DNA of 64,000 nucleotides from Methanofollis aquaemaris (GTDB lineage: Archaea > Halobacteriota > Methanomicrobia > Methanomicrobiales > Methanofollaceae): assembly GCF_017357525.1 (NCBI RefSeq), contig NZ_CP036172.1, forward strand, positions 2,516,561-2,580,560, read 5' to 3'. The notes beneath the pieces were generated by a model, which searched no databases, was not told the origin of the DNA, and saw nothing but the letters and a program-made list of their open reading frames with translations. Each line of letters begins with the position of its first letter. The stretch's first letter is position 1. Below, in pieces: positions 1 through 64,000 of this stretch. The translations under genes and the position numbers were made by a program.

Positions 1-74
1 AGGTAATAGAGGCGGCGGGGGCAGTAGAGGAACTGGTTGAGGTCTGAGATGTTGACGAGATCGGGCTCACTCAC
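1..74 (-). CDS. cas4: Cas4 exonuclease, N-terminal fragment (cut by window edge)
   Basis: Reading the minus strand from a GTG at 74, the first residues are MSEPDLVNISDLNQFLYCPR followed by RLYY, up to the window edge. An early cysteine in the context QFLYCPRR is typical of Cas4, a RecB-like iron-sulfur exonuclease that helps Cas1-Cas2 select and trim new spacers. GTG is preferred because the only nearby ATG is out of frame and hits a stop at once, and a GGTGAT sequence lies just upstream. The gene begins 16 bases after the cas3 stop, so it is the next gene of the same type I-D operon; cas1 and cas2 would be expected beyond the left edge. Only about 24 codons are visible, so the identification rests on the N-terminal motif and the context. 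Confidence 0.8.
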   Translation of the reverse strand, partial: MSEPDLVNISDLNQFLYCPRRLYY

Positions 75-89
75 ATGATCACCGGAACA

Positions 90-1916
90 TTACTGTACCT
101 TAATCACCTGATTGTCCCAGAGAATGACTTCCTCCGGGGCCAGCATTCGGCCCGGATCGATGGAGTATAGCAGATCTCCAAGATATTTAATCAGAAATTT
201 CTTCTGCCCAAGAGAATACCCCTGCAATGCCTGGTCCGTGAGAGGCATAATTATGGCCTTTAGGGCCTCGCTACGGAGGGGGTATTCAACAGGTTCAGGG
301 ATATATGGAAGAATTATTGCCTGAACAAAAGGTCCATCGATATCGCTTGAAATTTCTTCCAGTTCTATTCCCTCCGGAGTTTCTCTGATCTCAACCGGTG
401 TTCTGTTCAGGACCGCGAGGAGGTCATACACAGTCTGGCGGACTTCATGCCCCCGCACGTACCTCACATTACCTCGTAATGCACGACCACGGAGACTCTG
501 GCAGGCCTTCTTGATATCATCGATAAAGTACATCAACCGGTCCATGTCTTTATTCGCCAGCTCCGGGTTCCGTTTATCCAATAGTATGAAGAAAGTCTTC
601 CATATGGTATAGCCTGGTCCACTCTCTGGAGATGCGAAATATCCCTTCAGATCTTCTTTCCTGCGCCTGTATTGATCTATGGTCAACGCCTGGCGAAACG
701 TAAAGAGAATTTTTACCTTATCGACATTGAGAGAATAATCCGTAGAGATATCCTTCATGGTCTTTATAAAATCCGGATAACTGATAATGCCCTGAGGAAA
801 GAGATGTTCGATTCCTTTTTGAGTGAAAAGATAACAGACTGCGGGCTCGTGACGGGCGGCCCGCCCGAACCGCTGGACAAACGAATCAATGTTATATCCC
901 TCCTCCATAAAGAGCAGCGAGATGGGATAGTTCAGCCCGACCTCACTTTTGTTTGTCGAGATCAGGATTGGCTTCGTTAAATTTGGTTTCTCCCCGATCT
1001 GATTTGTATCATATCCGTTATCCTTTTCAGACAACGCGTAGACCTCAGGACATTCCTGATACAACCTGCGGAAAAATTGGTTGCTGTCCCGCACACTGTC
1101 AAAGATCAGGAGGATGGATGGTTCCCCACCTCTTACGCTCTGGAGAGCGGACCGCAGAATTTGTACAACCTCTGCAAAATGATCAAGAATCTTCCCCTGA
1201 AAAAATGACACATCTGTTTTATGTCGGATCTTGCTTCCTTCCCTTCGATTGTTGTTCTCCATCGGTTCGGCGATGATTTCGGCTATTGATTGAGGAAGAC
1301 GCTCTTCACCGATCCGAACGAGGTTCTGAAGGAGATCGATGACCTCATCCTTTGGAGTTGCAGAACTCAGGATAACTCTGTTGTAGCAGCCATTCTGGAA
1401 GAGTGCGATCTGCATCAGAATGCCGCTCAACTCAAATTCCTGATAGGCATGGAATTCATCATAAACCACATAAGAGAACTGCCTGAACACATCGAGAAGG
1501 TTCTCTTCTGGATTACGATACATCCGCCCTATTATTGCCTGGAAGATATCAGGGTTTGTTAAAATGATATTATGTCGGGCAATGAGACCCCAGAGTTCAT
1601 TGCTCCGTTCAGAGCCCTTCAGATGCAGATCCTTTGATGATAATGTCGCAACAGAGTATCCTCTCTTTCTGAAATAATCCATTTGACTTGCGATGAGTGC
1701 GTTTGTCGGATAGAGGAGCAGAACCTTTTCCTCTTCTTTCAGCAGGTACTCAAAGCACGAGGTCTTCCCGGCCCCGGTCGGGGCGACAAGATGGATAACA
1801 TCCGCGTTCCCCTCCTGGACGCACTCGATGAAATCCTGCTGAAATTGTCTGGGCCTCTGGGAATCATCTCCGCCGTCAGGGCCGAGCGGGATATAGACTT
1901 CATCAACAGTTGTCAT
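90..1916 (-). CDS. cas3: Cas3' helicase of type I-D CRISPR-Cas
   Basis: A 608-residue superfamily 2 helicase that unwinds target DNA after Cascade binding. Visible motifs in order: Walker A APTGAGKT at residues 45-52, a DEFH box in VVYDEFHAY (variant of DEAD/DEAH), SSATP as motif III, and QRFGRAAR as motif VI. There is no HD nuclease domain, as expected for type I-D, where the HD nuclease sits on Cas10d. The gene starts two bases after the csc1 stop and is followed 15 bases later by cas4, so it is translated from the common cas transcript. Base composition is more AT-rich than the genes right of 9 kb, which suggests that the operon has a history of transfer. Confidence 0.93.
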   Translation of the reverse strand: MTTVDEVYIPLGPDGGDDSQRPRQFQQDFIECVQEGNADVIHLVAPTGAGKTSCFEYLLKEEEKVLLLYPTNALIASQMDYFRKRGYSVATLSSKDLHLKGSERSNELWGLIARHNIILTNPDIFQAIIGRMYRNPEENLLDVFRQFSYVVYDEFHAYQEFELSGILMQIALFQNGCYNRVILSSATPKDEVIDLLQNLVRIGEERLPQSIAEIIAEPMENNNRREGSKIRHKTDVSFFQGKILDHFAEVVQILRSALQSVRGGEPSILLIFDSVRDSNQFFRRLYQECPEVYALSEKDNGYDTNQIGEKPNLTKPILISTNKSEVGLNYPISLLFMEEGYNIDSFVQRFGRAARHEPAVCYLFTQKGIEHLFPQGIISYPDFIKTMKDISTDYSLNVDKVKILFTFRQALTIDQYRRRKEDLKGYFASPESGPGYTIWKTFFILLDKRNPELANKDMDRLMYFIDDIKKACQSLRGRALRGNVRYVRGHEVRQTVYDLLAVLNRTPVEIRETPEGIELEEISSDIDGPFVQAIILPYIPEPVEYPLRSEALKAIIMPLTDQALQGYSLGQKKFLIKYLGDLLYSIDPGRMLAPEEVILWDNQVIKVQ

Positions 1917-1918
1917 TG

Positions 1919-2662
1919 TCAGGTAGCCATAATCTCTGGAACGAGGACGTCTTCGACAAATTTTACATCGACATCAAGGAAGTGGTGATCCCGGTAGTCA
2001 CTCCCGCGGACAAGGGTGCTCGCATGATTGTAAATATCGATAAGAGAGACAGCACCCTCACCGGCACCCCGTGCCGAAGGGATCCCGTAGACATCGTGCA
2101 ACATGAACAGGTTCAGGCAGACGGTTCTGGGGTTGGTCGTCTTTTTTAATCGCACTTCTCCACTTCGTCGAATCCCCATCGTCAGCAGCAGATCATCTGG
2201 CAGTGGTTCAAGAGACCACACTGTGAACGAAAACTCGCTTCCCGGTGCAAGGCCTATATATCTTCGAACCTTGTTTATCGCTGCGGGAGCGTCACTGCCC
2301 ATCCTCTTTGGGTCGGTCTTCGTAAACCTCCCTAAATCACCTTTGCGATTGCTTGAAACATTGACAGTCAGGCTTCGCTCTGAAAGGTATTCAGTACTTT
2401 TGAACACCTCCTCAGTATAGGTCAGGTGCAGAGGAACACCATCTGTTACAAAGAGACCCGTGGAGGCCAGTTCTTCATACTGGTGCTGATACGCTTCCTT
2501 CCCGTACAGAAAATATCGCTTTTTAAGGAGACCTAATGAATATCCGAGTGCATATGATAGAGCTGTGCTGCTCAAGATCTCACCGGTTCGGATTAATGTG
2601 CCTTCACTCGCTGCATAAAAGAGAGGCGAGTGGATCTCTGCAACATAGGTCGTCATTTCCAT
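1919..2662 (-). CDS. csc1: Csc1 (Cas5d), type I-D Cascade subunit
   Basis: A 247-residue protein placed exactly where type I-D operons carry csc1 (cas5), between csc2 and cas3. The N-terminus (TTYVAEIHSPLFYAASE) and a glycine-poor RAMP-like body fit the Cas5 group, which caps the 5' handle of the crRNA in the Cascade complex. ATG at 2662 is preceded by AGGTGA with good spacing; a second ATG two codons later is also possible. The gene starts 45 bases after the csc2 stop and ends two bases before the cas3 start. The product is named mainly from size, position and overall resemblance to Csc1 rather than from one diagnostic motif. Confidence 0.85.
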   Translation of the reverse strand: MEMTTYVAEIHSPLFYAASEGTLIRTGEILSSTALSYALGYSLGLLKKRYFLYGKEAYQHQYEELASTGLFVTDGVPLHLTYTEEVFKSTEYLSERSLTVNVSSNRKGDLGRFTKTDPKRMGSDAPAAINKVRRYIGLAPGSEFSFTVWSLEPLPDDLLLTMGIRRSGEVRLKKTTNPRTVCLNLFMLHDVYGIPSARGAGEGAVSLIDIYNHASTLVRGSDYRDHHFLDVDVKFVEDVLVPEIMAT

Positions 2663-2707
2663 GTTTGTTCACCTGGTCGCAGAAGAGAACAACTCTCAGC
2701 AATCATG

Positions 2708-3754
2708 TTAGTCTGTGCCGCTCTCTTCGGTTTTATCCTCTTTCTCAACAGTTTTCAGGCCTTCCTCCCTGAGAGTTACGAGGGCTTCCCTTAACACATT
2801 AGAACTGGCCTTCTCTTTTCGTTCACAGACGTTGATCGCTTTCGTAAGCCACTCCGGGAAGTCTTTGAAAAGAATCTTTTTGGACTCTTCTGTGAATCCA
2901 TCCTTGACAAAGACATTCCAATCCGCCCTTTTGTGCTCCATGATGTAGGATGATAATATGGCCTTAATATCGTCCACAGAAAGATCATCTGTATCTGAAG
3001 GAATGTGATCCAGAATCATCTCCCCGCAACTCAAGGACGAGTCGGAAGGAGATTGAATGCATCCGATGATTTCATTCCTGATATTTCGGCCGGTACGCGT
3101 TTCTCGTGCACCATACCGGCTGGTGTTCAGGATGTTGTGGAGGAGGTACAGGAACATCTCTTTTGTTCCTGCCTCAAGGGTAACGAAATGAACAAAGTGC
3201 ATGCCCGGTTGAACTTTCGTTGGGCTGAACAGGGCTTCTGACTGACCTCCCTTCTCGTTGCGCATAGTGCCGCTCTCATAGAGGGCATTATGTACCTCCT
3301 TGTTCATGAGGTCGTACCGCTCAAGGCTGTAGGTATAGCCTTCAATGACCCTACTCTTCTGAGAATATGTCGCCCCCGAAACAGTCCCGGCAAGACCATA
3401 GGTCAGCATGTCAGCAGTCTGAGATTTTTTCAAATCAGAAAGCGGTTCATTGTAGGTGTACTCTGGGTTGATAATATTCCCCTTATCATCCAGTTCACGG
3501 CACAAATTCAGGCCTGTGAGACGCTCTTTGCTTACGAACTTCTCTCCATTAACCTGTGCGTGCAGAACTCCGGAGAATTCCTGAGTCTCCGCCCGTTCAG
3601 GATCTGAACTCCTGAAAAGGGTAGGATCGGTTACCGTCCTCAATACAATAAGCGTAGTCGTTGGGCGTGCACGACGATAGATCTCATAGTTCTCAACGAA
3701 ACCTGCATCAGGCATATCTTTTTTCAGTCCATTCCAGTTCACATCATTCGCCAT
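2708..3754 (-). CDS. csc2: Csc2 (Cas7d), type I-D Cascade backbone
   Basis: About 348 residues; a Cas7-family protein that polymerises along the crRNA to form the backbone of the type I-D effector. Family-like segments include FVENYEIYRRARPTTTLIVL near the start and a glycine/threonine-rich central part (YGLAGTVSGATYSQKSRVI). ATG at 3754 is chosen because GGAAGG lies about eight bases upstream; the ATG at 3763 sits directly on that sequence. The start lies inside the end of cas10d (11-base overlap), which indicates translational coupling. The C-terminal 40 residues are charged and glutamate/lysine-rich, probably disordered. Confidence 0.87.
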   Translation of the reverse strand: MANDVNWNGLKKDMPDAGFVENYEIYRRARPTTTLIVLRTVTDPTLFRSSDPERAETQEFSGVLHAQVNGEKFVSKERLTGLNLCRELDDKGNIINPEYTYNEPLSDLKKSQTADMLTYGLAGTVSGATYSQKSRVIEGYTYSLERYDLMNKEVHNALYESGTMRNEKGGQSEALFSPTKVQPGMHFVHFVTLEAGTKEMFLYLLHNILNTSRYGARETRTGRNIRNEIIGCIQSPSDSSLSCGEMILDHIPSDTDDLSVDDIKAILSSYIMEHKRADWNVFVKDGFTEESKKILFKDFPEWLTKAINVCERKEKASSNVLREALVTLREEGLKTVEKEDKTEESGTD

Positions 3755-6296
3755 TTTTCTCATCCTTCCTTGTCACGAGAATATACTCAAATTCATAGAG
3801 ATCTGTGAGGGAGTTCTCCCACGTTACGATACCGTTCACACTCAAGAGTTTCTTATCTTTCAGGTAATCGGAAACACTGCTGACAAAATCCAGGCATTCC
3901 GCAGGGATATCTTTCCCTTTCTTTTTGCTGTACTGCTCACGGAGCACATCTTTCATGACCTCCGCAGATGCGAACCGCACTGCTTCATCTTCGGAAAATC
4001 CCTGTGAAAGGGCATTCATCAGCGATTCAAGAGTTGTGCGGAAGATCTTCACTTTTTTGTGCGTCCCGCCAAAACGGTGCGTCCCAAAGAGCGCCGCTCC
4101 TTTCTGTGCAACGGTTTTCATTTCCATATCACCATCATCTCGAAATAATGCATTCAAATCGTCCCCATGGGAAACAACCCACGGTTCAAAATTGTCAACC
4201 TGTCGTTTTGCAAATGGAATTACAAAAATCGGTTTGAACTCCTGGACCTGGAAAAGTCCTTTCAACGAGCCGAGGCGATTGATGAAATCCAGTTGTGCAT
4301 CTCTCAACCTTACCTCAGCGAATGATTTGATTGTATCAAGTTTTAGCGTCTTTTCAAGCCGGGTTGGCATTTCATTGGAGAATGCGAACGCCTGCATCTT
4401 GACCGTTGAATAGGGGGCGGTCACAATACAACGGCACCCGGCGGCGGTACACATCTTCAGTGCCGTATGGATTGCTCGTGCTCTCCACGTAGTTTTACTT
4501 GCAAGGTCCGGATTTTTGTTCATCTTCCCGGGAACCCGAATAGCCATTGGTTTGATGTGGAAAGGGGTTCGGAAATCGCCAAGAGTGAAATTTATCCCCC
4601 AAGCATCAGATTTGGTCGTGCTTGCATGGATTGCAACGCGAGAGAGCGGGGCCCGAAAGGCATCGAGATTGGCAAACGTATAGTCGAAGTAAAAGTAGAA
4701 GAACAGCAGATCTTCCCGGACATTGAACGAACTGTTTTCGATCAACCGATTTAACAACAGAAATTCGATCTGACATGCATCGCAATACCGTTTGTATTGA
4801 TCCTGGAGAGTTGTACTTTTGGTAAAGCCCCCTGATTGAATGAAATGCTTTCCTGGTTTGTAATTCTGGTGTGCTGGCGCTCCACACATAAAACAAACAT
4901 CTGTCCCTCCCTTAGGGGAGGGTAAATCCATACAAGCCAGGTCATCTTTATTCAGGAATAAGATCGTCTGAACAAACGGATCAAGGACAGAACATTCTTG
5001 ACTTAACTGATCTCGCAGTACTTTTGTGACTGCAGGATGTAATTGCAGAAGTTCGTCTTTCAATTCATCAGAACGCTGCACAATTTCGTGAACAGAGTAT
5101 GCTTTACATTTCTGCCCCCCTACGCCCTCTGTATCTGGAAAATGTTGTCGTATCTCTCCTATTTTTCTAAGCGCAAGGAGTGTACGTTGGTCAGTGATTT
5201 CAGTTTCGATCTTGGGGAAAGATGTCCAGTCATGACCACGCTTGTCATTGTAAATAAAATACGAAAGACAGGCAATCGCTTCCTGCAGGAGGGTGTCGGC
5301 GGGATAGGTCGTTTTGCCAAGAACACTTAGCAGGCCGGATTCTGTTCTTTCACGAACAGAATTCAAAAATACCGTAAAACGCGTATTGACATCAAGAGGA
5401 ATTGACAGAAGTGGCGCGATATCGAATTTCCGATCAGAAATGTTGGGCTTGGATTCAATATTCTGAATCAACTCTTCTCCGATCAGGTGTTCGAGAACGT
5501 GCGGGTCGAGGGGGACTTGCTCTGGAGCGAGGTAAAGAATTCCATGGGGTGACAGGAGAAGCGGAATACCTCCACCATCAGTAATTGCTCTCTTTACACT
5601 CCGGTAGATGACCTGGGAGAAAAGTTGTTGAGGAATGTCTGGAAGAACAATATGATGAGCGTCGAATCCTCGATCAGATAGTTCTTTGCAGATATTGGGA
5701 AGAGAATACTCTGATTTTCCCCAACTGGCAACTTTATCGCCGATCTTTACAAAAGATAGGAGTTTCCCAAACTTTGAACGACAATACCTCGACTCATGTT
5801 CTGCCTCGTCTGATTCCTGGGCATGCTGCACGAGGAATACGATATCATCAAAATATTCATTCCAATCCGGGAAATATTGCTTGAGATGAAACGGATCGGT
5901 CTCAAAATATTTTTCGATCGCGGAACGGTAGTTCCCCTTTATTTTCGTCCCGGTTTTTTCGTTCCAGAATTTCTGAACATCATGGAGTGTCAGGGCGGTG
6001 CAGAGAATTTTTACATCCAACATTTTGATAGAATGGTGATTGACCTGCTGCTGGTTATAGAGGTACAATGTCGCCCCAGTCAAGACCGCGGTAATAACAT
6101 GCGCCGGAAAACTGACATCTCTCTCATATTTTGCATCATATCGAGCCGATTCCCGGAATAAATCCGGGACAACTGTAGATATATAGTCAGTCAGGTAGGG
6201 TCTAATGGCTTCATATACATCCGGGGTTTCCTGTATCAACCGTTCACGTTCCTCATCTGTTTGAGGAAGCATCTCAATGTCTTTATCGTCTCCCAT
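3744..6296 (-). CDS. cas10d: Cas10d (Csc3), large subunit with HD nuclease
   Basis: An 850-residue signature protein of type I-D. The HD nuclease lies near the N-terminus: an HVITAVLTGATLYLY helix around residue 66 and the HD pair at 105-106 in ALTLHDVQKF. A four-cysteine zinc-binding motif follows further on (CFMCG and later CDAC). No canonical GGDD cyclase motif is seen; the only nearby sequence is SHGDD in the C-terminal part, so cyclic oligoadenylate synthesis is not expected. The gene overlaps the end of cas6 by 14 bases, with GAGGGA just before its ATG, and overlaps csc2 at its own end. In this subtype Cas10d supplies the nuclease that Cas3' lacks. Confidence 0.93.
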   Translation of the reverse strand: MGDDKDIEMLPQTDEERERLIQETPDVYEAIRPYLTDYISTVVPDLFRESARYDAKYERDVSFPAHVITAVLTGATLYLYNQQQVNHHSIKMLDVKILCTALTLHDVQKFWNEKTGTKIKGNYRSAIEKYFETDPFHLKQYFPDWNEYFDDIVFLVQHAQESDEAEHESRYCRSKFGKLLSFVKIGDKVASWGKSEYSLPNICKELSDRGFDAHHIVLPDIPQQLFSQVIYRSVKRAITDGGGIPLLLSPHGILYLAPEQVPLDPHVLEHLIGEELIQNIESKPNISDRKFDIAPLLSIPLDVNTRFTVFLNSVRERTESGLLSVLGKTTYPADTLLQEAIACLSYFIYNDKRGHDWTSFPKIETEITDQRTLLALRKIGEIRQHFPDTEGVGGQKCKAYSVHEIVQRSDELKDELLQLHPAVTKVLRDQLSQECSVLDPFVQTILFLNKDDLACMDLPSPKGGTDVCFMCGAPAHQNYKPGKHFIQSGGFTKSTTLQDQYKRYCDACQIEFLLLNRLIENSSFNVREDLLFFYFYFDYTFANLDAFRAPLSRVAIHASTTKSDAWGINFTLGDFRTPFHIKPMAIRVPGKMNKNPDLASKTTWRARAIHTALKMCTAAGCRCIVTAPYSTVKMQAFAFSNEMPTRLEKTLKLDTIKSFAEVRLRDAQLDFINRLGSLKGLFQVQEFKPIFVIPFAKRQVDNFEPWVVSHGDDLNALFRDDGDMEMKTVAQKGAALFGTHRFGGTHKKVKIFRTTLESLMNALSQGFSEDEAVRFASAEVMKDVLREQYSKKKGKDIPAECLDFVSSVSDYLKDKKLLSVNGIVTWENSLTDLYEFEYILVTRKDEKNGE

Positions 6297-7143
6297 TGTT
6301 TCCCTCTTGAATCATAGTACTAACCTGACCGCATCCACGTGCAACGCTGCTCCCCACTCCGCTGAAAGGTGCAAACAATGAAAGAAGAGTAACGGCATTT
6401 TTGAAGGTGATGGGTGCGTTTGGTGTAACCAGATAATTACATTCACAGACAAAGCCCTGTTTGAAGATTGGGCGCGGGTGATCTCTCTTGGCATCATGCA
6501 CCGTATTTACGAGGACACTGTAGGTTTGATAGGACTCGGGTTCTGGCTTTTCTATAAGATATCTCCCAAAATCATCCAGATCGATCCCCATCCGCATCTC
6601 TTCAGGGCAGACCTGATTCCACTTCGAGAGAAGAGAATGAAACACTGCAACCCGGTGGGGGAACATCTCTGTAACTTTACTGTTTCTAAATTGAATGCAC
6701 GTCGGAGTCAGGAATTTGAATGCCATTACTGGTCGTTTGTACTTTGTGACTTCAGCTATCATATCGGGATAAGTCAGAGATCTTTTTTTCACCTTCTCAA
6801 CGAGGAGTGAACCTTGATCAAGTGAGACCTTCGTGTCAGGTAGGAAGAGTGACAGAATCAGGGACTCATAAATCTCCTCTTCCTGAGGATCACTAATCCC
6901 TATCCGAATTTCGTAGGATACATTCGGGCTAAGGTACTTGTGTCCCGGTCTGCGCCCCCCTGAGAAATGTCCGAGTAACCCGCTTACCGATATTGAGTGC
7001 AGAGGTGTTTCGTGGATGTGGCGACTTGTATTTTCGTCTGTATTCTGGATACAGGACAGAATTGAAGAGTATACTTGGTACCCATCGTTATGCGGAACTT
7101 CAAACCCATTCTCCGGCCGCACAGTGATGGAGATCTGACGCAT
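6283..7143 (-). CDS. cas6: Cas6 pre-crRNA endoribonuclease
   Basis: Cleaves the repeat in the CRISPR transcript to release crRNAs. About 286 residues with the ferredoxin-like N-terminus (MRQISITVRPENGF, then YQVYSSILSCIQ) and the glycine-rich loop near the C-terminus (GVGSSVARGCGQV) that marks Cas6. Start choice: an ATG at 7161 gives six more residues, but a TATA-like TTTATATAA lies about 25 bases upstream of the ATG at 7143, so leaderless translation from 7143 is more likely. First gene of the minus-strand cas operon, divergent from csa3. Confidence 0.88.
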   Translation of the reverse strand: MRQISITVRPENGFEVPHNDGYQVYSSILSCIQNTDENTSRHIHETPLHSISVSGLLGHFSGGRRPGHKYLSPNVSYEIRIGISDPQEEEIYESLILSLFLPDTKVSLDQGSLLVEKVKKRSLTYPDMIAEVTKYKRPVMAFKFLTPTCIQFRNSKVTEMFPHRVAVFHSLLSKWNQVCPEEMRMGIDLDDFGRYLIEKPEPESYQTYSVLVNTVHDAKRDHPRPIFKQGFVCECNYLVTPNAPITFKNAVTLLSLFAPFSGVGSSVARGCGQVSTMIQEGNNGRR

Positions 7144-7162
7144 AATTAAGCATGAATTCATG

Positions 7163-7252
7163 ATTATATAAATATTTTGAATGTTTTGGGGGCCATATTT
7201 TCAAATATGAGGATTTTGATCCTGGGATTTGCGTAAATGTGCATATATATGG
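7163..7252. promoter_or_regulatory. Divergent cas6/csa3 promoter region with perfect inverted repeat
   Basis: Between the divergent genes lie a minus-strand TATA-like TTTATATAA (about 7164-7172) and a plus-strand CATATATATGG (7242-7252). Each is about 25-28 bases from its start codon, which implies leaderless transcripts. Between them is the perfect inverted repeat CATATTT-TC-AAATATG at 7194-7209, a plausible operator for a dimeric winged-helix protein such as the adjacent Csa3. Operator function is inferred from position and symmetry. Confidence 0.65.
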
Positions 7253-7274
7253 GTAGAGCCGAATTGCTGTTTTA

Positions 7275-7964
7275 ATGAAAACATATCTCTCTCCACTCGG
7301 GTTTGACACGTCTCATATCGTCTCATTGATCGTCACATGTGGTATTGAACGGGGAGACCGAATCTGTCTGATCAGACCAGGGTATGGGGAAGATGCACGG
7401 GCAGAGCGAGCCATTGATGATGTCAGGGCGATGAGCCAGAAGATCAGCGGTGACATCAGAGTGGATGTCCTGAAGATTGCCAGTCGCAGTATCGAGGACA
7501 TGACTCTCATGATCATGGACGAGATTTGTGCATCAACTCCGCCGGTTCTTCCAGAGGGGAATCTGATAGTAAATCTCTCCGGCGGCCCGCGTGAAGTGCT
7601 TGTTGCACTCAACACCGCCACACTCGTTCTCTCATCACACATTCATCAATGTGCAATTTTCTCAGATATTACGCGAGAGATTGAAACCTACATGCCGCCG
7701 CGCCTCCCCCTCTCGTTTGATGAACGAACGCTTCAGATATTGGCCGATATTGCCATGCACAATCCGACCTCTATTTCAGAAATTGCTGAAAGGGTTCAGG
7801 TCTCCGAGAGCACGGCGTCACGGGTTTGCGCAAAACTTGCATCCGAGGAGATGATCCAGATCCAGCAGGAAAAACGGAGCAAAATTGTAACACTTCAGTT
7901 CAGCGGAAAAATAATGCTCAAGGCAGGAGGGATCACTCTCTCAGATTTATCCAAAGTGCGTTAG
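7275..7964 (+). CDS. csa3: Csa3 CARF-wHTH transcription regulator
   Basis: A 229-residue regulator of CRISPR-Cas genes. The N-terminal half is a CARF (Rossmann-like) domain: LIVTCGIERGDRICLIRP, then NLIVNLSGGPREVLVALNTA with the conserved glycine-rich loop that can bind cyclic oligonucleotides or related ligands. The C-terminal part (about 145-220) is a winged helix: TSISEIAERVQVSESTASRV. It is divergent from the cas6-led operon across a 131-base gap that holds an inverted repeat. Csa3 proteins are known regulators of adaptation and interference genes. The ATG at 7275 is probably leaderless, about 28 bases from its TATA box. Confidence 0.9.
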   Translation: MKTYLSPLGFDTSHIVSLIVTCGIERGDRICLIRPGYGEDARAERAIDDVRAMSQKISGDIRVDVLKIASRSIEDMTLMIMDEICASTPPVLPEGNLIVNLSGGPREVLVALNTATLVLSSHIHQCAIFSDITREIETYMPPRLPLSFDERTLQILADIAMHNPTSISEIAERVQVSESTASRVCAKLASEEMIQIQQEKRSKIVTLQFSGKIMLKAGGITLSDLSKVR

Positions 7965-8014
7965 TTCTTACCCCGACAAATATATTTCTTAGAGAGAGTG
8001 GTATAACAAGGTGA

Positions 8015-8317
8015 CAGGGTAATGCAGCGCCTATAATCTATAAACGATTACAAGATTCTGTTGGAGACATCCACGACTACAACCACAGAGAATTAACAGA
8101 GATCGAAGACAGAACTGAGAGTGATAAATTGAAAGAAACCAACCCTGTACCAGAACTCTTCTGCTTCAAGGTCGTCGCGACTATCAAGGGAGGAGAAGGC
8201 AAGATGCACTATTACGTCACCGGCCCATCCATGGTCGACGTAGCCACTTGGGCACAGAAAACCTATTCCAAGGTCTGGTCCATCGAACTCCTCGGGCCGG
8301 CTTTTGTAGCTAAGTAA
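8015..8317 (+). CDS. Small protein of unknown function
   Basis: A frame open from 8015 to the TAA at 8317; the only standard start is a TTG at 8129, giving 62 residues. No ATG or GTG is available in frame upstream, yet the codons before the TTG also read like protein (DSVGDIHDYNHRELTEIED), so the real start may be non-canonical or the 5' end may be damaged. The body KVVATIKGGEGKMHYYVTGP looks like a compact beta-rich fold, and the end carries tryptophans. Not recognised as a known family. It lies 15 bases before the next small gene, probably in one transcript, between csa3 and the CRISPR remnant. Confidence 0.5.
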   Translation, partial: QGNAAPIIYKRLQDSVGDIHDYNHRELTEIEDRTESDKLKETNPVPELFCFKVVATIKGGEGKMHYYVTGPSMVDVATWAQKTYSKVWSIELLGPAFVAK

Positions 8318-8332
8318 AAGGAGATCTCAAAA

Positions 8333-8596
8333 ATGGAGCCCGAAAACGAAGACGCCAAAACTGTATGGAACAACCTCTACTATGCTTGTCTAGAAACAAA
8401 AGAAGAACCCTATCCACACGAGGTCATCGAAGATCTAAATAAAGCGATCCATGAAACCCTCGTGAAACACGGATACGAAGGGGAGATGGTCCACTCAAAC
8501 TCAGTCCACAGTTTCATGGACCATTTTGTCTTTGCATACGAGAGAGGATATGAAGAATCAATTGAGATCATTGTTCAGCGGTGTGACACCGACTGA
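8333..8596 (+). CDS. Small acidic protein of unknown function
   Basis: An 87-residue, strongly acidic protein rich in glutamate, histidine and aromatic residues (VWNNLYYACLETKEEPYPHE at the start, SFMDHFVFAYERGYEESIEI near the end), predicted to be mostly helical. ATG at 8333 is preceded by a good AGGAGAT ribosome site. It follows the preceding small gene by 15 bases. No family was recognised. Acidic small proteins beside a CRISPR locus can be accessory or phage/plasmid-derived, but nothing in the sequence fixes its role. Confidence 0.65.
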   Translation: MEPENEDAKTVWNNLYYACLETKEEPYPHEVIEDLNKAIHETLVKHGYEGEMVHSNSVHSFMDHFVFAYERGYEESIEIIVQRCDTD

Positions 8597-8762
8597 AAAT
8601 CACCCTTATTTCCACACCAAAAACCTACCTTGAAGCAAAAAAATGGCCAAAAATCCTCTAAAATTAGTGAGAAACAAGATTTGCATCTTGATCTATCATC
8701 TGCCTTGTTTTAAAGTATGGCAACAGAATGTATAAGTGGTTTAATTCCAGCATCGTAGGATC

Positions 8763-8882
8763 CTAACCAAGAAACACCTAAGTCCTCAAGACGCCATTAT
8801 TGGTACTGAGAAACTCGACGGTTCATGTGTTACAGTCGCAAACTTCAACAGCACTCTTCTCTTCCTCGTCAAAGCAGATTAG
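8763..8882 (+). pseudogene. Fragment of an RNA/DNA-ligase-like gene
   Basis: A stop-bounded stretch reads DAIIGTEKLDGSCVTVAN from about 8790. The TEKLDGS core matches the KxDG nucleotidyl-lysine motif I of ATP-dependent RNA/DNA ligases, with lysine as the adenylated residue. No start codon or remaining motifs are present, and a TAG at 8880-8882 ends the frame where the first CRISPR repeat begins. If the resemblance is real, this is a relic of about 40 codons. A chance KLDG match cannot be excluded. Confidence 0.35.
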
Positions 8883-9062
8883 TCTCAGCTGATGAGAAAA
8901 CCCAATAGGGATTGAAACTACTACAAGGGGGAGATGATCCCCCGCGCCCTCTGTCGCAGCTGTTGAGAAAACCCGATAGGATTGAAACAGGCGGTCCCAG
9001 GTGCGGGATTCGTAGCCCGATTTGCGTCGCAGCTGATGAGAAAACCCGATAGGGATTAATAC
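8882..9062 (+). CRISPR. Decayed CRISPR with three repeats and two spacers
   Basis: Three copies of a 36-37-base repeat at 8882-8918, 8953-8988 and 9026-9062, separated by unrelated spacers of 34 bases (8919-8952) and 37 bases (8989-9025). The consensus core is GCTGATGAGAAAACCCGATA, and the repeat ends in ATTGAAAC, giving plus-strand orientation. All three copies differ: copy 1 has two substitutions, copy 2 has one substitution and lacks one G, and copy 3 has a changed 3' end (ATTAATAC), as often seen in terminal repeats. It is on the same side as the type I-D operon, but its small size and divergent repeats suggest a remnant rather than the working array. Confidence 0.88.
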
Positions 9063-9159
9063 ACCATCAGGAGGGTGCCTGACTCTGGGCCCCCATCACC
9101 CCCCCGAAACCGAAAAAAATCTACAAAAACGTGGAAAAGGTGCCAGAGGAGAAAACCCC

Positions 9160-9830
9160 TCACCTCTCATCCAGCACCTCCTCCACCCCCTCCCTCACCC
9201 CGATCTCCCTCCTCCTCCCCCGGCCCCGGCGCACCATCTGCACATCCACCAGCCGCAGCCGCTCGAGCTTCTTCAGCCGCTCGTGGAAGACCGTGTAACT
9301 CATCTCCGCCGCCTCGCACACCCGGCCGTACACCTGCCCGGCCCCGGCCGCCCCGTCCTCGGCCCGGCCCTCGTCGAGGGCCGCCGCGAGCACCGCCCGC
9401 TCAGGCCTCGAGAGCGCCCCGACGGTCACGGCGAGGTGGCAGATCTTCGAGACCGCATAGACTGCGAGCACGTCGCCCCGCCGTCGCCCCGCCTCCTCGG
9501 CCGCCCTCGCCGCCCGCCCGATCAGATCGAGGCCGACGCGGAGGTCGGCACAGGCCGCTCGACAACGAGGTCGAGGACCGCGGGCGGCATCACCCCGGGA
9601 GCCGGCACGATCAGCGCCCTCGTCTCCTCCGCCTCGGCAAAGAGCAGCCTGACCGCCGTCGTCTTCCCGGTGCCGGGGACGCCGCGGAGCGCGGTGTTTT
9701 GCGGGCGGAGGGCGAAGGCGAAGGCGAGGGCATCGAGATGGGCGTCGCGGTATTCGAAGGCCTCGGGGAGGCGGTCGGCCTCGAAGAGAGCAGGGTCGCG
9801 AACGAGGACCGCCGGCAGTATGATTATCTG
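9160..9830 (-). pseudogene. orc1: Broken orc1/cdc6 replication initiator
   Basis: The N-terminal frame reads VRDPALFEADRLPEAFEYRD and then Walker A GVPGTGKTT of archaeal Orc1/Cdc6 AAA+ initiators. Soon after, the frame ends, and the typical C-terminal part continues in another frame: DLRVGLDLIGRAARAAEEAG, YAVSKICHLAVTVGALSRPE and a final winged helix. Walker B, the sensor motifs and most of the AAA+ core are missing. The whole is about 670 bases, whereas an intact gene is around 1.1-1.2 kb. The expected start codon also appears lost (ATA-ATC-ATA). It is therefore an internal deletion with frameshift, and the product cannot be a functional ATPase. Confidence 0.8.
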
Positions 9831-9866
9831 GCGGGCCGCGGAGAGTGATGACCACACGGTGAAGCC

Positions 9867-10466
9867 ATGAAGATCAAGATTTCTGGACCCGACGACATGA
9901 AACGCAGACGCATGATAAAGAACGTCGAGATCGCGGTGGCGGAACTCGGGGTCTCCGCCGAGATCGAGAAGATCGAGGGGGCGGGCGCCGCCATGCCGCC
10001 GACCCCGGCGCTCGTCGTCGACGGCGACCTGAAGGTCGCGGGCCGGGTCGCCACCGTGCCCGAGATCAAGGCGCTCCTGCAGGAGACCGTCCTCGTCGTC
10101 GAATGGCGGCACATCGGCGAAGACATCGACGCCACCTGCGAGCGGTGCGCCGCGACCGGCCGCGTCCTCGCCGCGGTGGTCGAGGAGGTCCGCCCCGCCC
10201 TCGCCGCCCGCGGGGTCCGGGTGGAGATGGTGGAGACCGTGCTTCCGGCCGAACGGATCGCCGAATCCAACACCATTCTCTTCAACGGCACCCCGCTCGA
10301 AGACCTCCTCGAGGAGGTGCGGGTTGAGATGACGCCCTGCGCCTCCTGCTCCTGCATCGTCGGCACCGACGCCTCGTGCCGGGCGATCGTCTGCGGGGAC
10401 GAGACCTGCGAGGCGGTGCCCGCCGACCTGATCCGGCGGGCGGCCCTGAAGGCGGCGGGGCGGTGA
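9867..10466 (+). CDS. Thioredoxin-like domain fused to DUF2703
   Basis: 199 residues in two parts. Residues 1-75 follow the small archaeal thioredoxin/glutaredoxin-like fold (MKIKISGP, PALVVDGDLKVAGRVATVPE), but the CxxC active site is replaced by GPDDMKRR, so disulfide redox chemistry at the usual place is unlikely. The C-terminal part begins at VVEWRHIG, contains the CERCAATG motif and a cysteine-rich segment (TPCASCSCIVG), and resembles DUF2703, a family of unknown function that may bind metal or thiols. ATG at 9867. It stands alone between the broken orc1 and a universal stress protein on the other strand. Domain names are by pattern recognition only. Confidence 0.75.
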   Translation: MKIKISGPDDMKRRRMIKNVEIAVAELGVSAEIEKIEGAGAAMPPTPALVVDGDLKVAGRVATVPEIKALLQETVLVVEWRHIGEDIDATCERCAATGRVLAAVVEEVRPALAARGVRVEMVETVLPAERIAESNTILFNGTPLEDLLEEVRVEMTPCASCSCIVGTDASCRAIVCGDETCEAVPADLIRRAALKAAGR

Positions 10467-10472
10467 AACCCC

Positions 10473-10898
10473 TCACTTCACGATCATAACCGGGCAGGCG
10501 GCGAGTTGCGCCGTCTTCTGGCTGACACTTCCCAGGACGACGCCCTTGAGGGCGCCAAGCCCGCGGCTCCCGATGACGATCAGGTCGGCCCCGACCTTCT
10601 CGGCGGTCGCGAGGATCTCGGACGCCGGGTCGCCCATCCCGACCTCCAGGCTGTAGGGGACGCCCGCCTCCTCGATGAGGTGGAGGACCGGTCCGGCGAC
10701 CGTCCGGGCGTCTTCCTCCAGGAGGGCGTGGACATCGAAGTTCGCCTTTACGATCCTGGACTGGGACGGCGGGACGGCCGCCACGTACACGACCGCGAGC
10801 GACGAGTCCGGCAGGTCCGCGACCAGGCCGACTGCACTCTCGGCCGCCCGCCTGGCATTCTCTGAGCCATCCACTGCAAGAAGAACCATATGAAACAT
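10473..10898 (-). CDS. Universal stress protein, UspA family
   Basis: A single-domain UspA protein of about 141 residues. The N-terminal strand [19 protein letters not shown] and the nucleotide-binding loop [18 protein letters not shown] (G-2X-G-9X-S/T pattern) indicate the ATP-binding type. ATG at 10898 is used because GAGG lies five bases upstream; an ATG three codons later is also possible. It is convergent with the preceding DUF2703 fusion gene (six bases between the stops) and divergent from the SulP permease, with which it may be functionally linked only by proximity. Confidence 0.92.
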
Positions 10899-11106
10899 GA
10901 CAACCTCGAAAGACCGGTGCCGGGAGCGTGGCGCCGCGACGTCTCTGTGCCATAGAGAGCAACGCCCGGCCTTAAAACCATGCCGGGCCCTTCCCTGGCC
11001 GGAAACCTTGAAGTCCGAGGGCGCCCTTATATAATGCCAGCTGCGGCACGACCGCACCTCTCCGGGAACGCATCCTGTCCTATACCATACACCCTGAGGA
11101 TTGACC

Positions 11107-12561
11107 GTGAATCTGAATATAATCCCTGATATGCACGCGCTCAAAACGACCTGGCTCTCCAATGTCCGCGGCGACACCCTGGCCGGGATGACCGTCGCCC
11201 TGGCCCTCATCCCCGAGGCGATCGCCTTCTCGATCATCGCCGGCGTCGACCCGATGGTCGGGCTCTACGCCTCCTTCTGCATCGCCATCGTCATCGCCTT
11301 CGCCGGCGGACGGCCGGGCATGATCTCCGCAGCCACCGGATCGATGGCCCTGGTGATGGTCATCCTGGTCCGCGACTACGGGCTCGAATATCTCCTCGCG
11401 GCGACCGTCCTCACCGGCGTGATCCAGGTCGTCCTCGGCCGCCTCCGGGTCGGGCGGTTCATCAGGTTCATCCCGTACTCGGTCGTGCTCGGGTTTGTCA
11501 ACTCCCTCGCGATCCTCATCTTCCTGGCCCAGGTGCCCTTCCTCATCGGAGCATCCCCGGCCGTCTACATCATCGCGGCGGCGACCATCGCCACCATCGT
11601 CCTCCTCCCCCGCATCACCACGGCCGTTCCGCCGGCGCTCGTCGCCATCGTCGCGGCGACGGCCGCGGCCATCGGCCTGAACCTCGATATCCTCACGGTC
11701 GGCGGGATGGGCAATATCACGCAGACTCTCCCGGCCTTCCACCTGCCGGCCGTCCCGCTCACCCTCGACACTCTCTGGATCATCCTCCCGTATTCGGTGA
11801 CGCTCGTCATCGTCGGGATCATCGAGTCCCTCCTCACCGCCTCGATCATCGACGAGATGACCGAGACCGAAAGCGACAAGGACCGGGAAGTGCAGGGCCA
11901 GGGGCTTGCCAACTGTGTCGCCGGGTTCTTCGGCGGGATGGCCGGGTGCGCCATGATCGGGCAGTCGGTGATCAATGTCAAGTCCGGCGGGTCGGGCCGG
12001 CTCTCCACCCTGGTCGCCGGGCTGTTTCTGATCTTTCTCATCATCGTCCTCGGGGACATCGTCGCCCGGATCCCGATGGCCGCCCTCGTCGGGGTGATGG
12101 TCATGGTCGCGGTCGGCACCTTCGAGTGGCAGTCTATTCGAGATCTCCCGAAGATCCCGCGGGGCGACGCGGCGGTGATGCTCCTCACCGTCGCCATCGT
12201 CGTCTCCACCCACGACCTCGCGAAGGGCGTCATCGCCGGCGTCGTCCTCGCCGCCCTGATCTTTGGGTGGAAGATCTCGGTCATCTCCGCGACCAGCACC
12301 ACGAGAGAGGACGGGGTGAAGGTCTATACCGTGAAGGGCCAGCTCTTCTTCGGGACGATGTCGGGCTTCCAGGATCTCTTCGACTATGCCGGCGACCCGG
12401 AGCGGGTGCGGATCGACTTCTCGCACTCGCATATCTGGGACCAGTCAGGGGTCGAGGCGATCACCCGCGTCGTCCACCGCTACCAGCAGCACGGGACATC
12501 GGTGTACGTCATCGGGCTCAACCCGGAGAGCCAGGAGACGCTGGACCGTGGCTTTTCCTGA
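11107..12561 (+). CDS. SulP-family anion permease with STAS domain
   Basis: About 484 residues. The transport domain shows the SulP signature ([20 protein letters not shown]) and some 10-12 hydrophobic helices; the C-terminal 90 residues form a STAS domain ([19 protein letters not shown], then [17 protein letters not shown]). The family imports sulfate, bicarbonate or related anions; the substrate cannot be decided here. The frame opens at a TTG (11101), but GAGGA directly precedes that codon, so the GTG at 11107, six bases from it, is a better start. Shorter than plant/animal SulP proteins but normal for prokaryotes. Confidence 0.92.
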
Positions 12562-12571
12562 ACCCGGCGGC

Positions 12572-12578
12572 AAAAAAA
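12572..12578 (-). terminator. Poly-T terminator of the VOC gene
   Basis: Seven A on the plus strand, i.e. seven T in the transcript, five bases after the minus-strand VOC stop and between two convergent genes. Archaeal terminators are typically such T-tracts. Confidence 0.6.
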
Positions 12579-12582
12579 GCGA

Positions 12583-12966
12583 TCATGAGGGGCCCTTCTG
12601 GTGCAGGGCGAGAATGTTCCCCTCGGTGTCCTTGAACCAGGCGGTCTTTGCGCCGCCGGGCTCCTCAGTAATCCCGTTCACGGTCTTGAGGTCCGGCAGA
12701 TCATAATCCTCGAAAACGACCCCCTTTTTCCTGAGATCCTGCATCTCCGCCTCGATATCGGAGACCATGAACCCCGCGACCGTCTGTTCCGCCTTCGTCG
12801 GCGCGCTTTTGTAGATATAAAGAACCGTCCCTTCCCCGCAATCGAAGAAGACACCCTCGGGATCGGTATCGACAACCTTCAATCCCAGGATTTCTTCGTA
12901 AAACGCACGCGCACGTTTCAGGTCCACGACCGGTATAGTCGGTGCGACTCCCAGATTTGATAACAT
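12583..12966 (-). CDS. VOC-family (glyoxalase/bleomycin-resistance fold) protein
   Basis: 127 residues with the paired beta-alpha-beta-beta-beta modules of the vicinal oxygen chelate superfamily: PVVDLKRARAFYEEILGLKV in the first half and KDTEGNILALHQ at the end. Such proteins bind a divalent metal and catalyse isomerisation, dioxygenation or drug binding; the specific reaction is unknown. ATG at 12966 is preceded by a strong GGAGGTGA. Single gene, convergent with the SulP permease. Confidence 0.88.
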   Translation of the reverse strand: MLSNLGVAPTIPVVDLKRARAFYEEILGLKVVDTDPEGVFFDCGEGTVLYIYKSAPTKAEQTVAGFMVSDIEAEMQDLRKKGVVFEDYDLPDLKTVNGITEEPGGAKTAWFKDTEGNILALHQKGPS

Positions 12967-13433
12967 TTTACTCACCTCCAATGACAAAGGACACAGTCCT
13001 TCTCGGGGAGGGGAGACGCTCCACCCCGCATTAAAGGTATGCACGGGGGCGGGCCTCACTCCCACCCCCTGGATCTGCCCGGTTCGGCCTCTTTTTCGAG
13101 ATTTCACCCTCTTGATCCGGGCGGAATGGACCCCGTTTTGAAACAGGCTGTTTTGCGAGTATTTTTGGGGTATGCCGGCGGGAACCACCCTTATATCCGG
13201 CCGTGGACGGGATGTGCGGCTCCGGATGGGGGAAGAGATGGGACGTTGCCGGTGCGTGGATGAGAGGGACCGGAGAAAACAGCGAAAATCAGCGCGATTG
13301 GGTGAACGCGATCGAACCATCGTACCCTCCCCCCACTCCATTCCGAACATAGCATCAACTCCGTCGACACATCTATCCGGTGGAAAAAACTTTCCGAGGG
13401 CCCCGGCGCCCCGGACAGAGAGGGAACGACACG
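12967..13433. other. Intergenic stretch without a recognisable gene
   Basis: 467 bases between the divergent VOC gene and the hypothetical gene at 13434. Frames exist on both strands but read as GC-biased shadows with no ribosome site or family likeness. No repeat or RNA was recognised; it presumably holds both promoters (a CTTATATCC at about 13191-13199 is a weak TATA candidate). Confidence 0.4.
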
Positions 13434-14057
13434 ATGGACTACACATTTCACGCACGGATACGCACCGCCCCGGAGCGGCCGGTTATCGAGAGGGCCTATG
13501 CAATGCCGGAGTCTCTGCTCTCATCAGAACCGCCGGGAAATAAAATCCTCGCACGCCTGATTCCTCCTGAACACCAGGACGGCGCCGACAACGGCACCTG
13601 GCTCGCGGACGGGTTTTATTACACCCATGACGGTCGGTCCTACACCATCAAAGAGATCCTCTTCGACCAGTACGTCACGACCCTCGTCACCGCTGAAGGC
13701 TCCGCCCTCGGTGACTTCTGGGCCGCCCCCTATGGGTGCCGGTTCGGCATCTACCCGAGCGGCGCCTGGCTTGTCGGCGAGATCGTCGGCAGGGAGTCGA
13801 ACCCCGACGACCGGCCCATTGTCTGGATCCCCTGTCCGGGGATCGAGAACATCGACATCGATGTATGGGCGATAATGGGGAACGCCGAGTGGGACAGAGA
13901 GAGACAGGTCTTTGTCCTCCCTGACGGTCGATGCTTTGAAGATGACGGCGACCTGGTCAGGGCCGTCTGTGCCGGGGGGGAGGTCGCCGAAGAGGTCGAG
14001 TGGCTCAGGCACGCACTCATTCACGAATACGACCTGGTCAAAAAAATCGGGCAGTAA
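13434..14057 (+). CDS. Hypothetical protein, 207 residues
   Basis: A soluble, acidic protein without signal peptide or membrane helices. Aromatic and glycine-rich stretches (GTWLADGFYYTHDGRSYT, YGCRFGIYPSGAWLVGE) suggest a beta-rich fold; the C-terminus is helical. ATG at 13434 is chosen over an upstream frame extension because AGAGAGGG lies about nine bases before it and the upstream residues (RGPRRPGQRG) look non-coding. Codon use is normal for the GC-rich backbone. No family recognised. It is convergent with the short gene at 14062. Confidence 0.7.
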   Translation: MDYTFHARIRTAPERPVIERAYAMPESLLSSEPPGNKILARLIPPEHQDGADNGTWLADGFYYTHDGRSYTIKEILFDQYVTTLVTAEGSALGDFWAAPYGCRFGIYPSGAWLVGEIVGRESNPDDRPIVWIPCPGIENIDIDVWAIMGNAEWDRERQVFVLPDGRCFEDDGDLVRAVCAGGEVAEEVEWLRHALIHEYDLVKKIGQ

Positions 14058-14061
14058 ACCC

Positions 14062-14334
14062 TCATGCCCCCTCCCCGTGCTCCGGGAACGCCACCTTCGG
14101 CCGCCCCCCGCCCCGCACCTCCGCGCGGCCGGTGGAGACGAACCGGTTGATAAAATCGGGACGTGGTGCAAATCCCATATGGGCAAGTCCCCCCGGACAG
14201 CACCTTCCCTCCGTCTCCCCGCCCAGAGCGAGTGCCGGGGCGTCGGTCTCCCCGGTGGCCCTGCGGTAGAGGGCGACGGCGATGCAGCGGTGGACGGCGA
14301 GGTTGCGGCGGCCGACCTGGACCTGCGACGACAA
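14062..14334 (-). CDS. Short DUF169-like protein, possibly truncated
   Basis: 90 residues containing CCPGGLAHMGF and DFINRFVSTGRAEVRGGGRPK, a pattern like the CPGG...GLGF...F.STG segment of the DUF169 family, whose members are usually more than 200 residues. The present gene would represent only part of that fold and may be a remnant. A TTTATTTTT tract just beyond its 5' end belongs to the preceding gene. Function unknown; the frame could also be an accidental GC-rich reading, though the motif argues otherwise. Confidence 0.45.
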   Translation of the reverse strand: MSSQVQVGRRNLAVHRCIAVALYRRATGETDAPALALGGETEGRCCPGGLAHMGFAPRPDFINRFVSTGRAEVRGGGRPKVAFPEHGEGA

Positions 14335-14346
14335 AAATAAAGGGAT

Positions 14347-14535
14347 CTATTTTTTTGGCTTTTTCTTCCCCTCATGCTCCTGCTCTTCGGGAGTGGGCAC
14401 ATCGGCGTCTGACGGGCGCTCTTCATTCTGTTCTTCTTCTCTGGCCTCTTTTTCCTTGAGGGCCTGAAGGACGAACTCGCTCATGCGGGGGTCAGGTTCT
14501 GAGGTTTCTGAACGCGACGATTTTTCATCGGACAT
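14347..14535 (-). CDS. Small charged protein, paralogue of the gene at 15494
   Basis: 62 residues, highly charged and probably disordered, with an EPDPRMSEFVLQALKEKEAR segment. The same arrangement (SDDRSSKEPQMSDIIIQALE) occurs in the 39-residue product at 15494-15613, so the two are paralogues. ATG at 14535 is preceded by AGGTG. The C-terminus is a lysine/proline tail (GKKKPKK). Function unknown; an alpha-helical short motif MS-(E/D)-(F/I)-x-(L/I)-QALxK-x-E may mediate protein binding. Confidence 0.65.
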   Translation of the reverse strand: MSDEKSSRSETSEPDPRMSEFVLQALKEKEAREEEQNEERPSDADVPTPEEQEHEGKKKPKK

Positions 14536-14638
14536 AGAGCACCTGATATTTGTTGGATTGTATGCGTCAGCACTATATCTTGTCTGTGGTTCAAGATTCT
14601 TTGAATAAATGTCCTGTGGATGTACAGGCGGGACCGTT

Positions 14639-15397
14639 TCACCGATCGCCCTCGTCCTGGTGTGCGGTCTTCTTTGCGCAGAACTCGAAGACGCAGAGGT
14701 CGGGCGCCGCGCCCGGCATGCCTGAACGGTCCCCCACACGCACCGTGATCTCGCGAAAACCCGCCTTCGCCATGTACCCGGTCATTTCGTCTCGTTTCAT
14801 CAGCCGCGGGGGTCCGGCGCTGCTGCGGGCAACGACCCCGTCCCTGAGCCCCAGCGTCGACCCGAAGAAGATCCCGCCTGGCTTCAGGGCGTCGTGGGCG
14901 TACATAAGGTACTCCATGAACTCGTCCTCGTCCTCGATCACATGGAAGACACTCCCCGAATAGACGGTATCGAATCTCTCCGGCCGGAACGGGAACTGAT
15001 CAGTCACCAGGAAGAGATCCCCGACCTCCTCCCGGTCGGCGTAGAGGTCCATGCCGAGGTCGATGCTCTTCCAGGTGAGGTCAAACCCCCGCACCCTCTC
15101 CCGCGGGTACCCGTCGCGGAGCAGATGCCGCACGGCGTCTCCGGTGCCGCACCCGTAATCAAGAAACTCTCCCCTCAACTTCACCGCCTCTGAATAGAAG
15201 AAGTGCCGCGTGATCCGCGGCACCCAGACGCGGAGGACGATGTACGGATACGGGACATTTTTGAGCGTATATCTTTCGAGTACCTGCTCGAGGTGCCCCT
15301 TGGGGTAGACGACGCCCGCATCCTCCAGACGGTCCATGGCCTGGGCGAGTGCCTCTTTGAGCCCGGTTCCATCCCGGAAGCGCTGCATTTGTGTCAT
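14639..15397 (-). CDS. Class I SAM-dependent methyltransferase
   Basis: 252 residues with a Rossmann-fold methyltransferase core: motif I FLDYGCGTGDAVRHLL near residue 80, an acidic-loop strand and a post-motif DTVYSGSVFHVIEDEDEFME around 145-165, then ALKPGGIFFGSTLG typical of motif IV/V. The first 75 residues are an added helical part. The substrate is unknown (small molecule methyltransferases share this pattern). It sits between the two small paralogous acidic genes on the same strand. Confidence 0.85.
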   Translation of the reverse strand: MTQMQRFRDGTGLKEALAQAMDRLEDAGVVYPKGHLEQVLERYTLKNVPYPYIVLRVWVPRITRHFFYSEAVKLRGEFLDYGCGTGDAVRHLLRDGYPRERVRGFDLTWKSIDLGMDLYADREEVGDLFLVTDQFPFRPERFDTVYSGSVFHVIEDEDEFMEYLMYAHDALKPGGIFFGSTLGLRDGVVARSSAGPPRLMKRDEMTGYMAKAGFREITVRVGDRSGMPGAAPDLCVFEFCAKKTAHQDEGDR

Positions 15398-15409
15398 ATG
15401 GCAGTCGAG

Positions 15410-15428
15410 AAAAAAGCAACGAAAAAAA
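15410..15428 (-). terminator. Double poly-T terminator downstream of the small gene at 15494
   Basis: On the minus strand the sequence is a run of seven T, a short spacer and a run of six T, 66 bases after the stop at 15494 and just ahead of the methyltransferase start. It fits an archaeal T-tract terminator. Confidence 0.5.
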
Positions 15429-15493
15429 GGGGGGAAATTGCCTGTTCCGGCATCGTTCCGGTCGGCACCGTCCGGGGGTCTGGTCTTTTTTGA

Positions 15494-15613
15494 TTATCTT
15501 CTGCCCTCGCTCTCGTATTTTTCGAGTGCCTGGATGATGATGTCGCTCATCTGTGGCTCTTTTGATGATCTGTCATCTGAAAGCTTTGTCTGTGTGGGGG
15601 AGGGTCTTCTCAT
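15494..15613 (-). CDS. 39-residue small protein, paralogue of the gene at 14347
   Basis: A very short frame beginning MRRPSPTQTKLSDDRSS and ending QALEKYESEGRR. Its second half aligns with the 62-residue product at 14347-14535 (QMSDIIIQALEKYE against RMSEFVLQALKEKE). No strong ribosome site is seen before the ATG at 15613. The likeness to a second gene one kilobase away is the best evidence that it is real. Function unknown. Confidence 0.55.
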   Translation of the reverse strand: MRRPSPTQTKLSDDRSSKEPQMSDIIIQALEKYESEGRR

Positions 15614-15977
15614 AAGTCTTCGGAGATTTGTAAAAAATATATTGGACATTTATATAAATGGTTCGGTTTTGCCCGGGTCTGAGGGATCTGGGAGGTATTC
15701 GGTATCAGTGAGGAAAAAATGGGGGGGCGGTGTTGTCGTGGGTGTGGGGGGGGCGGTGCCGTGTGAAATGGTCCGGGCCGGTCAATCCGGGTTTTTCTCC
15801 TATGGAAACCACCGGAGGCAGTTTTCAAAGATCCATAAAAAAGCAGTGAACCCTTCCCTACTTCGTCCCGCCCACCTTACGGTGGTTTCATCCTTTTCGG
15901 GAAGGATACTCACAGAGGTTGATTATTTCTGTCACTATTATAGTGTTATCGTCATCCTCGCGGAGGTGGTGCGGTTC
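15614..15977. other. Intergenic stretch without a recognisable gene
   Basis: 364 bases between the small gene and the PEBP gene, on the same strand. It contains AT-rich pieces around 15635-15665 and 15920-15950 that may be promoters, and a G-rich stretch at 15716-15755. No coding signal, repeat or RNA was recognised. Confidence 0.35.
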
Positions 15978-16454
15978 CTACCTCCCGTACAGCACGTACG
16001 TATCCCCGTACTGGACAACGTGCTCGTTCATCGCGTCGAGGAGCGCCTTCTTGCTCGCACCGGCCGGCAGGTCGAGTTCGGTGTCCAGGCCAAAAACCCG
16101 AAACTGGTAGCGGTGCTGCTCGCCCCGCGGCGGGCACGGGCCGCTGTACCCGATCTTGCCGAATGAGTTCTCCCCCTGCCGTGCGGAGAAGGGGAAGGAG
16201 ATCTCGGCATCCTTCGCGATCGCCTCCGGGATGATCCGCACCGGCTCGATGTTCCAGATGAGCCAGTGAGTGAACCCCCCGCCGCCCGGCGAGTCCGGGT
16301 CGTCGGCGACGAGGGCGAGCGATTTCGTCCGCTCGATGTCCACGCCCCCCAGACTGATCGCTGGCGAGACGTCCTCGCCGTCGCAGGTGTAGTTGGGCGG
16401 GAGCTTCAGGACAGCGATCTCGACACTCAGTTTTGTGACCGTTTTTCCGATCAT
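15978..16454 (-). CDS. YbhB/YbcL-type phosphatidylethanolamine-binding protein
   Basis: 158 residues of the PEBP/Raf-kinase-inhibitor-like fold. The hallmark motifs are ALVADDPDSPGGGGFTHWLI and GYSGPCPPRGEQHRYQFRVF, which form the small anion-binding pocket. Bacterial and archaeal members are cytosolic, with no firmly known role. No signal peptide. ATG at 16454. Single gene, divergent from the MFS exporter. Confidence 0.93.
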   Translation of the reverse strand: MIGKTVTKLSVEIAVLKLPPNYTCDGEDVSPAISLGGVDIERTKSLALVADDPDSPGGGGFTHWLIWNIEPVRIIPEAIAKDAEISFPFSARQGENSFGKIGYSGPCPPRGEQHRYQFRVFGLDTELDLPAGASKKALLDAMNEHVVQYGDTYVLYGR

Positions 16455-16534
16455 GATTGATCCCCCGCACCCCCATCCGTACCGGCGATTAATATACCTT
16501 CTGCACCCCCGCGGGGGGGCCGGCGAAGTATGAT

Positions 16535-17995
16535 GTGGCCAGAGAACCTATCCTATACACAACCCATTTCCTGGTCGATATTGTGAAACAACCCTTTCAT
16601 CTCAACGATCCTCGATACCATCTCGCCGCCCTCTTCGTTCTCTGCATCACCGTGGCCGCCACGATGTTCACCGAGGCAATGATCACCCCGGCCCTCCCGG
16701 TCATTCAGGAAGAGTTCGGGGTATCGAGTGTCTGGACCTCGTGGGTGCTGATGATCGTCCTCCTCGTCGGGGCGATCGTCACCCCGATCATCGGCAAGTG
16801 CGGCGACCTCTACGGGAAGAAGCGGATGATGCTCCTCTGCATCGGGGTCTACCTCGTCGGCGTCTTTGCGAGCGGATGGGCTCCCGACATCTGGTCGCTC
16901 ATCTTTTTCCGGGCGCTCCAGGGTGCAGGCCTGGGACTGTTCCCCCTCGGCTACGCCCTGATCAGGGAGCAGTTCCCCGAAGAGAAGGTGCCGATCGCGA
17001 TCGGGACCATCGCCGCGATGTTTGGCGCAGGGGCCTTTGTCGGGATGTTCGTCGGTTCCTGGATCATCGAGCATGTCGGATGGCGGATGACCTTCCATGT
17101 GATCACGCCGGTGGTGGTGCTCCTCCTCCTGGCGATGGCGATCATCATCGTCCCCTCTCCACCGGCCCGAAAGGCCGCGATCGACCGGAAAGGTCTGGTC
17201 GTCATGACCCTCGGCCTCCTCACCCTGGTTATCGCCCTCACTCTGGGCGGGCAGGTCGGGTGGGCCTCGCCCGAGGTGCTCCTCTGCGCTGTCCTGACCA
17301 TCCTCTTCGCCGTCGTCTTCGTGCGGATCGAGAAAGAGGCCCCCGACCCGATGGTCGACCTCGGCATGATCAAAAACCCACCGGTGCTCATCGCAATGGC
17401 GATCGGGTTCTTTGTCTGCATGATCTCGTTCATCATCATTCAGACGCTCCCCTACCTCATCGAGAGCCCGACGGGCCTTGGGCTCTCCAGGCTGACGGTG
17501 GGGCTCGTGATGATGCCGGGTGCGATCGCCGACATGATCTGCGGTCCGCTCACCGGGGTGCTGATCAGGCGGCGGGGCGTGCGGACCGCCATGCTCATCG
17601 GAACCTCGGTCGTGGCGGCGGGAGCGGTCTGTTACCTCTTCCTCCCCCTCTCGGTCGCCTCGCTCGTCGTCGCCGGTCTGGTCTACAATGCCGGGATGTC
17701 GGTCGCCCTCACCAGCAACACCATCATCGTCGTCGATTCGGTGCGGCCCGAGGAGACCGGGGTCGGGACCGCGGTCTACCACACCGTCCAGAACCTCGGC
17801 GGGATGATCGGCCCGGTCATCGCCGGGATCTTCCTCACCCTCCACACCACGGCGGTGCCTGGGTGGAGCGTCGAAGTACCGACGCAGGATGCCTTCCTCG
17901 GGATCTTCGTCACGGTCATCTGCATCGCAGCGGTCGTCCTCCTCATCGGCGGGCGGCTGCGGGATCCCGGGCGCGACGGCGCCGGCCGCCGTTGA
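16535..17995 (+). CDS. MFS multidrug-type exporter, 14-helix class
   Basis: A 486-residue polytopic membrane protein of the DHA2 (EmrB/QacA-like) group of the major facilitator superfamily. Helix 1 contains FTEAMITPALPVIQEEFG; the intracellular loop GKCGDLYGKKRMM corresponds to motif A; later VGWRMTFHVITPVVVL fits motif C-like antiporter helices. Proton-driven export of drugs or metabolites is the usual role. Start GTG at 16535 follows the reading frame; an internal GTG is possible because the first 30 residues are not typical. The end lies 47 bases before the photolyase gene on the same strand. Confidence 0.92.
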   Translation: MAREPILYTTHFLVDIVKQPFHLNDPRYHLAALFVLCITVAATMFTEAMITPALPVIQEEFGVSSVWTSWVLMIVLLVGAIVTPIIGKCGDLYGKKRMMLLCIGVYLVGVFASGWAPDIWSLIFFRALQGAGLGLFPLGYALIREQFPEEKVPIAIGTIAAMFGAGAFVGMFVGSWIIEHVGWRMTFHVITPVVVLLLLAMAIIIVPSPPARKAAIDRKGLVVMTLGLLTLVIALTLGGQVGWASPEVLLCAVLTILFAVVFVRIEKEAPDPMVDLGMIKNPPVLIAMAIGFFVCMISFIIIQTLPYLIESPTGLGLSRLTVGLVMMPGAIADMICGPLTGVLIRRRGVRTAMLIGTSVVAAGAVCYLFLPLSVASLVVAGLVYNAGMSVALTSNTIIVVDSVRPEETGVGTAVYHTVQNLGGMIGPVIAGIFLTLHTTAVPGWSVEVPTQDAFLGIFVTVICIAAVVLLIGGRLRDPGRDGAGRR

Positions 17996-18042
17996 AGGCC
18001 CGCGGCCGTCTCTTTTATCACCTCGCCCCGCCATCCCCCGGC

Positions 18043-19374
18043 ATGCTCAGGAGGCTCAACCGTCACCCCCCGGCAGAAGGCGAGCACGTGCTGTACCGGA
18101 TGCAGGCCTCGCAGCGGGCCGAGGGGAACCCGGCCCTCGAGTACGCGGTTGCGGAGGCAAACCGCCGTGCCCTCCCTCTGCTCGTCTGCTTCTGCCTGGA
18201 CCCGCGGGGCGAAGGGCGGCAGGCCCGGCATCTCGGATTCATGCTCGAAGGGCTTGCCGAAACCGGGGCACATCTGGCCGACCGGGGGATCGCCTTCCTG
18301 GTCGGGGCCGGGCCGCCGCACGAGGTGGTGGCCGCCCTCGGGGAAGAGGCGGCGCTGGTGGTCGCCGACCGCGGCTACCTGCACGGACAGGCGGAGGACC
18401 GCGCCCTCCTTGCCGAACGACTCGCCGTGCCGCTCGTCGAGGTGGAGGGGGAGGTCGTGGTGCCGGTGGAGACGGCCTCGCAGAAGGAGGAGTGGTCGGC
18501 GGCGACCTTCAGGCGCCGGATCGCCAGGCACCTCGAACCCTTCCCGGCCCCTCAGGCACAGCGGGCGGTCCGGGTGCGGTCGGCAGACGATGGGAACCAC
18601 GAGACTCTCAGGCTCGACCGTCCCGACGCCCTCCTCAGAACGCTCGGGGCCGCGGAGGACGCCGGGCCTGCGGCATTCACCGGGGGACTCACCGAGGCCC
18701 GCCGTCTTCTCGACCGGTTCGTCCGCGAGCGGCTCGGGCGGTACGCAAACGAACGCAACGACCCGAACGCCGACGTCCTCTCCTGCATGAGCCCGTACCT
18801 GCACTTCGGGCAGATCTCCCCCCTCGAAGTCGCCCGCCGGGTCAGGGCGGTCGGGGGCACAGACGCCGCCGCGTACCTCGAAGAACTGGTCGTCCGTCGC
18901 GAACTCTCGATGAACTTCGTCCGCTACAACCCCGCGTACGCCTCCCCCGACTGCCTCCCCGCATGGGCGGCGACGACTCTTGCCGACCACGCCGGCGACC
19001 CGCGGGAGTACGAATACGCCCTCGCCGACCTGGAGGCGGCAGCGACCCACGACCCGTACTGGAACGCCGCCCAGCGCGAACTCCTCGGCACCGGGAAGAT
19101 GCACGGCTACATGCGGATGTACTGGGGCAAAAAAGTGCTCGAATGGTCTTCGACCCCGGAAGAAGCATACCACGCCCTCCTCACCCTCAACAACCGCTAC
19201 GAACTGGACGGCCGGGACCCGAACGGGTATGCCGGGGTGGCCTGGTGCTTCGGGAAGCACGACCGGGCCTGGAAGGAGCGGCCGGTCTTCGGGAAAGTGC
19301 GGTACATGAACGCCCGGGGGCTGAGGCGAAAGTTCGACGCCGACCGATATGCGGCGCGGTTCGGCGAAGAGTAG
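18043..19374 (+). CDS. phr: Class II CPD photolyase
   Basis: 443 residues. The FAD/light-dependent enzyme splits cyclobutane pyrimidine dimers. The N-terminal alpha/beta domain begins LRRLNRHPPAEGEHVLYRMQ; the C-terminal helical FAD domain carries the class II signatures DVLSCMSPYLHFGQISP, ELSMNFVRYNPAY, DPYWNAAQRELLGTGKMHGY and MYWGKKVLEWS, and ends NGYAGVAWCFGKHDRAW. ATG at 18043 starts with the conserved class II sequence. It follows the MFS gene by 47 bases. A photolyase in a strict anaerobe implies at least occasional light exposure. Confidence 0.95.
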   Translation: MLRRLNRHPPAEGEHVLYRMQASQRAEGNPALEYAVAEANRRALPLLVCFCLDPRGEGRQARHLGFMLEGLAETGAHLADRGIAFLVGAGPPHEVVAALGEEAALVVADRGYLHGQAEDRALLAERLAVPLVEVEGEVVVPVETASQKEEWSAATFRRRIARHLEPFPAPQAQRAVRVRSADDGNHETLRLDRPDALLRTLGAAEDAGPAAFTGGLTEARRLLDRFVRERLGRYANERNDPNADVLSCMSPYLHFGQISPLEVARRVRAVGGTDAAAYLEELVVRRELSMNFVRYNPAYASPDCLPAWAATTLADHAGDPREYEYALADLEAAATHDPYWNAAQRELLGTGKMHGYMRMYWGKKVLEWSSTPEEAYHALLTLNNRYELDGRDPNGYAGVAWCFGKHDRAWKERPVFGKVRYMNARGLRRKFDADRYAARFGEE

Positions 19375-19391
19375 GAGGGAGGTCGTCCCCC

Positions 19392-19847
19392 CTACCAGAC
19401 CTCCGGGAAGGCCACCTCGGTGTACAGGTCCTCAAGCCGCGCCTTGTGCCCGAGTTCCATTCTGGCCAGTTCCTCGAAGATCTTTCGCTGGTCAGGATCG
19501 GTGCTCAGTTCGGCGAACTGCCGGTACATCTCCACGGCGTCTTCCTCCCGTTTGATGGCCAGTTTGATCCCGTCCACCGGCTTCATCTCGGGCGTCGGTG
19601 CCGGCCGGTCGAAGGTCTCTGAGACCTTGTAGTCCTTCGATTCGTCGAAGTGGAGTTCCATCGGCCTCGCCGCCAGGAAGTTCTCCAGGAGTTTGCGGTG
19701 CTGCCTCTCTTCGGAAGCGAGTTCCCGGAAGAGCGTCTGGAGGGCGGGATCGTTCACCCGGTCCCTGATCTCCTCGTAGAAGACATAGGCCTCCACCTCT
19801 TTGTCGATGGCACTCGCAATGATCTGTCGATAATCCTCGGTCCTCAT
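19392..19847 (-). CDS. Ferritin-like (rubrerythrin-type) diiron protein
   Basis: 151 residues forming a four-helix bundle with two metal-binding repeats: EVEAYVFYEEI and SEERQHRKLL in the first half, REEDAVEMYRQF and RMELGHKARLE in the second. The paired glutamates and ExxH motifs are those of rubrerythrins; the C-terminal rubredoxin domain is missing, so it is the short erythrin type. Probable role is peroxide or oxygen detoxification. Convergent with the photolyase gene, divergent from the MutY-like gene. Confidence 0.9.
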   Translation of the reverse strand: MRTEDYRQIIASAIDKEVEAYVFYEEIRDRVNDPALQTLFRELASEERQHRKLLENFLAARPMELHFDESKDYKVSETFDRPAPTPEMKPVDGIKLAIKREEDAVEMYRQFAELSTDPDQRKIFEELARMELGHKARLEDLYTEVAFPEVW

Positions 19848-19955
19848 ACCTGTCCCCCTCTGCGGGAGAGAGGGCCGGTCTCGATATATATAGGTATCCG
19901 CGAGGCGGGGGGTGCAACCTCAACCTTTTTTGTGTCTTATCCCCTGATCCTATCG

Positions 19956-20852
19956 GTGTCTGGCAGCGAGACGACCTCTGTCGACGAGCACGCCCGGTTG
20001 ATCCGGGCGTTTGAAGGGGCCCTGCGAGAGGAGGGGCCCGGAGTTGAGGCATGTGCACGGTTCAGGCAGGTGATCTGCCACTATTTCCATCATCATGCCC
20101 GGCAGATGCCGTGGCGGGAGACCGACGACCCATATCGCATCTTCGTCTCCGAGGTGATGCTCCAGCAGACGCAGGTGGAGCGGGTGCGGAAGAAATATTC
20201 TGAGTTCATCGAGCGCTTCCCCGATTTCGCCGCCCTCGCCGCGGCCGAACAGCGCGAGGTGCTGGAGGCGTGGCAGGGGCTCGGGTACAACCGGCGGGCG
20301 CTCGCCCTCAGGCAGGCGGCGCAGATGATCGTGCGGGACTTCGACGGGACGGTGCCCGCCGACCCCGCCGTCCTCGAGACCCTGCCCGGCATCGGTCGGG
20401 CGACGGCCTCCTCCATCGCCGCCTTCGTCCACAACCGCCCGACGGTATTCATCGAGACCAATGTCCGCCGGGTCTTCATCCACTTCTTCTTCAGGGACCG
20501 CGAGGATGTGCGGGACGCCGAGATCCTCCCGCTCGTCGAGATGACCCTGGACCCGGCGCACCCGCGGGAGTTTTACTGGGCGGTGATGGACTACGGCACC
20601 ATGCTCAAGAAACGGTACCCAAACCCGAACCGCCGGAGTGCGTCGTACAGCAAACAGTCTGCCTTCGAGGGTTCTGACCGGCAGGTGCGGGGCAGGATGC
20701 TGAAGGCCCTCCTCGACCACGGGACGCTCACGACGGAGCGTCTGCTCTCGGAAGGGGGGGTCGTCGACGAGAAAAGAGGGACGCGGATCCTCAAAAAACT
20801 CCTGGCCGAGGGGTTTGTGGCCGAGGAGGAGGGGGAGTACCGGATCCCTTAG
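19956..20852 (+). CDS. MutY-like DNA glycosylase without iron-sulfur cluster
   Basis: About 298 residues of the HhH-GPD superfamily. Seen are MLQQTQVERVRKKYSEF, LGYNRRALALRQAA and the helix-hairpin-helix LPGIGRATASSIAAF. Two unusual points: the catalytic Asp that follows this motif in MutY/EndoIII is replaced by Glu in FIETNVRRV, and the four cysteines of the 4Fe-4S loop are absent after MDYGTMLKKRYPNPN. Related archaeal proteins share these features, so this is likely a distinct subfamily for mispaired or damaged bases. Start GTG at 19956 is the most plausible; the extended frame upstream lacks coding character. The stop overlaps the end of the convergent propeller gene. Confidence 0.82.
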   Translation: MSGSETTSVDEHARLIRAFEGALREEGPGVEACARFRQVICHYFHHHARQMPWRETDDPYRIFVSEVMLQQTQVERVRKKYSEFIERFPDFAALAAAEQREVLEAWQGLGYNRRALALRQAAQMIVRDFDGTVPADPAVLETLPGIGRATASSIAAFVHNRPTVFIETNVRRVFIHFFFRDREDVRDAEILPLVEMTLDPAHPREFYWAVMDYGTMLKKRYPNPNRRSASYSKQSAFEGSDRQVRGRMLKALLDHGTLTTERLLSEGGVVDEKRGTRILKKLLAEGFVAEEEGEYRIP

Positions 20853-22249
20853 GCGTCCGGCGGGATGGCGAGGGTGGGGATGGCCGGGAAGGCCCCCATC
20901 GGGGCGGCGTCCCCGGTCACGGCGACGATCCCGTACGCGGTGAGCGGGTACGGCGACTTCCCCTCGAAGATAAGGCGGTCGTCGGGGTCGTAGCCGACGA
21001 ACCTGGTGGGTACGACCTCGGCATCCGTCGTCGCCTCACCGTTCTCGTCAGGGAGGCAGGCGGCGATCTTCACCCGGTCCGGCCCGCCGTGGGCGGCGAC
21101 CCAGGCGGCGTCCACGGTCATCCTCACCGTGACCTTTGCGTCGGCGTCGGCGGTGCGGCGAAGCACGTCGGCGACCGAGGCGCCGTCCGAGGGGCCGGCG
21201 ATCTCAGGCTCGGTCTCCGTTCCGCTGAGGACAAAGGAATCGGCAAGATACTCGCTCCCGTTCTCCTCTCCCTCCGGGCCGGAGAAGGACGGCGTGGCCA
21301 CCGCACCCCGGTTCTCGCCGGCATTAATCATCTCTCCTTCGAGGGCCACGAGTCTGTTGTCGTTCCCGCCGGTGCCGAAGACGATCATGCCGGCGTCAGG
21401 TGTCATGGAGAGACTGAAGACGGTGGTCCCGGCGTCGTAGGTCCAGAGTTCCTCGCCGTCACGGTCCAGGAGGGTGACTGTGTGCCCTGAGGCCACGGCG
21501 ACGCGTTCGCCGTCTCTGGCGACCGCCACCCCGAAGATGCGCTCGCCAGGATCATATTTCCAGAGGAGGGTGCCGTCCCGGTCGAAGAAGTAGACGAGGC
21601 GGTCCATCGAGCCTGCGGCGACGTACCCGCCGTCAGGGGAGAGGGCGACGTTCCCGACCGTCTCGCCGGTCCGGTAACTCCAGAGGAGGGTGCCCTGGTC
21701 GGCGAAGAAGGAGACATTGTCGTCCTTGCTGCCCGCGACGAGGTACCGGCCGTCCCTGGAGAGGGCGAGGCTTGCGGCGTCGTCCCCGAGGGTACCCATC
21801 CACTCGGCAAACCCGTTGACCGAGTAGACGCCGAAGACCTGGTTGTCGAAGCCTGCGGCGACGTGTTTGCCGTCAGGGGAGATGGCCGCACTGTAGGCGA
21901 AGTAGCCGTCGTCCTCGATCTGTGCCGTCACCTCTCCGTTCCGGTCGACGACCCTGACCTTGTCCGAGGCCCCGGCGACGTACCTGCCGTCTTCGGTTAT
22001 GGATACCTGGAAGACCGGCGAACCGGTCGGCAATTCCCAGACCTGGTTGCCCTCGCCGTCGAAGAGGCGCATCGCTCCGTTGGTGTCGGTCCCGGCGGCG
22101 ACGTAGGCGCCGTTCGGCGATACTGTTGTCGAAAGGACTTTGCTCCCGAGGGAGACGTCCCAGAGGGGAACGGGTTTCTCGTCGGCCGCGACACCCCAGG
22201 GGACGAGGAGGAGTGTCAGGCAGAGCGCGATGTGCAGAAATGATCGCAC
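20849..22249 (-). CDS. Secreted WD40/PQQ-like beta-propeller protein
   Basis: About 466 residues. A signal peptide (RSFLHIALCLTLLLVPWGVAAD) leads into seven or so blades, each about 40 residues with the alternating pattern VALSPDGGYVAAGSMDRLVYFFDRDG and LLWKYD. After the propeller a linker and a beta-rich C-terminal domain follow; there is no clear membrane anchor. A very similar propeller lies at 55426-57105. Such proteins often act at the archaeal surface as sensors or adhesion scaffolds. The GTG at 22249 is favoured over a GTG at 22270, since it gives a compact signal peptide. Confidence 0.85.
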   Translation of the reverse strand: MRSFLHIALCLTLLLVPWGVAADEKPVPLWDVSLGSKVLSTTVSPNGAYVAAGTDTNGAMRLFDGEGNQVWELPTGSPVFQVSITEDGRYVAGASDKVRVVDRNGEVTAQIEDDGYFAYSAAISPDGKHVAAGFDNQVFGVYSVNGFAEWMGTLGDDAASLALSRDGRYLVAGSKDDNVSFFADQGTLLWSYRTGETVGNVALSPDGGYVAAGSMDRLVYFFDRDGTLLWKYDPGERIFGVAVARDGERVAVASGHTVTLLDRDGEELWTYDAGTTVFSLSMTPDAGMIVFGTGGNDNRLVALEGEMINAGENRGAVATPSFSGPEGEENGSEYLADSFVLSGTETEPEIAGPSDGASVADVLRRTADADAKVTVRMTVDAAWVAAHGGPDRVKIAACLPDENGEATTDAEVVPTRFVGYDPDDRLIFEGKSPYPLTAYGIVAVTGDAAPMGAFPAIPTLAIPPDA

Positions 22250-22714
22250 CTTATCGCCCCCGGCCCGCACCCGGATAGATTGTCCATGCTGCCATCATTT
22301 TCACAGCTCTCGCCTCTGCGGGTATAATCATTCCTATTGATACAACCGGAATTATGACTGATTTTCCCGGATTGGAGAGGTCGCCGGGGGAGAGAGGAGG
22401 GGCCGGGCCGGGCATTGCTCATGGGTTCTCCGGGATGCGCCCGGCTTTCCATGGGGGGGAGAGGAATGGTTTGTTTCTGTTCTGGGTCTCGTTTCCGGCC
22501 GGCCCACCTGCCCCCGCGCCGGAGTTCTCTCTCCTGGTGAGGCGTCGGGTCGGGGAGGCGTTGAAGGAACGACGCCGGTCGGCACCTCCTTGCGCGTCCG
22601 TCGCACCGTTGATGTCGACCAAAACCCGTTGATACGGGCGCGGAACCGTCGGGCCCGAACGACCCGGGAAAGTCTTATCCGTCGCGCGCTCCAGGTAGGG
22701 ACAGGGGGGTGACC
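22250..22714. other. Intergenic stretch without a recognisable gene
   Basis: 465 bases between the divergent propeller and DUF427 genes. A short AT-rich part (22325-22365) probably holds the propeller promoter. The remaining GC-rich part has reading frames but no start signals or family likeness. Confidence 0.35.
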
Positions 22715-22999
22715 ATGGCGAAGGCCGAATGGAAAGGAAAAGTGCTCGCGGAGAGCGACCAGGTCAGGATGGTCGAGGGCAATGTCTATTTTCCACCAGG
22801 GTCTGTCCGTTTCGAGTACCTGAAGGAGTCGCCGACGAAGACGACCTGCACCTGGAAGGGCGAGGCCCATTATTATACGGTCGTGGTGGAAGGCGAGGAG
22901 AACAAGGACGCCGCCTGGTATTATCCTGATCCGAAACCTGCAGCCGAGCAGATCCGCGAATATGTCTCGTTCTGGAGGGGGGTGAAGATAATTGACTGA
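22715..22999 (+). CDS. DUF427 domain protein
   Basis: A 94-residue protein with the DUF427 pattern: NVYFPPGSVRFEYLKES, then TTCTWKGEAHYYTVVV and DAAWYYPDPKPAAEQI. The family is a small beta-barrel fold with a conserved tryptophan/lysine-glycine motif; its biochemical role is not established. ATG at 22715 lies five bases after a run of G (GGGGGTGA region); a GTG at 22709 is an alternative. It overlaps the earliest possible frame of the following flavoprotein, suggesting an operon. Confidence 0.88.
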   Translation: MAKAEWKGKVLAESDQVRMVEGNVYFPPGSVRFEYLKESPTKTTCTWKGEAHYYTVVVEGEENKDAAWYYPDPKPAAEQIREYVSFWRGVKIID

Positions 23000-23057
23000 A
23001 AATGCGAATGAAAATCTATTTACCGGGGTGCAAGAGAAACGCAATGAGGAAGCACCC

Positions 23058-23534
23058 ATGGAGATTGTAAAGATCCCGAAGATGGAGAAGAAGGAGTACG
23101 ACGCCCTCATCACCGATGGATATGTGGCTCGCATCGCCTTCCAGGGCAACAAGTACCCGTACATCGCCCCGTTCCTGTATGTCTTCGACGGGACGTTTCT
23201 GTACTTCCTCTCCACGAAGTACGGGCGCAAAAACGACCTCTTCAGAAAGAGCCCCTATGTCTCGGTGGAGATCGAGAAGTATACCGTGGACCTCTCGTGC
23301 TACACCTTCGTGACGATGCAGGGCTACCTGGTCCAGGAGGAGGACGCGATCCAGAAGAAGATCGTGCGCAAGATGTTCGTGGAGATGATCGAGGAGCGCG
23401 CCCTCTCGCCCAACATCCTCGCGGCCCTCGGCCACAAACCCGGCGAACCGATCGAGGCGATCGCCTCGGAGGAGCGCTCGAACATCTGGAAGTTGACCGG
23501 CGTCGTCGATATCGTGGCGTTGAAAAATCTTTGA
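23058..23534 (+). CDS. Pyridoxamine 5'-phosphate oxidase-like flavin-binding protein
   Basis: 158 residues of the split-barrel FMN-binding fold: a first strand region DALITDGYVARIAFQGNKYP, then FDGTFLYFLSTKYGRKNDLF and VEIEKYTVDLSCYTFVTMQG. Family members bind FMN, F420 or haem and reduce small substrates. Start ATG at 23058 is preferred because GAGGA lies nine bases upstream; an earlier TTG at 22992 would overlap the DUF427 gene. Followed at once by an eight-T terminator. Confidence 0.88.
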   Translation: MEIVKIPKMEKKEYDALITDGYVARIAFQGNKYPYIAPFLYVFDGTFLYFLSTKYGRKNDLFRKSPYVSVEIEKYTVDLSCYTFVTMQGYLVQEEDAIQKKIVRKMFVEMIEERALSPNILAALGHKPGEPIEAIASEERSNIWKLTGVVDIVALKNL

Positions 23535-23536
23535 AC

Positions 23537-23544
23537 TTTTTTTT
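23537..23544 (+). terminator. Poly-T terminator after the flavoprotein gene
   Basis: Eight consecutive T three bases after the stop codon at 23532-23534. A shorter version (six T at 25520-25525) lies at the matching position of the second duplicated segment. Confidence 0.75.
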
Positions 23545-23903
23545 GGTGGACATCGGTTGGGGGAGGCGGATGGCCCTCGCCGGTTCCATCGCTAGCCGGC
23601 GACGCGCACGGCTCCCATTCGAGATACATGTCGCCGATTTTCTTGATTGGGTGTGAAAATCTTGTATTACAATGAATATCCCTATGAAATCATCCTGATC
23701 TGTTTCAGGCTGCTATTATGCTGAGGATTTTCTAGCGAAGATGATTCCGTCAGATTTCCTGGCCCGGTTTTTCTGATATCTATCACTGAATCTCAGGACA
23801 ATTAAATGATTGTACCAGAAATTATAAATGAATTATAATTTTATTCATCATTTGGGACGTCGGATTCGGCGCCCTGATGGAAGCCGGTATGAGATGCAAG
23901 TGC

Positions 23904-23930
23904 CGGTCTCCAGGCATCGCTCTGGAAACC
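23904..23930 (+). ncRNA. Hairpin element A, candidate structured 5' leader
   Basis: The sequence folds as CGGT-C-TCCAG, an eight-base loop, and CTGGA-A-ACCG, i.e. two helices separated by a mismatch. The matching element in copy B (25894-25922) keeps the fold: an A-U pair of the inner helix is replaced by G-C, and a bulge is added. It lies about 75 bases before the ribosome site and ATG at 24006, so it would be in the leader of that transcript. Riboswitch, protein-binding leader or independent RNA are all possible; no known family was recognised. Confidence 0.45.
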
Positions 23931-24005
23931 GATCACTAACCGATCTGGATTCAGGTATGAATCTCATGTTTCCAGAAAAGAACATCCAAAAGGAGGTATA
24001 AAATT

Positions 24006-24138
24006 ATGAAAAAAAAATCGATTTGGGGCCTTATTCCTGAGTTTGCTGTTAATTAATGATGGATGGACAACAGGAACACCTCGTTGCATTGCCTTTGGGA
24101 ATTGGGAGGATGATTATGTGGTCTATGTCCGCACCTGA
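24006..24138 (+). pseudogene. Small secreted-protein gene with a one-base frameshift
   Basis: A perfect AGGAGGT ribosome site eight bases upstream precedes ATG at 24006, followed by nine A. In this frame the product stops after 16 residues. If the A-run had eight bases, the frame would read MKKNRFGALFLSLLLINDG, a good signal peptide, and go on through TPRCIAFGNWEDDYVVYVRT to a TGA at 24136-24138, 43 residues in all. Either the gene is broken by a slip in the homopolymer or the sequence has an error there. Its role is unknown. Confidence 0.5.
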
Positions 24139-24208
24139 AAATACTCTCAATATATATTTTTGTAATTATTGTATCAACATCAATGGTTCATGAGGGAGAA
24201 ACTAGATC

Positions 24209-25357
24209 ATGTACTCACTCCTCAACGCATTCCTCTTTGCAGTCGAGACCGGGCAGTTTCAGGTTCCGGGCCCCTATCTCTTTGACCTCGGGATGCCAGA
24301 GATCTCACTCCTGTATCTTTTCAGCGCTCTTCTCGTCCTCGGTCTCTTCGTCCTGGTATCACGGTTGAGATCACCCCATCTGCAGGCATCGGTCTTCATC
24401 GTCCTGGGGCTCTCGCTCGCTCTTCTCTCCTATGGGATACAGAAATACATGCAGATCTATTTCCCCGACCTTTTCATCCTCGGCCTCTCAGACTGGAACT
24501 GGTATGATCTCAGGAACCGATCCGCAGCACTCTGCCGGTTTGCGAGTCTCCTGGTCTCAACTCTGGTACCGGCAGTCTATCTCATGCCGCGTCTTGAACT
24601 CGGTTCACGGTGGCGGTGTCTCTCCCTCTATGGAGTGATCGTGACGACCCCCATCATCTATGCCAACTATGTGCTTTATGTGACCATGACGCCGGGCAGC
24701 GGCATCGATCTTCCTGCCTGGGTGCCCGCCGTGAACCCCTTCGTCAGCGCGGTCGCTATCGCAGCGATACTCTTTGGCTTTCTGGTGGTCTTCAGGGAGA
24801 TCCAGAAACAGGCGCCCTCGCCGACCCTCTGTGTCATCGGTCTGAGTGTACTGGCACTCCTGGCTTTGATCCTCACCTTTCAGACGGCGGTGGCATTGTG
24901 CGCCGTGCTCATGCTCATCGCGTTGCAGAAGACGGAGGTGCGGGCCGACACCGGACCTGTCTCGGTGGCCCTCATCATGGGTGCGGTTCTCATGGCGCTG
25001 GTCGGTTCATGGCTGGGATCGATGGGGCCTGATGTCGGGAGGTTTGCACCGGTATGGCTCTTTCCCATTCTTGCCATGGCCTTCGCGACACTTGCACCGG
25101 TGCTGTTCTTTCTTCCCCGGGTTTCTGAGACCCGGCGGGTTCTCAGCGTCTTCCTGATCTCATTTGCGGCAGGATTAGTGGTGGGGCTTCTCGGGATGCT
25201 CACAGGAGATGCCGGGGTGCTGGTGCAGCCCGACATCCTGCCCCAATCAGCGGTTCAGATCTTCGTCAACCTCGGTCTCGGTGTCGTGATCCCGGCGCTC
25301 CTCATGACCGGGTATCTATCGGTCAGGGGAGAGCCTCCGATCCTCCCGCGAGGATAG
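24209..25357 (+). CDS. Polytopic membrane protein of unknown function
   Basis: 382 residues with about eleven hydrophobic helices and short loops (e.g. ISLLYLFSALLVLGLFVLVS, AVAIAAILFGFLVVF, LGLGVVIPALLMTGYLSV). The first 30 residues are amphipathic. No transporter or enzyme signature was recognised. The gene lies between two copies of a duplicated non-coding segment, and a corrupted copy of its 5' end follows at 25985-26095, so the whole unit was once tandemly duplicated. ATG at 24209 has a GAGGGAG-like sequence about ten bases upstream. Confidence 0.8.
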   Translation: MYSLLNAFLFAVETGQFQVPGPYLFDLGMPEISLLYLFSALLVLGLFVLVSRLRSPHLQASVFIVLGLSLALLSYGIQKYMQIYFPDLFILGLSDWNWYDLRNRSAALCRFASLLVSTLVPAVYLMPRLELGSRWRCLSLYGVIVTTPIIYANYVLYVTMTPGSGIDLPAWVPAVNPFVSAVAIAAILFGFLVVFREIQKQAPSPTLCVIGLSVLALLALILTFQTAVALCAVLMLIALQKTEVRADTGPVSVALIMGAVLMALVGSWLGSMGPDVGRFAPVWLFPILAMAFATLAPVLFFLPRVSETRRVLSVFLISFAAGLVVGLLGMLTGDAGVLVQPDILPQSAVQIFVNLGLGVVIPALLMTGYLSVRGEPPILPRG

Positions 25358-25514
25358 GCGATGGCCAGCATTTCTCTCTTCAGGATCATTGGTGATGTCT
25401 TCCCGGCCCTATCTTCATCCCGGGGGTCTGGGGACAGGGCTTCAGGCGCGAGCATGGTGGAAAGTGAATGAATATACTCGGACCAAGAAAAGGTGAGGTT
25501 TTCTACAGAGCCTC

Positions 25515-25999
25515 TGAACTTTTTTGTGGGGGGAGGGGGAGAGGCCTCGCGGGATCGGTTGATCTGCCGTGCCGCTCTCTCGCACCGGGACGACGCGCAT
25601 GGCTTCCATTCGAAATACATGCCGCAGATATTTCAATAGGATCTTAGAATTGATCTATATAATGAATAATCGGCTTAAATCAGCCTGATACATCTCAGAT
25701 ACTTGATTTATGGATGGATTTGTGACAGTGGCAATTTCATCGGCTTTCCGGGTTCGATTTTTCTGATCCCTCTTCCAAACCTTTGAGGTAATTAGATGAT
25801 TGTACTAGAAATTATAAATGTCAGTACATTTTAGTCTCCAGTGTAGCCCCTGGACGCGGTGCCCCGATGGAGGTCGGCATGAGATGCAAGTGCCGGTCTC
25901 CGGGCAACGCTCCAGGAGCCCGATCATGTAACTGATCTGAAATTCAGATAATGCTTGTTTCCATGAAAGAGCCTCTGAAAAATTATGAATAAAGAGATC
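25515..25999 (+). repeat. Diverged duplication, copy B (downstream of the membrane protein gene)
   Basis: Second copy of the segment described at 23531-24020, with the same order of conserved blocks: six T at 25520-25525, the GACGCGCATGGCTTCCATTC block at 25592, the 30-base block at 25791-25820, the 23-base identical block at 25879-25901, and an ATTATGAATAAAG start region aligned with that of copy A. The ribosome site seen in copy A is not preserved. Confidence 0.85.
25894..25922 (+). ncRNA. Hairpin element B, counterpart of the element at 23904
   Basis: CTCCGG pairs with CC-A-GGAG around the loop GCAACGCT, with an outer CGG/CCG helix after a mismatch. Compared with copy A, an A-U pair is exchanged for G-C, which supports conservation of the fold at RNA level. 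The downstream gene is ruined, so this copy may be non-functional. Confidence 0.4.
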
Positions 26000-26095
26000 G
26001 ACGCACATACTCACTCCACGATGGAATCCTCTTTGCACTCGGGGCCGGGCAGTTTCGGGTTCCGGTCCTCTATCTTTTTGAATCCGGTGTGGTAA
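25985..26095 (+). pseudogene. Remnant of a second membrane-protein gene copy
   Basis: From 26008, the DNA CATACTCACTCC...CCTCTTTGCA, GGGCCGGGCAGTTTC and GGTTCCGG...CTCTATCT matches the first 80 bases of the gene at 24209 (TACTCACTCC, TCCTCTTTGCAG, CCGGGCAGTTTC, CCCTATCTC), but small indels and substitutions destroy the frame, and the similarity stops near 26090. Relative to copy A, about 170 bases between the ATG-like start and this region are missing. It is a decayed duplicate. Confidence 0.7.
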
Positions 26096-26294
26096 TATCG
26101 GTGCTTTCTTATGGTCGGGTTCTCTCGGTGGGGAGACGATCTTCTGGAGCATCGCCATAAACGTAAAAAATTCTCTCTCCTCATCATCCCTCTCTCCGCT
26201 GTTTTCCTCCAGTATCTGGCCGCCCCCCGGTATTTCACATGACTGATAGGATCTGAGACAGCAACCCCTTCATTATAGTCATCACTCCCCTCCT

Positions 26295-26903
26295 TCATCC
26301 CCCCTCGTACACCACCCTCCGCTCCAGCGCCGCAAGTCCGGCATCGACGAGGACGGCGATGAGGATCGCCGGGATGGCGCCGGCAAGGAGGGTCTGGGTG
26401 TTGGTGCCGGCGATCCCCTCGAAGATGAGGTTGCCAAGCCCGCCGCTCCCGATGATCGCCGTGAGCACGGCGACGCTGTTGGTGAGGATCGCGGCGAAGC
26501 GCACGCCCGCGAAGAAGGCCGGGTAGGCGAGCGGGAACCTGACCCGCCAGGTGATCTCGCGGTTCGTGAGCCCGATGCCGACGGCGGCGTCGATGATGCC
26601 GGGGTCCACGTTCGAGAGCCCGATCCAGGTGTTCTTGACGACCGGGAGGAGGGCCCGGAGGACGAGCACGATGAGCGCGGGGTAGAACCCGATCCCGAGG
26701 AGCGGGACGACGAAGGCGACGATGGCCAGGCTCGGCACCGCCTGGGCAAGGTTTGCGCCGGTCATCACCACCGAGGCGAGCGTCCGGGAGGAGAGGGAGA
26801 GGACGGCGAGGGGGACCGAGAGGGCGACGGCGACGAGGAGGGCGGAGTAGGCGAGGGCGACGTGCTGGAGCGAGGCGGCGAGGACGGTGGCGATGGCTAC
26901 CAT
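26295..26903 (-). CDS. opuCD: Osmoprotectant ABC transporter permease (second)
   Basis: 202 residues with five to six membrane helices and the inner-membrane-component loop ending GIGLTNREITWRVRFPLAYP, which contacts the ATPase. Last gene of the four-gene OpuC-type operon; the start overlaps the preceding permease gene by seven bases. Together the two permeases form the channel for glycine betaine, choline or a similar compatible solute. The frame ends in YEGG followed by a stop; no fusion to a binding domain. Confidence 0.9.
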   Translation of the reverse strand: MVAIATVLAASLQHVALAYSALLVAVALSVPLAVLSLSSRTLASVVMTGANLAQAVPSLAIVAFVVPLLGIGFYPALIVLVLRALLPVVKNTWIGLSNVDPGIIDAAVGIGLTNREITWRVRFPLAYPAFFAGVRFAAILTNSVAVLTAIIGSGGLGNLIFEGIAGTNTQTLLAGAIPAILIAVLVDAGLAALERRVVYEGG

Positions 26904-27535
26904 ACCCCGTACCTCCGGTTGAGGCGGTGCTCGATTGCGGCGGCGACCCCGTCGAAGAGGACGGCGAGGAGGCCGACCCAGGCGCCGGAGAGGAGGATCA
27001 GGGCCGGAATGTTGTTGAAGATCCCGGTCTGGAGCGGGACGCCGAGCCCCCCGGCGCCGACGAGGCCGCCGAGGGTGACGATGCCCATCGTGAAGACGAC
27101 GGCGATCCGCACGCCCCCGGCGAGCATCGGGAGGGCGAGGGGGACGCGGATGTGGAGGAGCACCTCGCGTTCGGTGAGCCCGATGCTCTCCGCGGCGCCG
27201 ACGTGCCCGGCGCTCACGCTCGTCAGCCCGGTGTAGGTGTTGCGGGCGATGGGCAGGATTGAATACAGCACGCAGGCGAAGACCGTCGGGACCGCCCCGA
27301 TGCCGAGGAGCGGGATGAGGATCGCGAGGAGGGCGAGGTCGGGAAAAGTTTCGACGGTGTTGAGGGCGGCGAAGGAGACCCCGGCATATTTCCGTTTCCG
27401 GAAGAGGAGGACACCGACGGCAAACCCGATGATCATCGAGAGGAGGAGGGCGACCGAGAACATCGCGAGGTGCTCGACGGTCCTGGCCGTGAGGTTGTAG
27501 TCCTGCCAGAGTTCCAGCATCCCGCCGTCGGTCAT
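26897..27535 (-). CDS. opuCB: Osmoprotectant ABC transporter permease (first)
   Basis: 212 residues, about five to six membrane helices, with the EAA-like loop SIGLTEREVLLHIRVPLALP. Paralogous to the following permease. Its ATG overlaps the end of the ATPase gene by four bases, and its end overlaps the second permease by seven bases, so the genes are translationally coupled. Partner of the ATPase with CBS domains and the choline/betaine-binding lipoprotein. Confidence 0.9.
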   Translation of the reverse strand: MTDGGMLELWQDYNLTARTVEHLAMFSVALLLSMIIGFAVGVLLFRKRKYAGVSFAALNTVETFPDLALLAILIPLLGIGAVPTVFACVLYSILPIARNTYTGLTSVSAGHVGAAESIGLTEREVLLHIRVPLALPMLAGGVRIAVVFTMGIVTLGGLVGAGGLGVPLQTGIFNNIPALILLSGAWVGLLAVLFDGVAAAIEHRLNRRYGVW

Positions 27536-28674
27536 ACCAGCCTCATCAGCACCTCGTCGGCGAGGAGGAGGCCGGCGGGGTGCCCGTCTTCGTCGGTTAC
27601 CAGGGCAAAGGACGCCCCGGCCTTTTTCAGGTCGGCGAGGGCGGTCGGGAGCGGGTCGGCCGGGGCGAAGATGAGGGGCGGTGAGGCGATCGCCGCCATC
27701 GTCGACCCGTCCTTGCGGCGGGTGTAGGCCTCCCGCCGCCGCACCGTCCCGACCACCCGGTCGCCTTCGGTGACGACCGCGACGCCGACGTCCCCTTCCA
27801 TCATCGCCTCAAACCCCGGGCCGACCGCCGTCTCGCCGGGCACCAGGTAGTTCCTGAGGAGCGGGAGCATCAGGTCCTGCACGCTGAGGCTCTCCAGGTG
27901 CCTGAACTTCCGGTCGGCGTCGACCATCCTGGCGACGACCTCGGAGGCCGGGTCCAGGATGAGTTCTTCGGGCCGTCCCACCTGGACGAGACGGGCGTCG
28001 TGCATCACCCCCACCCGGTCGCCGAGTTTGAAGGCCTCGTCGATGTCGTGGGTGACGAAGACGATGGTCCGCCCGAGCGCCGCCTTGATCTCCTCGAACT
28101 CGTCCTGCAACTGCCGCCGGAGGATCGGGTCGAGGGCGCCGAAGGGCTCGTCCATCAGCACGAGCGGCGGGTCGGTGGCGATGGCGCGGGCAAGGCCGAC
28201 GCGTTGCTGCTGTCCCCCTGAAAGTTCCCTGGGGTAGCGGGCGGCGTAGGTCTCGGGCGGGAGGTCGACGAGGTCGAGGAGGTCGTCGACCCGCGCCCGC
28301 ACCCGTTCGGCGTCCCAGCCTTCGAGCGCGGGCAGAAGACCGACATTCTCCCCGACGGTCATGTGCGGGAAGAGCCCGACCTCCTGGATCACATAGCCGA
28401 TGCTCCGCCTGAGGGCGACCACGTCGAGATCCCTCGTGTCGGTGCCGTTGATCCGCACCGCCCCCTCGTCTGGCTCGACGAGCCGGTTGATCATCCGCAG
28501 CGTGGTGGTCTTGCCCGAGCCGCTCGCCCCGATGAGGACCAGGAGTTCGCCGCCCTCGATCCCGAGGTCCAGGTCTTGGACGGCGTAGCGCTCACCGTAG
28601 CGTTTGGTGAGCCCGACGAGATCGACGGCGTCGACCCGCTCGAAGAGGCGCGCCATAGGGGGTCGGGGGTTCAC
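27532..28674 (-). CDS. opuCA: Osmoprotectant ABC transporter ATPase with CBS pair
   Basis: 380 residues. ABC ATPase with Walker A GASGSGKTT, signature LSGGQQQR and Walker B LVLMDEPFGALD. The C-terminal 120 residues contain two CBS motifs, which in OpuA/OpuC sense ionic strength or nucleotides and gate transport. Start is uncertain: the GTG at 28674 overlaps the binding-protein stop by four bases (GTGA), while an ATG at 28656 begins the conserved sequence more closely. Second gene of the operon. Confidence 0.92.
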   Translation of the reverse strand: MNPRPPMARLFERVDAVDLVGLTKRYGERYAVQDLDLGIEGGELLVLIGASGSGKTTTLRMINRLVEPDEGAVRINGTDTRDLDVVALRRSIGYVIQEVGLFPHMTVGENVGLLPALEGWDAERVRARVDDLLDLVDLPPETYAARYPRELSGGQQQRVGLARAIATDPPLVLMDEPFGALDPILRRQLQDEFEEIKAALGRTIVFVTHDIDEAFKLGDRVGVMHDARLVQVGRPEELILDPASEVVARMVDADRKFRHLESLSVQDLMLPLLRNYLVPGETAVGPGFEAMMEGDVGVAVVTEGDRVVGTVRRREAYTRRKDGSTMAAIASPPLIFAPADPLPTALADLKKAGASFALVTDEDGHPAGLLLADEVLMRLV

Positions 28675-29567
28675 CCCTGGATCAGCCCTTCCGCGACAAG
28701 ATAGTCGCGGGCGATCGCACGCGCCTCCCTCTTCTCGACATCGAACTCATGGTTGAGCCTTCGCATCGTGTCGGCGTCGATCCGCTCGGAGAGCACGCTG
28801 AGCGCTTCGACCGCTTTCTCGTCCCCGGCGACCTTATCGTTTGCCAGCAGGATCGCGTGGTACGGCGGGAAGGCCGCCCGGTCGTCCTCGAGGATCCGCA
28901 GGTCGTAGAGGTCCACCCTGGTGTCGGTGGTGTACGGGGTGATTGCGTCGGCCTCGCCGCTCTTGATCACGTCGTACATCAACGTCGGCGACATCGGCTT
29001 CGCCTCCTTGAAGGTGAAGTTGTAGACCTTCGCCACCTGCGGGAGGCCGTCCTCGCGTTCGGCAAAGACATAGTCGGTCACCAGGACCATCTCGCCGGCA
29101 TGGGGCGCGAGATCCGAGACCTTGGTCACGCCCTTCTCCTCGGCCCAGGCCTCGGGCACGGCGATGGTGTAGTCGTCCCTGAACCCGAGACGCGAGAGGA
29201 CGGTGATGTTCTCGGCCTTCAACCCTTTCACCACATCTGCGTAGACGACCTCGGGCTCCCAGGTCTCCATGGGTGGGAGTTTGAGGAGTTGCGAGTAGGC
29301 CGTCCCGGTATACTCGACATAGACGTCCACCTGGTCTTTTCTGATCCCTTCATAGAGGGAGAGGTCGTTGAGGTTTGCCTTCATCTCGGTCGTGTACCCG
29401 GCGTCCTCCAGGAGAAGGGCGACCATCTCGGCCAGGATGTACTGCTCATTAAAGGTCTTCGCCCCGACCACCACCGTCTCGCCGCCCCCGCCGGGAATCT
29501 GCGAGCACCCGGCGATGCAGAGGGCGGCGACCACGAGGACCGCACCCGCGGCCATCAATCTTTTCAT
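28671..29567 (-). CDS. opuCC: Osmoprotectant-binding lipoprotein
   Basis: 298 residues. A lipoprotein signal (LVVAALCIAGCSQIPG) would anchor it to the outer face of the membrane. The mature part is a type II periplasmic-binding fold of the OpuAC/ProX group, starting VVVGAKTFNEQYILAEMVAL and containing DVYVEYTGTAYSQLLK, typical of quaternary-amine binders. First gene of the operon, with GGGGGACG before the ATG and an AT-rich box (TTTAAAAATTATG) about 40 bases upstream as probable promoter. Confidence 0.93.
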   Translation of the reverse strand: MKRLMAAGAVLVVAALCIAGCSQIPGGGGETVVVGAKTFNEQYILAEMVALLLEDAGYTTEMKANLNDLSLYEGIRKDQVDVYVEYTGTAYSQLLKLPPMETWEPEVVYADVVKGLKAENITVLSRLGFRDDYTIAVPEAWAEEKGVTKVSDLAPHAGEMVLVTDYVFAEREDGLPQVAKVYNFTFKEAKPMSPTLMYDVIKSGEADAITPYTTDTRVDLYDLRILEDDRAAFPPYHAILLANDKVAGDEKAVEALSVLSERIDADTMRRLNHEFDVEKREARAIARDYLVAEGLIQG

Positions 29568-29708
29568 TATCGTCCCCCGGATGGGGGGTGCAGTTCATAA
29601 TTTTTAAACCTTGTCCCGACCCTGGGGGTAGCAGGTACGAAGAGAGAATTTTGGGACGTTTTGATCGGATCCGGCGGGCTCATGGGGGCGCCGGGTTCAA
29701 AAGATCAG

Positions 29709-29716
29709 GTATATAA
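29709..29716 (+). promoter_or_regulatory. TATA box of the ferritin-like gene
   Basis: GTATATAA lies 37 bases before the ATG at 29753, leaving room for a short leader with the ribosome site GAGGGAAG. Confidence 0.6.
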
Positions 29717-29752
29717 GCAACCGCGCCGTTCTCAGGATACGAGGGAAGAAGA

Positions 29753-30061
29753 ATGCCTGAGTTTGCCAACCCCTTTGCAGGGAATGCCTATGGGAGAAAG
29801 TTAACTGACATGGAACTCGTCAGGGCGATCAGGTATATGGTCGCCGCCGAATATGAGGCCGTCCAACTCTACCAGCAACTCGCCGAGTCGGTCGAGAACG
29901 ACCTGGCCAGGGCGGTCCTCCTGGACATCGCCGAGGAGGAACTTGTGCATGCCGGGGAGTTCCTCCGTCTGCTCAAGGAACTCTACCCCGAGGAGGAGGC
30001 CTTCTACCGGGAGGGCGCCGACGAGGTCGAAGAGTTGATCGAGGGGATGAAGAAGAAGTAG
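29753..30061 (+). CDS. EncFtn-like ferritin (small diiron protein)
   Basis: 102 residues, two long helices: RAIRYMVAAEYEAVQLYQQL and then DIAEEELVHAGEFLRLLKEL. The E...E..H pattern spread over two helices resembles encapsulated-ferritin-like proteins, which form an active site only as dimers or rings. No encapsulin gene is present next to it in this window, so the protein may act alone in iron oxidation/storage or peroxide defence. Ribosome site GAGGGAAG precedes ATG at 29753. C-terminus is acidic and then lysine-rich (EGMKKK). Confidence 0.82.
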   Translation: MPEFANPFAGNAYGRKLTDMELVRAIRYMVAAEYEAVQLYQQLAESVENDLARAVLLDIAEEELVHAGEFLRLLKELYPEEEAFYREGADEVEELIEGMKKK

Positions 30062-30332
30062 GGGTTCTGGAGAGAAACTCCGAAACGCCTGGAGAGAGCA
30101 GGGACAGACCACTCTTTTTCTCCCTGGTTCTCTTCTGTATCCGGAGATTTGAGGAATGAGCGAGAGCGATCGTGAGATGATTTTTGATCTTCGGCTTTGG
30201 AGAATTCCTCTTTTGCCCCTCGTGACGGATCGGCAGAGGACGGGATCACCCTCTGAACAATTCCCCCCGCTTTCCCGGCCCTATCGCAATCCCGGGGTGC
30301 CGCGGGGCGGCGATGGTTTGTGTTCTCGCCCG

Positions 30333-31856
30333 TCATCCCTGGTGGGTGTAGTGCTCCACCTCGCCGACGGCCTCCAGTCTCCCGTTCTCGTCGAGGACCG
30401 AGACCGCCCCGTGCCCGCCGCAGATATAGCAGCGCCGCCCCTTCTCCGCGAGGGCCCGGTCGCTCTCAGCCGCGATCTCCATGAGGGCGTGCCGCTCGCG
30501 CCTCGCCACCCCTGAGTCGACATTCACCGAGGTGACCAGGAAATCGGCGAGCGAACTGTAGGTCTTGCGTTCCTCGGTGAGGCTGCCGAAGTTGATGACG
30601 GTGTCGCTGGTGAAGAGGAGGCCGCACTTCGGGCAGAAGACGTAGACCAGTCCCTGCACGTGGCCGCCGAACCCCTCCAGCACCTCGAACTCGAGCCCGC
30701 CGAAGGTGAAGCGGTGGAGGACCGGGAAGATCCCGCGAGTCTCGCCGGTCGGGCCGCTGAAGAGCGTGTAGTTCTCCGGCGGGTTGAACCGCGAGAAGAG
30801 GTTGATGATGGTGGTGTAGACCATTTCCAGGACCGAGCCCTCGACCGGCGAGGCGAAGGCGCGGTTCGAGGTCTCGATGATCGCCGCGGAGGTGGGGTGC
30901 ATCATGGCCGGGGCCTCGTAGAACCCGGCGGCGCCGCAGTGGTCGGCGTCGGCGTGGGTGAGCAGGATTGTCCTGAGCCTGGTGCCGTTGCCCAGGCCGT
31001 AGTGGTTGAGCATCCTGATGATGTCGGGGTAGTAGATGCCGTAGCCGGTATCGATCATCATGCTCTCCTCGGGGGTGTTGAGGAGGTAGACGCTCCCGCC
31101 GCCGGGCAACTGGAAGCAGAAGAGGTCCATCTCCGGCGTGACCGCCACCTGCTGGACGTCGGCGTAGAACCCGTCGCCGCAGGTCCGCTGCAGACTCTCG
31201 CCGGTCTGCAGGACGCTGGCAAAGACGGCCCGCGGGTCTTCGCCCCGCGCCCCGAGTTCCTGGACGACGTGGTTGATGTCGTGGAGGAGACGGAGGAGGA
31301 AGCCGTCGCCGGCCGGACCGATGATCTCGCGGACCCGCTGTGCGAAGCAGAGGTAGAAGACGGTCTCGTCGAGAGAGCTGCCGGTGGTGTCGTACTCCAG
31401 GATCTCAAGCGGATAGCGCGACTTGAGGGCGTCGAGGAGGGTTTCGGCCTGCCCGCTCTCCTCCAGGCTGACGGAGACGGTCACCCGATCGGGATGGGGG
31501 CCGGCGTCGTCGAAGTCGATGAGGGCGATGTTGGCCCGTGCCTTTGTCGTCAGGTCGAGGAAGGCGGCGAGGGCGCCGGGCGTGTGGGGGAGGTGGACGT
31601 GGAAGCGGAGGATGCCGGGGCCTGGGAGGGCGGTCTGGAGGTAGCCGATGGCGGCGAGTCTCTGCCTGATCGCGGCGTGGGCCTCTTTCCGGGCAGTCAC
31701 CTCAAAGAAGACGGTCCTCGGATCGATGCGTCGGCTGTACTGGATCCGGTTGATGTTCCCGCCATGCTCGGTGACGATCGCGGCCGCCTGCTGGAGGGCG
31801 CCGGGGTGGTCGGGCATGCGGGCGATGAAGGAGAACTTCTCTTCCCTGGTCTCCAT
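30333..31856 (-). CDS. ACT-ACT-metallo-beta-lactamase-fold fusion protein
   Basis: 507 residues. Two ACT-like regulatory domains come first: FSFIARMPDHPGALQQAAAI (residues 8-27) and RFHVHLPHTPGALAAFLDL (around 84-102), both with the DxPG/TPG turn that commonly binds amino acids. After a helical linker comes a metallo-beta-lactamase-fold hydrolase: PEESMMIDTGYGIYYPDI, the metal motif LLTHADADHCGAAG (THxDxDH) and GHVQGLVYVFCPKCG. A four-cysteine set (CPKC, CYIC) in the C-terminal part may bind another metal. The enzyme's substrate is not evident; ligand control by an amino acid is inferred from the ACT domains. Confidence 0.85.
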   Translation of the reverse strand: METREEKFSFIARMPDHPGALQQAAAIVTEHGGNINRIQYSRRIDPRTVFFEVTARKEAHAAIRQRLAAIGYLQTALPGPGILRFHVHLPHTPGALAAFLDLTTKARANIALIDFDDAGPHPDRVTVSVSLEESGQAETLLDALKSRYPLEILEYDTTGSSLDETVFYLCFAQRVREIIGPAGDGFLLRLLHDINHVVQELGARGEDPRAVFASVLQTGESLQRTCGDGFYADVQQVAVTPEMDLFCFQLPGGGSVYLLNTPEESMMIDTGYGIYYPDIIRMLNHYGLGNGTRLRTILLTHADADHCGAAGFYEAPAMMHPTSAAIIETSNRAFASPVEGSVLEMVYTTIINLFSRFNPPENYTLFSGPTGETRGIFPVLHRFTFGGLEFEVLEGFGGHVQGLVYVFCPKCGLLFTSDTVINFGSLTEERKTYSSLADFLVTSVNVDSGVARRERHALMEIAAESDRALAEKGRRCYICGGHGAVSVLDENGRLEAVGEVEHYTHQG

Positions 31857-31902
31857 AGTCTGGTATAGTTTTTCCGTGAGCGGTATTAAACTTCATCAAT
31901 TG

Positions 31903-32634
31903 TCATACGGGGACGAGGACGTAGAGCCCGAATCCCATATATTCGCGGGCGTACCCCGCGAATTCGTCCTGGATCCGGTGGAGGTATTCGCGCACCTCGT
32001 CCGCATCTTCGTCGTCGGGGTGCTCGTCGAGCCATCCGATGAGCCCGCCCCAGTTGCCGGATTCGTAGGCGTCCCAGTCGTCGGCGGTGGCGTGGAGGAC
32101 GCCGCGCACTTCGTAGCCGGCGTCCCTCGCGCACTGAAAGATCTCGTACTCGGTGAGGACGTCGGGCCAGGCCCTGGCAAAGTCGGGTGGGACTGCGGCG
32201 TGCTGCCAGCAGCGTTCGCCGACGATCACCCGTCCTTCAGGTTTGAGCCAGGCCGCCATCGCGTCGAGGGCGGGGGCGAGGCCTCCCCAGATGTGGGTGG
32301 AGCCGATGCAGGCGGCGAGGTCGTAGGCGCGGTCGGGCGTCGCGTCGAGGACGTCGGCGCAGGTGACGGTGAGGCGGTCCGCATATCCTTCGGCCTCGAT
32401 GAGGTCGGCCGCCCGTTGGCAGGCGTATTCCCGCAGGTCGATCCCCCGTCCCCGGATCCCGAAGGCCCCGGCCAGGATGGTGAGCACCGTGCCGTAGCCG
32501 CACCCGAACTCGATCACCTCCTCGCCCGGAGCGAGGCCCGCCATCTCCCCGGCCCGCCGGAGTTTCTCCGGGGTCGTCGGGTTCATGATGGCCATGTCGC
32601 GGGTGGAGATGGAGATGAGATCGTAGTAGTCCAT
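31903..32634 (-). CDS. Class I SAM-dependent methyltransferase
   Basis: About 243 residues. Motif I is EVIEFGCGYGTVLTILAG; a motif II aspartate follows in GRGIDLREYACQRA, and LAACIGSTHIWGG then AWLKPEGRVIVGE are typical of the later motifs. It belongs to the small-molecule type of methyltransferases, target unknown. ATG at 32634 (MDYYDLISISTRD) is chosen over one at 32670, since the extra residues look non-native; no clear ribosome site is visible for either. Confidence 0.85.
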   Translation of the reverse strand: MDYYDLISISTRDMAIMNPTTPEKLRRAGEMAGLAPGEEVIEFGCGYGTVLTILAGAFGIRGRGIDLREYACQRAADLIEAEGYADRLTVTCADVLDATPDRAYDLAACIGSTHIWGGLAPALDAMAAWLKPEGRVIVGERCWQHAAVPPDFARAWPDVLTEYEIFQCARDAGYEVRGVLHATADDWDAYESGNWGGLIGWLDEHPDDEDADEVREYLHRIQDEFAGYAREYMGFGLYVLVPV

Positions 32635-32691
32635 GGGAGAAGGGTGGAGGGTGGTGAGATATAGGGGCATCGGCGGGGCGGGCCTGCGAGG

Positions 32692-32699
32692 AAAAAAAA
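32692..32699 (-). terminator. Poly-T terminator after the PGF-pre-PGF gene
   Basis: Eight T on the minus strand, 23 bases after the stop of the surface-protein gene at 32723, and directly upstream of the methyltransferase. Confidence 0.7.
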
Positions 32700-32722
32700 G
32701 GGTCGGAGATGGATGGTCGCGA

Positions 32723-33799
32723 TTATCTCTTCATCAGGTAGAGCCCTGCGCCCGCGATGACGATGATGACGAGGACGCCTGCGACGATCGGGATGGTCCA
32801 GTCGTTCGTCTTGCCGCCGGTCGCTCCATCTCTGGTCTGGTCGGTGACCTGGGCGGCCGGGAGGTTGTCATCGCCTGTGGCGGGCGCTGCGGTGAAGAGT
32901 GCGAAGGTGCTGAAGTGCGAGACCTTGGCGGTGACGGTCATCGTCTCGTAGTCGACGGTCGTCGGGATCTCTTCCCAGCGTCCCGCGTCGGTGTTGTACC
33001 ACTTTATCGTGAACTGGTCGCCTTTGAGTTTTTTCCACTCCTCTGCCGGGATCTCGAAGGTGAGGGTGATGGGTGGGTTGAAGGTAGCACCCGCAGGTCC
33101 GCAGAGATATGCATACCCTGAGAAGGCGAACCCGGTCTCTCCCGTGACCGTGGGCACCTCGTATGAGAGGGCGGGCCTGATGCTGATCTCGTCAAGAGGC
33201 GTGCCGTCTGAGGCGTGGGCTCCGGTGCCTTCAGGTACCGTGATGGTGGCGATCCTGTCCGAGGAGACGACGGCGGTGGCTTTGTCCACCATGCCGCCGG
33301 ATGAGGTGGTCAGGTTCGTGCTGCCGACGGGCGGTGCTGCCGGTGCCTCGACGGAGGGTGCGACGGTCTTCACCGGTGCGGGGTTGGATGGGCTGCTGCC
33401 GCCGCCTCCCCCGCCGCCACCCGGCGTGGTGCCGCCGCTCTTCGCCGCGAGGGCGACGGTGTGGATCTCTTCTGGCCTGAATGTGGCTTTTCCAGCGTTT
33501 TTGCCGTTGGCAGTGAAGGTGATGGTCTTGCCGGCATCGTCGGCATACCCGGTGACGATCAGGTTCTTGTCGATGTTCATGTCGCCGCCGAAGGTGCCTT
33601 TCTCTTCGATCGTCAGGGTGCCTCGCACCTCGCCGTCGATGAGGGCGAGGATGGTGGTGCCCGCGGGTGCGGGTTTGCCGTCGATGGTGACGGTGCCTTT
33701 GTACTCGTCAGGGAACTGCGGCAATTCCTCCACCGCCATGGCGCCCGTGACGAGGGCGAGGGCGAGGATGAGAACGATGGAAATTCTAGTCGTGTTCAT
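32723..33799 (-). CDS. Surface protein with PGF-pre-PGF-type domain and C-terminal anchor
   Basis: 358 residues. Signal peptide (RISIVLILALALVTGAMAVE), an N-terminal beta domain (EYKGTVTIDGKPAPAGTTIL), a glycine/serine/proline linker (TPGGGGGGGGSSPSNPAP), then a domain typical of methanogen surface proteins ending VSHFSTFALF, which resembles the PGF-pre-PGF domain. A single hydrophobic helix (TIPIVAGVLVIIVIAGAGLYL) followed by MKR anchors it. ATG at 33799 has GAGG nine bases before it. It is the last gene of a run of three surface genes on the minus strand, 24 bases after the preceding stop. Confidence 0.85.
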   Translation of the reverse strand: MNTTRISIVLILALALVTGAMAVEELPQFPDEYKGTVTIDGKPAPAGTTILALIDGEVRGTLTIEEKGTFGGDMNIDKNLIVTGYADDAGKTITFTANGKNAGKATFRPEEIHTVALAAKSGGTTPGGGGGGGGSSPSNPAPVKTVAPSVEAPAAPPVGSTNLTTSSGGMVDKATAVVSSDRIATITVPEGTGAHASDGTPLDEISIRPALSYEVPTVTGETGFAFSGYAYLCGPAGATFNPPITLTFEIPAEEWKKLKGDQFTIKWYNTDAGRWEEIPTTVDYETMTVTAKVSHFSTFALFTAAPATGDDNLPAAQVTDQTRDGATGGKTNDWTIPIVAGVLVIIVIAGAGLYLMKR

Positions 33800-33814
33800 G
33801 GTCTCTGCCTCAAG

Positions 33815-33822
33815 AAAAAAAA
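33815..33822 (-). terminator. Poly-T tract right after the large surface-protein stop
   Basis: Eight T on the minus strand directly follow the TAA of the gene at 33823. It may end many transcripts and make expression of the following surface gene weaker. Confidence 0.55.
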
Positions 33823-36800
33823 TTAGGTGCTGATGGCCGCCAGGGTGCCGTCGGCACGCATGTACAGCCAGTACCCTTTGCCGGGTATCATGGGGAGGGT
33901 GTCGGCGTGTGATCCGACGGCCCCGTTGATGGCCGAGTGTTCGTATGCCTGGCTCCCAGCTTCGTAGCCGATGAGGATGGCCCACTTCTCCTTCACGGAT
34001 GTGAGGGCGTCCCTGGCCGGTTCAGGTTCGATGTCTGAGTATCCGACGGCGTTCCACCCTTCAGAGAGCCGTTTGGTCGGCGGGGTCGTCGGTTTGGCCG
34101 GGTCGAAGGTGATCTCTATGCCGGTGTTCTTTGCGGCGTAGACCCAGATGCCGTCGAGGGGCCTGACCGTGTCGTTCTTCCCGAGCGGCTTCCAGAGCCC
34201 TGCGGCGGCGTCGAAGGTGAGGATGGAGTGTCCTGCGGAGTCGACATCTGCGAAGATCGCGGCGGTGTCGTTGCCGGGTGCGAGGGTCCGCGGGACGGAG
34301 ACGAAGTTCCAGCCCTTGTGGAGCGTGAGGATCATGTCTCCGGTCCCTCCAAGTCCTTCGAGCCTGATGGCGTCGACGCTTCCGAGTCTCTTCTCGGCGG
34401 GCACGTCTTTTCCGACGAGTCTGAGCGGCCAGTCGCCCTCTTCGAGCGGCCACTGGTCGATCTCGTTGGCGAGGAGAATGTTGTTGTTCCTCTTGACGTC
34501 GGCGCTTGCGAACTCGACGGTGCGGTCGTCTTCGGTGCCTTCGATGCCGTCGGGACCATAGTCGACGACGAGGACAGTGTAGCCCTGGTCGGCGAGGTCG
34601 TCGCGGAAGGGTGCGTGCTGGTCGGCGTCGTCGACCCATCCGCAGAGGAGCCAGAGGGGCAGTCCGGACCAGGTCTTTCCGTCGTCGGTCCAGGTGGCGC
34701 CGTGTCCGGGTGCCGAGCATGCGACGGCCTGTTCATAGTAGGAGCGGTCGATGGTCCTGATGATCGCACCGGCGAGGTCGAGGTCCCAGTCTTCCCTGGG
34801 TTCGGGGACGATCTCGATGGTGACGATCTTCTTGACCGAGATGCCTGCGGCCGAGGGCCAGTCGGTCCAGTAGTGGTGGTATGCCTCGGGGAAGCAGATG
34901 CGCATGTCTTCGTTGCCGAAGACGCCGTCCGGGGTGAAGAAGAAGAGTTGCGGGCCCCATTTCCACTCGGGGTATTCGCCGGCTTCGGCGTCCCACCATG
35001 CGATGATGGCCGGGCCCTGGCGCTCGTGAGGTGCGAGGACGACAGAGGAGGGGATGACGCCGGGGTAGTTGTCCCTGCCGGTGAACTGGATCTCGCCGTC
35101 TTCGTAGACGCCGCCGACGAGGTCGCAGAGGTCGGCGAGGGCGGTGCCTTTGACGGTGTTGTTGACTTTGCCGAGGTTGAGGTTCTCTGCCGGATTCCAG
35201 GGGTCGTTCTTGTCGAAGGACGGGCCCTGGAACCTGAGCATGGTGCCCTCCTCCCCGCCGAGCACCGGGAGGTGACGCTGCATCCACCTGATGGTGACGG
35301 TCTTCTTCTCCTCGACGGTGACGCCGTCGGGTGCGTACCTGATGATCTCGATGGAGGGGAGGGTGTCGGGTGCGACGACGGTGACCCGTGCGGTGCCTTC
35401 GACCCCGTCGCACGCGGCGGTGAGGGTGGTGGCGCCCGGTGCGACGGCCTCGAACCACCCGGTCTCGTTCACGGTGCCGACGGCAGGTTCGCTGCTCGTC
35501 CAGGTGAAGGCGAGGTCGGGGACGACGGTGCTGTCGGAGTAGACCCCGGTGGCGGCGAACTGCCAGGTCTCGCCGGTTTCGAACTCGGTGGTCTCGGCGT
35601 CGACGGTGACGGTGGTGAGTGTCGGGGCGGGCTTCATGATCTCGCTGTTCTTCCAGATGCCCATCATCGGGTACTCGTCCCGGTGTTCCCCGGTGACGTC
35701 GTCTGTCCCGAGGAGCATCGAATCGTCGCCGATGCCGTTGTTGTCGTCGTCGGTGCCCTCGTAACCGCCGTAGTAGTTGCCGACATAACCGGTGTGTTCG
35801 GTGCCATTGTAGGTGTAGGTGACCTCGTCGGGCGAGTGATAGGTGTTGGCGTTGAGGCATTCGACGGTACCGAAGAAGGCGTTGGCCCAGATGACATTGT
35901 CGGATGGGTAGTCCTTGACGCAGAGTTCGTCGTCTGCGTTGTCCCAGCAGGTGTTGTTGTACACCGTGTTGCCGGTGACATTGTCTCTGAGGCTGATGCC
36001 ACGGCGGGTGTTATCGTGGCAGGCGTTTGCCTCGATGAGGTTGCCGGTGGCGTCGCCGCCGAGGTGAATGCCGTTGTAGCAGGCCCCACCGCAGTCGTTG
36101 CCGATGATGCGGCATTCGTCGTACCCGACGCTCTCGATGCCGGCGACATGTGTGTTCGTCGGGCCGCGGACCGAGAAGCCTTCGACGGTGATGCCGTCGG
36201 CCTTGAGGTCGAAGACCGGTTTGGTGGGGGAGGCGGCCGTGACGGTGACGGCCTCCGTGCCGTTCTCGGCCCTGATGGTCAGGCCCTTATCGACGAGCAC
36301 GTTCTCGGTGTAGGTGCCGTTCCTGACGACGATGGTGTCGACGCTCTTTGCGGCGTCGACGGCCGCCTGGATGGTGGTGTAGACTCCTTCGCCGCCGTCG
36401 TCGTCGACGTACAGGGTCTGCGGGACGACGATCTCATACTCGCCCGCCGCCGCGACCAGCGGGGCGTGGTCGGTGCCAAGGCCGTCGGGGAGGACGTACG
36501 GGGTGTCGATGACGCCGTCGCCGTTCTCGTCGGTCTTGGTGTAGCCGGACCAGAGGTTGCCGAGGTAGCCGGTGTGGGCGGTGTTGTTGTAGGTGTAGGT
36601 GAGGGGGGCGGTGGAGTTCCAGTGGGTTGTGGGGGCGACGGTGCCTGTGTGAAGGGCGACGCCCGAGACGTTGGTGTTGAGGAAGATTTTGTTTCCGTCG
36701 CCGGCTTCACGGAAGTAGAAGGAATTTCCATCGAAGGAACTATCGAAAATGTTGCCGGTGATAGTGTTGTTGGTTGCTGTTGTCTTGTAGAGTAAGATAG

Positions 36801-37371
36801 CCCCAAATTTGGGTGTAATATTGGTGAATGTGTTATTGATGATTTTGCAGTCTGTCGAATCTCTCAACATCATATAACAGGCAGGAGTTCCTGTGGTGCC
36901 CATGAAGGTGTTGTTTTCAAATGTGATATTGTCACCTTTTGGAAGTACCTGGACGATCATATCATTTAGTATGCAATTCTTAACAATCGAATCGTTGGCA
37001 GGACCGTAAGTTCCTATTTTTAGACCCGGCTTTCCATTGAGGAATTTTAGTCCATCAAGGATCGTTCCTGTCGCGTTTTCATTGCTCCCATCTGGGATCC
37101 GGGCACCCTCTTCATTCTGACAGTCCACGATGACAGACTCAGCCCCATCTCTGCTCAAAATGGTCAGGTGAGGTTTTCGAACAGTGAAAGTTGAATAGGT
37201 GCCTGGCAGGATAGAGATCGTGTCGCCCTCTTCGGCGGCGTCGAGTGCTCCCTGGATTGTGGTGTAGAATCCTTCGCCACCGTTGTCGTCGACATAGAGG
37301 GTCGTCGCCGCTGTCGGTGCGATGAGGAGAGCAAGCAGAATAAGGCAGAAAATTCCAATCGATTTTTTCAT
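33823..37371 (-). CDS. Very large secreted surface protein: beta-helix, Big2 and molybdopterin-enzyme-like domains
   Basis: About 1182 residues. A signal peptide (SIGIFCLILLALLIAPTAAT) is followed by two right-handed beta-helix (NosD/CASH) sections, each starting TLYVDDxGGEG(V/F)YTTIQ (about 24 and 320), a Big2-type immunoglobulin-like domain (about 590-665), then an extended domain with QGPSFDKNDPW, LCDLVGGVYEDG and WSGLPLWLLCGWVDDADQ, which resembles the sulfite-oxidase-like molybdopterin-binding fold though no cofactor residue can be assigned. The last 170 residues (HKGWNFVSVPRTLAPGNDTA onward) form a module shared with the 1471-residue protein at 38930. No membrane anchor at the end. The ATG at 37371 has GGTGAT four bases upstream. 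Confidence 0.83.
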   Translation of the reverse strand: MKKSIGIFCLILLALLIAPTAATTLYVDDNGGEGFYTTIQGALDAAEEGDTISILPGTYSTFTVRKPHLTILSRDGAESVIVDCQNEEGARIPDGSNENATGTILDGLKFLNGKPGLKIGTYGPANDSIVKNCILNDMIVQVLPKGDNITFENNTFMGTTGTPACYMMLRDSTDCKIINNTFTNITPKFGAILLYKTTATNNTITGNIFDSSFDGNSFYFREAGDGNKIFLNTNVSGVALHTGTVAPTTHWNSTAPLTYTYNNTAHTGYLGNLWSGYTKTDENGDGVIDTPYVLPDGLGTDHAPLVAAAGEYEIVVPQTLYVDDDGGEGVYTTIQAAVDAAKSVDTIVVRNGTYTENVLVDKGLTIRAENGTEAVTVTAASPTKPVFDLKADGITVEGFSVRGPTNTHVAGIESVGYDECRIIGNDCGGACYNGIHLGGDATGNLIEANACHDNTRRGISLRDNVTGNTVYNNTCWDNADDELCVKDYPSDNVIWANAFFGTVECLNANTYHSPDEVTYTYNGTEHTGYVGNYYGGYEGTDDDNNGIGDDSMLLGTDDVTGEHRDEYPMMGIWKNSEIMKPAPTLTTVTVDAETTEFETGETWQFAATGVYSDSTVVPDLAFTWTSSEPAVGTVNETGWFEAVAPGATTLTAACDGVEGTARVTVVAPDTLPSIEIIRYAPDGVTVEEKKTVTIRWMQRHLPVLGGEEGTMLRFQGPSFDKNDPWNPAENLNLGKVNNTVKGTALADLCDLVGGVYEDGEIQFTGRDNYPGVIPSSVVLAPHERQGPAIIAWWDAEAGEYPEWKWGPQLFFFTPDGVFGNEDMRICFPEAYHHYWTDWPSAAGISVKKIVTIEIVPEPREDWDLDLAGAIIRTIDRSYYEQAVACSAPGHGATWTDDGKTWSGLPLWLLCGWVDDADQHAPFRDDLADQGYTVLVVDYGPDGIEGTEDDRTVEFASADVKRNNNILLANEIDQWPLEEGDWPLRLVGKDVPAEKRLGSVDAIRLEGLGGTGDMILTLHKGWNFVSVPRTLAPGNDTAAIFADVDSAGHSILTFDAAAGLWKPLGKNDTVRPLDGIWVYAAKNTGIEITFDPAKPTTPPTKRLSEGWNAVGYSDIEPEPARDALTSVKEKWAILIGYEAGSQAYEHSAINGAVGSHADTLPMIPGKGYWLYMRADGTLAAIST

Positions 37372-37403
37372 GAAAATCACCATAGAAAAGAAAAAAGGGT
37401 TGG

Positions 37404-38618
37404 TTAGTGGTGATGCGTCACCACGAACTTTACGTAGTCGGTTGCAAGAGTTGATGCATCAAATCCATCTGATGTACTCTTCTGCTTCACGAGCACGGTG
37501 ACGTTGCCGCCGTTGACGTAGTTGCTGATGCTTGAGGTCTTTTCGCCGGTGAGCGAGACCTCGGTGCTGCTGGTGCTGCCCTGCAGGTGCTCGTAACTGC
37601 TGCCATTCCAGATGTAGAGGTCGGCACCGTTGGTGCCGCCGGCGTTGGTGCCGGTCCCGATCCAGGTGACGTTGAGTTTCTCGATGTTCGTGGCGTTCTC
37701 GTTCAGAGTGAAGACGAAGCGCTGGGCGGCATACTCGCCGGTGACTGAGGTGGTGTAGGGGTCATCGTCGCTGTCGATGGCGGTGATCTTCGAGGTGTTG
37801 ACGGTGGTAGCGCTCGGCACATTGCTGGCGGTCGGCAGGCCGGTCACGCCGCCCTCGTACGCATACTCGACGGTGTCGCTGCCGGTGGCGAAGTCATAGC
37901 GGTGCGGGGGGTAGATGTTGATGGTGTCGACGGTCTGGACGGAGAGACCCTTTGCCGACGGGCCGGAGAAGTCGGAGTACTTGTCATCCGCGAACTGGTA
38001 ATACCAGGAGGAGAAGGACGTGTTCATGTCCATGTTGCTGAAGTCCCGGTCGCTTGAGGTGTAGAAGTAGAGGCGCATGCCCTTCCCCCAGTTGGGGACT
38101 AAGCCGTCCACGGAGTCCCACCAGGTGAGGACCATCTCGCCCTGGCCGGTGGGGGGGGTGTAGACATTGGTCTTGCTGAAGTGCCTCGTCGCCAGGGGGT
38201 ACGTCGAGTCGGCGACCTCGAGTTCAGAGCCGTCGGTCATGCCGCCGATGTGTTGGACGATGTCCTCGACCAGGGTGCCGTTGTGGGCGCCGTAGTTCTT
38301 GAAGTTCATGCTCTCGGTGGCATCCCATCCGTCCTGGAAATCACTCGGGTTAAGGCCGGAGTTTGCCCAGTCGTCGGGGGTGACCAGACCCTGCATCCGG
38401 ATGTCTCCGTTGCTCTGGAACTCGCTGATGTTCCTGAGTTGCTGGAAGGTCAGGGTCGTCGAGTTGTCGACCGCCGTGTAGTTGTTGTCGCAGTACCGGG
38501 TCACGGTGACACTTGTCGTCGCCGCGGCCGCCGGTACGACCAATAATGCGATGGCAATGCAAAGGCAGAGCAGTGCCATCGGGGTTCTTTTTGCAAGATG
38601 CGTTTTTCCGAGGTTCAT
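37404..38618 (-). CDS. Secreted surface protein sharing the N-terminal domain of its neighbours
   Basis: 404 residues. A cleavable signal (MALLCLCIAIALLVVPAAAA) precedes a beta-rich domain related to domains in the proteins at 33823 and 38930: common elements are the MQG...W start, DIVQHIGGM (as LVGGM in the others), VYTPPTGQGEMVLTWW (QGP.VLTWW) and GMRLYFYTSSDRD (GMRTFFF). The C-terminal half is threonine/asparagine-rich and ends HHH. No anchor is seen, so it may be bound to other surface proteins. First gene of the surface run with its own conserved promoter; AGGA precedes the ATG. Confidence 0.78.
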   Translation of the reverse strand: MNLGKTHLAKRTPMALLCLCIAIALLVVPAAAATTSVTVTRYCDNNYTAVDNSTTLTFQQLRNISEFQSNGDIRMQGLVTPDDWANSGLNPSDFQDGWDATESMNFKNYGAHNGTLVEDIVQHIGGMTDGSELEVADSTYPLATRHFSKTNVYTPPTGQGEMVLTWWDSVDGLVPNWGKGMRLYFYTSSDRDFSNMDMNTSFSSWYYQFADDKYSDFSGPSAKGLSVQTVDTINIYPPHRYDFATGSDTVEYAYEGGVTGLPTASNVPSATTVNTSKITAIDSDDDPYTTSVTGEYAAQRFVFTLNENATNIEKLNVTWIGTGTNAGGTNGADLYIWNGSSYEHLQGSTSSTEVSLTGEKTSSISNYVNGGNVTVLVKQKSTSDGFDASTLATDYVKFVVTHHH

Positions 38619-38668
38619 TTTTAGTGTCCTATCGCCTTAGCGACAAAGAATACTCAATCTGGAACTCT

Positions 38669-38704
38669 ATAAATCTCTTTTCATGATTTTGTAAATTATA
38701 TTAA
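38669..38704 (-). promoter_or_regulatory. Conserved surface-protein promoter element (copy 1)
   Basis: On the minus strand this is a TATA-like ATTTAT preceded by CATGAAAA and an ATAATT sequence. 29 of 36 positions equal the element at 43396-43431, without gaps, and both TATA boxes are at the same distance (51 bases) from their ATG. It drives the gene at 38618. Confidence 0.7.
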
Positions 38705-38929
38705 GCAAATTACCTTTACGGAGTTGACCCGATCCTGCCGGTGTGGGGGTATGAAATCTTGCGGTTCCGTGCGACACGCCGGAATTTCTCGCCGGGGTGT
38801 CGGCATTATTGGAAATCAAGAATATTCGTCGGGGTTCGGGATCGGTTTCGGCGTTCCGGGCGTCATACCGGGAAAAACGAAAAAAATAAAGTGATTTGTA
38901 TTCTGCGCCCTCGATCGGTCCCGGCGCCC

Positions 38930-41900
38930 TCAGACCGCTGTCCCTGCGAGGGTGCCGTTCTCGTTCATGCCGAGCCAGTAACCGCGGCCCGGGAAGAGGG
39001 CGTGGTCGGGGAGGTCGACGGTCACCGGCGCCTCGTAGACCTGGCGCAGGGCGTCGTAGCCGACGCACCGCTCCCACCGCCCCTCGGCCGAGACGAGGGC
39101 GAGGGCCGCGGGTTCGGCGTCGGTCCCGGCCGCACCGACGAAGTTCCAGCCCTTCGAGAGGGCCTTTGCCGGCGGGAGATGGATCGGGTCGTTGTCGAAG
39201 GTCAGGGACACGGCGGCGGCGTCCTCGGCATAGACGAGCACCCCGGTAAGGGGCGTGACGGGATCGTCTGGGCCCAGCGCCTGCCAGCACTGCGTCCCGG
39301 CATCGAAGGTGCAGAGCGAGTGCCCGGCCGACTCGACCCCCGCGAAGATCAGGGCCGTGTCATTGCCGGGCGCCAGCCGCTTCGGGACCGAGACGAGGTT
39401 CCAGCCCGGCGCGAGTTCGATCGCCCCCTCCTTGAAGGCCGGGCCCTCGCCCGGCGAGAGGACATAGAGCTGCTTCTTCATCACATTGTTCTCGCGCTCA
39501 CGCTCGCCCGGCGGTCCCTCGACCGTCGCCACGAAGGCGTGGCTTCCGCTCGTCGCCGGACTCCAGGCGAAGGCGAAGGTCGCCGTCTCCCCGGCAGGGA
39601 GCGCCGCGGCCTCCTGCTCTCCGAGAGATGCACCGTCCGCCGTCAGGTTCACCGCGAAGGCCCCTGCCTCGGTCCCGCCGAGGTTCTCGACCGTCACCAC
39701 CACCGTCGCCTTCTCCCCGGCCACCGCCGGGCCGTCGGTTGTGATCGTCACCGGCGCCAGATCGGGCCCGCCTGCCCCGCCGATCACCACCCGGTCGAAG
39801 ACCTCGCCCGGCGGGCGGATCCCGGCGACCTCCCGGTTGTCCTCGGAGATATCGGCGACCGGCACGAACTCCATCGTCACCGTCTCGTTTGCCGGGTCCA
39901 CCGTCACCCGCTCATAGCCCAGGATATACTCCATGCCCGCCTGGTACTCGGGCTTCTTCTCATCCTCGAGTTCGTACTGCATCCCGCCGCCGGTCGCCGC
40001 GATGATGAACTGCGTCCCGTTGGCCAGGTGGCGCTGGTACGAGTGGACATGCCCGTTGAAGACGGCCGCCGTCCCTTTCTCCTCGAAGGCATCGCGCCAG
40101 CCGGTGTCCGGCCACCCGCTTCCATGGTGCCCGCCGGAGTTGTACGGCGGGTGGTGGAAGGCGGCGATCGTCCAGCGTGCGCCGTCGGTTGCCAGGTCGG
40201 CTCTGAGCCACTCGGTCTGTTCGGCCATCTCGCTGCCCTTCATGCTGGTGGAGTCCAGCACCACCACATGCAGGTCGCCGCACTCGAAGGAGTACCATGG
40301 CGGCAGGGCGAAGGTCTCCTCGGCGAGGTTCTTGTACTTCTCCTCATGGTTGCCGAGGGCCGTGTACAGCGTGGTGTTCGCGAGCATCGGCCTCGCCGAC
40401 GCGAAGAACCGGTCCCACTCGGTCGGGTCCTGCGCCTGGCTCACCGTGTCGCCGAGGTGCAGAATGAAGAGGGCGTCCTCCTCCTCCACCGCGATCCGGT
40501 CCGCGACGAGTTTGTGCCGCTCCAGCTGCGTGTAGTACGGGATCTGCTCCTGCGAGTCCCCGTAGGTGATGAAGGTGAACCTCTCCCCGGCCTCGGGGAA
40601 GGTCTCGAAGGTGAAGTCCTGCGTCACGTTCCGCCCGGCCGTCACCCGGTAGTGGTAGGTCGTCCCCGGTTCGAGGCCGGTGAGGGCGACGTGGTGGAGA
40701 CAGGTCTCCTCGCCGTCGGCGACGTTCAGGGTGTAGTTCCCGTCCGCGTACGCCGCCGCCGGGGCATAGTCCACCCGCCCGGCCGTCGGCACGTCGGTCC
40801 GCCAGTTGATCGTCGTCTCCGTTCCCGTGGTGCCGGTGATGTACGGCCCGTGCATGATCGTCTGCATCGGCGGGAGGATCTCGTAGTTCTCGACCGGGGC
40901 GACGAGCGGGTAGAAGTCGTGGTCGTCGGCCGAGGCATTGTAGGGGGTCTCGCCGACCCCGTCGCCGTCGTCGTCGGTGCCCTCGTAGTCGAAGTAATAG
41001 TTGCCGAGGTAGCCGTGGTGGAGCGTACCGTTGTAGATGTAGTCGACCGCCTCAGGCGTGCGGGCGGTGGTGTTCACCGAGTTATCACTCTGCCATGAGG
41101 TATACCTGACCCCCGGCCTATTGCTCTTCTCCAGCAGGTCGTTGAGATAGACCGCGTTCCCGCCGGCGAGAGTCCAGAGAGCACGGGCGTCGTTGTGCAC
41201 GCAGGTGTTGTTGGTGATGGTGCTGTTCTTTGCAGAACAATAGATCCCATTGTAGCCATTCGAGACGATGTTGTCACAGAGCAGGTTGTGCTCGCCTCCG
41301 AAGCCGATAGGGGCGTGCCCGCCGGAGACCATGTTCCCGCAGATGGTCGAGTTCCGGATCCCGACATTGATCGCGTTGCTTCCGTAGGACGAGACCGTGT
41401 TCTTCTCGATGGTGACGTTCCAGGAGGAGGAGGCGGTGATGCCTTTCGCCGAGCGCCCGCTCAGGTGCTTCAGGGTGTTCTGCACGACCCGTGCATTGTC
41501 GGTCCTGCTCAGGACGATCCCGTACGCAGGTTCGCCCTGTGTGGTGATGGAGCATTCCCGGATCACCGGGCCCTCGGAGGCGGCGAGAGAGATTCCCTTC
41601 GCCATTCTGTTGTTCACCTCTACCCTGCACCCCTCGATCACGGTGCCGTTCGCATCCGTGCCCCTGATCCCCGACCCCGTGATCGCATCCGCGGTGATCC
41701 CGGTGATGAGGGTGCCGGCCGAGGCGTTCAGGAAGACGCCGTCATAATTCTCGCTTGTCCTGATCGCCCGGAGAGTGCACCTGTCGGCATGGTCCACCAG
41801 GACACCTGCCGTGCCTTCGACGATCCCTCCCTTCACCGTCAGCCCCTCGACCGTGACATTCTCCGCGGTCAGCGTCACCGGTGACGCCTTTATATCGGAG

Positions 41901-43345
41901 GTTGTTAAGACCGTCGTCTCCGGCCCGTTCTCCGACCTGAGCACGATCGGCCGGTCCACCACCACGTTCTCGGTGTACTCGCCGTCCTTCACCACGACGG
42001 TGTCGCCCGGATTGCAGGCATAGACGGCCGCCTGGATGGACGTGAAGTTCGCCGGGCCGTCGTCGTCCACGTACCACGTCTTCGGCTCGGGCGGGACCGG
42101 GACCACGCTGACCCCGGCCGTCCCGCTGATCCCGGCGGTCGAGGCGGTGACGGTCGTCGTCCCCTCGGCAAGGGCCTTGAAGACCCCGTCGTCGATCGTC
42201 CCAACGGTGGTGTTGGAACTCGACCACTCGACCGCGACGTCCTTCATCATGCGCCCCTTCTGGTCGCGGACCATCGCTGTGAAGACCTGCGTCCCGTCGA
42301 TGATCACCGTCGCCTCAGGAGGCAGGACGTCCAGAGTCGTCGGCACCGGCCGCTCCTGTGCCGCGATGTATTGATACCGCGTCTTCGTCGCCTTTCCGTC
42401 CGCGGCCGTGACCGTGAGACTCACATTGAAGAGCCCGCCCTTCTCGTAGGTGTGGGTCGGGTTCTGCACGTTCTCGGTCGCACCGTCGTCGAAGTCCCAG
42501 TGCCAGTCCGTCGGCGAAGCCGCCTCCGTCGCCCCGGTGAACTGCACGGTCAGGGGGAGATAGCCGGTGGTCCGGTTGGCCTCGATGGTGATCGGGAAGG
42601 GGGGCACCGGTTCGTGGCTTTTGATCTCGATCCTCTTCACGTACTTCTGGCACTGCGCCCGTGAGCACGGCCATCCCTCGTATCTGGTCCAGTACTCCTC
42701 GTCCAGGAACCGGCGCATATCGTCGTTCCCGAAGACATACTGTCCCTTCGCGTTCGTCGTGGTCGCAAAGAAGAAGGTGCGCATCCCGGTATCGTAGTCG
42801 GGCACGTACCCGTCGTCAGGCCGCCACCAGGTCAGGACCAAAGGCCCCTGCTCGGGGTTGCCCCCGTGTTCGGTGTCGGTGTAATAGACATTCTTGTACG
42901 GATGCTTCATCGCGCTGTAGGGATCATTGGGATAGATGTGGATGATATCATCCGGTCCCATCCCGCCGACCAGATTGCAGAGGTCGCGCACGTCCGTGCC
43001 CCGCATGGCATGGTAGTCATTGACATTCTCCGTCTCCTCGGGATCCCAGGGGTTACTCTCGACGAAGGTCGGCCCCTGCATATAATAATGCGTCACGCCG
43101 TCCCCGACTATCGGGAGGTTCTCCTCCATCCAGCGGTAGTCCACCGTCCGCTCGTCCAGGGCCGTCTCCCCGTCCTCGGCCAGTTTGACGACCGTCACCT
43201 CGGTCGTCTGGAATCCGGCCGAGACCGGCGCCGCGAGCAGGAGGCCGGCAAGGAGGAGGAAGAGGAGGAACACTCCCGGTTTTATCCCTGGTTTGAGATG
43301 AGAATGGTTGGATAATCTGTATGCTCGATCATTTCTCGATTTCAT
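38930..43345 (-). CDS. Giant multidomain surface protein with purple-acid-phosphatase-like domain
   Basis: 1471 residues, modular. In order: signal peptide (to about 43), the surface domain shared with 37404 and 33823 (about 48-243), a PKD domain (about 250-330, DWHWDFDDGATENVQNP), Big2 (about 335-415), a right-handed beta-helix (about 424-770), a fibronectin-like lead-in and a metallophosphoesterase (about 820-1140), CARDB-like domain (about 1195-1290), and the shared 170-residue C-terminal module. The phosphatase motifs are all visible: YGDSQ, LGDTVSQ, GNHEEKY, FHHPPYNSGG and GHVHSYQRH. It is likely secreted and calcium/metal-stabilised, hydrolysing phosphate esters outside the cell. No anchor helix is present. 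ATG at 43345. Confidence 0.85.
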   Translation of the reverse strand: MKSRNDRAYRLSNHSHLKPGIKPGVFLLFLLLAGLLLAAPVSAGFQTTEVTVVKLAEDGETALDERTVDYRWMEENLPIVGDGVTHYYMQGPTFVESNPWDPEETENVNDYHAMRGTDVRDLCNLVGGMGPDDIIHIYPNDPYSAMKHPYKNVYYTDTEHGGNPEQGPLVLTWWRPDDGYVPDYDTGMRTFFFATTTNAKGQYVFGNDDMRRFLDEEYWTRYEGWPCSRAQCQKYVKRIEIKSHEPVPPFPITIEANRTTGYLPLTVQFTGATEAASPTDWHWDFDDGATENVQNPTHTYEKGGLFNVSLTVTAADGKATKTRYQYIAAQERPVPTTLDVLPPEATVIIDGTQVFTAMVRDQKGRMMKDVAVEWSSSNTTVGTIDDGVFKALAEGTTTVTASTAGISGTAGVSVVPVPPEPKTWYVDDDGPANFTSIQAAVYACNPGDTVVVKDGEYTENVVVDRPIVLRSENGPETTVLTTSDIKASPVTLTAENVTVEGLTVKGGIVEGTAGVLVDHADRCTLRAIRTSENYDGVFLNASAGTLITGITADAITGSGIRGTDANGTVIEGCRVEVNNRMAKGISLAASEGPVIRECSITTQGEPAYGIVLSRTDNARVVQNTLKHLSGRSAKGITASSSWNVTIEKNTVSSYGSNAINVGIRNSTICGNMVSGGHAPIGFGGEHNLLCDNIVSNGYNGIYCSAKNSTITNNTCVHNDARALWTLAGGNAVYLNDLLEKSNRPGVRYTSWQSDNSVNTTARTPEAVDYIYNGTLHHGYLGNYYFDYEGTDDDGDGVGETPYNASADDHDFYPLVAPVENYEILPPMQTIMHGPYITGTTGTETTINWRTDVPTAGRVDYAPAAAYADGNYTLNVADGEETCLHHVALTGLEPGTTYHYRVTAGRNVTQDFTFETFPEAGERFTFITYGDSQEQIPYYTQLERHKLVADRIAVEEEDALFILHLGDTVSQAQDPTEWDRFFASARPMLANTTLYTALGNHEEKYKNLAEETFALPPWYSFECGDLHVVVLDSTSMKGSEMAEQTEWLRADLATDGARWTIAAFHHPPYNSGGHHGSGWPDTGWRDAFEEKGTAAVFNGHVHSYQRHLANGTQFIIAATGGGMQYELEDEKKPEYQAGMEYILGYERVTVDPANETVTMEFVPVADISEDNREVAGIRPPGEVFDRVVIGGAGGPDLAPVTITTDGPAVAGEKATVVVTVENLGGTEAGAFAVNLTADGASLGEQEAAALPAGETATFAFAWSPATSGSHAFVATVEGPPGERERENNVMKKQLYVLSPGEGPAFKEGAIELAPGWNLVSVPKRLAPGNDTALIFAGVESAGHSLCTFDAGTQCWQALGPDDPVTPLTGVLVYAEDAAAVSLTFDNDPIHLPPAKALSKGWNFVGAAGTDAEPAALALVSAEGRWERCVGYDALRQVYEAPVTVDLPDHALFPGRGYWLGMNENGTLAGTAV

Positions 43346-43672
43346 GTGATATCGTCCTGTAAATTGTAGATCGATATCATCTCAGGGCGTACAATATAAA
43401 TGGATTTTCATGTTTCTGTTAATTATGTTAAACAGACCTTTTGAATTTCCTTCCGTCGCTGCAGGGGACGATCCGGGCAAAAATGGGCGTTCGAACAAGT
43501 AGGGGTCGGAATATCGAGAATATCGCCGCGATCGTGGCGCCGTATGGAGAAAAAACCGATTATAATTCTCTCTTGCCCCGGAACTCGGCCGTGCCCGGCG
43601 GAGCGGGGAGCGATCCGGGATGCGCCCGCCTCCCGGCCGGGAGCGGGCGGACGCCCCGAGATACACCCTCCC
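43346..43672. other. Intergenic region with surface-protein promoter
   Basis: 327 bases. The part next to the 1471-residue gene holds the conserved promoter element at 43396-43431. Beyond about 43440 the sequence is GC-rich, without recognised genes or repeats. Confidence 0.4.
43396..43431 (-). promoter_or_regulatory. Conserved surface-protein promoter element (copy 2)
   Basis: Counterpart of 38669-38704: ATTTAT, CATGAAAA and an ATAATT in the same spacing, with TTAA at the upstream end. The TATA box lies 51 bases before ATG at 43345, equal to the distance in copy 1. Confidence 0.7.
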
Positions 43673-44041
43673 TCAACAGTCCACGCCGCGCTCTCTCAGT
43701 TCCTCGGTCTTCTTCTGCGAGCAGGTCTCGCACCTGAACTCAGGGGTGTTGTCGTCGGTCTTGTCGTAGTTGGTGGTCTTCACCAGTCGGTAGCCGCGGC
43801 AGACCTTTCCGCAGTCCACGCACCTGATGTTCTCCTTCACTTCCCACTGGGCGGCGAGCGCCTTCGAGGTGAAGATGAACCGGTCGACCCAGAAGAAGAT
43901 GAGCCCGCCGATGAGGTTCGCGATGACCGTCGCGGTGATCGGGTCCATTGTGGAGAGGAGGATGAGCACGCCGGCGAGGAGAGGGGTGGAGAGCTGCCAC
44001 CTGATCAGGTACAGCCCGTAACGCTTGAAATTGACGTCCAT
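43673..44041 (-). CDS. Small membrane protein with zinc-ribbon C-terminus
   Basis: 122 residues. Two membrane helices (STPLLAGVLILLSTM and VIANLIGGLIFFWVDRFIF) are followed by a cytosolic domain with a CVDCGKVC and CETC pair, a likely zinc ribbon. Function unknown; small membrane proteins of this build occur in other methanogens. Start ATG at 44041 has no evident ribosome site. It is a single gene between the surface cluster and the cyclophilin. Confidence 0.75.
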   Translation of the reverse strand: MDVNFKRYGLYLIRWQLSTPLLAGVLILLSTMDPITATVIANLIGGLIFFWVDRFIFTSKALAAQWEVKENIRCVDCGKVCRGYRLVKTTNYDKTDDNTPEFRCETCSQKKTEELRERGVDC

Positions 44042-44135
44042 ATCTGTACACAGGTCTGAACCTGCGGGGATAAATCTGCGGATGGTGGTAGGGGCGGACC
44101 CCGCGGAAAAAAGGGAAAAAACAGAGAGAACGGAC

Positions 44136-44606
44136 TCAGATGACCTCGGCCTTCGTGATCCGAACCTCGGTGCGCGGCCGGTCCTGGCGGTCGGTCTGGG
44201 TCTTCCCGATGGCGTCGACGACCTCCATCCCCTCGACCACCTCGCCGAAGACCGGGTGCATCGGGTTGAGGTGGACATTGTTCACCAGGTTGAGGAAGAA
44301 CTGGCTTCCCCCGGTGTTCGGGCCCGCATTCGCCATCGAGATGGTGCCGCGGTTGTTCTTGTTCGAGGCCGTGAACTCGTCGGGGATCGCATACCCAGGC
44401 CCGCCCATCCCGGTGCCGGTCGGGTCGCCGCCCTGGATCATGAAGTTGGCGATGACACGGTGGAAGATGACGCCGTCGTAAAAACCTTCCTTCACCAGTT
44501 TCTCGAAGTTGCCGGCGGTGATCGGCATGTCGGCGTAGAGCTGGATGGTGATGTCGCCCATCGTGGTGTGCAGGACGACCTTTGGTCCTTCCGGATGTTC
44601 TGCCAT
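44136..44606 (-). CDS. Peptidyl-prolyl cis-trans isomerase, cyclophilin type
   Basis: 156 residues. Nearly all of the single cyclophilin domain is visible: VVLHTTMGDITIQLYADMPI, then FYDGVIFHRVIANFMIQGGD with the catalytic arginine, GGSQFFLNLVNN and HPVFGEVVEGMEVVDAI. No signal peptide, so it acts in the cytosol on protein folding. ATG at 44606 is preceded by a strong AGGAG. Poly-T tracts on the minus strand (six at 44106-44125) serve as terminator. Confidence 0.95.
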   Translation of the reverse strand: MAEHPEGPKVVLHTTMGDITIQLYADMPITAGNFEKLVKEGFYDGVIFHRVIANFMIQGGDPTGTGMGGPGYAIPDEFTASNKNNRGTISMANAGPNTGGSQFFLNLVNNVHLNPMHPVFGEVVEGMEVVDAIGKTQTDRQDRPRTEVRITKAEVI

Positions 44607-44693
44607 GATAACTCCTCCCTGTTTCATGGGGGTGACACCATATAGACCTTCCCGGCGGGCAGGTTTTTGCCGGGCCGCGCCCAGAGGAGGTGT

Positions 44694-45014
44694 ATGAGAG
44701 AGGAGGAGCGGGAACTGGTGGTGCGGGAGTTTCTCGGGAACCTCGACCACGAGAGGCCGGAGTTCAGGTGGGGGGCGGCGGAGGCGCTCGGACGGCTCGG
44801 GGACTCGCGGGCGGTCGAGCCCCTGATCCGGGCGCTGGAAGACGACCCCGACCCCAGGGTGCGCAAGAAGGCGGCATGGGCCCTCGGGCAGATCGGGGAT
44901 ATGCGGGGGCAGCGGCCGCTTCTTGCGGCGATACGCGATCGTGACGAGGACGTCAGGGAGATCGCGGAGGAAGCGTATGAGATCCTGAAGGGGAAACTCT
45001 TCGGCGGGGGATGA
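44694..45014 (+). CDS. HEAT-repeat protein
   Basis: 106 residues of tandem HEAT repeats, about 31 residues each: RWGAAEALGRLGDSRAVEPL, VRKKAAWALGQIGDMRGQRP and VREIAEEAYEIL. These PBS-lyase-like repeats form a curved helical solenoid for protein binding. GAGGAGGT precedes ATG at 44694. Divergent from the cyclophilin, convergent with the thioredoxin-CcdA gene. Confidence 0.85.
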   Translation: MREEERELVVREFLGNLDHERPEFRWGAAEALGRLGDSRAVEPLIRALEDDPDPRVRKKAAWALGQIGDMRGQRPLLAAIRDRDEDVREIAEEAYEILKGKLFGGG

Positions 45015-45042
45015 GAGGCCCTCTCTTTCAGGACTCACTCGA

Positions 45043-46227
45043 TTACAAAAGTCCGAGCAGCATCGCCCCGCCGAGCCCCAGCATAACGCACCCGATTGCG
45101 AACCGTATCCCCCTTCTCTTCTCAACTCTCCATGCATCCACGCGGTCGGGCGAACCCCCGAAGTATACGCCGAGGAGGATGAACGCAAGGGGGAGCACGA
45201 AGACACAATTGTACAGAACGAGGTAAAGAAACCCGTCTGCAAATGTCATCCTGCTGCTGAGCAGGCCGAGGACCGCGAGGTACATCCCGCCGGTGCAGGG
45301 GAGTTCGACGACGCTGACCAGGGCGGCGAGTGCGACTGCGGAGGGTATCGACGCCCGCCTGACGTACCGACCGATCGCGGCCTTCTTCGACGCAGGGATG
45401 GAAAGACTGAATCCGTCGCGGTTCAGGAGTGCGTCTCTCATCTGGACCAGACCCGCGGCGACCGCGACGAGTCCGGCAAACGTCGAGACCGTCTCTGCGA
45501 TCCCGTACGTCTGGACGACTGCGAAAAAGCCGAGTCCCGACAGGAGGTACACGACAAACACCGTCCCGATATAGACAATCCCGACCCCGAGCAGTTTCTT
45601 CCGGTCGCGCAGCGAGGTGAGATAGGCGAGGAGGACGACGAGGACGGCGATGGCGCACGGGTTGACGCTGTCGACCGCCGCCGCGACCAGGACCGAAGCC
45701 ACCGTGACCTCCGCCCCGCGGGACGACGGTGAGTTATGGGAAACCGTATCGCTTCTGTACGCTCTGTCGCCCGACTCCGCAAACCGTATGAGAGACAGCC
45801 TGATATCGGACTGATCCAATCTCTTCATGGTTGCGGGCGCGACATATGGTCCGAGACCGTCCCTGATCTCTTTCTCCCCCACGAGGGCCGTGGTGCCGAG
45901 GAGGAGGAGAGGGATGGTCTCGGACTCGATACCGTAGCGGTCGACGACATCCCGGAAGATCTCGCGGTTCGTGGCGTTGAAGTAGATCTCGCGGTACCGG
46001 ATGCCGGCCTGCGGGTACTCGCGGGCGAGTGCGTCGACGAGCGGCCTGACCTGCCTGCACTGCGAGCATGTCGGGCTGTAGAAATAATCCGCCGATATCG
46101 AGGTGTTCACACCGTCCGATGGCGGCGTGTCGGGGGAACTTACGCCGCCGGCATGTGCACCGGAGACGAGCGAAAAAATAAGGAGAAGGATCAGGACGGA
46201 CGACCGCGATCTGCTCGCCATAGTCAT
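45043..46227 (-). CDS. Thioredoxin-like domain fused to CcdA-type membrane protein
   Basis: 394 residues. A signal peptide leads to an extracytoplasmic thioredoxin-like domain with the CxxC motif in YFYSPTCSQCRQVRPLVDAL. The rest has six or so membrane helices of the DsbD/CcdA group, with conserved cysteines in VDSVNPCAIAVL and VELPCTGGMYLAVLG that pass electrons across the membrane. It would deliver reducing equivalents to the cell surface, e.g. to keep cysteines or a metal centre reduced. It closes the row of binding-protein genes, 64 bases after the last one. Confidence 0.85.
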   Translation of the reverse strand: MTMASRSRSSVLILLLIFSLVSGAHAGGVSSPDTPPSDGVNTSISADYFYSPTCSQCRQVRPLVDALAREYPQAGIRYREIYFNATNREIFRDVVDRYGIESETIPLLLLGTTALVGEKEIRDGLGPYVAPATMKRLDQSDIRLSLIRFAESGDRAYRSDTVSHNSPSSRGAEVTVASVLVAAAVDSVNPCAIAVLVVLLAYLTSLRDRKKLLGVGIVYIGTVFVVYLLSGLGFFAVVQTYGIAETVSTFAGLVAVAAGLVQMRDALLNRDGFSLSIPASKKAAIGRYVRRASIPSAVALAALVSVVELPCTGGMYLAVLGLLSSRMTFADGFLYLVLYNCVFVLPLAFILLGVYFGGSPDRVDAWRVEKRRGIRFAIGCVMLGLGGAMLLGLL

Positions 46228-46291
46228 TCAATCATTCCATCGGGCCGACGATGAGGTGCGGGAGACCGCCGTCTGCGTCTCCATCTCTCGC

Positions 46292-47527
46292 TCACCCGCA
46301 GGTCGGACAGGTCTCTACGCACCAGTCCATCCACTGCGCCGACCTCAACGCTCTCGCGGTCTCGTCGTCCGCGCCGTAGACATTTTTGTAAAAGTCCAGG
46401 AGCCACTCGCCGAGATCGATGTCGGCGAAGCGGTCGGGGTACGCGGCCTTCGCGATCACCATCACGTCGACAGGATATTCGAGACGCTTGGCGCAGTTGC
46501 AGGGTTCCCACGGGAACGACGAAACCCGCCAGTTTTTCACGGCCGAGAGTTCTGCGACGTTCTGGTAGTAAGGCGCCGAGTAGAGTTCTTCGGGCGGGTG
46601 GTACCCCGACGAGGTGCCGAGCACGATCACGTCCGGGTCGAGGGCGAGGAGTTGCTCTGCCGAGACGATGGCCGAGTTTCCGGGTTCCCGGTAGGCGTTC
46701 TTCGCGTGGACGATCTCCTCGATAAAGTACGACTCGATGGTATCGGTCCCCTTCACGTTCCCGGCCCCTCCATCTTTCCGGGAACGCGGCGAGGCGCCGA
46801 AGACGAGAACGTCCGGTTTTTCATCGTCGGGGATCTCTTTAGTCCGTTCAAACACCAGACGGGTCTGGGACTCAAGGTAGTCCGCAAGTTTGCCTGCCCG
46901 CTCCTCCTTCCCGAAGACCTCGCCGACGATCCTGATCTCGTCCGATACCGTCGAGAGGTCGGGTTCGTCATAACACGGGTGCGCCTTGAGCACGACAACC
47001 GGGATGCCGAGATCTTCGATGGTCCGGATGGTCTTCTGCACCCCCTCGTCTTTCATCGAGCGGAGCGTGCACGACCCCGCCCGCAGGATGACCACGTCGG
47101 GATCCAGTCCTGCCAGGGTCTCGTAGTTGATGGCCGCACCCGATTTCCCGATAAGCGGCAGGTCCATGAGCCTGGGGTTCAGGTAGGTGACCGGGTTCAT
47201 CCCGTCTTTATACTCGTAGGTCTCCCCGCCGCTGGTCTGGAAGGTGTAGTTGAAATTTCTCTGGATGCACGACGACCCGACGCCGACGATCTTCTCCTGC
47301 TCACCAAGGACCGTCATCACGCTTTCGATGAGACCGTCGGAGACGGTGACGATGCGTTCGATATCTGTGGGCACCTGCACCTCGACGCCGCGTGAGTCGA
47401 CGACGGTGCGGAACTCTCCCGCGTCCGGGGGTGCATGCTCTTCGGTCACCGTCGAACCCACGCACCCTGCACTGAACAGGAGTGCGATCACCAGGATCGC
47501 TCCGGCTACAATCAATCTCTTTCTCAT
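46292..47527 (-). CDS. ABC substrate-binding lipoprotein, BtuF/FepB-like (paralogue 4)
   Basis: 411 residues, helical-backbone binding fold (cluster of iron-siderophore/B12 binders). Lipoprotein signal LLFSAGCVGST, then the family's first strand VVDSRGVEVQVPTDIERIVT and NYETLAGLDPDVVILRAGSC. The end reads YGADDETARALRSAQWMDW and then an additional CPTCG tail. The DNA from about 46312 to 46500 is almost the same as the end of the paralogue at 50712, so gene conversion or recent duplication is likely. Its ATG overlaps the FmdE-like stop by four bases. Substrate unknown. Confidence 0.88.
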   Translation of the reverse strand: MRKRLIVAGAILVIALLFSAGCVGSTVTEEHAPPDAGEFRTVVDSRGVEVQVPTDIERIVTVSDGLIESVMTVLGEQEKIVGVGSSCIQRNFNYTFQTSGGETYEYKDGMNPVTYLNPRLMDLPLIGKSGAAINYETLAGLDPDVVILRAGSCTLRSMKDEGVQKTIRTIEDLGIPVVVLKAHPCYDEPDLSTVSDEIRIVGEVFGKEERAGKLADYLESQTRLVFERTKEIPDDEKPDVLVFGASPRSRKDGGAGNVKGTDTIESYFIEEIVHAKNAYREPGNSAIVSAEQLLALDPDVIVLGTSSGYHPPEELYSAPYYQNVAELSAVKNWRVSSFPWEPCNCAKRLEYPVDVMVIAKAAYPDRFADIDLGEWLLDFYKNVYGADDETARALRSAQWMDWCVETCPTCG

Positions 47528-47991
47528 AGTACGTCACCTTGCAATTCGAGGTCTGCAAAATCCGGATCTTCGGTGAAGAGCCGGTCGTCCGGGGCGGCGT
47601 ACATCGCCTCTGCGATCCCGCGAATCTCTTCCCAGTAATCCGTCTTCGAGATCTCAGGCAACTCAGGTTTATGTGCTCTGATTGCAAGCGTCTCTTCGCC
47701 GCAGCGGAAGATGCACCCGAGCCTGCCGCTTTTCTTGAGTTCGATTCTCCGACGTCCGAAAGTACACCCGCTTCCGATCTGGATTCCGTCGGCAAAACAT
47801 GACTCCGGCGGTAAATCTGAGCAATAGGCCGCTGCGGAGATCTCCCTGGAGCCTGAAAAAAAGGCGCGGGCGTACCTGCCCACACGGTATCCGAGCACGA
47901 CATAAGGCCCGAGATGACCATGGAACTTCGCGAGTTCCCGGATGGAATACTCAGGCCAGGAATCGCCGATAGTACAGGCGGTCGAGTTCAT
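47524..47991 (-). CDS. FmdE-like metal-binding protein
   Basis: 155 residues with the FmdE family core: the helix FHGHLGPYVVLGYRVGRYA with its histidines, then SCFADGIQIGSGCTFGRRR. Conserved Cys/His residues likely bind a metal; some members are linked to molybdenum/tungsten formylmethanofuran dehydrogenase, others to metal or cofactor transport. Here it is sandwiched in an operon between two substrate-binding proteins with four-base ATGA overlaps on both sides, so it must belong to the transport system. No signal peptide: cytosolic. Confidence 0.85.
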   Translation of the reverse strand: MNSTACTIGDSWPEYSIRELAKFHGHLGPYVVLGYRVGRYARAFFSGSREISAAAYCSDLPPESCFADGIQIGSGCTFGRRRIELKKSGRLGCIFRCGEETLAIRAHKPELPEISKTDYWEEIRGIAEAMYAAPDDRLFTEDPDFADLELQGDVL

Positions 47992-49244
47992 GCTTCCCCG
48001 TCTTTGCCCGAATCTTCAAGCATCCATCCGAGCCACTGTTTTTCCAGGAGATTCTCCGCAGTCCGGCGGTCCACCCCGTACAACCCCATATAAAAGTCCA
48101 TGGTCCATTCGGCGAGATCGACATCATCGAACCGATCCGGATGCGCGGCCTTTGCGAGGATCAGGACTTCGAGGGGGTATTCAAGACGTTTGTCGCAGTT
48201 GCATGGAGTATATGGCATTGAATACACTCTTTTCTCCTTGACGGCCTTCAGTTCCTGCAAGTCCTGGTAGTATGGCGCGTTGTAGAGTTCCTCGGGCGGG
48301 TGGAAACCGTAAGAGGTGCTGAGTACGATGACGTCGGGATCGATCGCAAGAACCTGTTCGGCGCTCACCGTCCTGAAGTACGCCTCGTCGCGATAGGCGT
48401 TCTTTGCCGAGACGAGATCTTCGATGAAGCGCGCCTCGATGGTGTCGAGTCCGTAGACGACTCCCGCGCCTCCCTTCGTCCTTGCGGTCGGAGAGAGGCC
48501 GAAGACGAGGACGGTGGGCCTGTCGCTTTCCGAAATTCCCTGAGTACGATCGGTGATGAACGCGATCTTTTCCTCAAGGTAAGCACTCATCCTGGATGCT
48601 TCGGCCTCTTTGCCGAAGGTCAAGCCGATGATCCTGATCTCGTCCTGGATGGTCGAGACGTCCGCACTCTCGGTGAAGTGGGAACTCTTCAGAACGACGA
48701 GCGGGATTCCGAGCGACTCGATCGTATCGATGGTTTTCTGGACATTCTCGTCGTCATACCGCAGGGTGCAGTCCCCGAGGCGTATGATGACAAGGTCTGG
48801 GTTGAGTGCGGCGAGCGACTCGTAGTTGATCGCCTGCCCCGACTTCCCGACCAACGGCAGGTCCATCAACTTCGGGTTGAGGTACGAAGCCGTGTTCATT
48901 CCGTCTTCGTACACGATAGGAGTCCCTGTCACGCTCGGCCATGTAAAATTGTAGACACGCTGGAGACATGTTGAACCGACGCCGACGATGGTGTCCTCCA
49001 CCCCGAGCCCGTACATTACTCCTTCGACCATGCCGTCGGAGACCGTGACGACGCGTTTGATATCCGTCGGCACCTGCACCTCGACGCCGCGGGAGTCGAC
49101 GACGGTGCGGTAACTCTCGTCCCCGGAGTCTCCGGGTTCCGCTGCTGTTCCACCCTGCCCGGAACCGACGCATCCGGCCGAGAGGACCAGCAGCACCGCC
49201 AGGAGAAGGGCGGCACTGGCATGGCGTGCATTCCTCTCAGGCAC
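47988..49244 (-). CDS. ABC substrate-binding lipoprotein, BtuF/FepB-like (paralogue 3)
   Basis: About 418 residues. The GTG at 49244 is chosen because GGAGGTGAT lies five bases upstream; the open frame extends further up without sense. Lipobox VLLVLSAGCVGSG, then VDSRGVEVQVPTDIKRVVTV, NYESLAALNPDLVIIRLGDC and the typical end EWTMDFYMGLYGVDRRTAEN. It is a third member of the binding-protein family, separated from paralogue 2 by 241 bases that may contain a separate promoter, and coupled to the FmdE-like gene by an ATGA overlap. Confidence 0.88.
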   Translation of the reverse strand: MPERNARHASAALLLAVLLVLSAGCVGSGQGGTAAEPGDSGDESYRTVVDSRGVEVQVPTDIKRVVTVSDGMVEGVMYGLGVEDTIVGVGSTCLQRVYNFTWPSVTGTPIVYEDGMNTASYLNPKLMDLPLVGKSGQAINYESLAALNPDLVIIRLGDCTLRYDDENVQKTIDTIESLGIPLVVLKSSHFTESADVSTIQDEIRIIGLTFGKEAEASRMSAYLEEKIAFITDRTQGISESDRPTVLVFGLSPTARTKGGAGVVYGLDTIEARFIEDLVSAKNAYRDEAYFRTVSAEQVLAIDPDVIVLSTSYGFHPPEELYNAPYYQDLQELKAVKEKRVYSMPYTPCNCDKRLEYPLEVLILAKAAHPDRFDDVDLAEWTMDFYMGLYGVDRRTAENLLEKQWLGWMLEDSGKDGEA

Positions 49245-49485
49245 GTATATCACCTCCAATGCGTCGTGAATCGCGGGTCGGTACCTCGGTGCATACTTGC
49301 GGGCAAGCGGCGCGGCAACGGTGCTTATTCCGCTGCCCGCCGGTAGAAATGCCATTTTTCATACTGACTTTCACTTCCTCGTACTCTTCTGCAATCTTTC
49401 AACATTCCTCATCGAGGATCACACCGGTTTTTACCGATCGAGGCTCTCAGCCCTCCGACCGATAACATCATTGCTCCCGAACGGA

Positions 49486-50715
49486 TCAGAAATTCTCTTC
49501 CACCGTCCAATCCAGCCACTGGGCCGAGCGTATTTTTTTGGCTGTTTCTTCATCGACTCCGTAGAGATCGCTGTAGTACTCAAGCGTCCAGTCGCAGATC
49601 CTGATGTCCGAAAAGAGCTCGGGATAGGCGCCCTTCGCTGCGATCATCAAGTCGATGGGAAACTCAAGGCGAGTCCCGCACCGGCTCGGTGTCCAGGGGA
49701 GTGCATATACCTGCCTGTTCTTCACCGCTTTCAGTTCCTGGAGACACCGGAACGGTTCGCTCTCGTAGAGTTCACGCGGCGGATGGTAGCCGCTCGATGT
49801 CGGAAGCAGGATTACATCGGGATCGAGCGTGAGCACCTGTTCGACCGAGAGCGTATGCCGACCGGGATCGCGGAAAGCATTCTTCGCATGAACGATCTCC
49901 TCAAGGAAATAGGAGTCCGGCGTGTCGATTCCCCGCACGTTGCCGACGCCCCCCTTCTTCCGATCAGATGACGAGAGACCGAAGAAGAGTACCGAAGGCC
50001 TGTCGGCGTCTGGAACGTCGCGTGTCCTCTCGTCGATGAGAGCGACCTTCTCCGTAAGGAGGTCGACGATCTGTCCTGCTTCCTCCTCGCGGTCGAAGAT
50101 TTCCCCGAGGATCGCTATCTCCCTGTAGAGATTTTCAAGGTCAGGCCGGTCGCTGCACTCAGGGGCGCTGAGGAGGACTACGGGGATGCCAAGGGATTCG
50201 ATGGTCTCGACGGTTTTCTTTGAATTTTCATCGGTCTGATAGTCCGGGAAACTGCAGGAACCTGATCGTAACAGAACCAGATCGGGCGAGAGAGACGCGA
50301 TCGTCTCATAGTTCGGGACCTCCCGTCCGACAACCGTAAGATCTCTCAAGCCGGGATATAAGACAACAGGGACATATTCTCCGTTTTTGTAAGAATAACT
50401 CTCATTTGCAACGACGCTGGTGTAGTTGTAGACATAATTTTTAGGGGTTCTCGGCAGACCTACGATCCGGTCTTCAACCCCGAAAATTATCATCACGCTC
50501 TCGACCATGCCGTCGGCCATCACCACAACCCTCTGCGGATCCTTGGGGATTGATACGTCGAGGCCCCGCATGTCGGTGACAATTTTAGATTCGCTCTGTA
50601 CGGGTGTGTCGGACACCGCGTCAACCTGCTTCGTTCCCCCGCCGGTGCACCCGGCACATACGGCCGCCAACACCAGTGCAACAAAAACCAGCAGCAGCGT
50701 GTGTGTCGGTCTCAC
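49486..50715 (-). CDS. ABC substrate-binding lipoprotein, BtuF/FepB-like (paralogue 2)
   Basis: 409 residues. The GTG at 50715 overlaps the previous stop as GTGA; it gives the signal TLLLVFVALVLAAVCAGCTG. The mature protein shows DMRGLDVSIPKDPQRVVVMA, NYETIASLSPDLVLLRSGSC and ends EYYSDLYGVDEETAKKIRSA. It is the most diverged of the four, with distinct residues in the cleft (VLLSAPECSDRPDLENLYRE), so it may recognise another chelate. Same operon as paralogue 1. Confidence 0.88.
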   Translation of the reverse strand: MRPTHTLLLVFVALVLAAVCAGCTGGGTKQVDAVSDTPVQSESKIVTDMRGLDVSIPKDPQRVVVMADGMVESVMIIFGVEDRIVGLPRTPKNYVYNYTSVVANESYSYKNGEYVPVVLYPGLRDLTVVGREVPNYETIASLSPDLVLLRSGSCSFPDYQTDENSKKTVETIESLGIPVVLLSAPECSDRPDLENLYREIAILGEIFDREEEAGQIVDLLTEKVALIDERTRDVPDADRPSVLFFGLSSSDRKKGGVGNVRGIDTPDSYFLEEIVHAKNAFRDPGRHTLSVEQVLTLDPDVILLPTSSGYHPPRELYESEPFRCLQELKAVKNRQVYALPWTPSRCGTRLEFPIDLMIAAKGAYPELFSDIRICDWTLEYYSDLYGVDEETAKKIRSAQWLDWTVEENF

Positions 50716-51962
50716 GCTCCGCCCTCCACGCACCAGTCCATCCACTGCGCCGATCTCAACGCCTTCGCTGTCTCGTCGTCCACGCCATAGACATTCTTGT
50801 AAAAGTCCAGCAGCCACTCGCCGAGGTCGATGTCGGCGAAACGATCGGGGTACGCGGCCTTCGCGATCACCATTACGTCGATGGGATACTCAAGACGCTT
50901 GGCGCAGTTGCACGGCGTCCAGGGAAGCGACATCACCCGATGGTTCTTGACGGCCGTGAGTTCCCTGAGGTCTGCATAGTAGGTGGCGTCATAGAGTTCG
51001 CCGGGCGGATGGTAACCCCATGCCGTGCAGAGCACGATGACGTCAGGGTCGAGCGCGAGCACCTTTTCGGTGTTGAGGATCTGGAAGGTGCCGGTGTCAG
51101 ACCTGAAGGCGTTCTTCGCATGCACGACATCCTCGATCATGTATGACTCGGTCGTCCTCAGACCATGAGCGGTGCCTGCCCCTCCTTCTCCCCGGTGCTT
51201 GGGCGAGAGGCCGAAGATGAGCACCTCGGGCGCTTCGGACACAGGAATGTCCTTTGTCCGCGCCTCGACCAGGTCGACCTGGGACTCAAGGTAGTCGGAG
51301 AGGTGCTTCGCCTCGGCTTCTTTCCCGAACACCTCGCCAAGAACGGCAATCTCGCCCGAGATCATCTTCAGGCTCGGATCGTCGTAGCAGTTCGGGCTAT
51401 AGAGCACGATGAGGGGAATGCCAAGAGATTCGATGGTCTTGATCGTCTTCTGCGTCATCTCGTTATCTTCGCTATCAAGGCTGCAACTCCCGAGCCTGAG
51501 AATGAAGACGTCGGGATCGAGGGAAACAAGAGTTTCGTAGTTCATCGCCGCCCCGAACTCCATGGGCAGCGGCAGTTCTCTGACCCGCGGGGAGAGAACC
51601 TGCAAGACGTTGCATCCCCCGCTCCCGTTCACGAACCCGCCGTCGTCGAGTGGATAGGAGTAGGTCCAGTCTTTCTGGATACACGAGGATCCAAGTCCGA
51701 CAAGGGTGTCCTCGACGCCGAATGCCGCCATCGTCCCCTCCACCATGCCGTCGGAGACCGTGACGACGCGTTCGATATCCGTCGGCACCTGCACCTCGAC
51801 GCCGCGTGAGTCGACGACCGTCCGATAATCGGTATCAGCAGTGCTCGAACCCGATGCATTTCCTGAATGTTCCACTCCTGTACATCCCGCAGAGAGGACG
51901 AGCAGAAGTGCCAGAAAGAGGGTGACGGCCACCCGACCGCGCATGCCGCCCCTCAACGCCAT
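50712..51962 (-). CDS. ABC substrate-binding lipoprotein, BtuF/FepB-like (paralogue 1)
   Basis: 416 residues. ATG at 51962 has a perfect GGAGGTGA five bases upstream and lies within the end of the methyltransferase gene (10-base overlap). Signal and lipobox FLALLLVLSAGCTGVE; VDSRGVEVQVPTDIERVVTV; NYETLVSLDPDVFILRLGSC; end EWLLDFYKNVYGVDDETAKA. The C-terminal third is nearly identical at DNA level to paralogue 4 (46292). First and probably main binding protein for the FecCD-type importer upstream. Confidence 0.9.
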   Translation of the reverse strand: MALRGGMRGRVAVTLFLALLLVLSAGCTGVEHSGNASGSSTADTDYRTVVDSRGVEVQVPTDIERVVTVSDGMVEGTMAAFGVEDTLVGLGSSCIQKDWTYSYPLDDGGFVNGSGGCNVLQVLSPRVRELPLPMEFGAAMNYETLVSLDPDVFILRLGSCSLDSEDNEMTQKTIKTIESLGIPLIVLYSPNCYDDPSLKMISGEIAVLGEVFGKEAEAKHLSDYLESQVDLVEARTKDIPVSEAPEVLIFGLSPKHRGEGGAGTAHGLRTTESYMIEDVVHAKNAFRSDTGTFQILNTEKVLALDPDVIVLCTAWGYHPPGELYDATYYADLRELTAVKNHRVMSLPWTPCNCAKRLEYPIDVMVIAKAAYPDRFADIDLGEWLLDFYKNVYGVDDETAKALRSAQWMDWCVEGGA

Positions 51963-52798
51963 TCGTTCACCTCCCACCAGAACTTCACCCGCGTCGTCGT
52001 GCCGGAGAGCAAAAGATCGCCGCCGTTCTCTGTGAGCGTCCCGGCGAGATAGTTCCTGAGCACTTTCTCCTGCTCGGGCGTCTCGACCCTGTATTGCTCT
52101 CTGAACTCGGCAACCGCTGCATCGAGGTCGGGGAACCTGCGGGTGTGCTCCATCTGTGAGGTCTCGACGTTCGGGCAGATCCCCATCGAATAGAGGACAT
52201 TGAAGAGGACGTCCGCCTTCGGCCCCCGGTGATATTCCGTCCCATGAAGCGCCGGCCAGAGGTCGATGAGCCCCTGCTCCCAGGTCGTCGTGCCGGCAAA
52301 CCAGAAGAGATACACCCACCGCGAGGACGCCTCGCACATTGCCTCGATCGCCGCCCTGATCTCCGGCATCCCGAGCGAATACGAGGCGACGACGACATCG
52401 AACCGCCCGTCGAGATCGACGGCGGGGTCGAGATCTTCCCAGCGTTTCCGCACGACCGAGAGGTTTGACACGCCTTCTTCTTTTGCATATTCGGCCATCA
52501 CCTCTGTCATCCCTGCCGCCGGTTCGACGGCGGTGACGTGGGCGGCGACGCCTGCGAGCGGCACCGCCAGGGTTCCGGGCCCCGCCCCGATATCGAGCAC
52601 CCGTGACCCGGCCTCGACCGGCAGGCTGTCGATGATGGAGAGGATTCTTTCGGGATGTTCCCGCGACTGGTTCAGAAAGTCCAGCGCTTTCTCCCGTGAC
52701 TCCCAGATCGACGCACATCCGCCGTTGTCGCGGCAGTGCAGGTTTTCATCGTACTGTTCTTTCCAGATTGCATTCCAGTCAATTGCATTCGATCTCAT
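51953..52798 (-). CDS. SAM methyltransferase in the importer operon
   Basis: 281 residues. Motif I is RVLDIGAGPGTLAVPLAGVA, followed by an acidic residue in TAVEPAAGMTEVM and the strand FDVVVASYSLGMPEIRAA. A cysteine/glycine-rich start (NLHCRDNGGCASIWESREKA) may bind a metal. Lying between the ATPase and the first binding protein and overlapping the latter by 10 bases, it is translated with the transporter. A role in making, modifying or releasing the imported metal-chelate is a reasonable inference; the substrate is unknown. Confidence 0.87.
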   Translation of the reverse strand: MRSNAIDWNAIWKEQYDENLHCRDNGGCASIWESREKALDFLNQSREHPERILSIIDSLPVEAGSRVLDIGAGPGTLAVPLAGVAAHVTAVEPAAGMTEVMAEYAKEEGVSNLSVVRKRWEDLDPAVDLDGRFDVVVASYSLGMPEIRAAIEAMCEASSRWVYLFWFAGTTTWEQGLIDLWPALHGTEYHRGPKADVLFNVLYSMGICPNVETSQMEHTRRFPDLDAAVAEFREQYRVETPEQEKVLRNYLAGTLTENGGDLLLSGTTTRVKFWWEVNEWR

Positions 52799-52830
52799 TG
52801 AAAATTCTCCGATTCTGATAATTCTACGAT

Positions 52831-53652
52831 TTATACGTCCACATTCGCGCTCATTCTTGCTTCATGGCCCCCGGCACCGTGACGATCGGTCACACAACTG
52901 GGCATCACCATCTGCACGCCGTCAAGCGTTCGGACGGTGCACGCGTCCTGGTATATCCTGCCGAGCACCCCCTCCGAGATGACGTCCGCCGGTTCGCCCT
53001 CGGCCACGACGCGGCCCTCTCCCACCACCACCACCCGGTCGCAGAACCAGGCGACATGGTTCGGGTCGTGGCTGCAGGCGAGGATGGTCTTGCCGTCTTC
53101 GGCGACATCGCGCATGATCTCCCAGATCCGCATCTGGTTCTGGAAGTCCAGAGCGCTCGTCGGTTCGTCAAGGAAAAGTATCGGGGTGTCCTGCGCCATG
53201 GCGCGGGCCATCAGGACCATCTGACGCTGACCGCCGGAGAGCTGGTTGTAGGGGCGATCGGCAAGATCGGTGATGCCGAGTGCGGCGATGGCGTCCATCG
53301 CGATCTCCTTGTCGCGCCTCTTCACGCCGAAGAACCCGCCGAGGTGCGGTGTCCGTCCCATGAGAACGACCTCCCGCACCAGGTAGGGGAAGGGGGGTTT
53401 GTGCTCCTGCGGCACGTAGGCCACGACCCGTGCGAGTTGTTCGATCGAACGCTGCGAGATATCCTCGCCGCACATCTGCACCGCGCCCTGTTCGGCGTGC
53501 AAAAAGCGGAGACAGCACTTGAACAGCGTGGTCTTTCCCGACCCGTTGGGGCCGAAGAGTCCGCAGAGTTCGCCTTCTCCCACCGAGAATGAGATCCCGG
53601 AGAGAACGGGGAAATCCCCGTATTTGAAATGGATATCCTGGACATGCAGCAT
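52831..53652 (-). CDS. FecE/BtuD-type ABC transporter ATPase
   Basis: 273 residues. Walker A GLFGPNGSGKTTLFKC, Q-loop VAYVPQEHKPPFPY, signature LSGGQRQMVLMARA, Walker B TPILFLDEPTSALDF and the switch histidine CSHDPNHVAW are all seen. ATPase for iron-siderophore, haem or B12 import. ATG at 53652 lies six bases after GGTGAA at the end of the permease gene; a GTG three codons earlier overlaps that stop. Second gene of the operon. Confidence 0.93.
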   Translation of the reverse strand: MLHVQDIHFKYGDFPVLSGISFSVGEGELCGLFGPNGSGKTTLFKCCLRFLHAEQGAVQMCGEDISQRSIEQLARVVAYVPQEHKPPFPYLVREVVLMGRTPHLGGFFGVKRRDKEIAMDAIAALGITDLADRPYNQLSGGQRQMVLMARAMAQDTPILFLDEPTSALDFQNQMRIWEIMRDVAEDGKTILACSHDPNHVAWFCDRVVVVGEGRVVAEGEPADVISEGVLGRIYQDACTVRTLDGVQMVMPSCVTDRHGAGGHEARMSANVDV

Positions 53653-53657
53653 GGCAT

Positions 53658-54737
53658 TCACCCGAAGATTACCCTGCCCTTCTGGCGGATCAGATAGCAG
53701 AGATAGGGGGCGCCGAGGATGGAGGTCAGGATGCCGACCGGGATTTCGGCCGTCGTCAGCGTCCGGGCAAGCGTATCGCAGACGATCAGGTAGCACCCGC
53801 CCATCATCATCGACGCGGGGATCACGAACCGGTTGTCCGGCCCGAGGATCATCCTGGACGCGTGGGGCATCATGAGTCCCACCCATGCGATGATCCCGAC
53901 GAGCGAGACGGCGAAGGCGGTGATGGCGGTAGCGAACGCGACGACGACGAACTTATACTTCTCAGGGTTCACCCCGAGTGTCCGCGCCTCTTCGTCGCCC
54001 ATCGAGAGGATGTTCAGTTTCCACCCCAGTGCCCAGAGGACGATGAAACTCAGGAGGACAATGGGGACGAGGAGGATCACGTCGTTCCATGTCGCGTAGT
54101 AGAACCCGCCCATCAACCAGAAGACGATCTCCCTGAGTGCAGTGTCGTCGGCGATGTACTTGAGAAGCGAGACGAGGGCGGCGAAGATCGATCCGATGAT
54201 GACGCCGGCGAGGATGAGCGTGATGACAGGAGTCTCGCCGCGGACGCGGGCGAGGAGGTAGGCCATCGTCACCGCAAGGGCGCCGAAGGCGAACGCGGAG
54301 AGTTGTATCGAGAAAAAGATCGCGGGAAAGACGATCGCAAGCGCCGCCCCGAAGGCCGCTCCTGACGAGACGCCGAGGATGTAGGGTTCGACGAGGGGGT
54401 TTCGAAAGACGCCCTGAAAGACGGCGCCCGCAATGGCAAGCGCTCCGCCGACGGAGATGGCGAGGAGGATCCTCGGTACGCGGATGTTCCAGATGATGGT
54501 GTTGTGCAGTTTGGGCAGCGCAGTCACGTCACCGAGGGTGATGTGGACGAGGATCGTCCGGTATACATCGAAGATTGTGAGGTCGTACGACCCCATGACG
54601 ACGGCGGTACATGCCGTTATAAAGAGGAGGGCGGCGAGACCCAGAAGAACAGCGATCTTTCTCCCTTCGTCAAATCCTTCGACGGAATCATAGCCAAGAT
54701 TGGTAACGAACTGTTTGAAACCTGTTGATTCTGTCAT
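53658..54737 (-). CDS. FecCD-family ABC transporter permease
   Basis: 359 residues with about nine to ten membrane helices. FecCD hallmarks: RVPRILLAISVGGALAIAGA, FRNPLVEPYILGVSSGAAFG, and GIIAWVGLMMPHASRMILGP near the ATPase contact. This family moves iron-siderophores, haem, cobalamin or other metal chelates. First gene of the long minus-strand operon. GGAGGAG lies before the ATG; a TATA box (54789-54800) is about 55 bases upstream. Confidence 0.93.
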   Translation of the reverse strand: MTESTGFKQFVTNLGYDSVEGFDEGRKIAVLLGLAALLFITACTAVVMGSYDLTIFDVYRTILVHITLGDVTALPKLHNTIIWNIRVPRILLAISVGGALAIAGAVFQGVFRNPLVEPYILGVSSGAAFGAALAIVFPAIFFSIQLSAFAFGALAVTMAYLLARVRGETPVITLILAGVIIGSIFAALVSLLKYIADDTALREIVFWLMGGFYYATWNDVILLVPIVLLSFIVLWALGWKLNILSMGDEEARTLGVNPEKYKFVVVAFATAITAFAVSLVGIIAWVGLMMPHASRMILGPDNRFVIPASMMMGGCYLIVCDTLARTLTTAEIPVGILTSILGAPYLCYLIRQKGRVIFG

Positions 54738-54788
54738 GCAGTCTCCTCCAGCCCGATCGGCGTGGATGTCCTAATTTTAGTGTCGATT

Positions 54789-54800
54789 TTATTTATATTG
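54789..54800 (-). promoter_or_regulatory. Promoter of the importer operon
   Basis: On the minus strand CAATATAAATAA serves as TATA box, giving a leader of about 30 bases with the ribosome site GGAGGAG. A perfect 12-base palindrome ATTTTTAAAAAT lies upstream at about 54832-54843 and might be a regulator site; this is inferred only from symmetry. Confidence 0.5.
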
Positions 54801-54886
54801 GTAGCAAAAATTGTGAGTGCTAAGACATATGATTTTTAAAAATGGGAATTTTGTAATTAAAATGGCATCATTTCATAGTATTGTTA

Positions 54887-55274
54887 TGAAACGTAATCTT
54901 TCGGTTGCAGGATCACTCTCCTTTTTATCTGTTTGCTCTTTGCAGCCCTTATCTGCGGATGCATCGGCGGAAGGCATGGGATCAACTACGAGTCACTCGC
55001 CTCCCTCGATCCCGACGTCGTCTTCCTCCGCAAGGGGGCGTCCTCGTTCAGGGGATCCGACGAGAACCTTGAGAAGACGATCAAGACAATCGAGTCGCTT
55101 GGCATTCCGCTCGTCGTTCTTGTCGGCCCGCCCTATCAGGAGCGCCCCGACGTGGACCGGATCGGCGAGTGGACGCTCGACTTTTATCAGCAGGTCTACG
55201 AGGTCGACGAAGTGGCGTCAAAAGAACTCAGGTCGGTCCAGTGGCTTGACTGGACGGTCGAGGAGGGGCTCTGA
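54887..55274 (+). pseudogene. Mini substrate-binding-protein pseudogene (fifth paralogue)
   Basis: ATG at 54887 begins MKRNLSVAGSLSF; after a one- or two-base slip near 54920 the second frame gives the rest of a lipoprotein signal (LLFAALICGCIGG). It continues GINYESLASLDPDVVFLRKG, then TIKTIESLGIPLVVLVGPPY, and jumps to the family's C-terminus, EWTLDFYQQVYEVDEVASKE and RSVQWLDWTVEEGL. Compared with the four intact paralogues, most of the N-lobe and nearly all of the C-lobe are missing through two in-frame deletions. It faces opposite to the operon. A poly-T tract (55286-55291) follows. Confidence 0.8.
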
Positions 55275-55425
55275 CCTGCGATCTCTTTTTTGGTCTTAAA
55301 GAAGAACGACAGAACAAAAATCGTAAAGGGCGGCGGTGCCGCCCCCATGTTATCATTCACGGGAGCACCGGGGTGTTCAGGAAGAAGAGTTCAACACACC
55401 CCGAACTCCAACATTTCACCTGATC

Positions 55426-57105
55426 CTACTTCTTGCTCTCGATCCGCCCGGCAAGAGACCGATACATCTCCACAAGCGCCTCCACCTCATTCTTTTCCGG
55501 CACCTCCGGACCATAACCAAGGCGGCCGGCCATCGTAAAGAACGCGGCAAGGTCGTCACGCTCTGCCGGGCAGGCGTCGACGGCATCGTTGGTGAAACAG
55601 ATGTGGATCTTGCTGTGTTTCTTGATGAGGGCGGTCATCTCTCGTGAGAGGATCCGCGCCGTCTCCCTGAGATCTCCTTCATCGAGGGCGAGATCCCACG
55701 GATCAGACGGTGCGGACCTCTCCTGCCCGCCTTCATCTGCCGGCATCTCCTCTGACAGATTGTTCTGCACTCCTGTCTCTGAGACCGATAACCTCTTCCT
55801 GCCCCTCAGGCGGAAACCCCCGGCACCGACGACGGCGGCGCCGGTCAGCAGACCGAGAAGCAACAGGGGGAACCCACCACCCTCCCCGCCGTCGGCGTCG
55901 GTCGGCGTCGTCATGTTCGCCGGGAGCGGCGTGGTGGAGAGTGTCGGGGATATTGTCGTGGACACGGGAGTGGAGAGTGTCGTCGGAGCATGACTCTCCG
56001 TAGACGAGGCCGGCGTGGTGGGGACGACGGCCGTTGCCGCGCCGGTCAGCGATAGCCTGACGACCTGGTGGGGCGAGGCGGCGACACCCGAGGTGCCGTC
56101 GGCGGAGATCGCAACATGATTGGCCCACCCGTCAAGGGTATATGTCCCGAGCAGATTTCCTTCGCCGTCGAAGAGATAGGCCTGGCGGTCCATGGAACCG
56201 GCGAGGACACGGGATCCGTTCTCCGAGACGGCGAGGTCCCGGATCCACCCGTCGGCCGTGAACTTCCAGAGCGCCTCTCCGGTTTTGCTGTCAAAGCAGG
56301 CGACGATGTTGTCCTGCGAACCGGCGAGGACGCGGGAACCATTCGAGGAGATGGCCAGTGCCGTGATCGGGCGACGAGATTTCTCTTCCCAGAGGAGGTC
56401 GCCGGTCCGGTTGTAGAGGCGGACGCCCGCGTCTGAGGCCGCGGCGATCTCGTTGCCCGACCCGGAGACGGCGACGGCGGTACCCCCGTCCCCTCCTTCC
56501 TCGCGGGCCCAGAGTTTGCGTCCGGCCCCGGTGTAATAGAAGAGGCCCCGGCTGGAGACAACCGCGGCATAGGTGCCCTTCTCTGAGAAGGCGATCTCGT
56601 GGATCTGAGCGAGGGGATCGTAGTCCTCGTCGTCGGGATCGCCCGCAGTATCGGTGGTGGCCTTGAGGACGCCGTTTGCATCGTAGAAGCGCACCTTCAC
56701 GGGACCGTCTGCGACCGCAAGCCGTTTCCCGTCTGAGGAGAGGGCGAGGGCCGCACACTCTGATTGCAGGGAGTTCTGCCAGAGGACCGTGCCTTCTCCG
56801 GAGAAGAGATCGATCTGATATCCTTTTGCCCTGGCAATGGTATGGCCGTCTGCGGAGCAGTCGGCACATGCTGCAGAACTCTCGTCCCAGAGCAGAGTGC
56901 CGTCACCGGCAAGAAAACGAAGCCTTTCCCCACCAATCAGGATATATGAACCGTCCGGGGTCATGGTGAGTCCATTGATCTCAGACGACACCGAATGGTC
57001 CCAGAGGGTATCCTCTGCGAGAGCGCCGGCAGGCATGCTGAGGAGGAGGAGACAGAGCCAGAGGGTTGATATTCTACTGCTATGCACGATCATCGCGTAT
57101 CCCAT
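55426..57105 (-). CDS. Membrane-anchored beta-propeller protein with cytosolic tail
   Basis: About 559 residues. Signal peptide (LWLCLLLLSMPAGALAE), a propeller of about seven blades (VLAGSQDNIVACFDSKTGEA; VLAGSMDRQAYLFDGEGNLL), a threonine/serine/proline linker (TTPASSTESHAPTTLSTPVS), a membrane helix (FPLLLLGLLTGAAVVGAGGF), then about 125 cytosolic residues with a helical end (RILSREMTALIKKHSKIHI). Similar to the propeller at 20849, which lacks the tail. The architecture suggests an outer sensor linked to an inner signalling tail. Start taken at ATG 57105; alternatives at 57093 and 57135. Confidence 0.82.
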   Translation of the reverse strand: MGYAMIVHSSRISTLWLCLLLLSMPAGALAEDTLWDHSVSSEINGLTMTPDGSYILIGGERLRFLAGDGTLLWDESSAACADCSADGHTIARAKGYQIDLFSGEGTVLWQNSLQSECAALALSSDGKRLAVADGPVKVRFYDANGVLKATTDTAGDPDDEDYDPLAQIHEIAFSEKGTYAAVVSSRGLFYYTGAGRKLWAREEGGDGGTAVAVSGSGNEIAAASDAGVRLYNRTGDLLWEEKSRRPITALAISSNGSRVLAGSQDNIVACFDSKTGEALWKFTADGWIRDLAVSENGSRVLAGSMDRQAYLFDGEGNLLGTYTLDGWANHVAISADGTSGVAASPHQVVRLSLTGAATAVVPTTPASSTESHAPTTLSTPVSTTISPTLSTTPLPANMTTPTDADGGEGGGFPLLLLGLLTGAAVVGAGGFRLRGRKRLSVSETGVQNNLSEEMPADEGGQERSAPSDPWDLALDEGDLRETARILSREMTALIKKHSKIHICFTNDAVDACPAERDDLAAFFTMAGRLGYGPEVPEKNEVEALVEMYRSLAGRIESKK

Positions 57106-57135
57106 CTTCACAGAGAATTTCCGAAGATGAAACAT

Positions 57136-57468
57136 AAACTTTTTGATTCAAGAATATGCGTTTCATCGTGGAAAAAATTCATATGGAACAATATTTTGAG
57201 ACCTATTGGTCTCCAGCTCATATTCTGCCCCCTAAAAAATCAGGGGTGATCCCTCTTCACGCCGACCGGTGTGGAGAACTGCAGTGAGACCTCTGAAAGT
57301 CCCGGGCCCCGATCAGGCGACGACTTCACGGGGGAGTGGCCGGGGGGCGCTGTGAGATGCGGACCGATCCATCCGGAGGCGGTCGACAGGGTCAGAGATT
57401 CAACTGAAGCCCGGCTTTCACCTCCGTGAAATAAACACCTTATAGATTCACGGCCGATCTCATAGTGA
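57136..57468. other. Intergenic stretch with promoter elements of the propeller gene and mutS
   Basis: 333 bases. It contains a perfect inverted repeat GAGACC-TATT-GGTCTC at 57198-57213, a possible operator or hairpin of the propeller gene, and near its right end TTATAG at 57440-57445, about 27 bases before the mutS ATG. No gene was recognised. Confidence 0.5.
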
Positions 57469-60129
57469 ATGAAGGCGGAGAAGATGACCCCGGCCATGCG
57501 GCAGTTCTACGCGATGAAAGAGGAACATCCTGACTGTGTCATTTTTTTCCGCATGGGCGACTTTTACGAGACCTTCGGTCACGACGCCGAGGTGGTCGCC
57601 CGCGAGCTCGATATCGTGCTCACCTCGCGGGGCAAGGACAAAGACGGCGAGAAGATGCCTCTCGCCGGCGTCCCGTACCACGCGGCCGAGACCTATGTCT
57701 CCCGCCTTGTTGCAAAGGGCTACCGCGTCGCGATCTGCGAGCAACTCGAAGACCCGAAGAAGGCGAAGGGGATCGTCAAACGCGGCGTGGTGCGGGTGGT
57801 CACGCCGGGCACGGTCATCGACGCTTCGATGATCGCCTCGCCGGGCGCCCGATACCTGATGGCCCTCTCGCCGGACGGGAAGAGCGGTCGGTGGGGCCTC
57901 GCCTTCCTGGAAGTCTCGACCGGGGAGTTTTTTATCGAGGAGGTCGGGGGCGACGGTGATGTCGCTCCGGTCCTCTCCGAGGTGGAACGCTACCACCCAC
58001 ACGAGTGCATCGTCGGCACCCCCCTCCCCGACGCCCTCTCGACTCGCCTCTCCCAGGCCGGGGTGCTCCTCACCCCGTACCGCCCCGAGGTCTTTGCACC
58101 GGCGCGGGCCCGTTCGCTCCTGCTGGAACACTTCAAAATCCAATCGCTCGAAGGCTTCGGGTGCGGCGGCGATGAGATGAAGGCGGCCGTCGGGGCGGCG
58201 GGGGCGGCGCTCAGTTACGCCACCGAGACCCAGTACAAACCCCTCACCCACATCACCGGCCTCTCGGTCAGGGCCCCGGCCGATCGGATGGCCCTGGACG
58301 CGATCACGCTGAGGAACCTGGAGATCACCGAGACGATGCAGGGCGAGGGGAAGGAGGGGACGCTCCTCCACCTCCTCGACCGGACGGCGACCTCGATGGG
58401 GAGCAGGACGATGCGCAAGTTCCTGGTCAACCCGCTGATATCGCCGGCGGCGATCGACGCACGCCTCGACGCCGTGGCGTTCTTCCACCGCGACGCCGCG
58501 CTCAGGAGCGATCTCCGCGACGCCCTCCGGGGATGCGCCGACATCGAGCGGATCGCCGGCCGGATCGCCTACGGCAACGCCACGCCCCGCGACCTCGTCA
58601 CCCTCAGGGCCTCGGTCGAGACCCTCCCGACGGTCCGCGCCCTCCTCGGCGGCGACCTGCCCGTCCGGATCGCCGACGCCCTCGCCGGGGTCTCCGACTT
58701 CTCGGCGGTGAGCGCCCTCATCGGCCGGGCCGTCGTCGACGACCCCCCGGCCAACCTCAAGAACGGCGGGTTCATCAGGGACGGCTATGCGAAGGAACTC
58801 GACGACCTCAGGGAGGTTTCTGGATCGGGCAAGAATTGGATCGCCGCGTTCCAGCAGCAGGAGCGGGAGCGGACCGGGATCAAGTCGCTGAAGGTGAAGT
58901 ACAACCGGGTCTTTGGCTACTCCATCGAGGTGACCAAACCCAACCTCCACCTCGTGCCGCCCGAATACGAGCGCCGGCAGACGACGGCGAACGGCGAGCG
59001 CTTCATCACCCCGGAACTCAAGGAGAAGGAGGCGATGATCACCCACGCCGACGAGCGCCTCCTCGGCCTGGAGGCCGAACTCTTCGCCGACCTCCTCACG
59101 ACGCTCGCCGCCGACGTCCCGGCCTTCCAGGAGACGGCGCGGGCGGTCGGACTCCTCGACGTCTATGCGGCCCTCGCCGAGGTGGCGGTGAGGAACACCT
59201 ACACTCGCCCGACGCTCGACGACTCGGTGCGCACCGAGATCAGGGACGGTCGCCACCCGGTGGTCGAGGAGATGGTGCCCGGCACCTTCGTGCCCAACGA
59301 CACCCGCCTCGACGGCGCCGGCGACCAGATTCTCATCCTCACCGGGGCGAACATGGCCGGCAAGTCCACCTATATGCGGGCGGTCGCCCTCATCACCGTG
59401 ATGGCCCAGGTCGGGAGTTTTGTCCCGGCGGCCGCCGCCTCGGTCGGGATCGTCGACCGGGTCTTCACCAGGGTGGGGGCCTCCGACGACCTGGCGAGCG
59501 GACGGAGTACCTTCATGGTGGAGATGCAGGAACTCGCCAACATCCTCAACAACACCACGACCCGCAGCCTCGTCGTCCTCGACGAGATCGGCCGGGGCAC
59601 GAGCACGGTCGACGGCTACTCCATCGCGAAGGCGGTGCTCGAATATCTCCACGGCACCGGGGTGAAGGGGCCGCGGACCCTCTTCGCCACCCACTTCCAC
59701 CGCCTCATCGAGGTGGAGGGCGAACTGGAGCGGGTGAAGAACTACCACTTCGCGGTGAAGGAGACCGGGTCTGAGGTGGTCTTCCTCAGGAAGATCGTGC
59801 CGGGCGCGACCGACCGGAGCTACGGGATCCATGTCGCCCGCCTGGCCGGGGTGCCGCGGGCCGTCACCGAGCGGGCCGGGAAGGTGCTCGAAGAGACTGA
59901 ACGGGAGGCGAGAGGCGAGGGGAAGACGGGGCGGAAGCACTCGGCGCAGATGTTCCTCTTCTCGAACCCTCCGCAGGACGACCCGGCCCCGCCGGCACCG
60001 GCGCCGAGAGAGGAGAGCCCGGCCCTCAGGGCGCTCCGCGACCTGGACCCGGACGCGATGACGCCGCGGGTCGCCCTGGAAAAACTCTATGAACTGAGAG
60101 ATATGGCCAGGAAGGAGGGATCGGCATGA
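57469..60129 (+). CDS. mutS: DNA mismatch repair protein MutS
   Basis: 886 residues. Mismatch-binding domain with the Phe-x-Glu motif in FFRMGDFYETFGHDAEV (around residue 31), connector, lever and clamp, then the ABC-type ATPase: Walker A GANMAGKSTYMRA around residue 625, Walker B LVVLDEIGRGTSTVDGY and the conserved ATHFHRLIE (H-loop). ATG at 57469 is probably leaderless (TATA box 27 bases upstream). A C-terminal helix-hairpin region (LEKLYELRDMARK) may tie dimers into tetramers. Its stop overlaps the mutL start by four bases. Confidence 0.97.
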   Translation: MKAEKMTPAMRQFYAMKEEHPDCVIFFRMGDFYETFGHDAEVVARELDIVLTSRGKDKDGEKMPLAGVPYHAAETYVSRLVAKGYRVAICEQLEDPKKAKGIVKRGVVRVVTPGTVIDASMIASPGARYLMALSPDGKSGRWGLAFLEVSTGEFFIEEVGGDGDVAPVLSEVERYHPHECIVGTPLPDALSTRLSQAGVLLTPYRPEVFAPARARSLLLEHFKIQSLEGFGCGGDEMKAAVGAAGAALSYATETQYKPLTHITGLSVRAPADRMALDAITLRNLEITETMQGEGKEGTLLHLLDRTATSMGSRTMRKFLVNPLISPAAIDARLDAVAFFHRDAALRSDLRDALRGCADIERIAGRIAYGNATPRDLVTLRASVETLPTVRALLGGDLPVRIADALAGVSDFSAVSALIGRAVVDDPPANLKNGGFIRDGYAKELDDLREVSGSGKNWIAAFQQQERERTGIKSLKVKYNRVFGYSIEVTKPNLHLVPPEYERRQTTANGERFITPELKEKEAMITHADERLLGLEAELFADLLTTLAADVPAFQETARAVGLLDVYAALAEVAVRNTYTRPTLDDSVRTEIRDGRHPVVEEMVPGTFVPNDTRLDGAGDQILILTGANMAGKSTYMRAVALITVMAQVGSFVPAAAASVGIVDRVFTRVGASDDLASGRSTFMVEMQELANILNNTTTRSLVVLDEIGRGTSTVDGYSIAKAVLEYLHGTGVKGPRTLFATHFHRLIEVEGELERVKNYHFAVKETGSEVVFLRKIVPGATDRSYGIHVARLAGVPRAVTERAGKVLEETEREARGEGKTGRKHSAQMFLFSNPPQDDPAPPAPAPREESPALRALRDLDPDAMTPRVALEKLYELRDMARKEGSA

Positions 60130-61907
60130 GCATGCAGGACGCCACCATCCGGGTGCTCCCGGTCGGCACGGTGAACCAGATCGCCGCCGGCGAGGTGGTG
60201 GAGCGCCCGGCCTCGGTGGTGAAGGAACTGGTGGAGAACGCCGTCGACGCCGGCGCCGGTCTGGTGCGGGTGGAGGTGACCTCAGACCGCCGGCAGGTCA
60301 CCGGCGTGCGGGTCGTCGACGACGGGATAGGGATGGGGCGGGCCGATGCGGTGCTCGCGTTCAAGGAGCACGCGACCAGCAAGATCCGGGAGATCGAAGA
60401 CCTCGACTGTCTCCACACCCTCGGGTTCAGGGGCGAGGCGCTCGCGAGCATCGCCTCGGTCGCGGAAGTGACCATCGTCACGAAACCGCGGGACCGCGGG
60501 GTCATCGCCGGGATAAGGGTGCGGGTCCGCGGCGGGGGCGATCCCGAGGTCTCGGAGGTCGGGGCGCCGGACGGGACGAGCGTGGAGGTGAAAGACCTCT
60601 TCTTCAACACTCCCGCACGCCGCAAATTCCTCAAGTCTCTCCATACCGAACTGGCCCACATCCACGGGGTCGTCGAGAAGACCGCCCTCGCCCACCCCGA
60701 GGTCGCCTTCCGCCTCCTCCACAACGGCCGGGAACGGATCGCCACCCATGCCGCCGACGACCTGCGCGAGACGGCGGGCGCCCTCTTCGGGACCGACCTC
60801 ACCCGCGCCCTGGTGCCGGTAGGCGGCGGGAACCGGTTTGTGCGGGTTGGGGGCTTTGTCGCCCGCCCGTCGCATACGCGGGCCGACCAGTACCAGATCT
60901 TCCTCTCGGTCAACGGCCGTCCGGTCTACTCCGCCGGGATCGTGCGGGCGATCAAGGAGGGCTACGGGACGCTGCTTCCCGCGAACCGGTTCCCGATCGC
61001 CTTCCTCGCCCTCACGACCGAGGACGGCCTGGTGGACGCCAACGTCCACCCGACCAAGCGGCAGGTGCGTTTCACCCATGAGCGGGAGGTCTACGAGGCG
61101 GTGACCGAAACGGTGCGGACGGCGCTCCACGGCGAAGACCTCCTCGCCGGGGAGCGGGAGGCCGAGGTCTTTACTCCGCCGCCGGCGCCGCGTCGTCCGG
61201 CCCGCCCTGTCGCTCCCGCCCCCACAACCGCCCCCCGTCCTGGCGTCGGCGAGAGCCCGGCGCTCTATGCGAAGTCCGACCGGCGTCTGCGCCAGACCGA
61301 ACTCCCGCTCGCGGGTGCGGAGCGCAACCGTCTCCCTGAGGTGACGGTCCTCGGGCAGGTGGACGCCACCTATATCGTCGGCTCGACCGGCGGGCGCTCG
61401 TTGGTGCTCATCGACCAGCACGCCGCCCACGAGCGGATCCTGTACGAGCAGGTGCAGGCGAAGCAGGCCAGCGGGCCGAAGACCCAGGAACTGATCGTCC
61501 CGGTGCTCGTCACCTTCTCCCCCACCGAGGTCGAACTCGTCCGCGAGGCCCTCCCCCTCCTCGCGGAGGAGGGCTTCGTCGTCGAAGAGTTCGGGCCCTC
61601 GACCTTCGCGGTGAACGCCATCCCGGTGGTTCTGGGCAAACTCGAGGAGCCCGAGGTGATCCGCGACCTCGTCTCCGCCCTGGTGCGCGAAGGGCCCTCC
61701 GACCCCGTGGGACGGCGGGAGGCGATCACCAGACGGGTGGCCTGCCGGGGTGCGATCAAGGCCGGCGATCCCCTCACCACCGAGCAGATGCAGCGGCTCG
61801 TCGAGCAACTGGCGCATACCGAGAACCCGTACACCTGCCCGCACGGGCGGCCGACGGTGATTTTATTTTCGCCTGATGAGATGGCGGCGATGTTTCGGCG
61901 GACGTGA
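60126..61907 (+). CDS. mutL: DNA mismatch repair protein MutL
   Basis: 593 residues. N-terminal GHKL ATPase: VNQIAAGEVVERPASVVKEL, DDGIGM and LGFRGEALASIASV, then TSVEVKDLFFNTPARRKFLK. The C-terminal domain contains the metal endonuclease signature DQHAAHERILYE around residue 428 and CPHGRP around 570, so nicking activity of the kind known for non-E. coli MutL proteins is expected. Overlaps mutS by four bases (ATGA) and is followed by a T-rich terminator. Mismatch repair genes of bacterial type are spread unevenly in archaea. Confidence 0.97.
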   Translation: MSMQDATIRVLPVGTVNQIAAGEVVERPASVVKELVENAVDAGAGLVRVEVTSDRRQVTGVRVVDDGIGMGRADAVLAFKEHATSKIREIEDLDCLHTLGFRGEALASIASVAEVTIVTKPRDRGVIAGIRVRVRGGGDPEVSEVGAPDGTSVEVKDLFFNTPARRKFLKSLHTELAHIHGVVEKTALAHPEVAFRLLHNGRERIATHAADDLRETAGALFGTDLTRALVPVGGGNRFVRVGGFVARPSHTRADQYQIFLSVNGRPVYSAGIVRAIKEGYGTLLPANRFPIAFLALTTEDGLVDANVHPTKRQVRFTHEREVYEAVTETVRTALHGEDLLAGEREAEVFTPPPAPRRPARPVAPAPTTAPRPGVGESPALYAKSDRRLRQTELPLAGAERNRLPEVTVLGQVDATYIVGSTGGRSLVLIDQHAAHERILYEQVQAKQASGPKTQELIVPVLVTFSPTEVELVREALPLLAEEGFVVEEFGPSTFAVNAIPVVLGKLEEPEVIRDLVSALVREGPSDPVGRREAITRRVACRGAIKAGDPLTTEQMQRLVEQLAHTENPYTCPHGRPTVILFSPDEMAAMFRRT

Positions 61908-61967
61908 GAGAGAGTGAGGTGGAGAGGCCCCGCACCAATGTGCTCAGTATCTATGTTCACGAGACCC

Positions 61968-61984
61968 TTTCTTCTTCCTTTTTT
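61968..61984 (+). terminator. T-rich terminator of the mutSL operon
   Basis: TTTCTTCTTCCTTTTTT about 60 bases after the mutL stop and convergent with the unknown gene at 62007. Confidence 0.65.
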
Positions 61985-62006
61985 CGTCAATTTCCACTGT
62001 CTCTTT

Positions 62007-63782
62007 TCAAATGGGGTTCTGAACATCTCCGTATCTGGCTATCGCATAGGGAAATGTATCATCAAGAAGGGAACGGTTTCGATATAACAAAAATCTATAA
62101 TTCGATCCTGTGCTGTCATCGTCGTATTCATTAGATGTGTAATACCCATCGATGAGATCTTGAGTCATTGGTGAGATTTCAATCTCTGAAAACGCTTTCA
62201 CATCGTCGAAATCCTCTCGCAATAATGTTCGATTGATTTCCTCGATCAGAAACGTAGTAAATGCGGACGTCGGTGCCTTGATGTTATCATACCGCAGAAG
62301 CAAGTTTTGCATCCGGTTCGATAACTTACCTCGGATATGATTTGATACCCGGCTCTTTTCAGCCAATAAAGTTAGCAATAAAGTGATATCCTTGATTTCA
62401 GTCTTCTTTATAAAGAACGGCGACACCTGCCTCACTCTGACTTTTACCCAAAATTTGTTTTGCTGAGGGTTTTTTTCTTCGATTGTTGGAATAATTGAAT
62501 GATACTTTCTCTTTGACGTGGAATACCCCATATCATAATAAATGTCATACCCACAGGTCAGGCCGATCCTGAGAAGCGCATCTTCCTGGCTGTATTCGCC
62601 GTCTATCGTCGGCCGGTCAGAAATCTCTCTGAGATCAAAGGAATCAACATTTTTATTTCCTGGAATGGTCAGGGTACGGGCCATATCGGAGATGGCGAGA
62701 CTGATCAGACGCATGAAAAGGAGATTACTGAATTTTTCGTCTTTTTTGTGAGTAAATCCATGGTATATCTGGAACGGTTCCCATGTGCCCAAAACAAATT
62801 CTGCCAACGCCGCCGGTGAAGATTGGATCAGTGCCAGGATAGGGAGGATCAGGCGTTCCTGTTCGATAGTTTTGAATTGATCATCGAGAATGCCAGGGAA
62901 ATGTGTAATGGCATCTATAGAATTTGGGCTATAAGATGGGGGTGAATTATTTTCTTTTTGTATTCTTTCCAGTTTTTCCTTTCTGGGCATACCTTCGGGA
63001 AAAATAGGAATACTATGTTGAGCGAAGAACGGGGTAGAGAAAACCCAATCAGACGCGTTTCTAGTCTTATATCCTGGATGTTTTTCTATTTCCCTGATCT
63101 CATCAAGAATCATCTTTTCAAAATCCGCATCATTTCCCTCTTTTTTATCATCTAATATGGTGAGGACACTTGGGATTTCATCCGGGGCGAAATCGAAAAT
63201 ATCATGTTTGCTTATGATCGACACCTGCTTCTCAAATAATCTCGTCCTGACCAGATCTTCAGTGATGATATTTCTGCAATATGAGTGACTCAACATTTCG
63301 ACTCTTTCATAGGCATCACAATTTTGCATCAGGAAAAGAAGGACTGATTTAAAGGTTTCAAAATCACTTTTTAAAAAATACTGAGTTGTTTCCTGGAATT
63401 TTTTCTGGGTCCGCTTTTTTTCAACTCGTTCAAATATTCCCAGATCAACCAATTTTCTGCACGTCTTCCCCGCTGTTGGAATTGTAACGGCGTGGATATC
63501 CTTCACATAACCATCATCATATCTAGAACGGTAACTGCCCTCTTCCTCCGGATTGACATATTTATGCGTGGTCAGACGCGCAACGATATCGTCGGGATAG
63601 GAATAGAAATGGTTTGGAGCCAGATATAGTGGGTCGAATCCTTTCATCCTGCGGCGAGGATTGTGTTTGGCATTCTCAATTGCGAAACCCTCCTGGATAA
63701 TGAATAATTTTAAAATAATCCATTCCTTTTCTGTTAGTTTTGGTACCTGAGTCATTTTAAAAATCTCAAACGGTTTTATCAC
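62007..63782 (-). CDS. Unknown 591-residue protein with possible N-terminal winged helix
   Basis: A large soluble protein, much more AT-rich than the rest of the right-hand window. Residues from about 110 to 160 (TAGKTCRKLVDLGIFERVEK and then TTQYFLKSDFETF) read like a winged-helix recognition helix and wing. The remaining part is mixed helix without known motifs; acidic, with several tryptophan-poor, lysine-rich stretches. GTG at 63782 is probably the leaderless start, 25 bases from a TATATATA box; ATG at 63755 is an alternative. It diverges from the viperin-like gene over 110 bases. Function not recognised. Confidence 0.7.
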   Translation of the reverse strand: MIKPFEIFKMTQVPKLTEKEWIILKLFIIQEGFAIENAKHNPRRRMKGFDPLYLAPNHFYSYPDDIVARLTTHKYVNPEEEGSYRSRYDDGYVKDIHAVTIPTAGKTCRKLVDLGIFERVEKKRTQKKFQETTQYFLKSDFETFKSVLLFLMQNCDAYERVEMLSHSYCRNIITEDLVRTRLFEKQVSIISKHDIFDFAPDEIPSVLTILDDKKEGNDADFEKMILDEIREIEKHPGYKTRNASDWVFSTPFFAQHSIPIFPEGMPRKEKLERIQKENNSPPSYSPNSIDAITHFPGILDDQFKTIEQERLILPILALIQSSPAALAEFVLGTWEPFQIYHGFTHKKDEKFSNLLFMRLISLAISDMARTLTIPGNKNVDSFDLREISDRPTIDGEYSQEDALLRIGLTCGYDIYYDMGYSTSKRKYHSIIPTIEEKNPQQNKFWVKVRVRQVSPFFIKKTEIKDITLLLTLLAEKSRVSNHIRGKLSNRMQNLLLRYDNIKAPTSAFTTFLIEEINRTLLREDFDDVKAFSEIEISPMTQDLIDGYYTSNEYDDDSTGSNYRFLLYRNRSLLDDTFPYAIARYGDVQNPI

Positions 63783-63892
63783 TCATTGTCAGTTGATTTG
63801 TGGTATATATATTTTCACATTGGGTAAAGCATTGGTTCAAGTTCTTTACGGCGACATTTTGCCTATTAGTTCCTAGATTTAACGTATTATTC
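63783..63892. promoter_or_regulatory. Divergent promoter region of the unknown gene and radical SAM gene
   Basis: 110 AT-rich bases. TATATATATT at 63804-63813 serves as TATA box for the minus-strand gene; the plus-strand gene has an AT-rich AACGTATTAT close to its ATG at 63893, with a weaker TATA-like sequence upstream. The shared promoter suggests linked expression. Confidence 0.45.
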
Positions 63893-64000
63893 ATGCCCCA
63901 ACTGCTTCCCAGATCAGCGAACTGGCATATGACCTCTGCATGCAACTACCACTGCAAGTTTTGCTGTATGCAAAAACTCACTGGCGACCTCACTTCAATG
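63893..64000 (+). CDS. Radical SAM protein, viperin-like (start only, cut by window edge)
   Basis: 36 codons from ATG to the window edge. The residues SANWHMTSACNYHCKFCCMQ contain the CxxxCxxC motif that binds the 4Fe-4S cluster of radical SAM enzymes. The context (N)-WH-T-x-x-CNY-x-C-(K)-FC is like that of prokaryotic viperins, which turn nucleoside triphosphates into chain-terminating 3'-deoxy-3',4'-didehydro forms in antiviral defence. Other radical SAM enzymes share the cluster motif, so only the downstream part can settle it. It is divergent from the unknown gene at 62007. Confidence 0.7.
   Translation, partial: MPQLLPRSANWHMTSACNYHCKFCCMQKLTGDLTSM

Follow-up and report, generated by a model that had tools for sequence, protein, structure and literature searches.

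Viperins (SAND) form a family of established antiviral action, whose product, a 3'-deoxy-3',4'-didehydro nucleotide, stops viral polymerases; to our knowledge, how the activation of prokaryotic viperins is controlled is an open question. The 64,000-nucleotide stretch of the Methanofollis aquaemaris genome analysed here (the window; G000:C1:2516561-2580560, part of a closed 2.75-Mb genome) ends inside a radical SAM gene that a sequence-only reading had called viperin-like, and back to back with it stands a gene of 591 codons, which we call the partner. What is this partner, and does it serve the viperin beside which it lies?

The viperin reading was based on the motif CNYHCKFC in the final plus-strand codons of the window (SANWHMTSACNYHCKFCCMQK). 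The window edge falls after codon 36 of the gene, whose product begins with MPQLLPRSANWHMTSACNYHCKFCCMQK; because the genome around the window is closed, the gene could be read through to its stop. The resulting protein of 276 amino acids scores 231.8 bits (residues 7-255) against NF038283, the NCBIfam equivalog for prokaryotic viperins, which has a curated cut-off of 180 bits, and 1.3e-68 against the PADLOC pVip model. In the PDB its closest sequences belong to viperins and to viperin-like enzymes, with alignments that run from residue 5 to the end of the protein; the one with 9dfu reaches residue 276 and VYxW terminates both proteins, as in a full-length enzyme including the C-terminal extension. 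The radical SAM cluster CxxxCxxC lies in its viperin context, SANWHMTSACNYHCKFC and KINFVGGEP in the translation (pattern: NWHxTxxCNYxCxFC and KINFxGGEP), and it is this SANWHMTSACNYHCKFC-bearing protein that aligns with the solved viperin-like structures. The viperin models were far ahead of any other, which ruled out a cofactor maturase. Judged by its sequence, the right-hand gene is a true full-length member of the viperin family, in line with the first reading, and presumably acts against viruses. It has no nucleotide kinase adjacent or fused to it, its neighbours being the partner, a 42-aa open reading frame and an FMN-reductase-like gene. It thus resembles the viperins of the known pVip (SAND) systems, both the kinase-associated ones and the archaeal viperin-TPR type (PMC12988326), in being full length, and differs from them in that neither a kinase gene nor a TPR gene adjoins it; it has instead a partner resembling a winged helix-turn-helix (wHTH) protein, and a tiny hydrophilic protein.

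Table 1. Coordinates of the features at the locus, and loci at which a partner gene is accompanied by a tiny gene.
Feature	Coordinates	Strand	Details and basis
Partner gene	62007..63782	-	591 aa from GTG; 582 aa from likelier ATG at 63755
Shared divergent promoter region	63783..63892	.	110 bp (137 bp if partner start = 63755)
Viperin gene, first 36 codons	63893..64000	+	ORF, profile and PDB evidence
Viperin gene, full	63893 to window-equivalent 64723 = G000:C1:2580453-2581283	+	276 aa
Tiny NPNN-type gene	window-equivalent 64858-64986	+	42 aa; ORF
Left part of AT-rich ~3.2-kb cassette	61913..64000	.	Synteny, GC; right end about window-equivalent 65095-65100
Partner loci with tiny gene	window-equivalent 64858-64986; L041, L042, L044-L049, L052, L074, L077, L078, L080, L083, L193, L195		

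The two genes diverge from a common promoter region, as had been read from the window (Table 1), and alignment of the partner with its homologues favours the ATG over the GTG as its start. Both genes are AT-richer than the mutSL side (GC 0.41 for the partner and 0.48 for the viperin, versus 0.69), again as noted before. They belong, with the tiny gene, to a cassette with a GC content of 0.43 versus 0.69 on the mutL side, and an IS200/IS605-type tnpA-tnpB-like pair lies to the right of it (L002:14325-15920, window-equivalent 72325-73920). Synteny with two sister species, G003 and G005 (MutL identity 92% and 96%), breaks just past mutL, and the segment from mutL to the next shared gene measures 3.2 kb here, 269 bp in G003 and about 774 bp in G005. 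No terminal repeats of at least 8 bases were found at the cassette edges. The cassette is absent from the sister species at this place, and its AT-rich composition and patchy spread make horizontal acquisition here likelier than loss elsewhere.

An insert at a variable place beside mutL, differing between sister species, might simply bring chance neighbours together in a defence-rich or insertion-prone site. We disfavour this explanation as very improbable: homologues of the partner adjoin viperin genes repeatedly, at seven loci in two conserved arrangements. Five are divergent pairs in the Methanomicrobiales (the window, L041, L042, and two copies in G114, L044 and L045), and two are operons of the Methanosarcinales type (METP1, L052, and G317, L074), where the partner gene overlaps the viperin start. 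Both families are rare and mostly single-copy per genome, and the seven immediate adjacencies span several genera and two orders. The viperin tree sets the partner-paired viperins in separate places and rejects a single origin of the pairing (AU p = 6e-4), and the viperin-linked members are not united on the partner tree either; the pairing thus either arose repeatedly or was lost repeatedly. The partnership is real and not exclusive. Both checks that could have overturned the sequence-only reading (another radical SAM family, no recurrent viperin neighbours) turned out in its favour, but the word “dedicated”, which the sequence-only reading had attached to the partner, proved too strong: a viperin is present at only five of the 12 partner-family loci of the Methanomicrobiales, so that the viperin is not the sole thing the family serves, and the tiny gene is present at all 12, while some members stand beside NYN-LOTUS genes. 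These members belong to the Methanosarcinales, and the NYN and OST-HTH/LOTUS genes next to them are confirmed by Pfam (L075:6446-7231; L076:6190-7101, overlapping; L080:9868-10656). Elsewhere, a partner-family gene lies near AAA-like and PAPS-reductase/DndC-like genes, a possible defence neighbourhood (L078:1506-8944).

The partner had been described as having no recognised family and a possible winged helix. The first statement stands: neither Pfam, NCBIfam, PADLOC nor PDB sequences gave a match to the protein, 16 members of the family gave no meaningful match in Pfam or PADLOC, and the family alignment, used as a profile against the PDB, found nothing either. Its homologues share about 20-32% identity, and the named relatives from the order include Methanoculleus chikugoensis, M. 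sediminis and Methanogenium marinum; no relatives of the partner were found in viral contigs (searched with the family profile), phages or plasmids. The partner is an undescribed family, absent from every library searched. As for the winged helix, the AlphaFold2 model (pLDDT 73, pTM 0.79) folds the first ~137 residues into three helices and a two-strand wing (H18-40, H63-72, H101-113, E117-124, E131-137), the remainder being mainly helical and without known match. The top Foldseek matches in the PDB are mostly wHTH DNA-binding proteins (RTP, AbfR2, MarR, Fur, PadR), with a probability of up to 0.95 and a best E of 0.3, none reaching E <= 0.001 and therefore not significant. Model and kind of match together make an N-terminal winged helix probable, and the partner may well bind DNA. 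Conservation extends over the C-terminal ~450 residues (ILPILALIxxSPxALxEFLxGxW); the C-terminal half contains no known ligand domain, and the invariant residues of the family include no catalytic or metal-binding signature. The partner was also considered as a CARF or WYL/BrxR regulator, and both were ruled out: neither domain has a Pfam match in the 16 members, and CARF does not appear among the best 50 fold matches listed. The BrxR-type WYL regulators form a winged-helix family whose genes lie beside various defence systems (PMC9122601). The partner shares with them this concept; it differs in the missing WYL domain (16 members), in its occurrence, so far only in archaeal methanogens, and in being linked mainly to the tiny gene and viperin.

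What stands beside other viperins? Among 29 other viperin loci from the order and the phylum, a gene of ~220-330 aa adjoins the viperin in 25, divergently in 23, and the representatives examined combine a CARF domain with a winged helix at the C-terminus. Most of the members scanned gave sub-cut-off matches to CARF-type Pfam families, and the model of one such neighbour (pLDDT 86) matches Csa3 (6wxq, E 4e-7; 2wte, E 8e-7) as well as other CARF proteins. The two families exclude each other: a CARF gene is found at none of the seven partner-viperin loci and a partner gene immediately adjacent at none of the 29 others (Fisher p = 4e-5, relatedness uncorrected). In other words, the partner family occupies the CARF slot beside viperin. 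In the viperin tree of the Methanomicrobiales, the partner-paired clade is nested among CARF-paired viperins, which makes replacement the simplest history. The partner resembles the Csa3-like regulators in its divergent position by the viperin, its probable winged helix and the frequent SMP-like tiny genes; it differs in that it has no CARF by sequence or fold, has its predicted wHTH in N-terminal and not in C-terminal position, and is about twice as long. In G359, both families occur a few kilobases apart; one viperin there adjoins the CARF gene, and the partner-family member adjoins a pair of tiny genes and a NYN-LOTUS gene.

Several other features of the comparison loci should be mentioned. 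At several of them (L099-L119, L121-L124), a TPR-containing gene of ~1000 aa or a large unknown gene also lies downstream. At L120 (3349-4865 and 5048-5884), the viperin has no CARF gene, and directly upstream of it lie an SMP-like tiny gene and a different wHTH-like gene of 473 aa, possibly another regulator swap. G359 (L122, L125, L127) has several viperin genes, two of them in one cluster with kinase-like and HAD 5'-nucleotidase-like genes, and a 172-aa viperin fragment that overlaps a response-regulator gene.

The tiny proteins are an extra component that gene annotation usually misses. The tiny gene of the window locus encodes a 42-aa protein of NPNN type, starts 135 bp past the viperin stop and has a GGAGG ribosome-binding site. 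A gene for such a hydrophilic protein of ~40 aa lies within 1.1 kb of the partner at all 12 family loci of the Methanomicrobiales, ten times of an SMP-like type and twice of the NPNN type (the window and G003), and at 18 of the 20 partner-family loci checked overall; the two without it, L075 and L076, each have a NYN-LOTUS gene. The SMP-like protein (~41 aa, RIQSxADRTGTNQGFKxRAQSAA) has 30 copies in 24 of the 232 genomes of the order, and by coordinate comparison 24 of these copies are at viperin or partner loci, ten at partner loci and the others at CARF-viperin loci, mostly on the outer side of the CARF gene. Following the tiny genes also led to a partner gene that had escaped notice (G154) and to a distant one (G208), and so provided an independent check. 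Copies of the NPNN type, found in 37 genomes, lie mostly away from viperin or partner loci, which ties this type only weakly to them; as a universal component it is unsupported, and the SMP-like type alone is strongly tied. Outside viperin loci, SMP-like genes were seen by inspection beside a ~270-300-aa ribbon-helix-helix-like gene (L194, L196, L197).

The name SMP-like refers to the pattern RIQSxADxxG...RAQSAA, shared with the SMP (PF04927) and LEA-like proteins. One member reached 15.5 bits (E 0.022) against a Pfam cut-off of 22 and another had no match; these proteins differ from SMP in staying below the cut-off, in their length of only ~40 aa and in their link to viperin and partner loci. 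The tiny protein of the window locus has a different sequence, the NPNN type, and no match in Pfam.

That the tiny gene accompanies the partner at every locus of the order, and the viperin does so at only five, would suit an autonomous two-gene unit of partner and tiny protein (toxin-antitoxin-like, or a regulator with a stress protein) in which the viperin is optional cargo inserted between the two, the more so as, where viperin is missing, tiny gene and partner gene usually stand head-to-head about 90-340 bp apart. We regard such a unit as unlikely, since the viperin link recurs independently, also as overlapping operons, and since SMP-like genes accompany CARF-viperin loci that have no partner, which ties the tiny protein to viperin loci too. 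Nor does the tiny protein show any hydrophobic or toxin-like sequence.

The reading that we favour, with somewhat better than even confidence, is that the cassette is a horizontally acquired viperin immunity system in which the partner acts as a ligand- or infection-responsive wHTH transcription regulator. The partner would bind the common promoter region of 110-137 bp and control the operon of viperin and tiny protein as well as its own gene, doing the job of the Csa3-like CARF regulator found beside most methanogen viperins, and the viperin would make the 3'-deoxy-3',4'-didehydro nucleotide that halts viral polymerases. The CARF position, the probable winged helix, the common promoter region and the lack of a catalytic signature point to a regulator of viperin and tiny protein as the most likely role; which way the control runs, what signal it answers and what part the tiny protein plays are our own extrapolations. 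On the promoter side, a TATATATA-like stretch lies near 63801-63812. Counting against this reading are the best wHTH fold match of only E 0.3, the C-terminal half lacking a ligand domain, the seven of 12 family loci of the order that have no viperin, and the missing operator repeat: a scan of the five divergent intergenic regions found no shared or strong palindromes.

A further point against it, the co-transcription of partner and viperin at the two Methanosarcinales loci (L052, L074), also suits a partner acting at the protein level, as co-effector or sensor with viperin (e.g., on the viperin product or viral DNA), with its wHTH serving target recognition. At 591 aa the partner is longer than one would expect of a simple regulator, and the conserved C-terminal region would fit such a role. 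We nevertheless hold a co-effector to be quite improbable, because the invariant residues carry no catalytic or metal-binding signature and because the partner occurs without viperin and sits in the slot of a CARF-wHTH regulator.

Returning to the regulator, a broader and more tentative proposal, to which we give rather less than even credence, is that partner and tiny protein form a switch that senses infection and is portable between antiviral effectors (viperin, NYN-LOTUS ribonucleases). This switch would repeatedly have replaced the CARF regulators, sensors of cyclic nucleotides, beside archaeal viperins and may answer a different signal of infection. The viperin itself is known; the libraries and literature searched contain no description of the partner family, of its mutual exclusion with CARF or of the tiny proteins, and no link between CARF or Csa3 and viperin was found there either, the key viperin-evolution and CARF-classification papers (the Makarova CARF classification, Bernheim 2021 and Shomar 2024) lying outside that scope.

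These observations suggest that methanogen viperins stand nearly always beside a wHTH protein, usually a CARF sensor and here an unannotated family. The pairing predicts which gene senses infection, and a single archaeal order offers a comparison of CARF-controlled with non-CARF-controlled viperins. A partner that replaces the CARF-type sensor-regulator suggests that viperin immunity can be controlled in a new manner.
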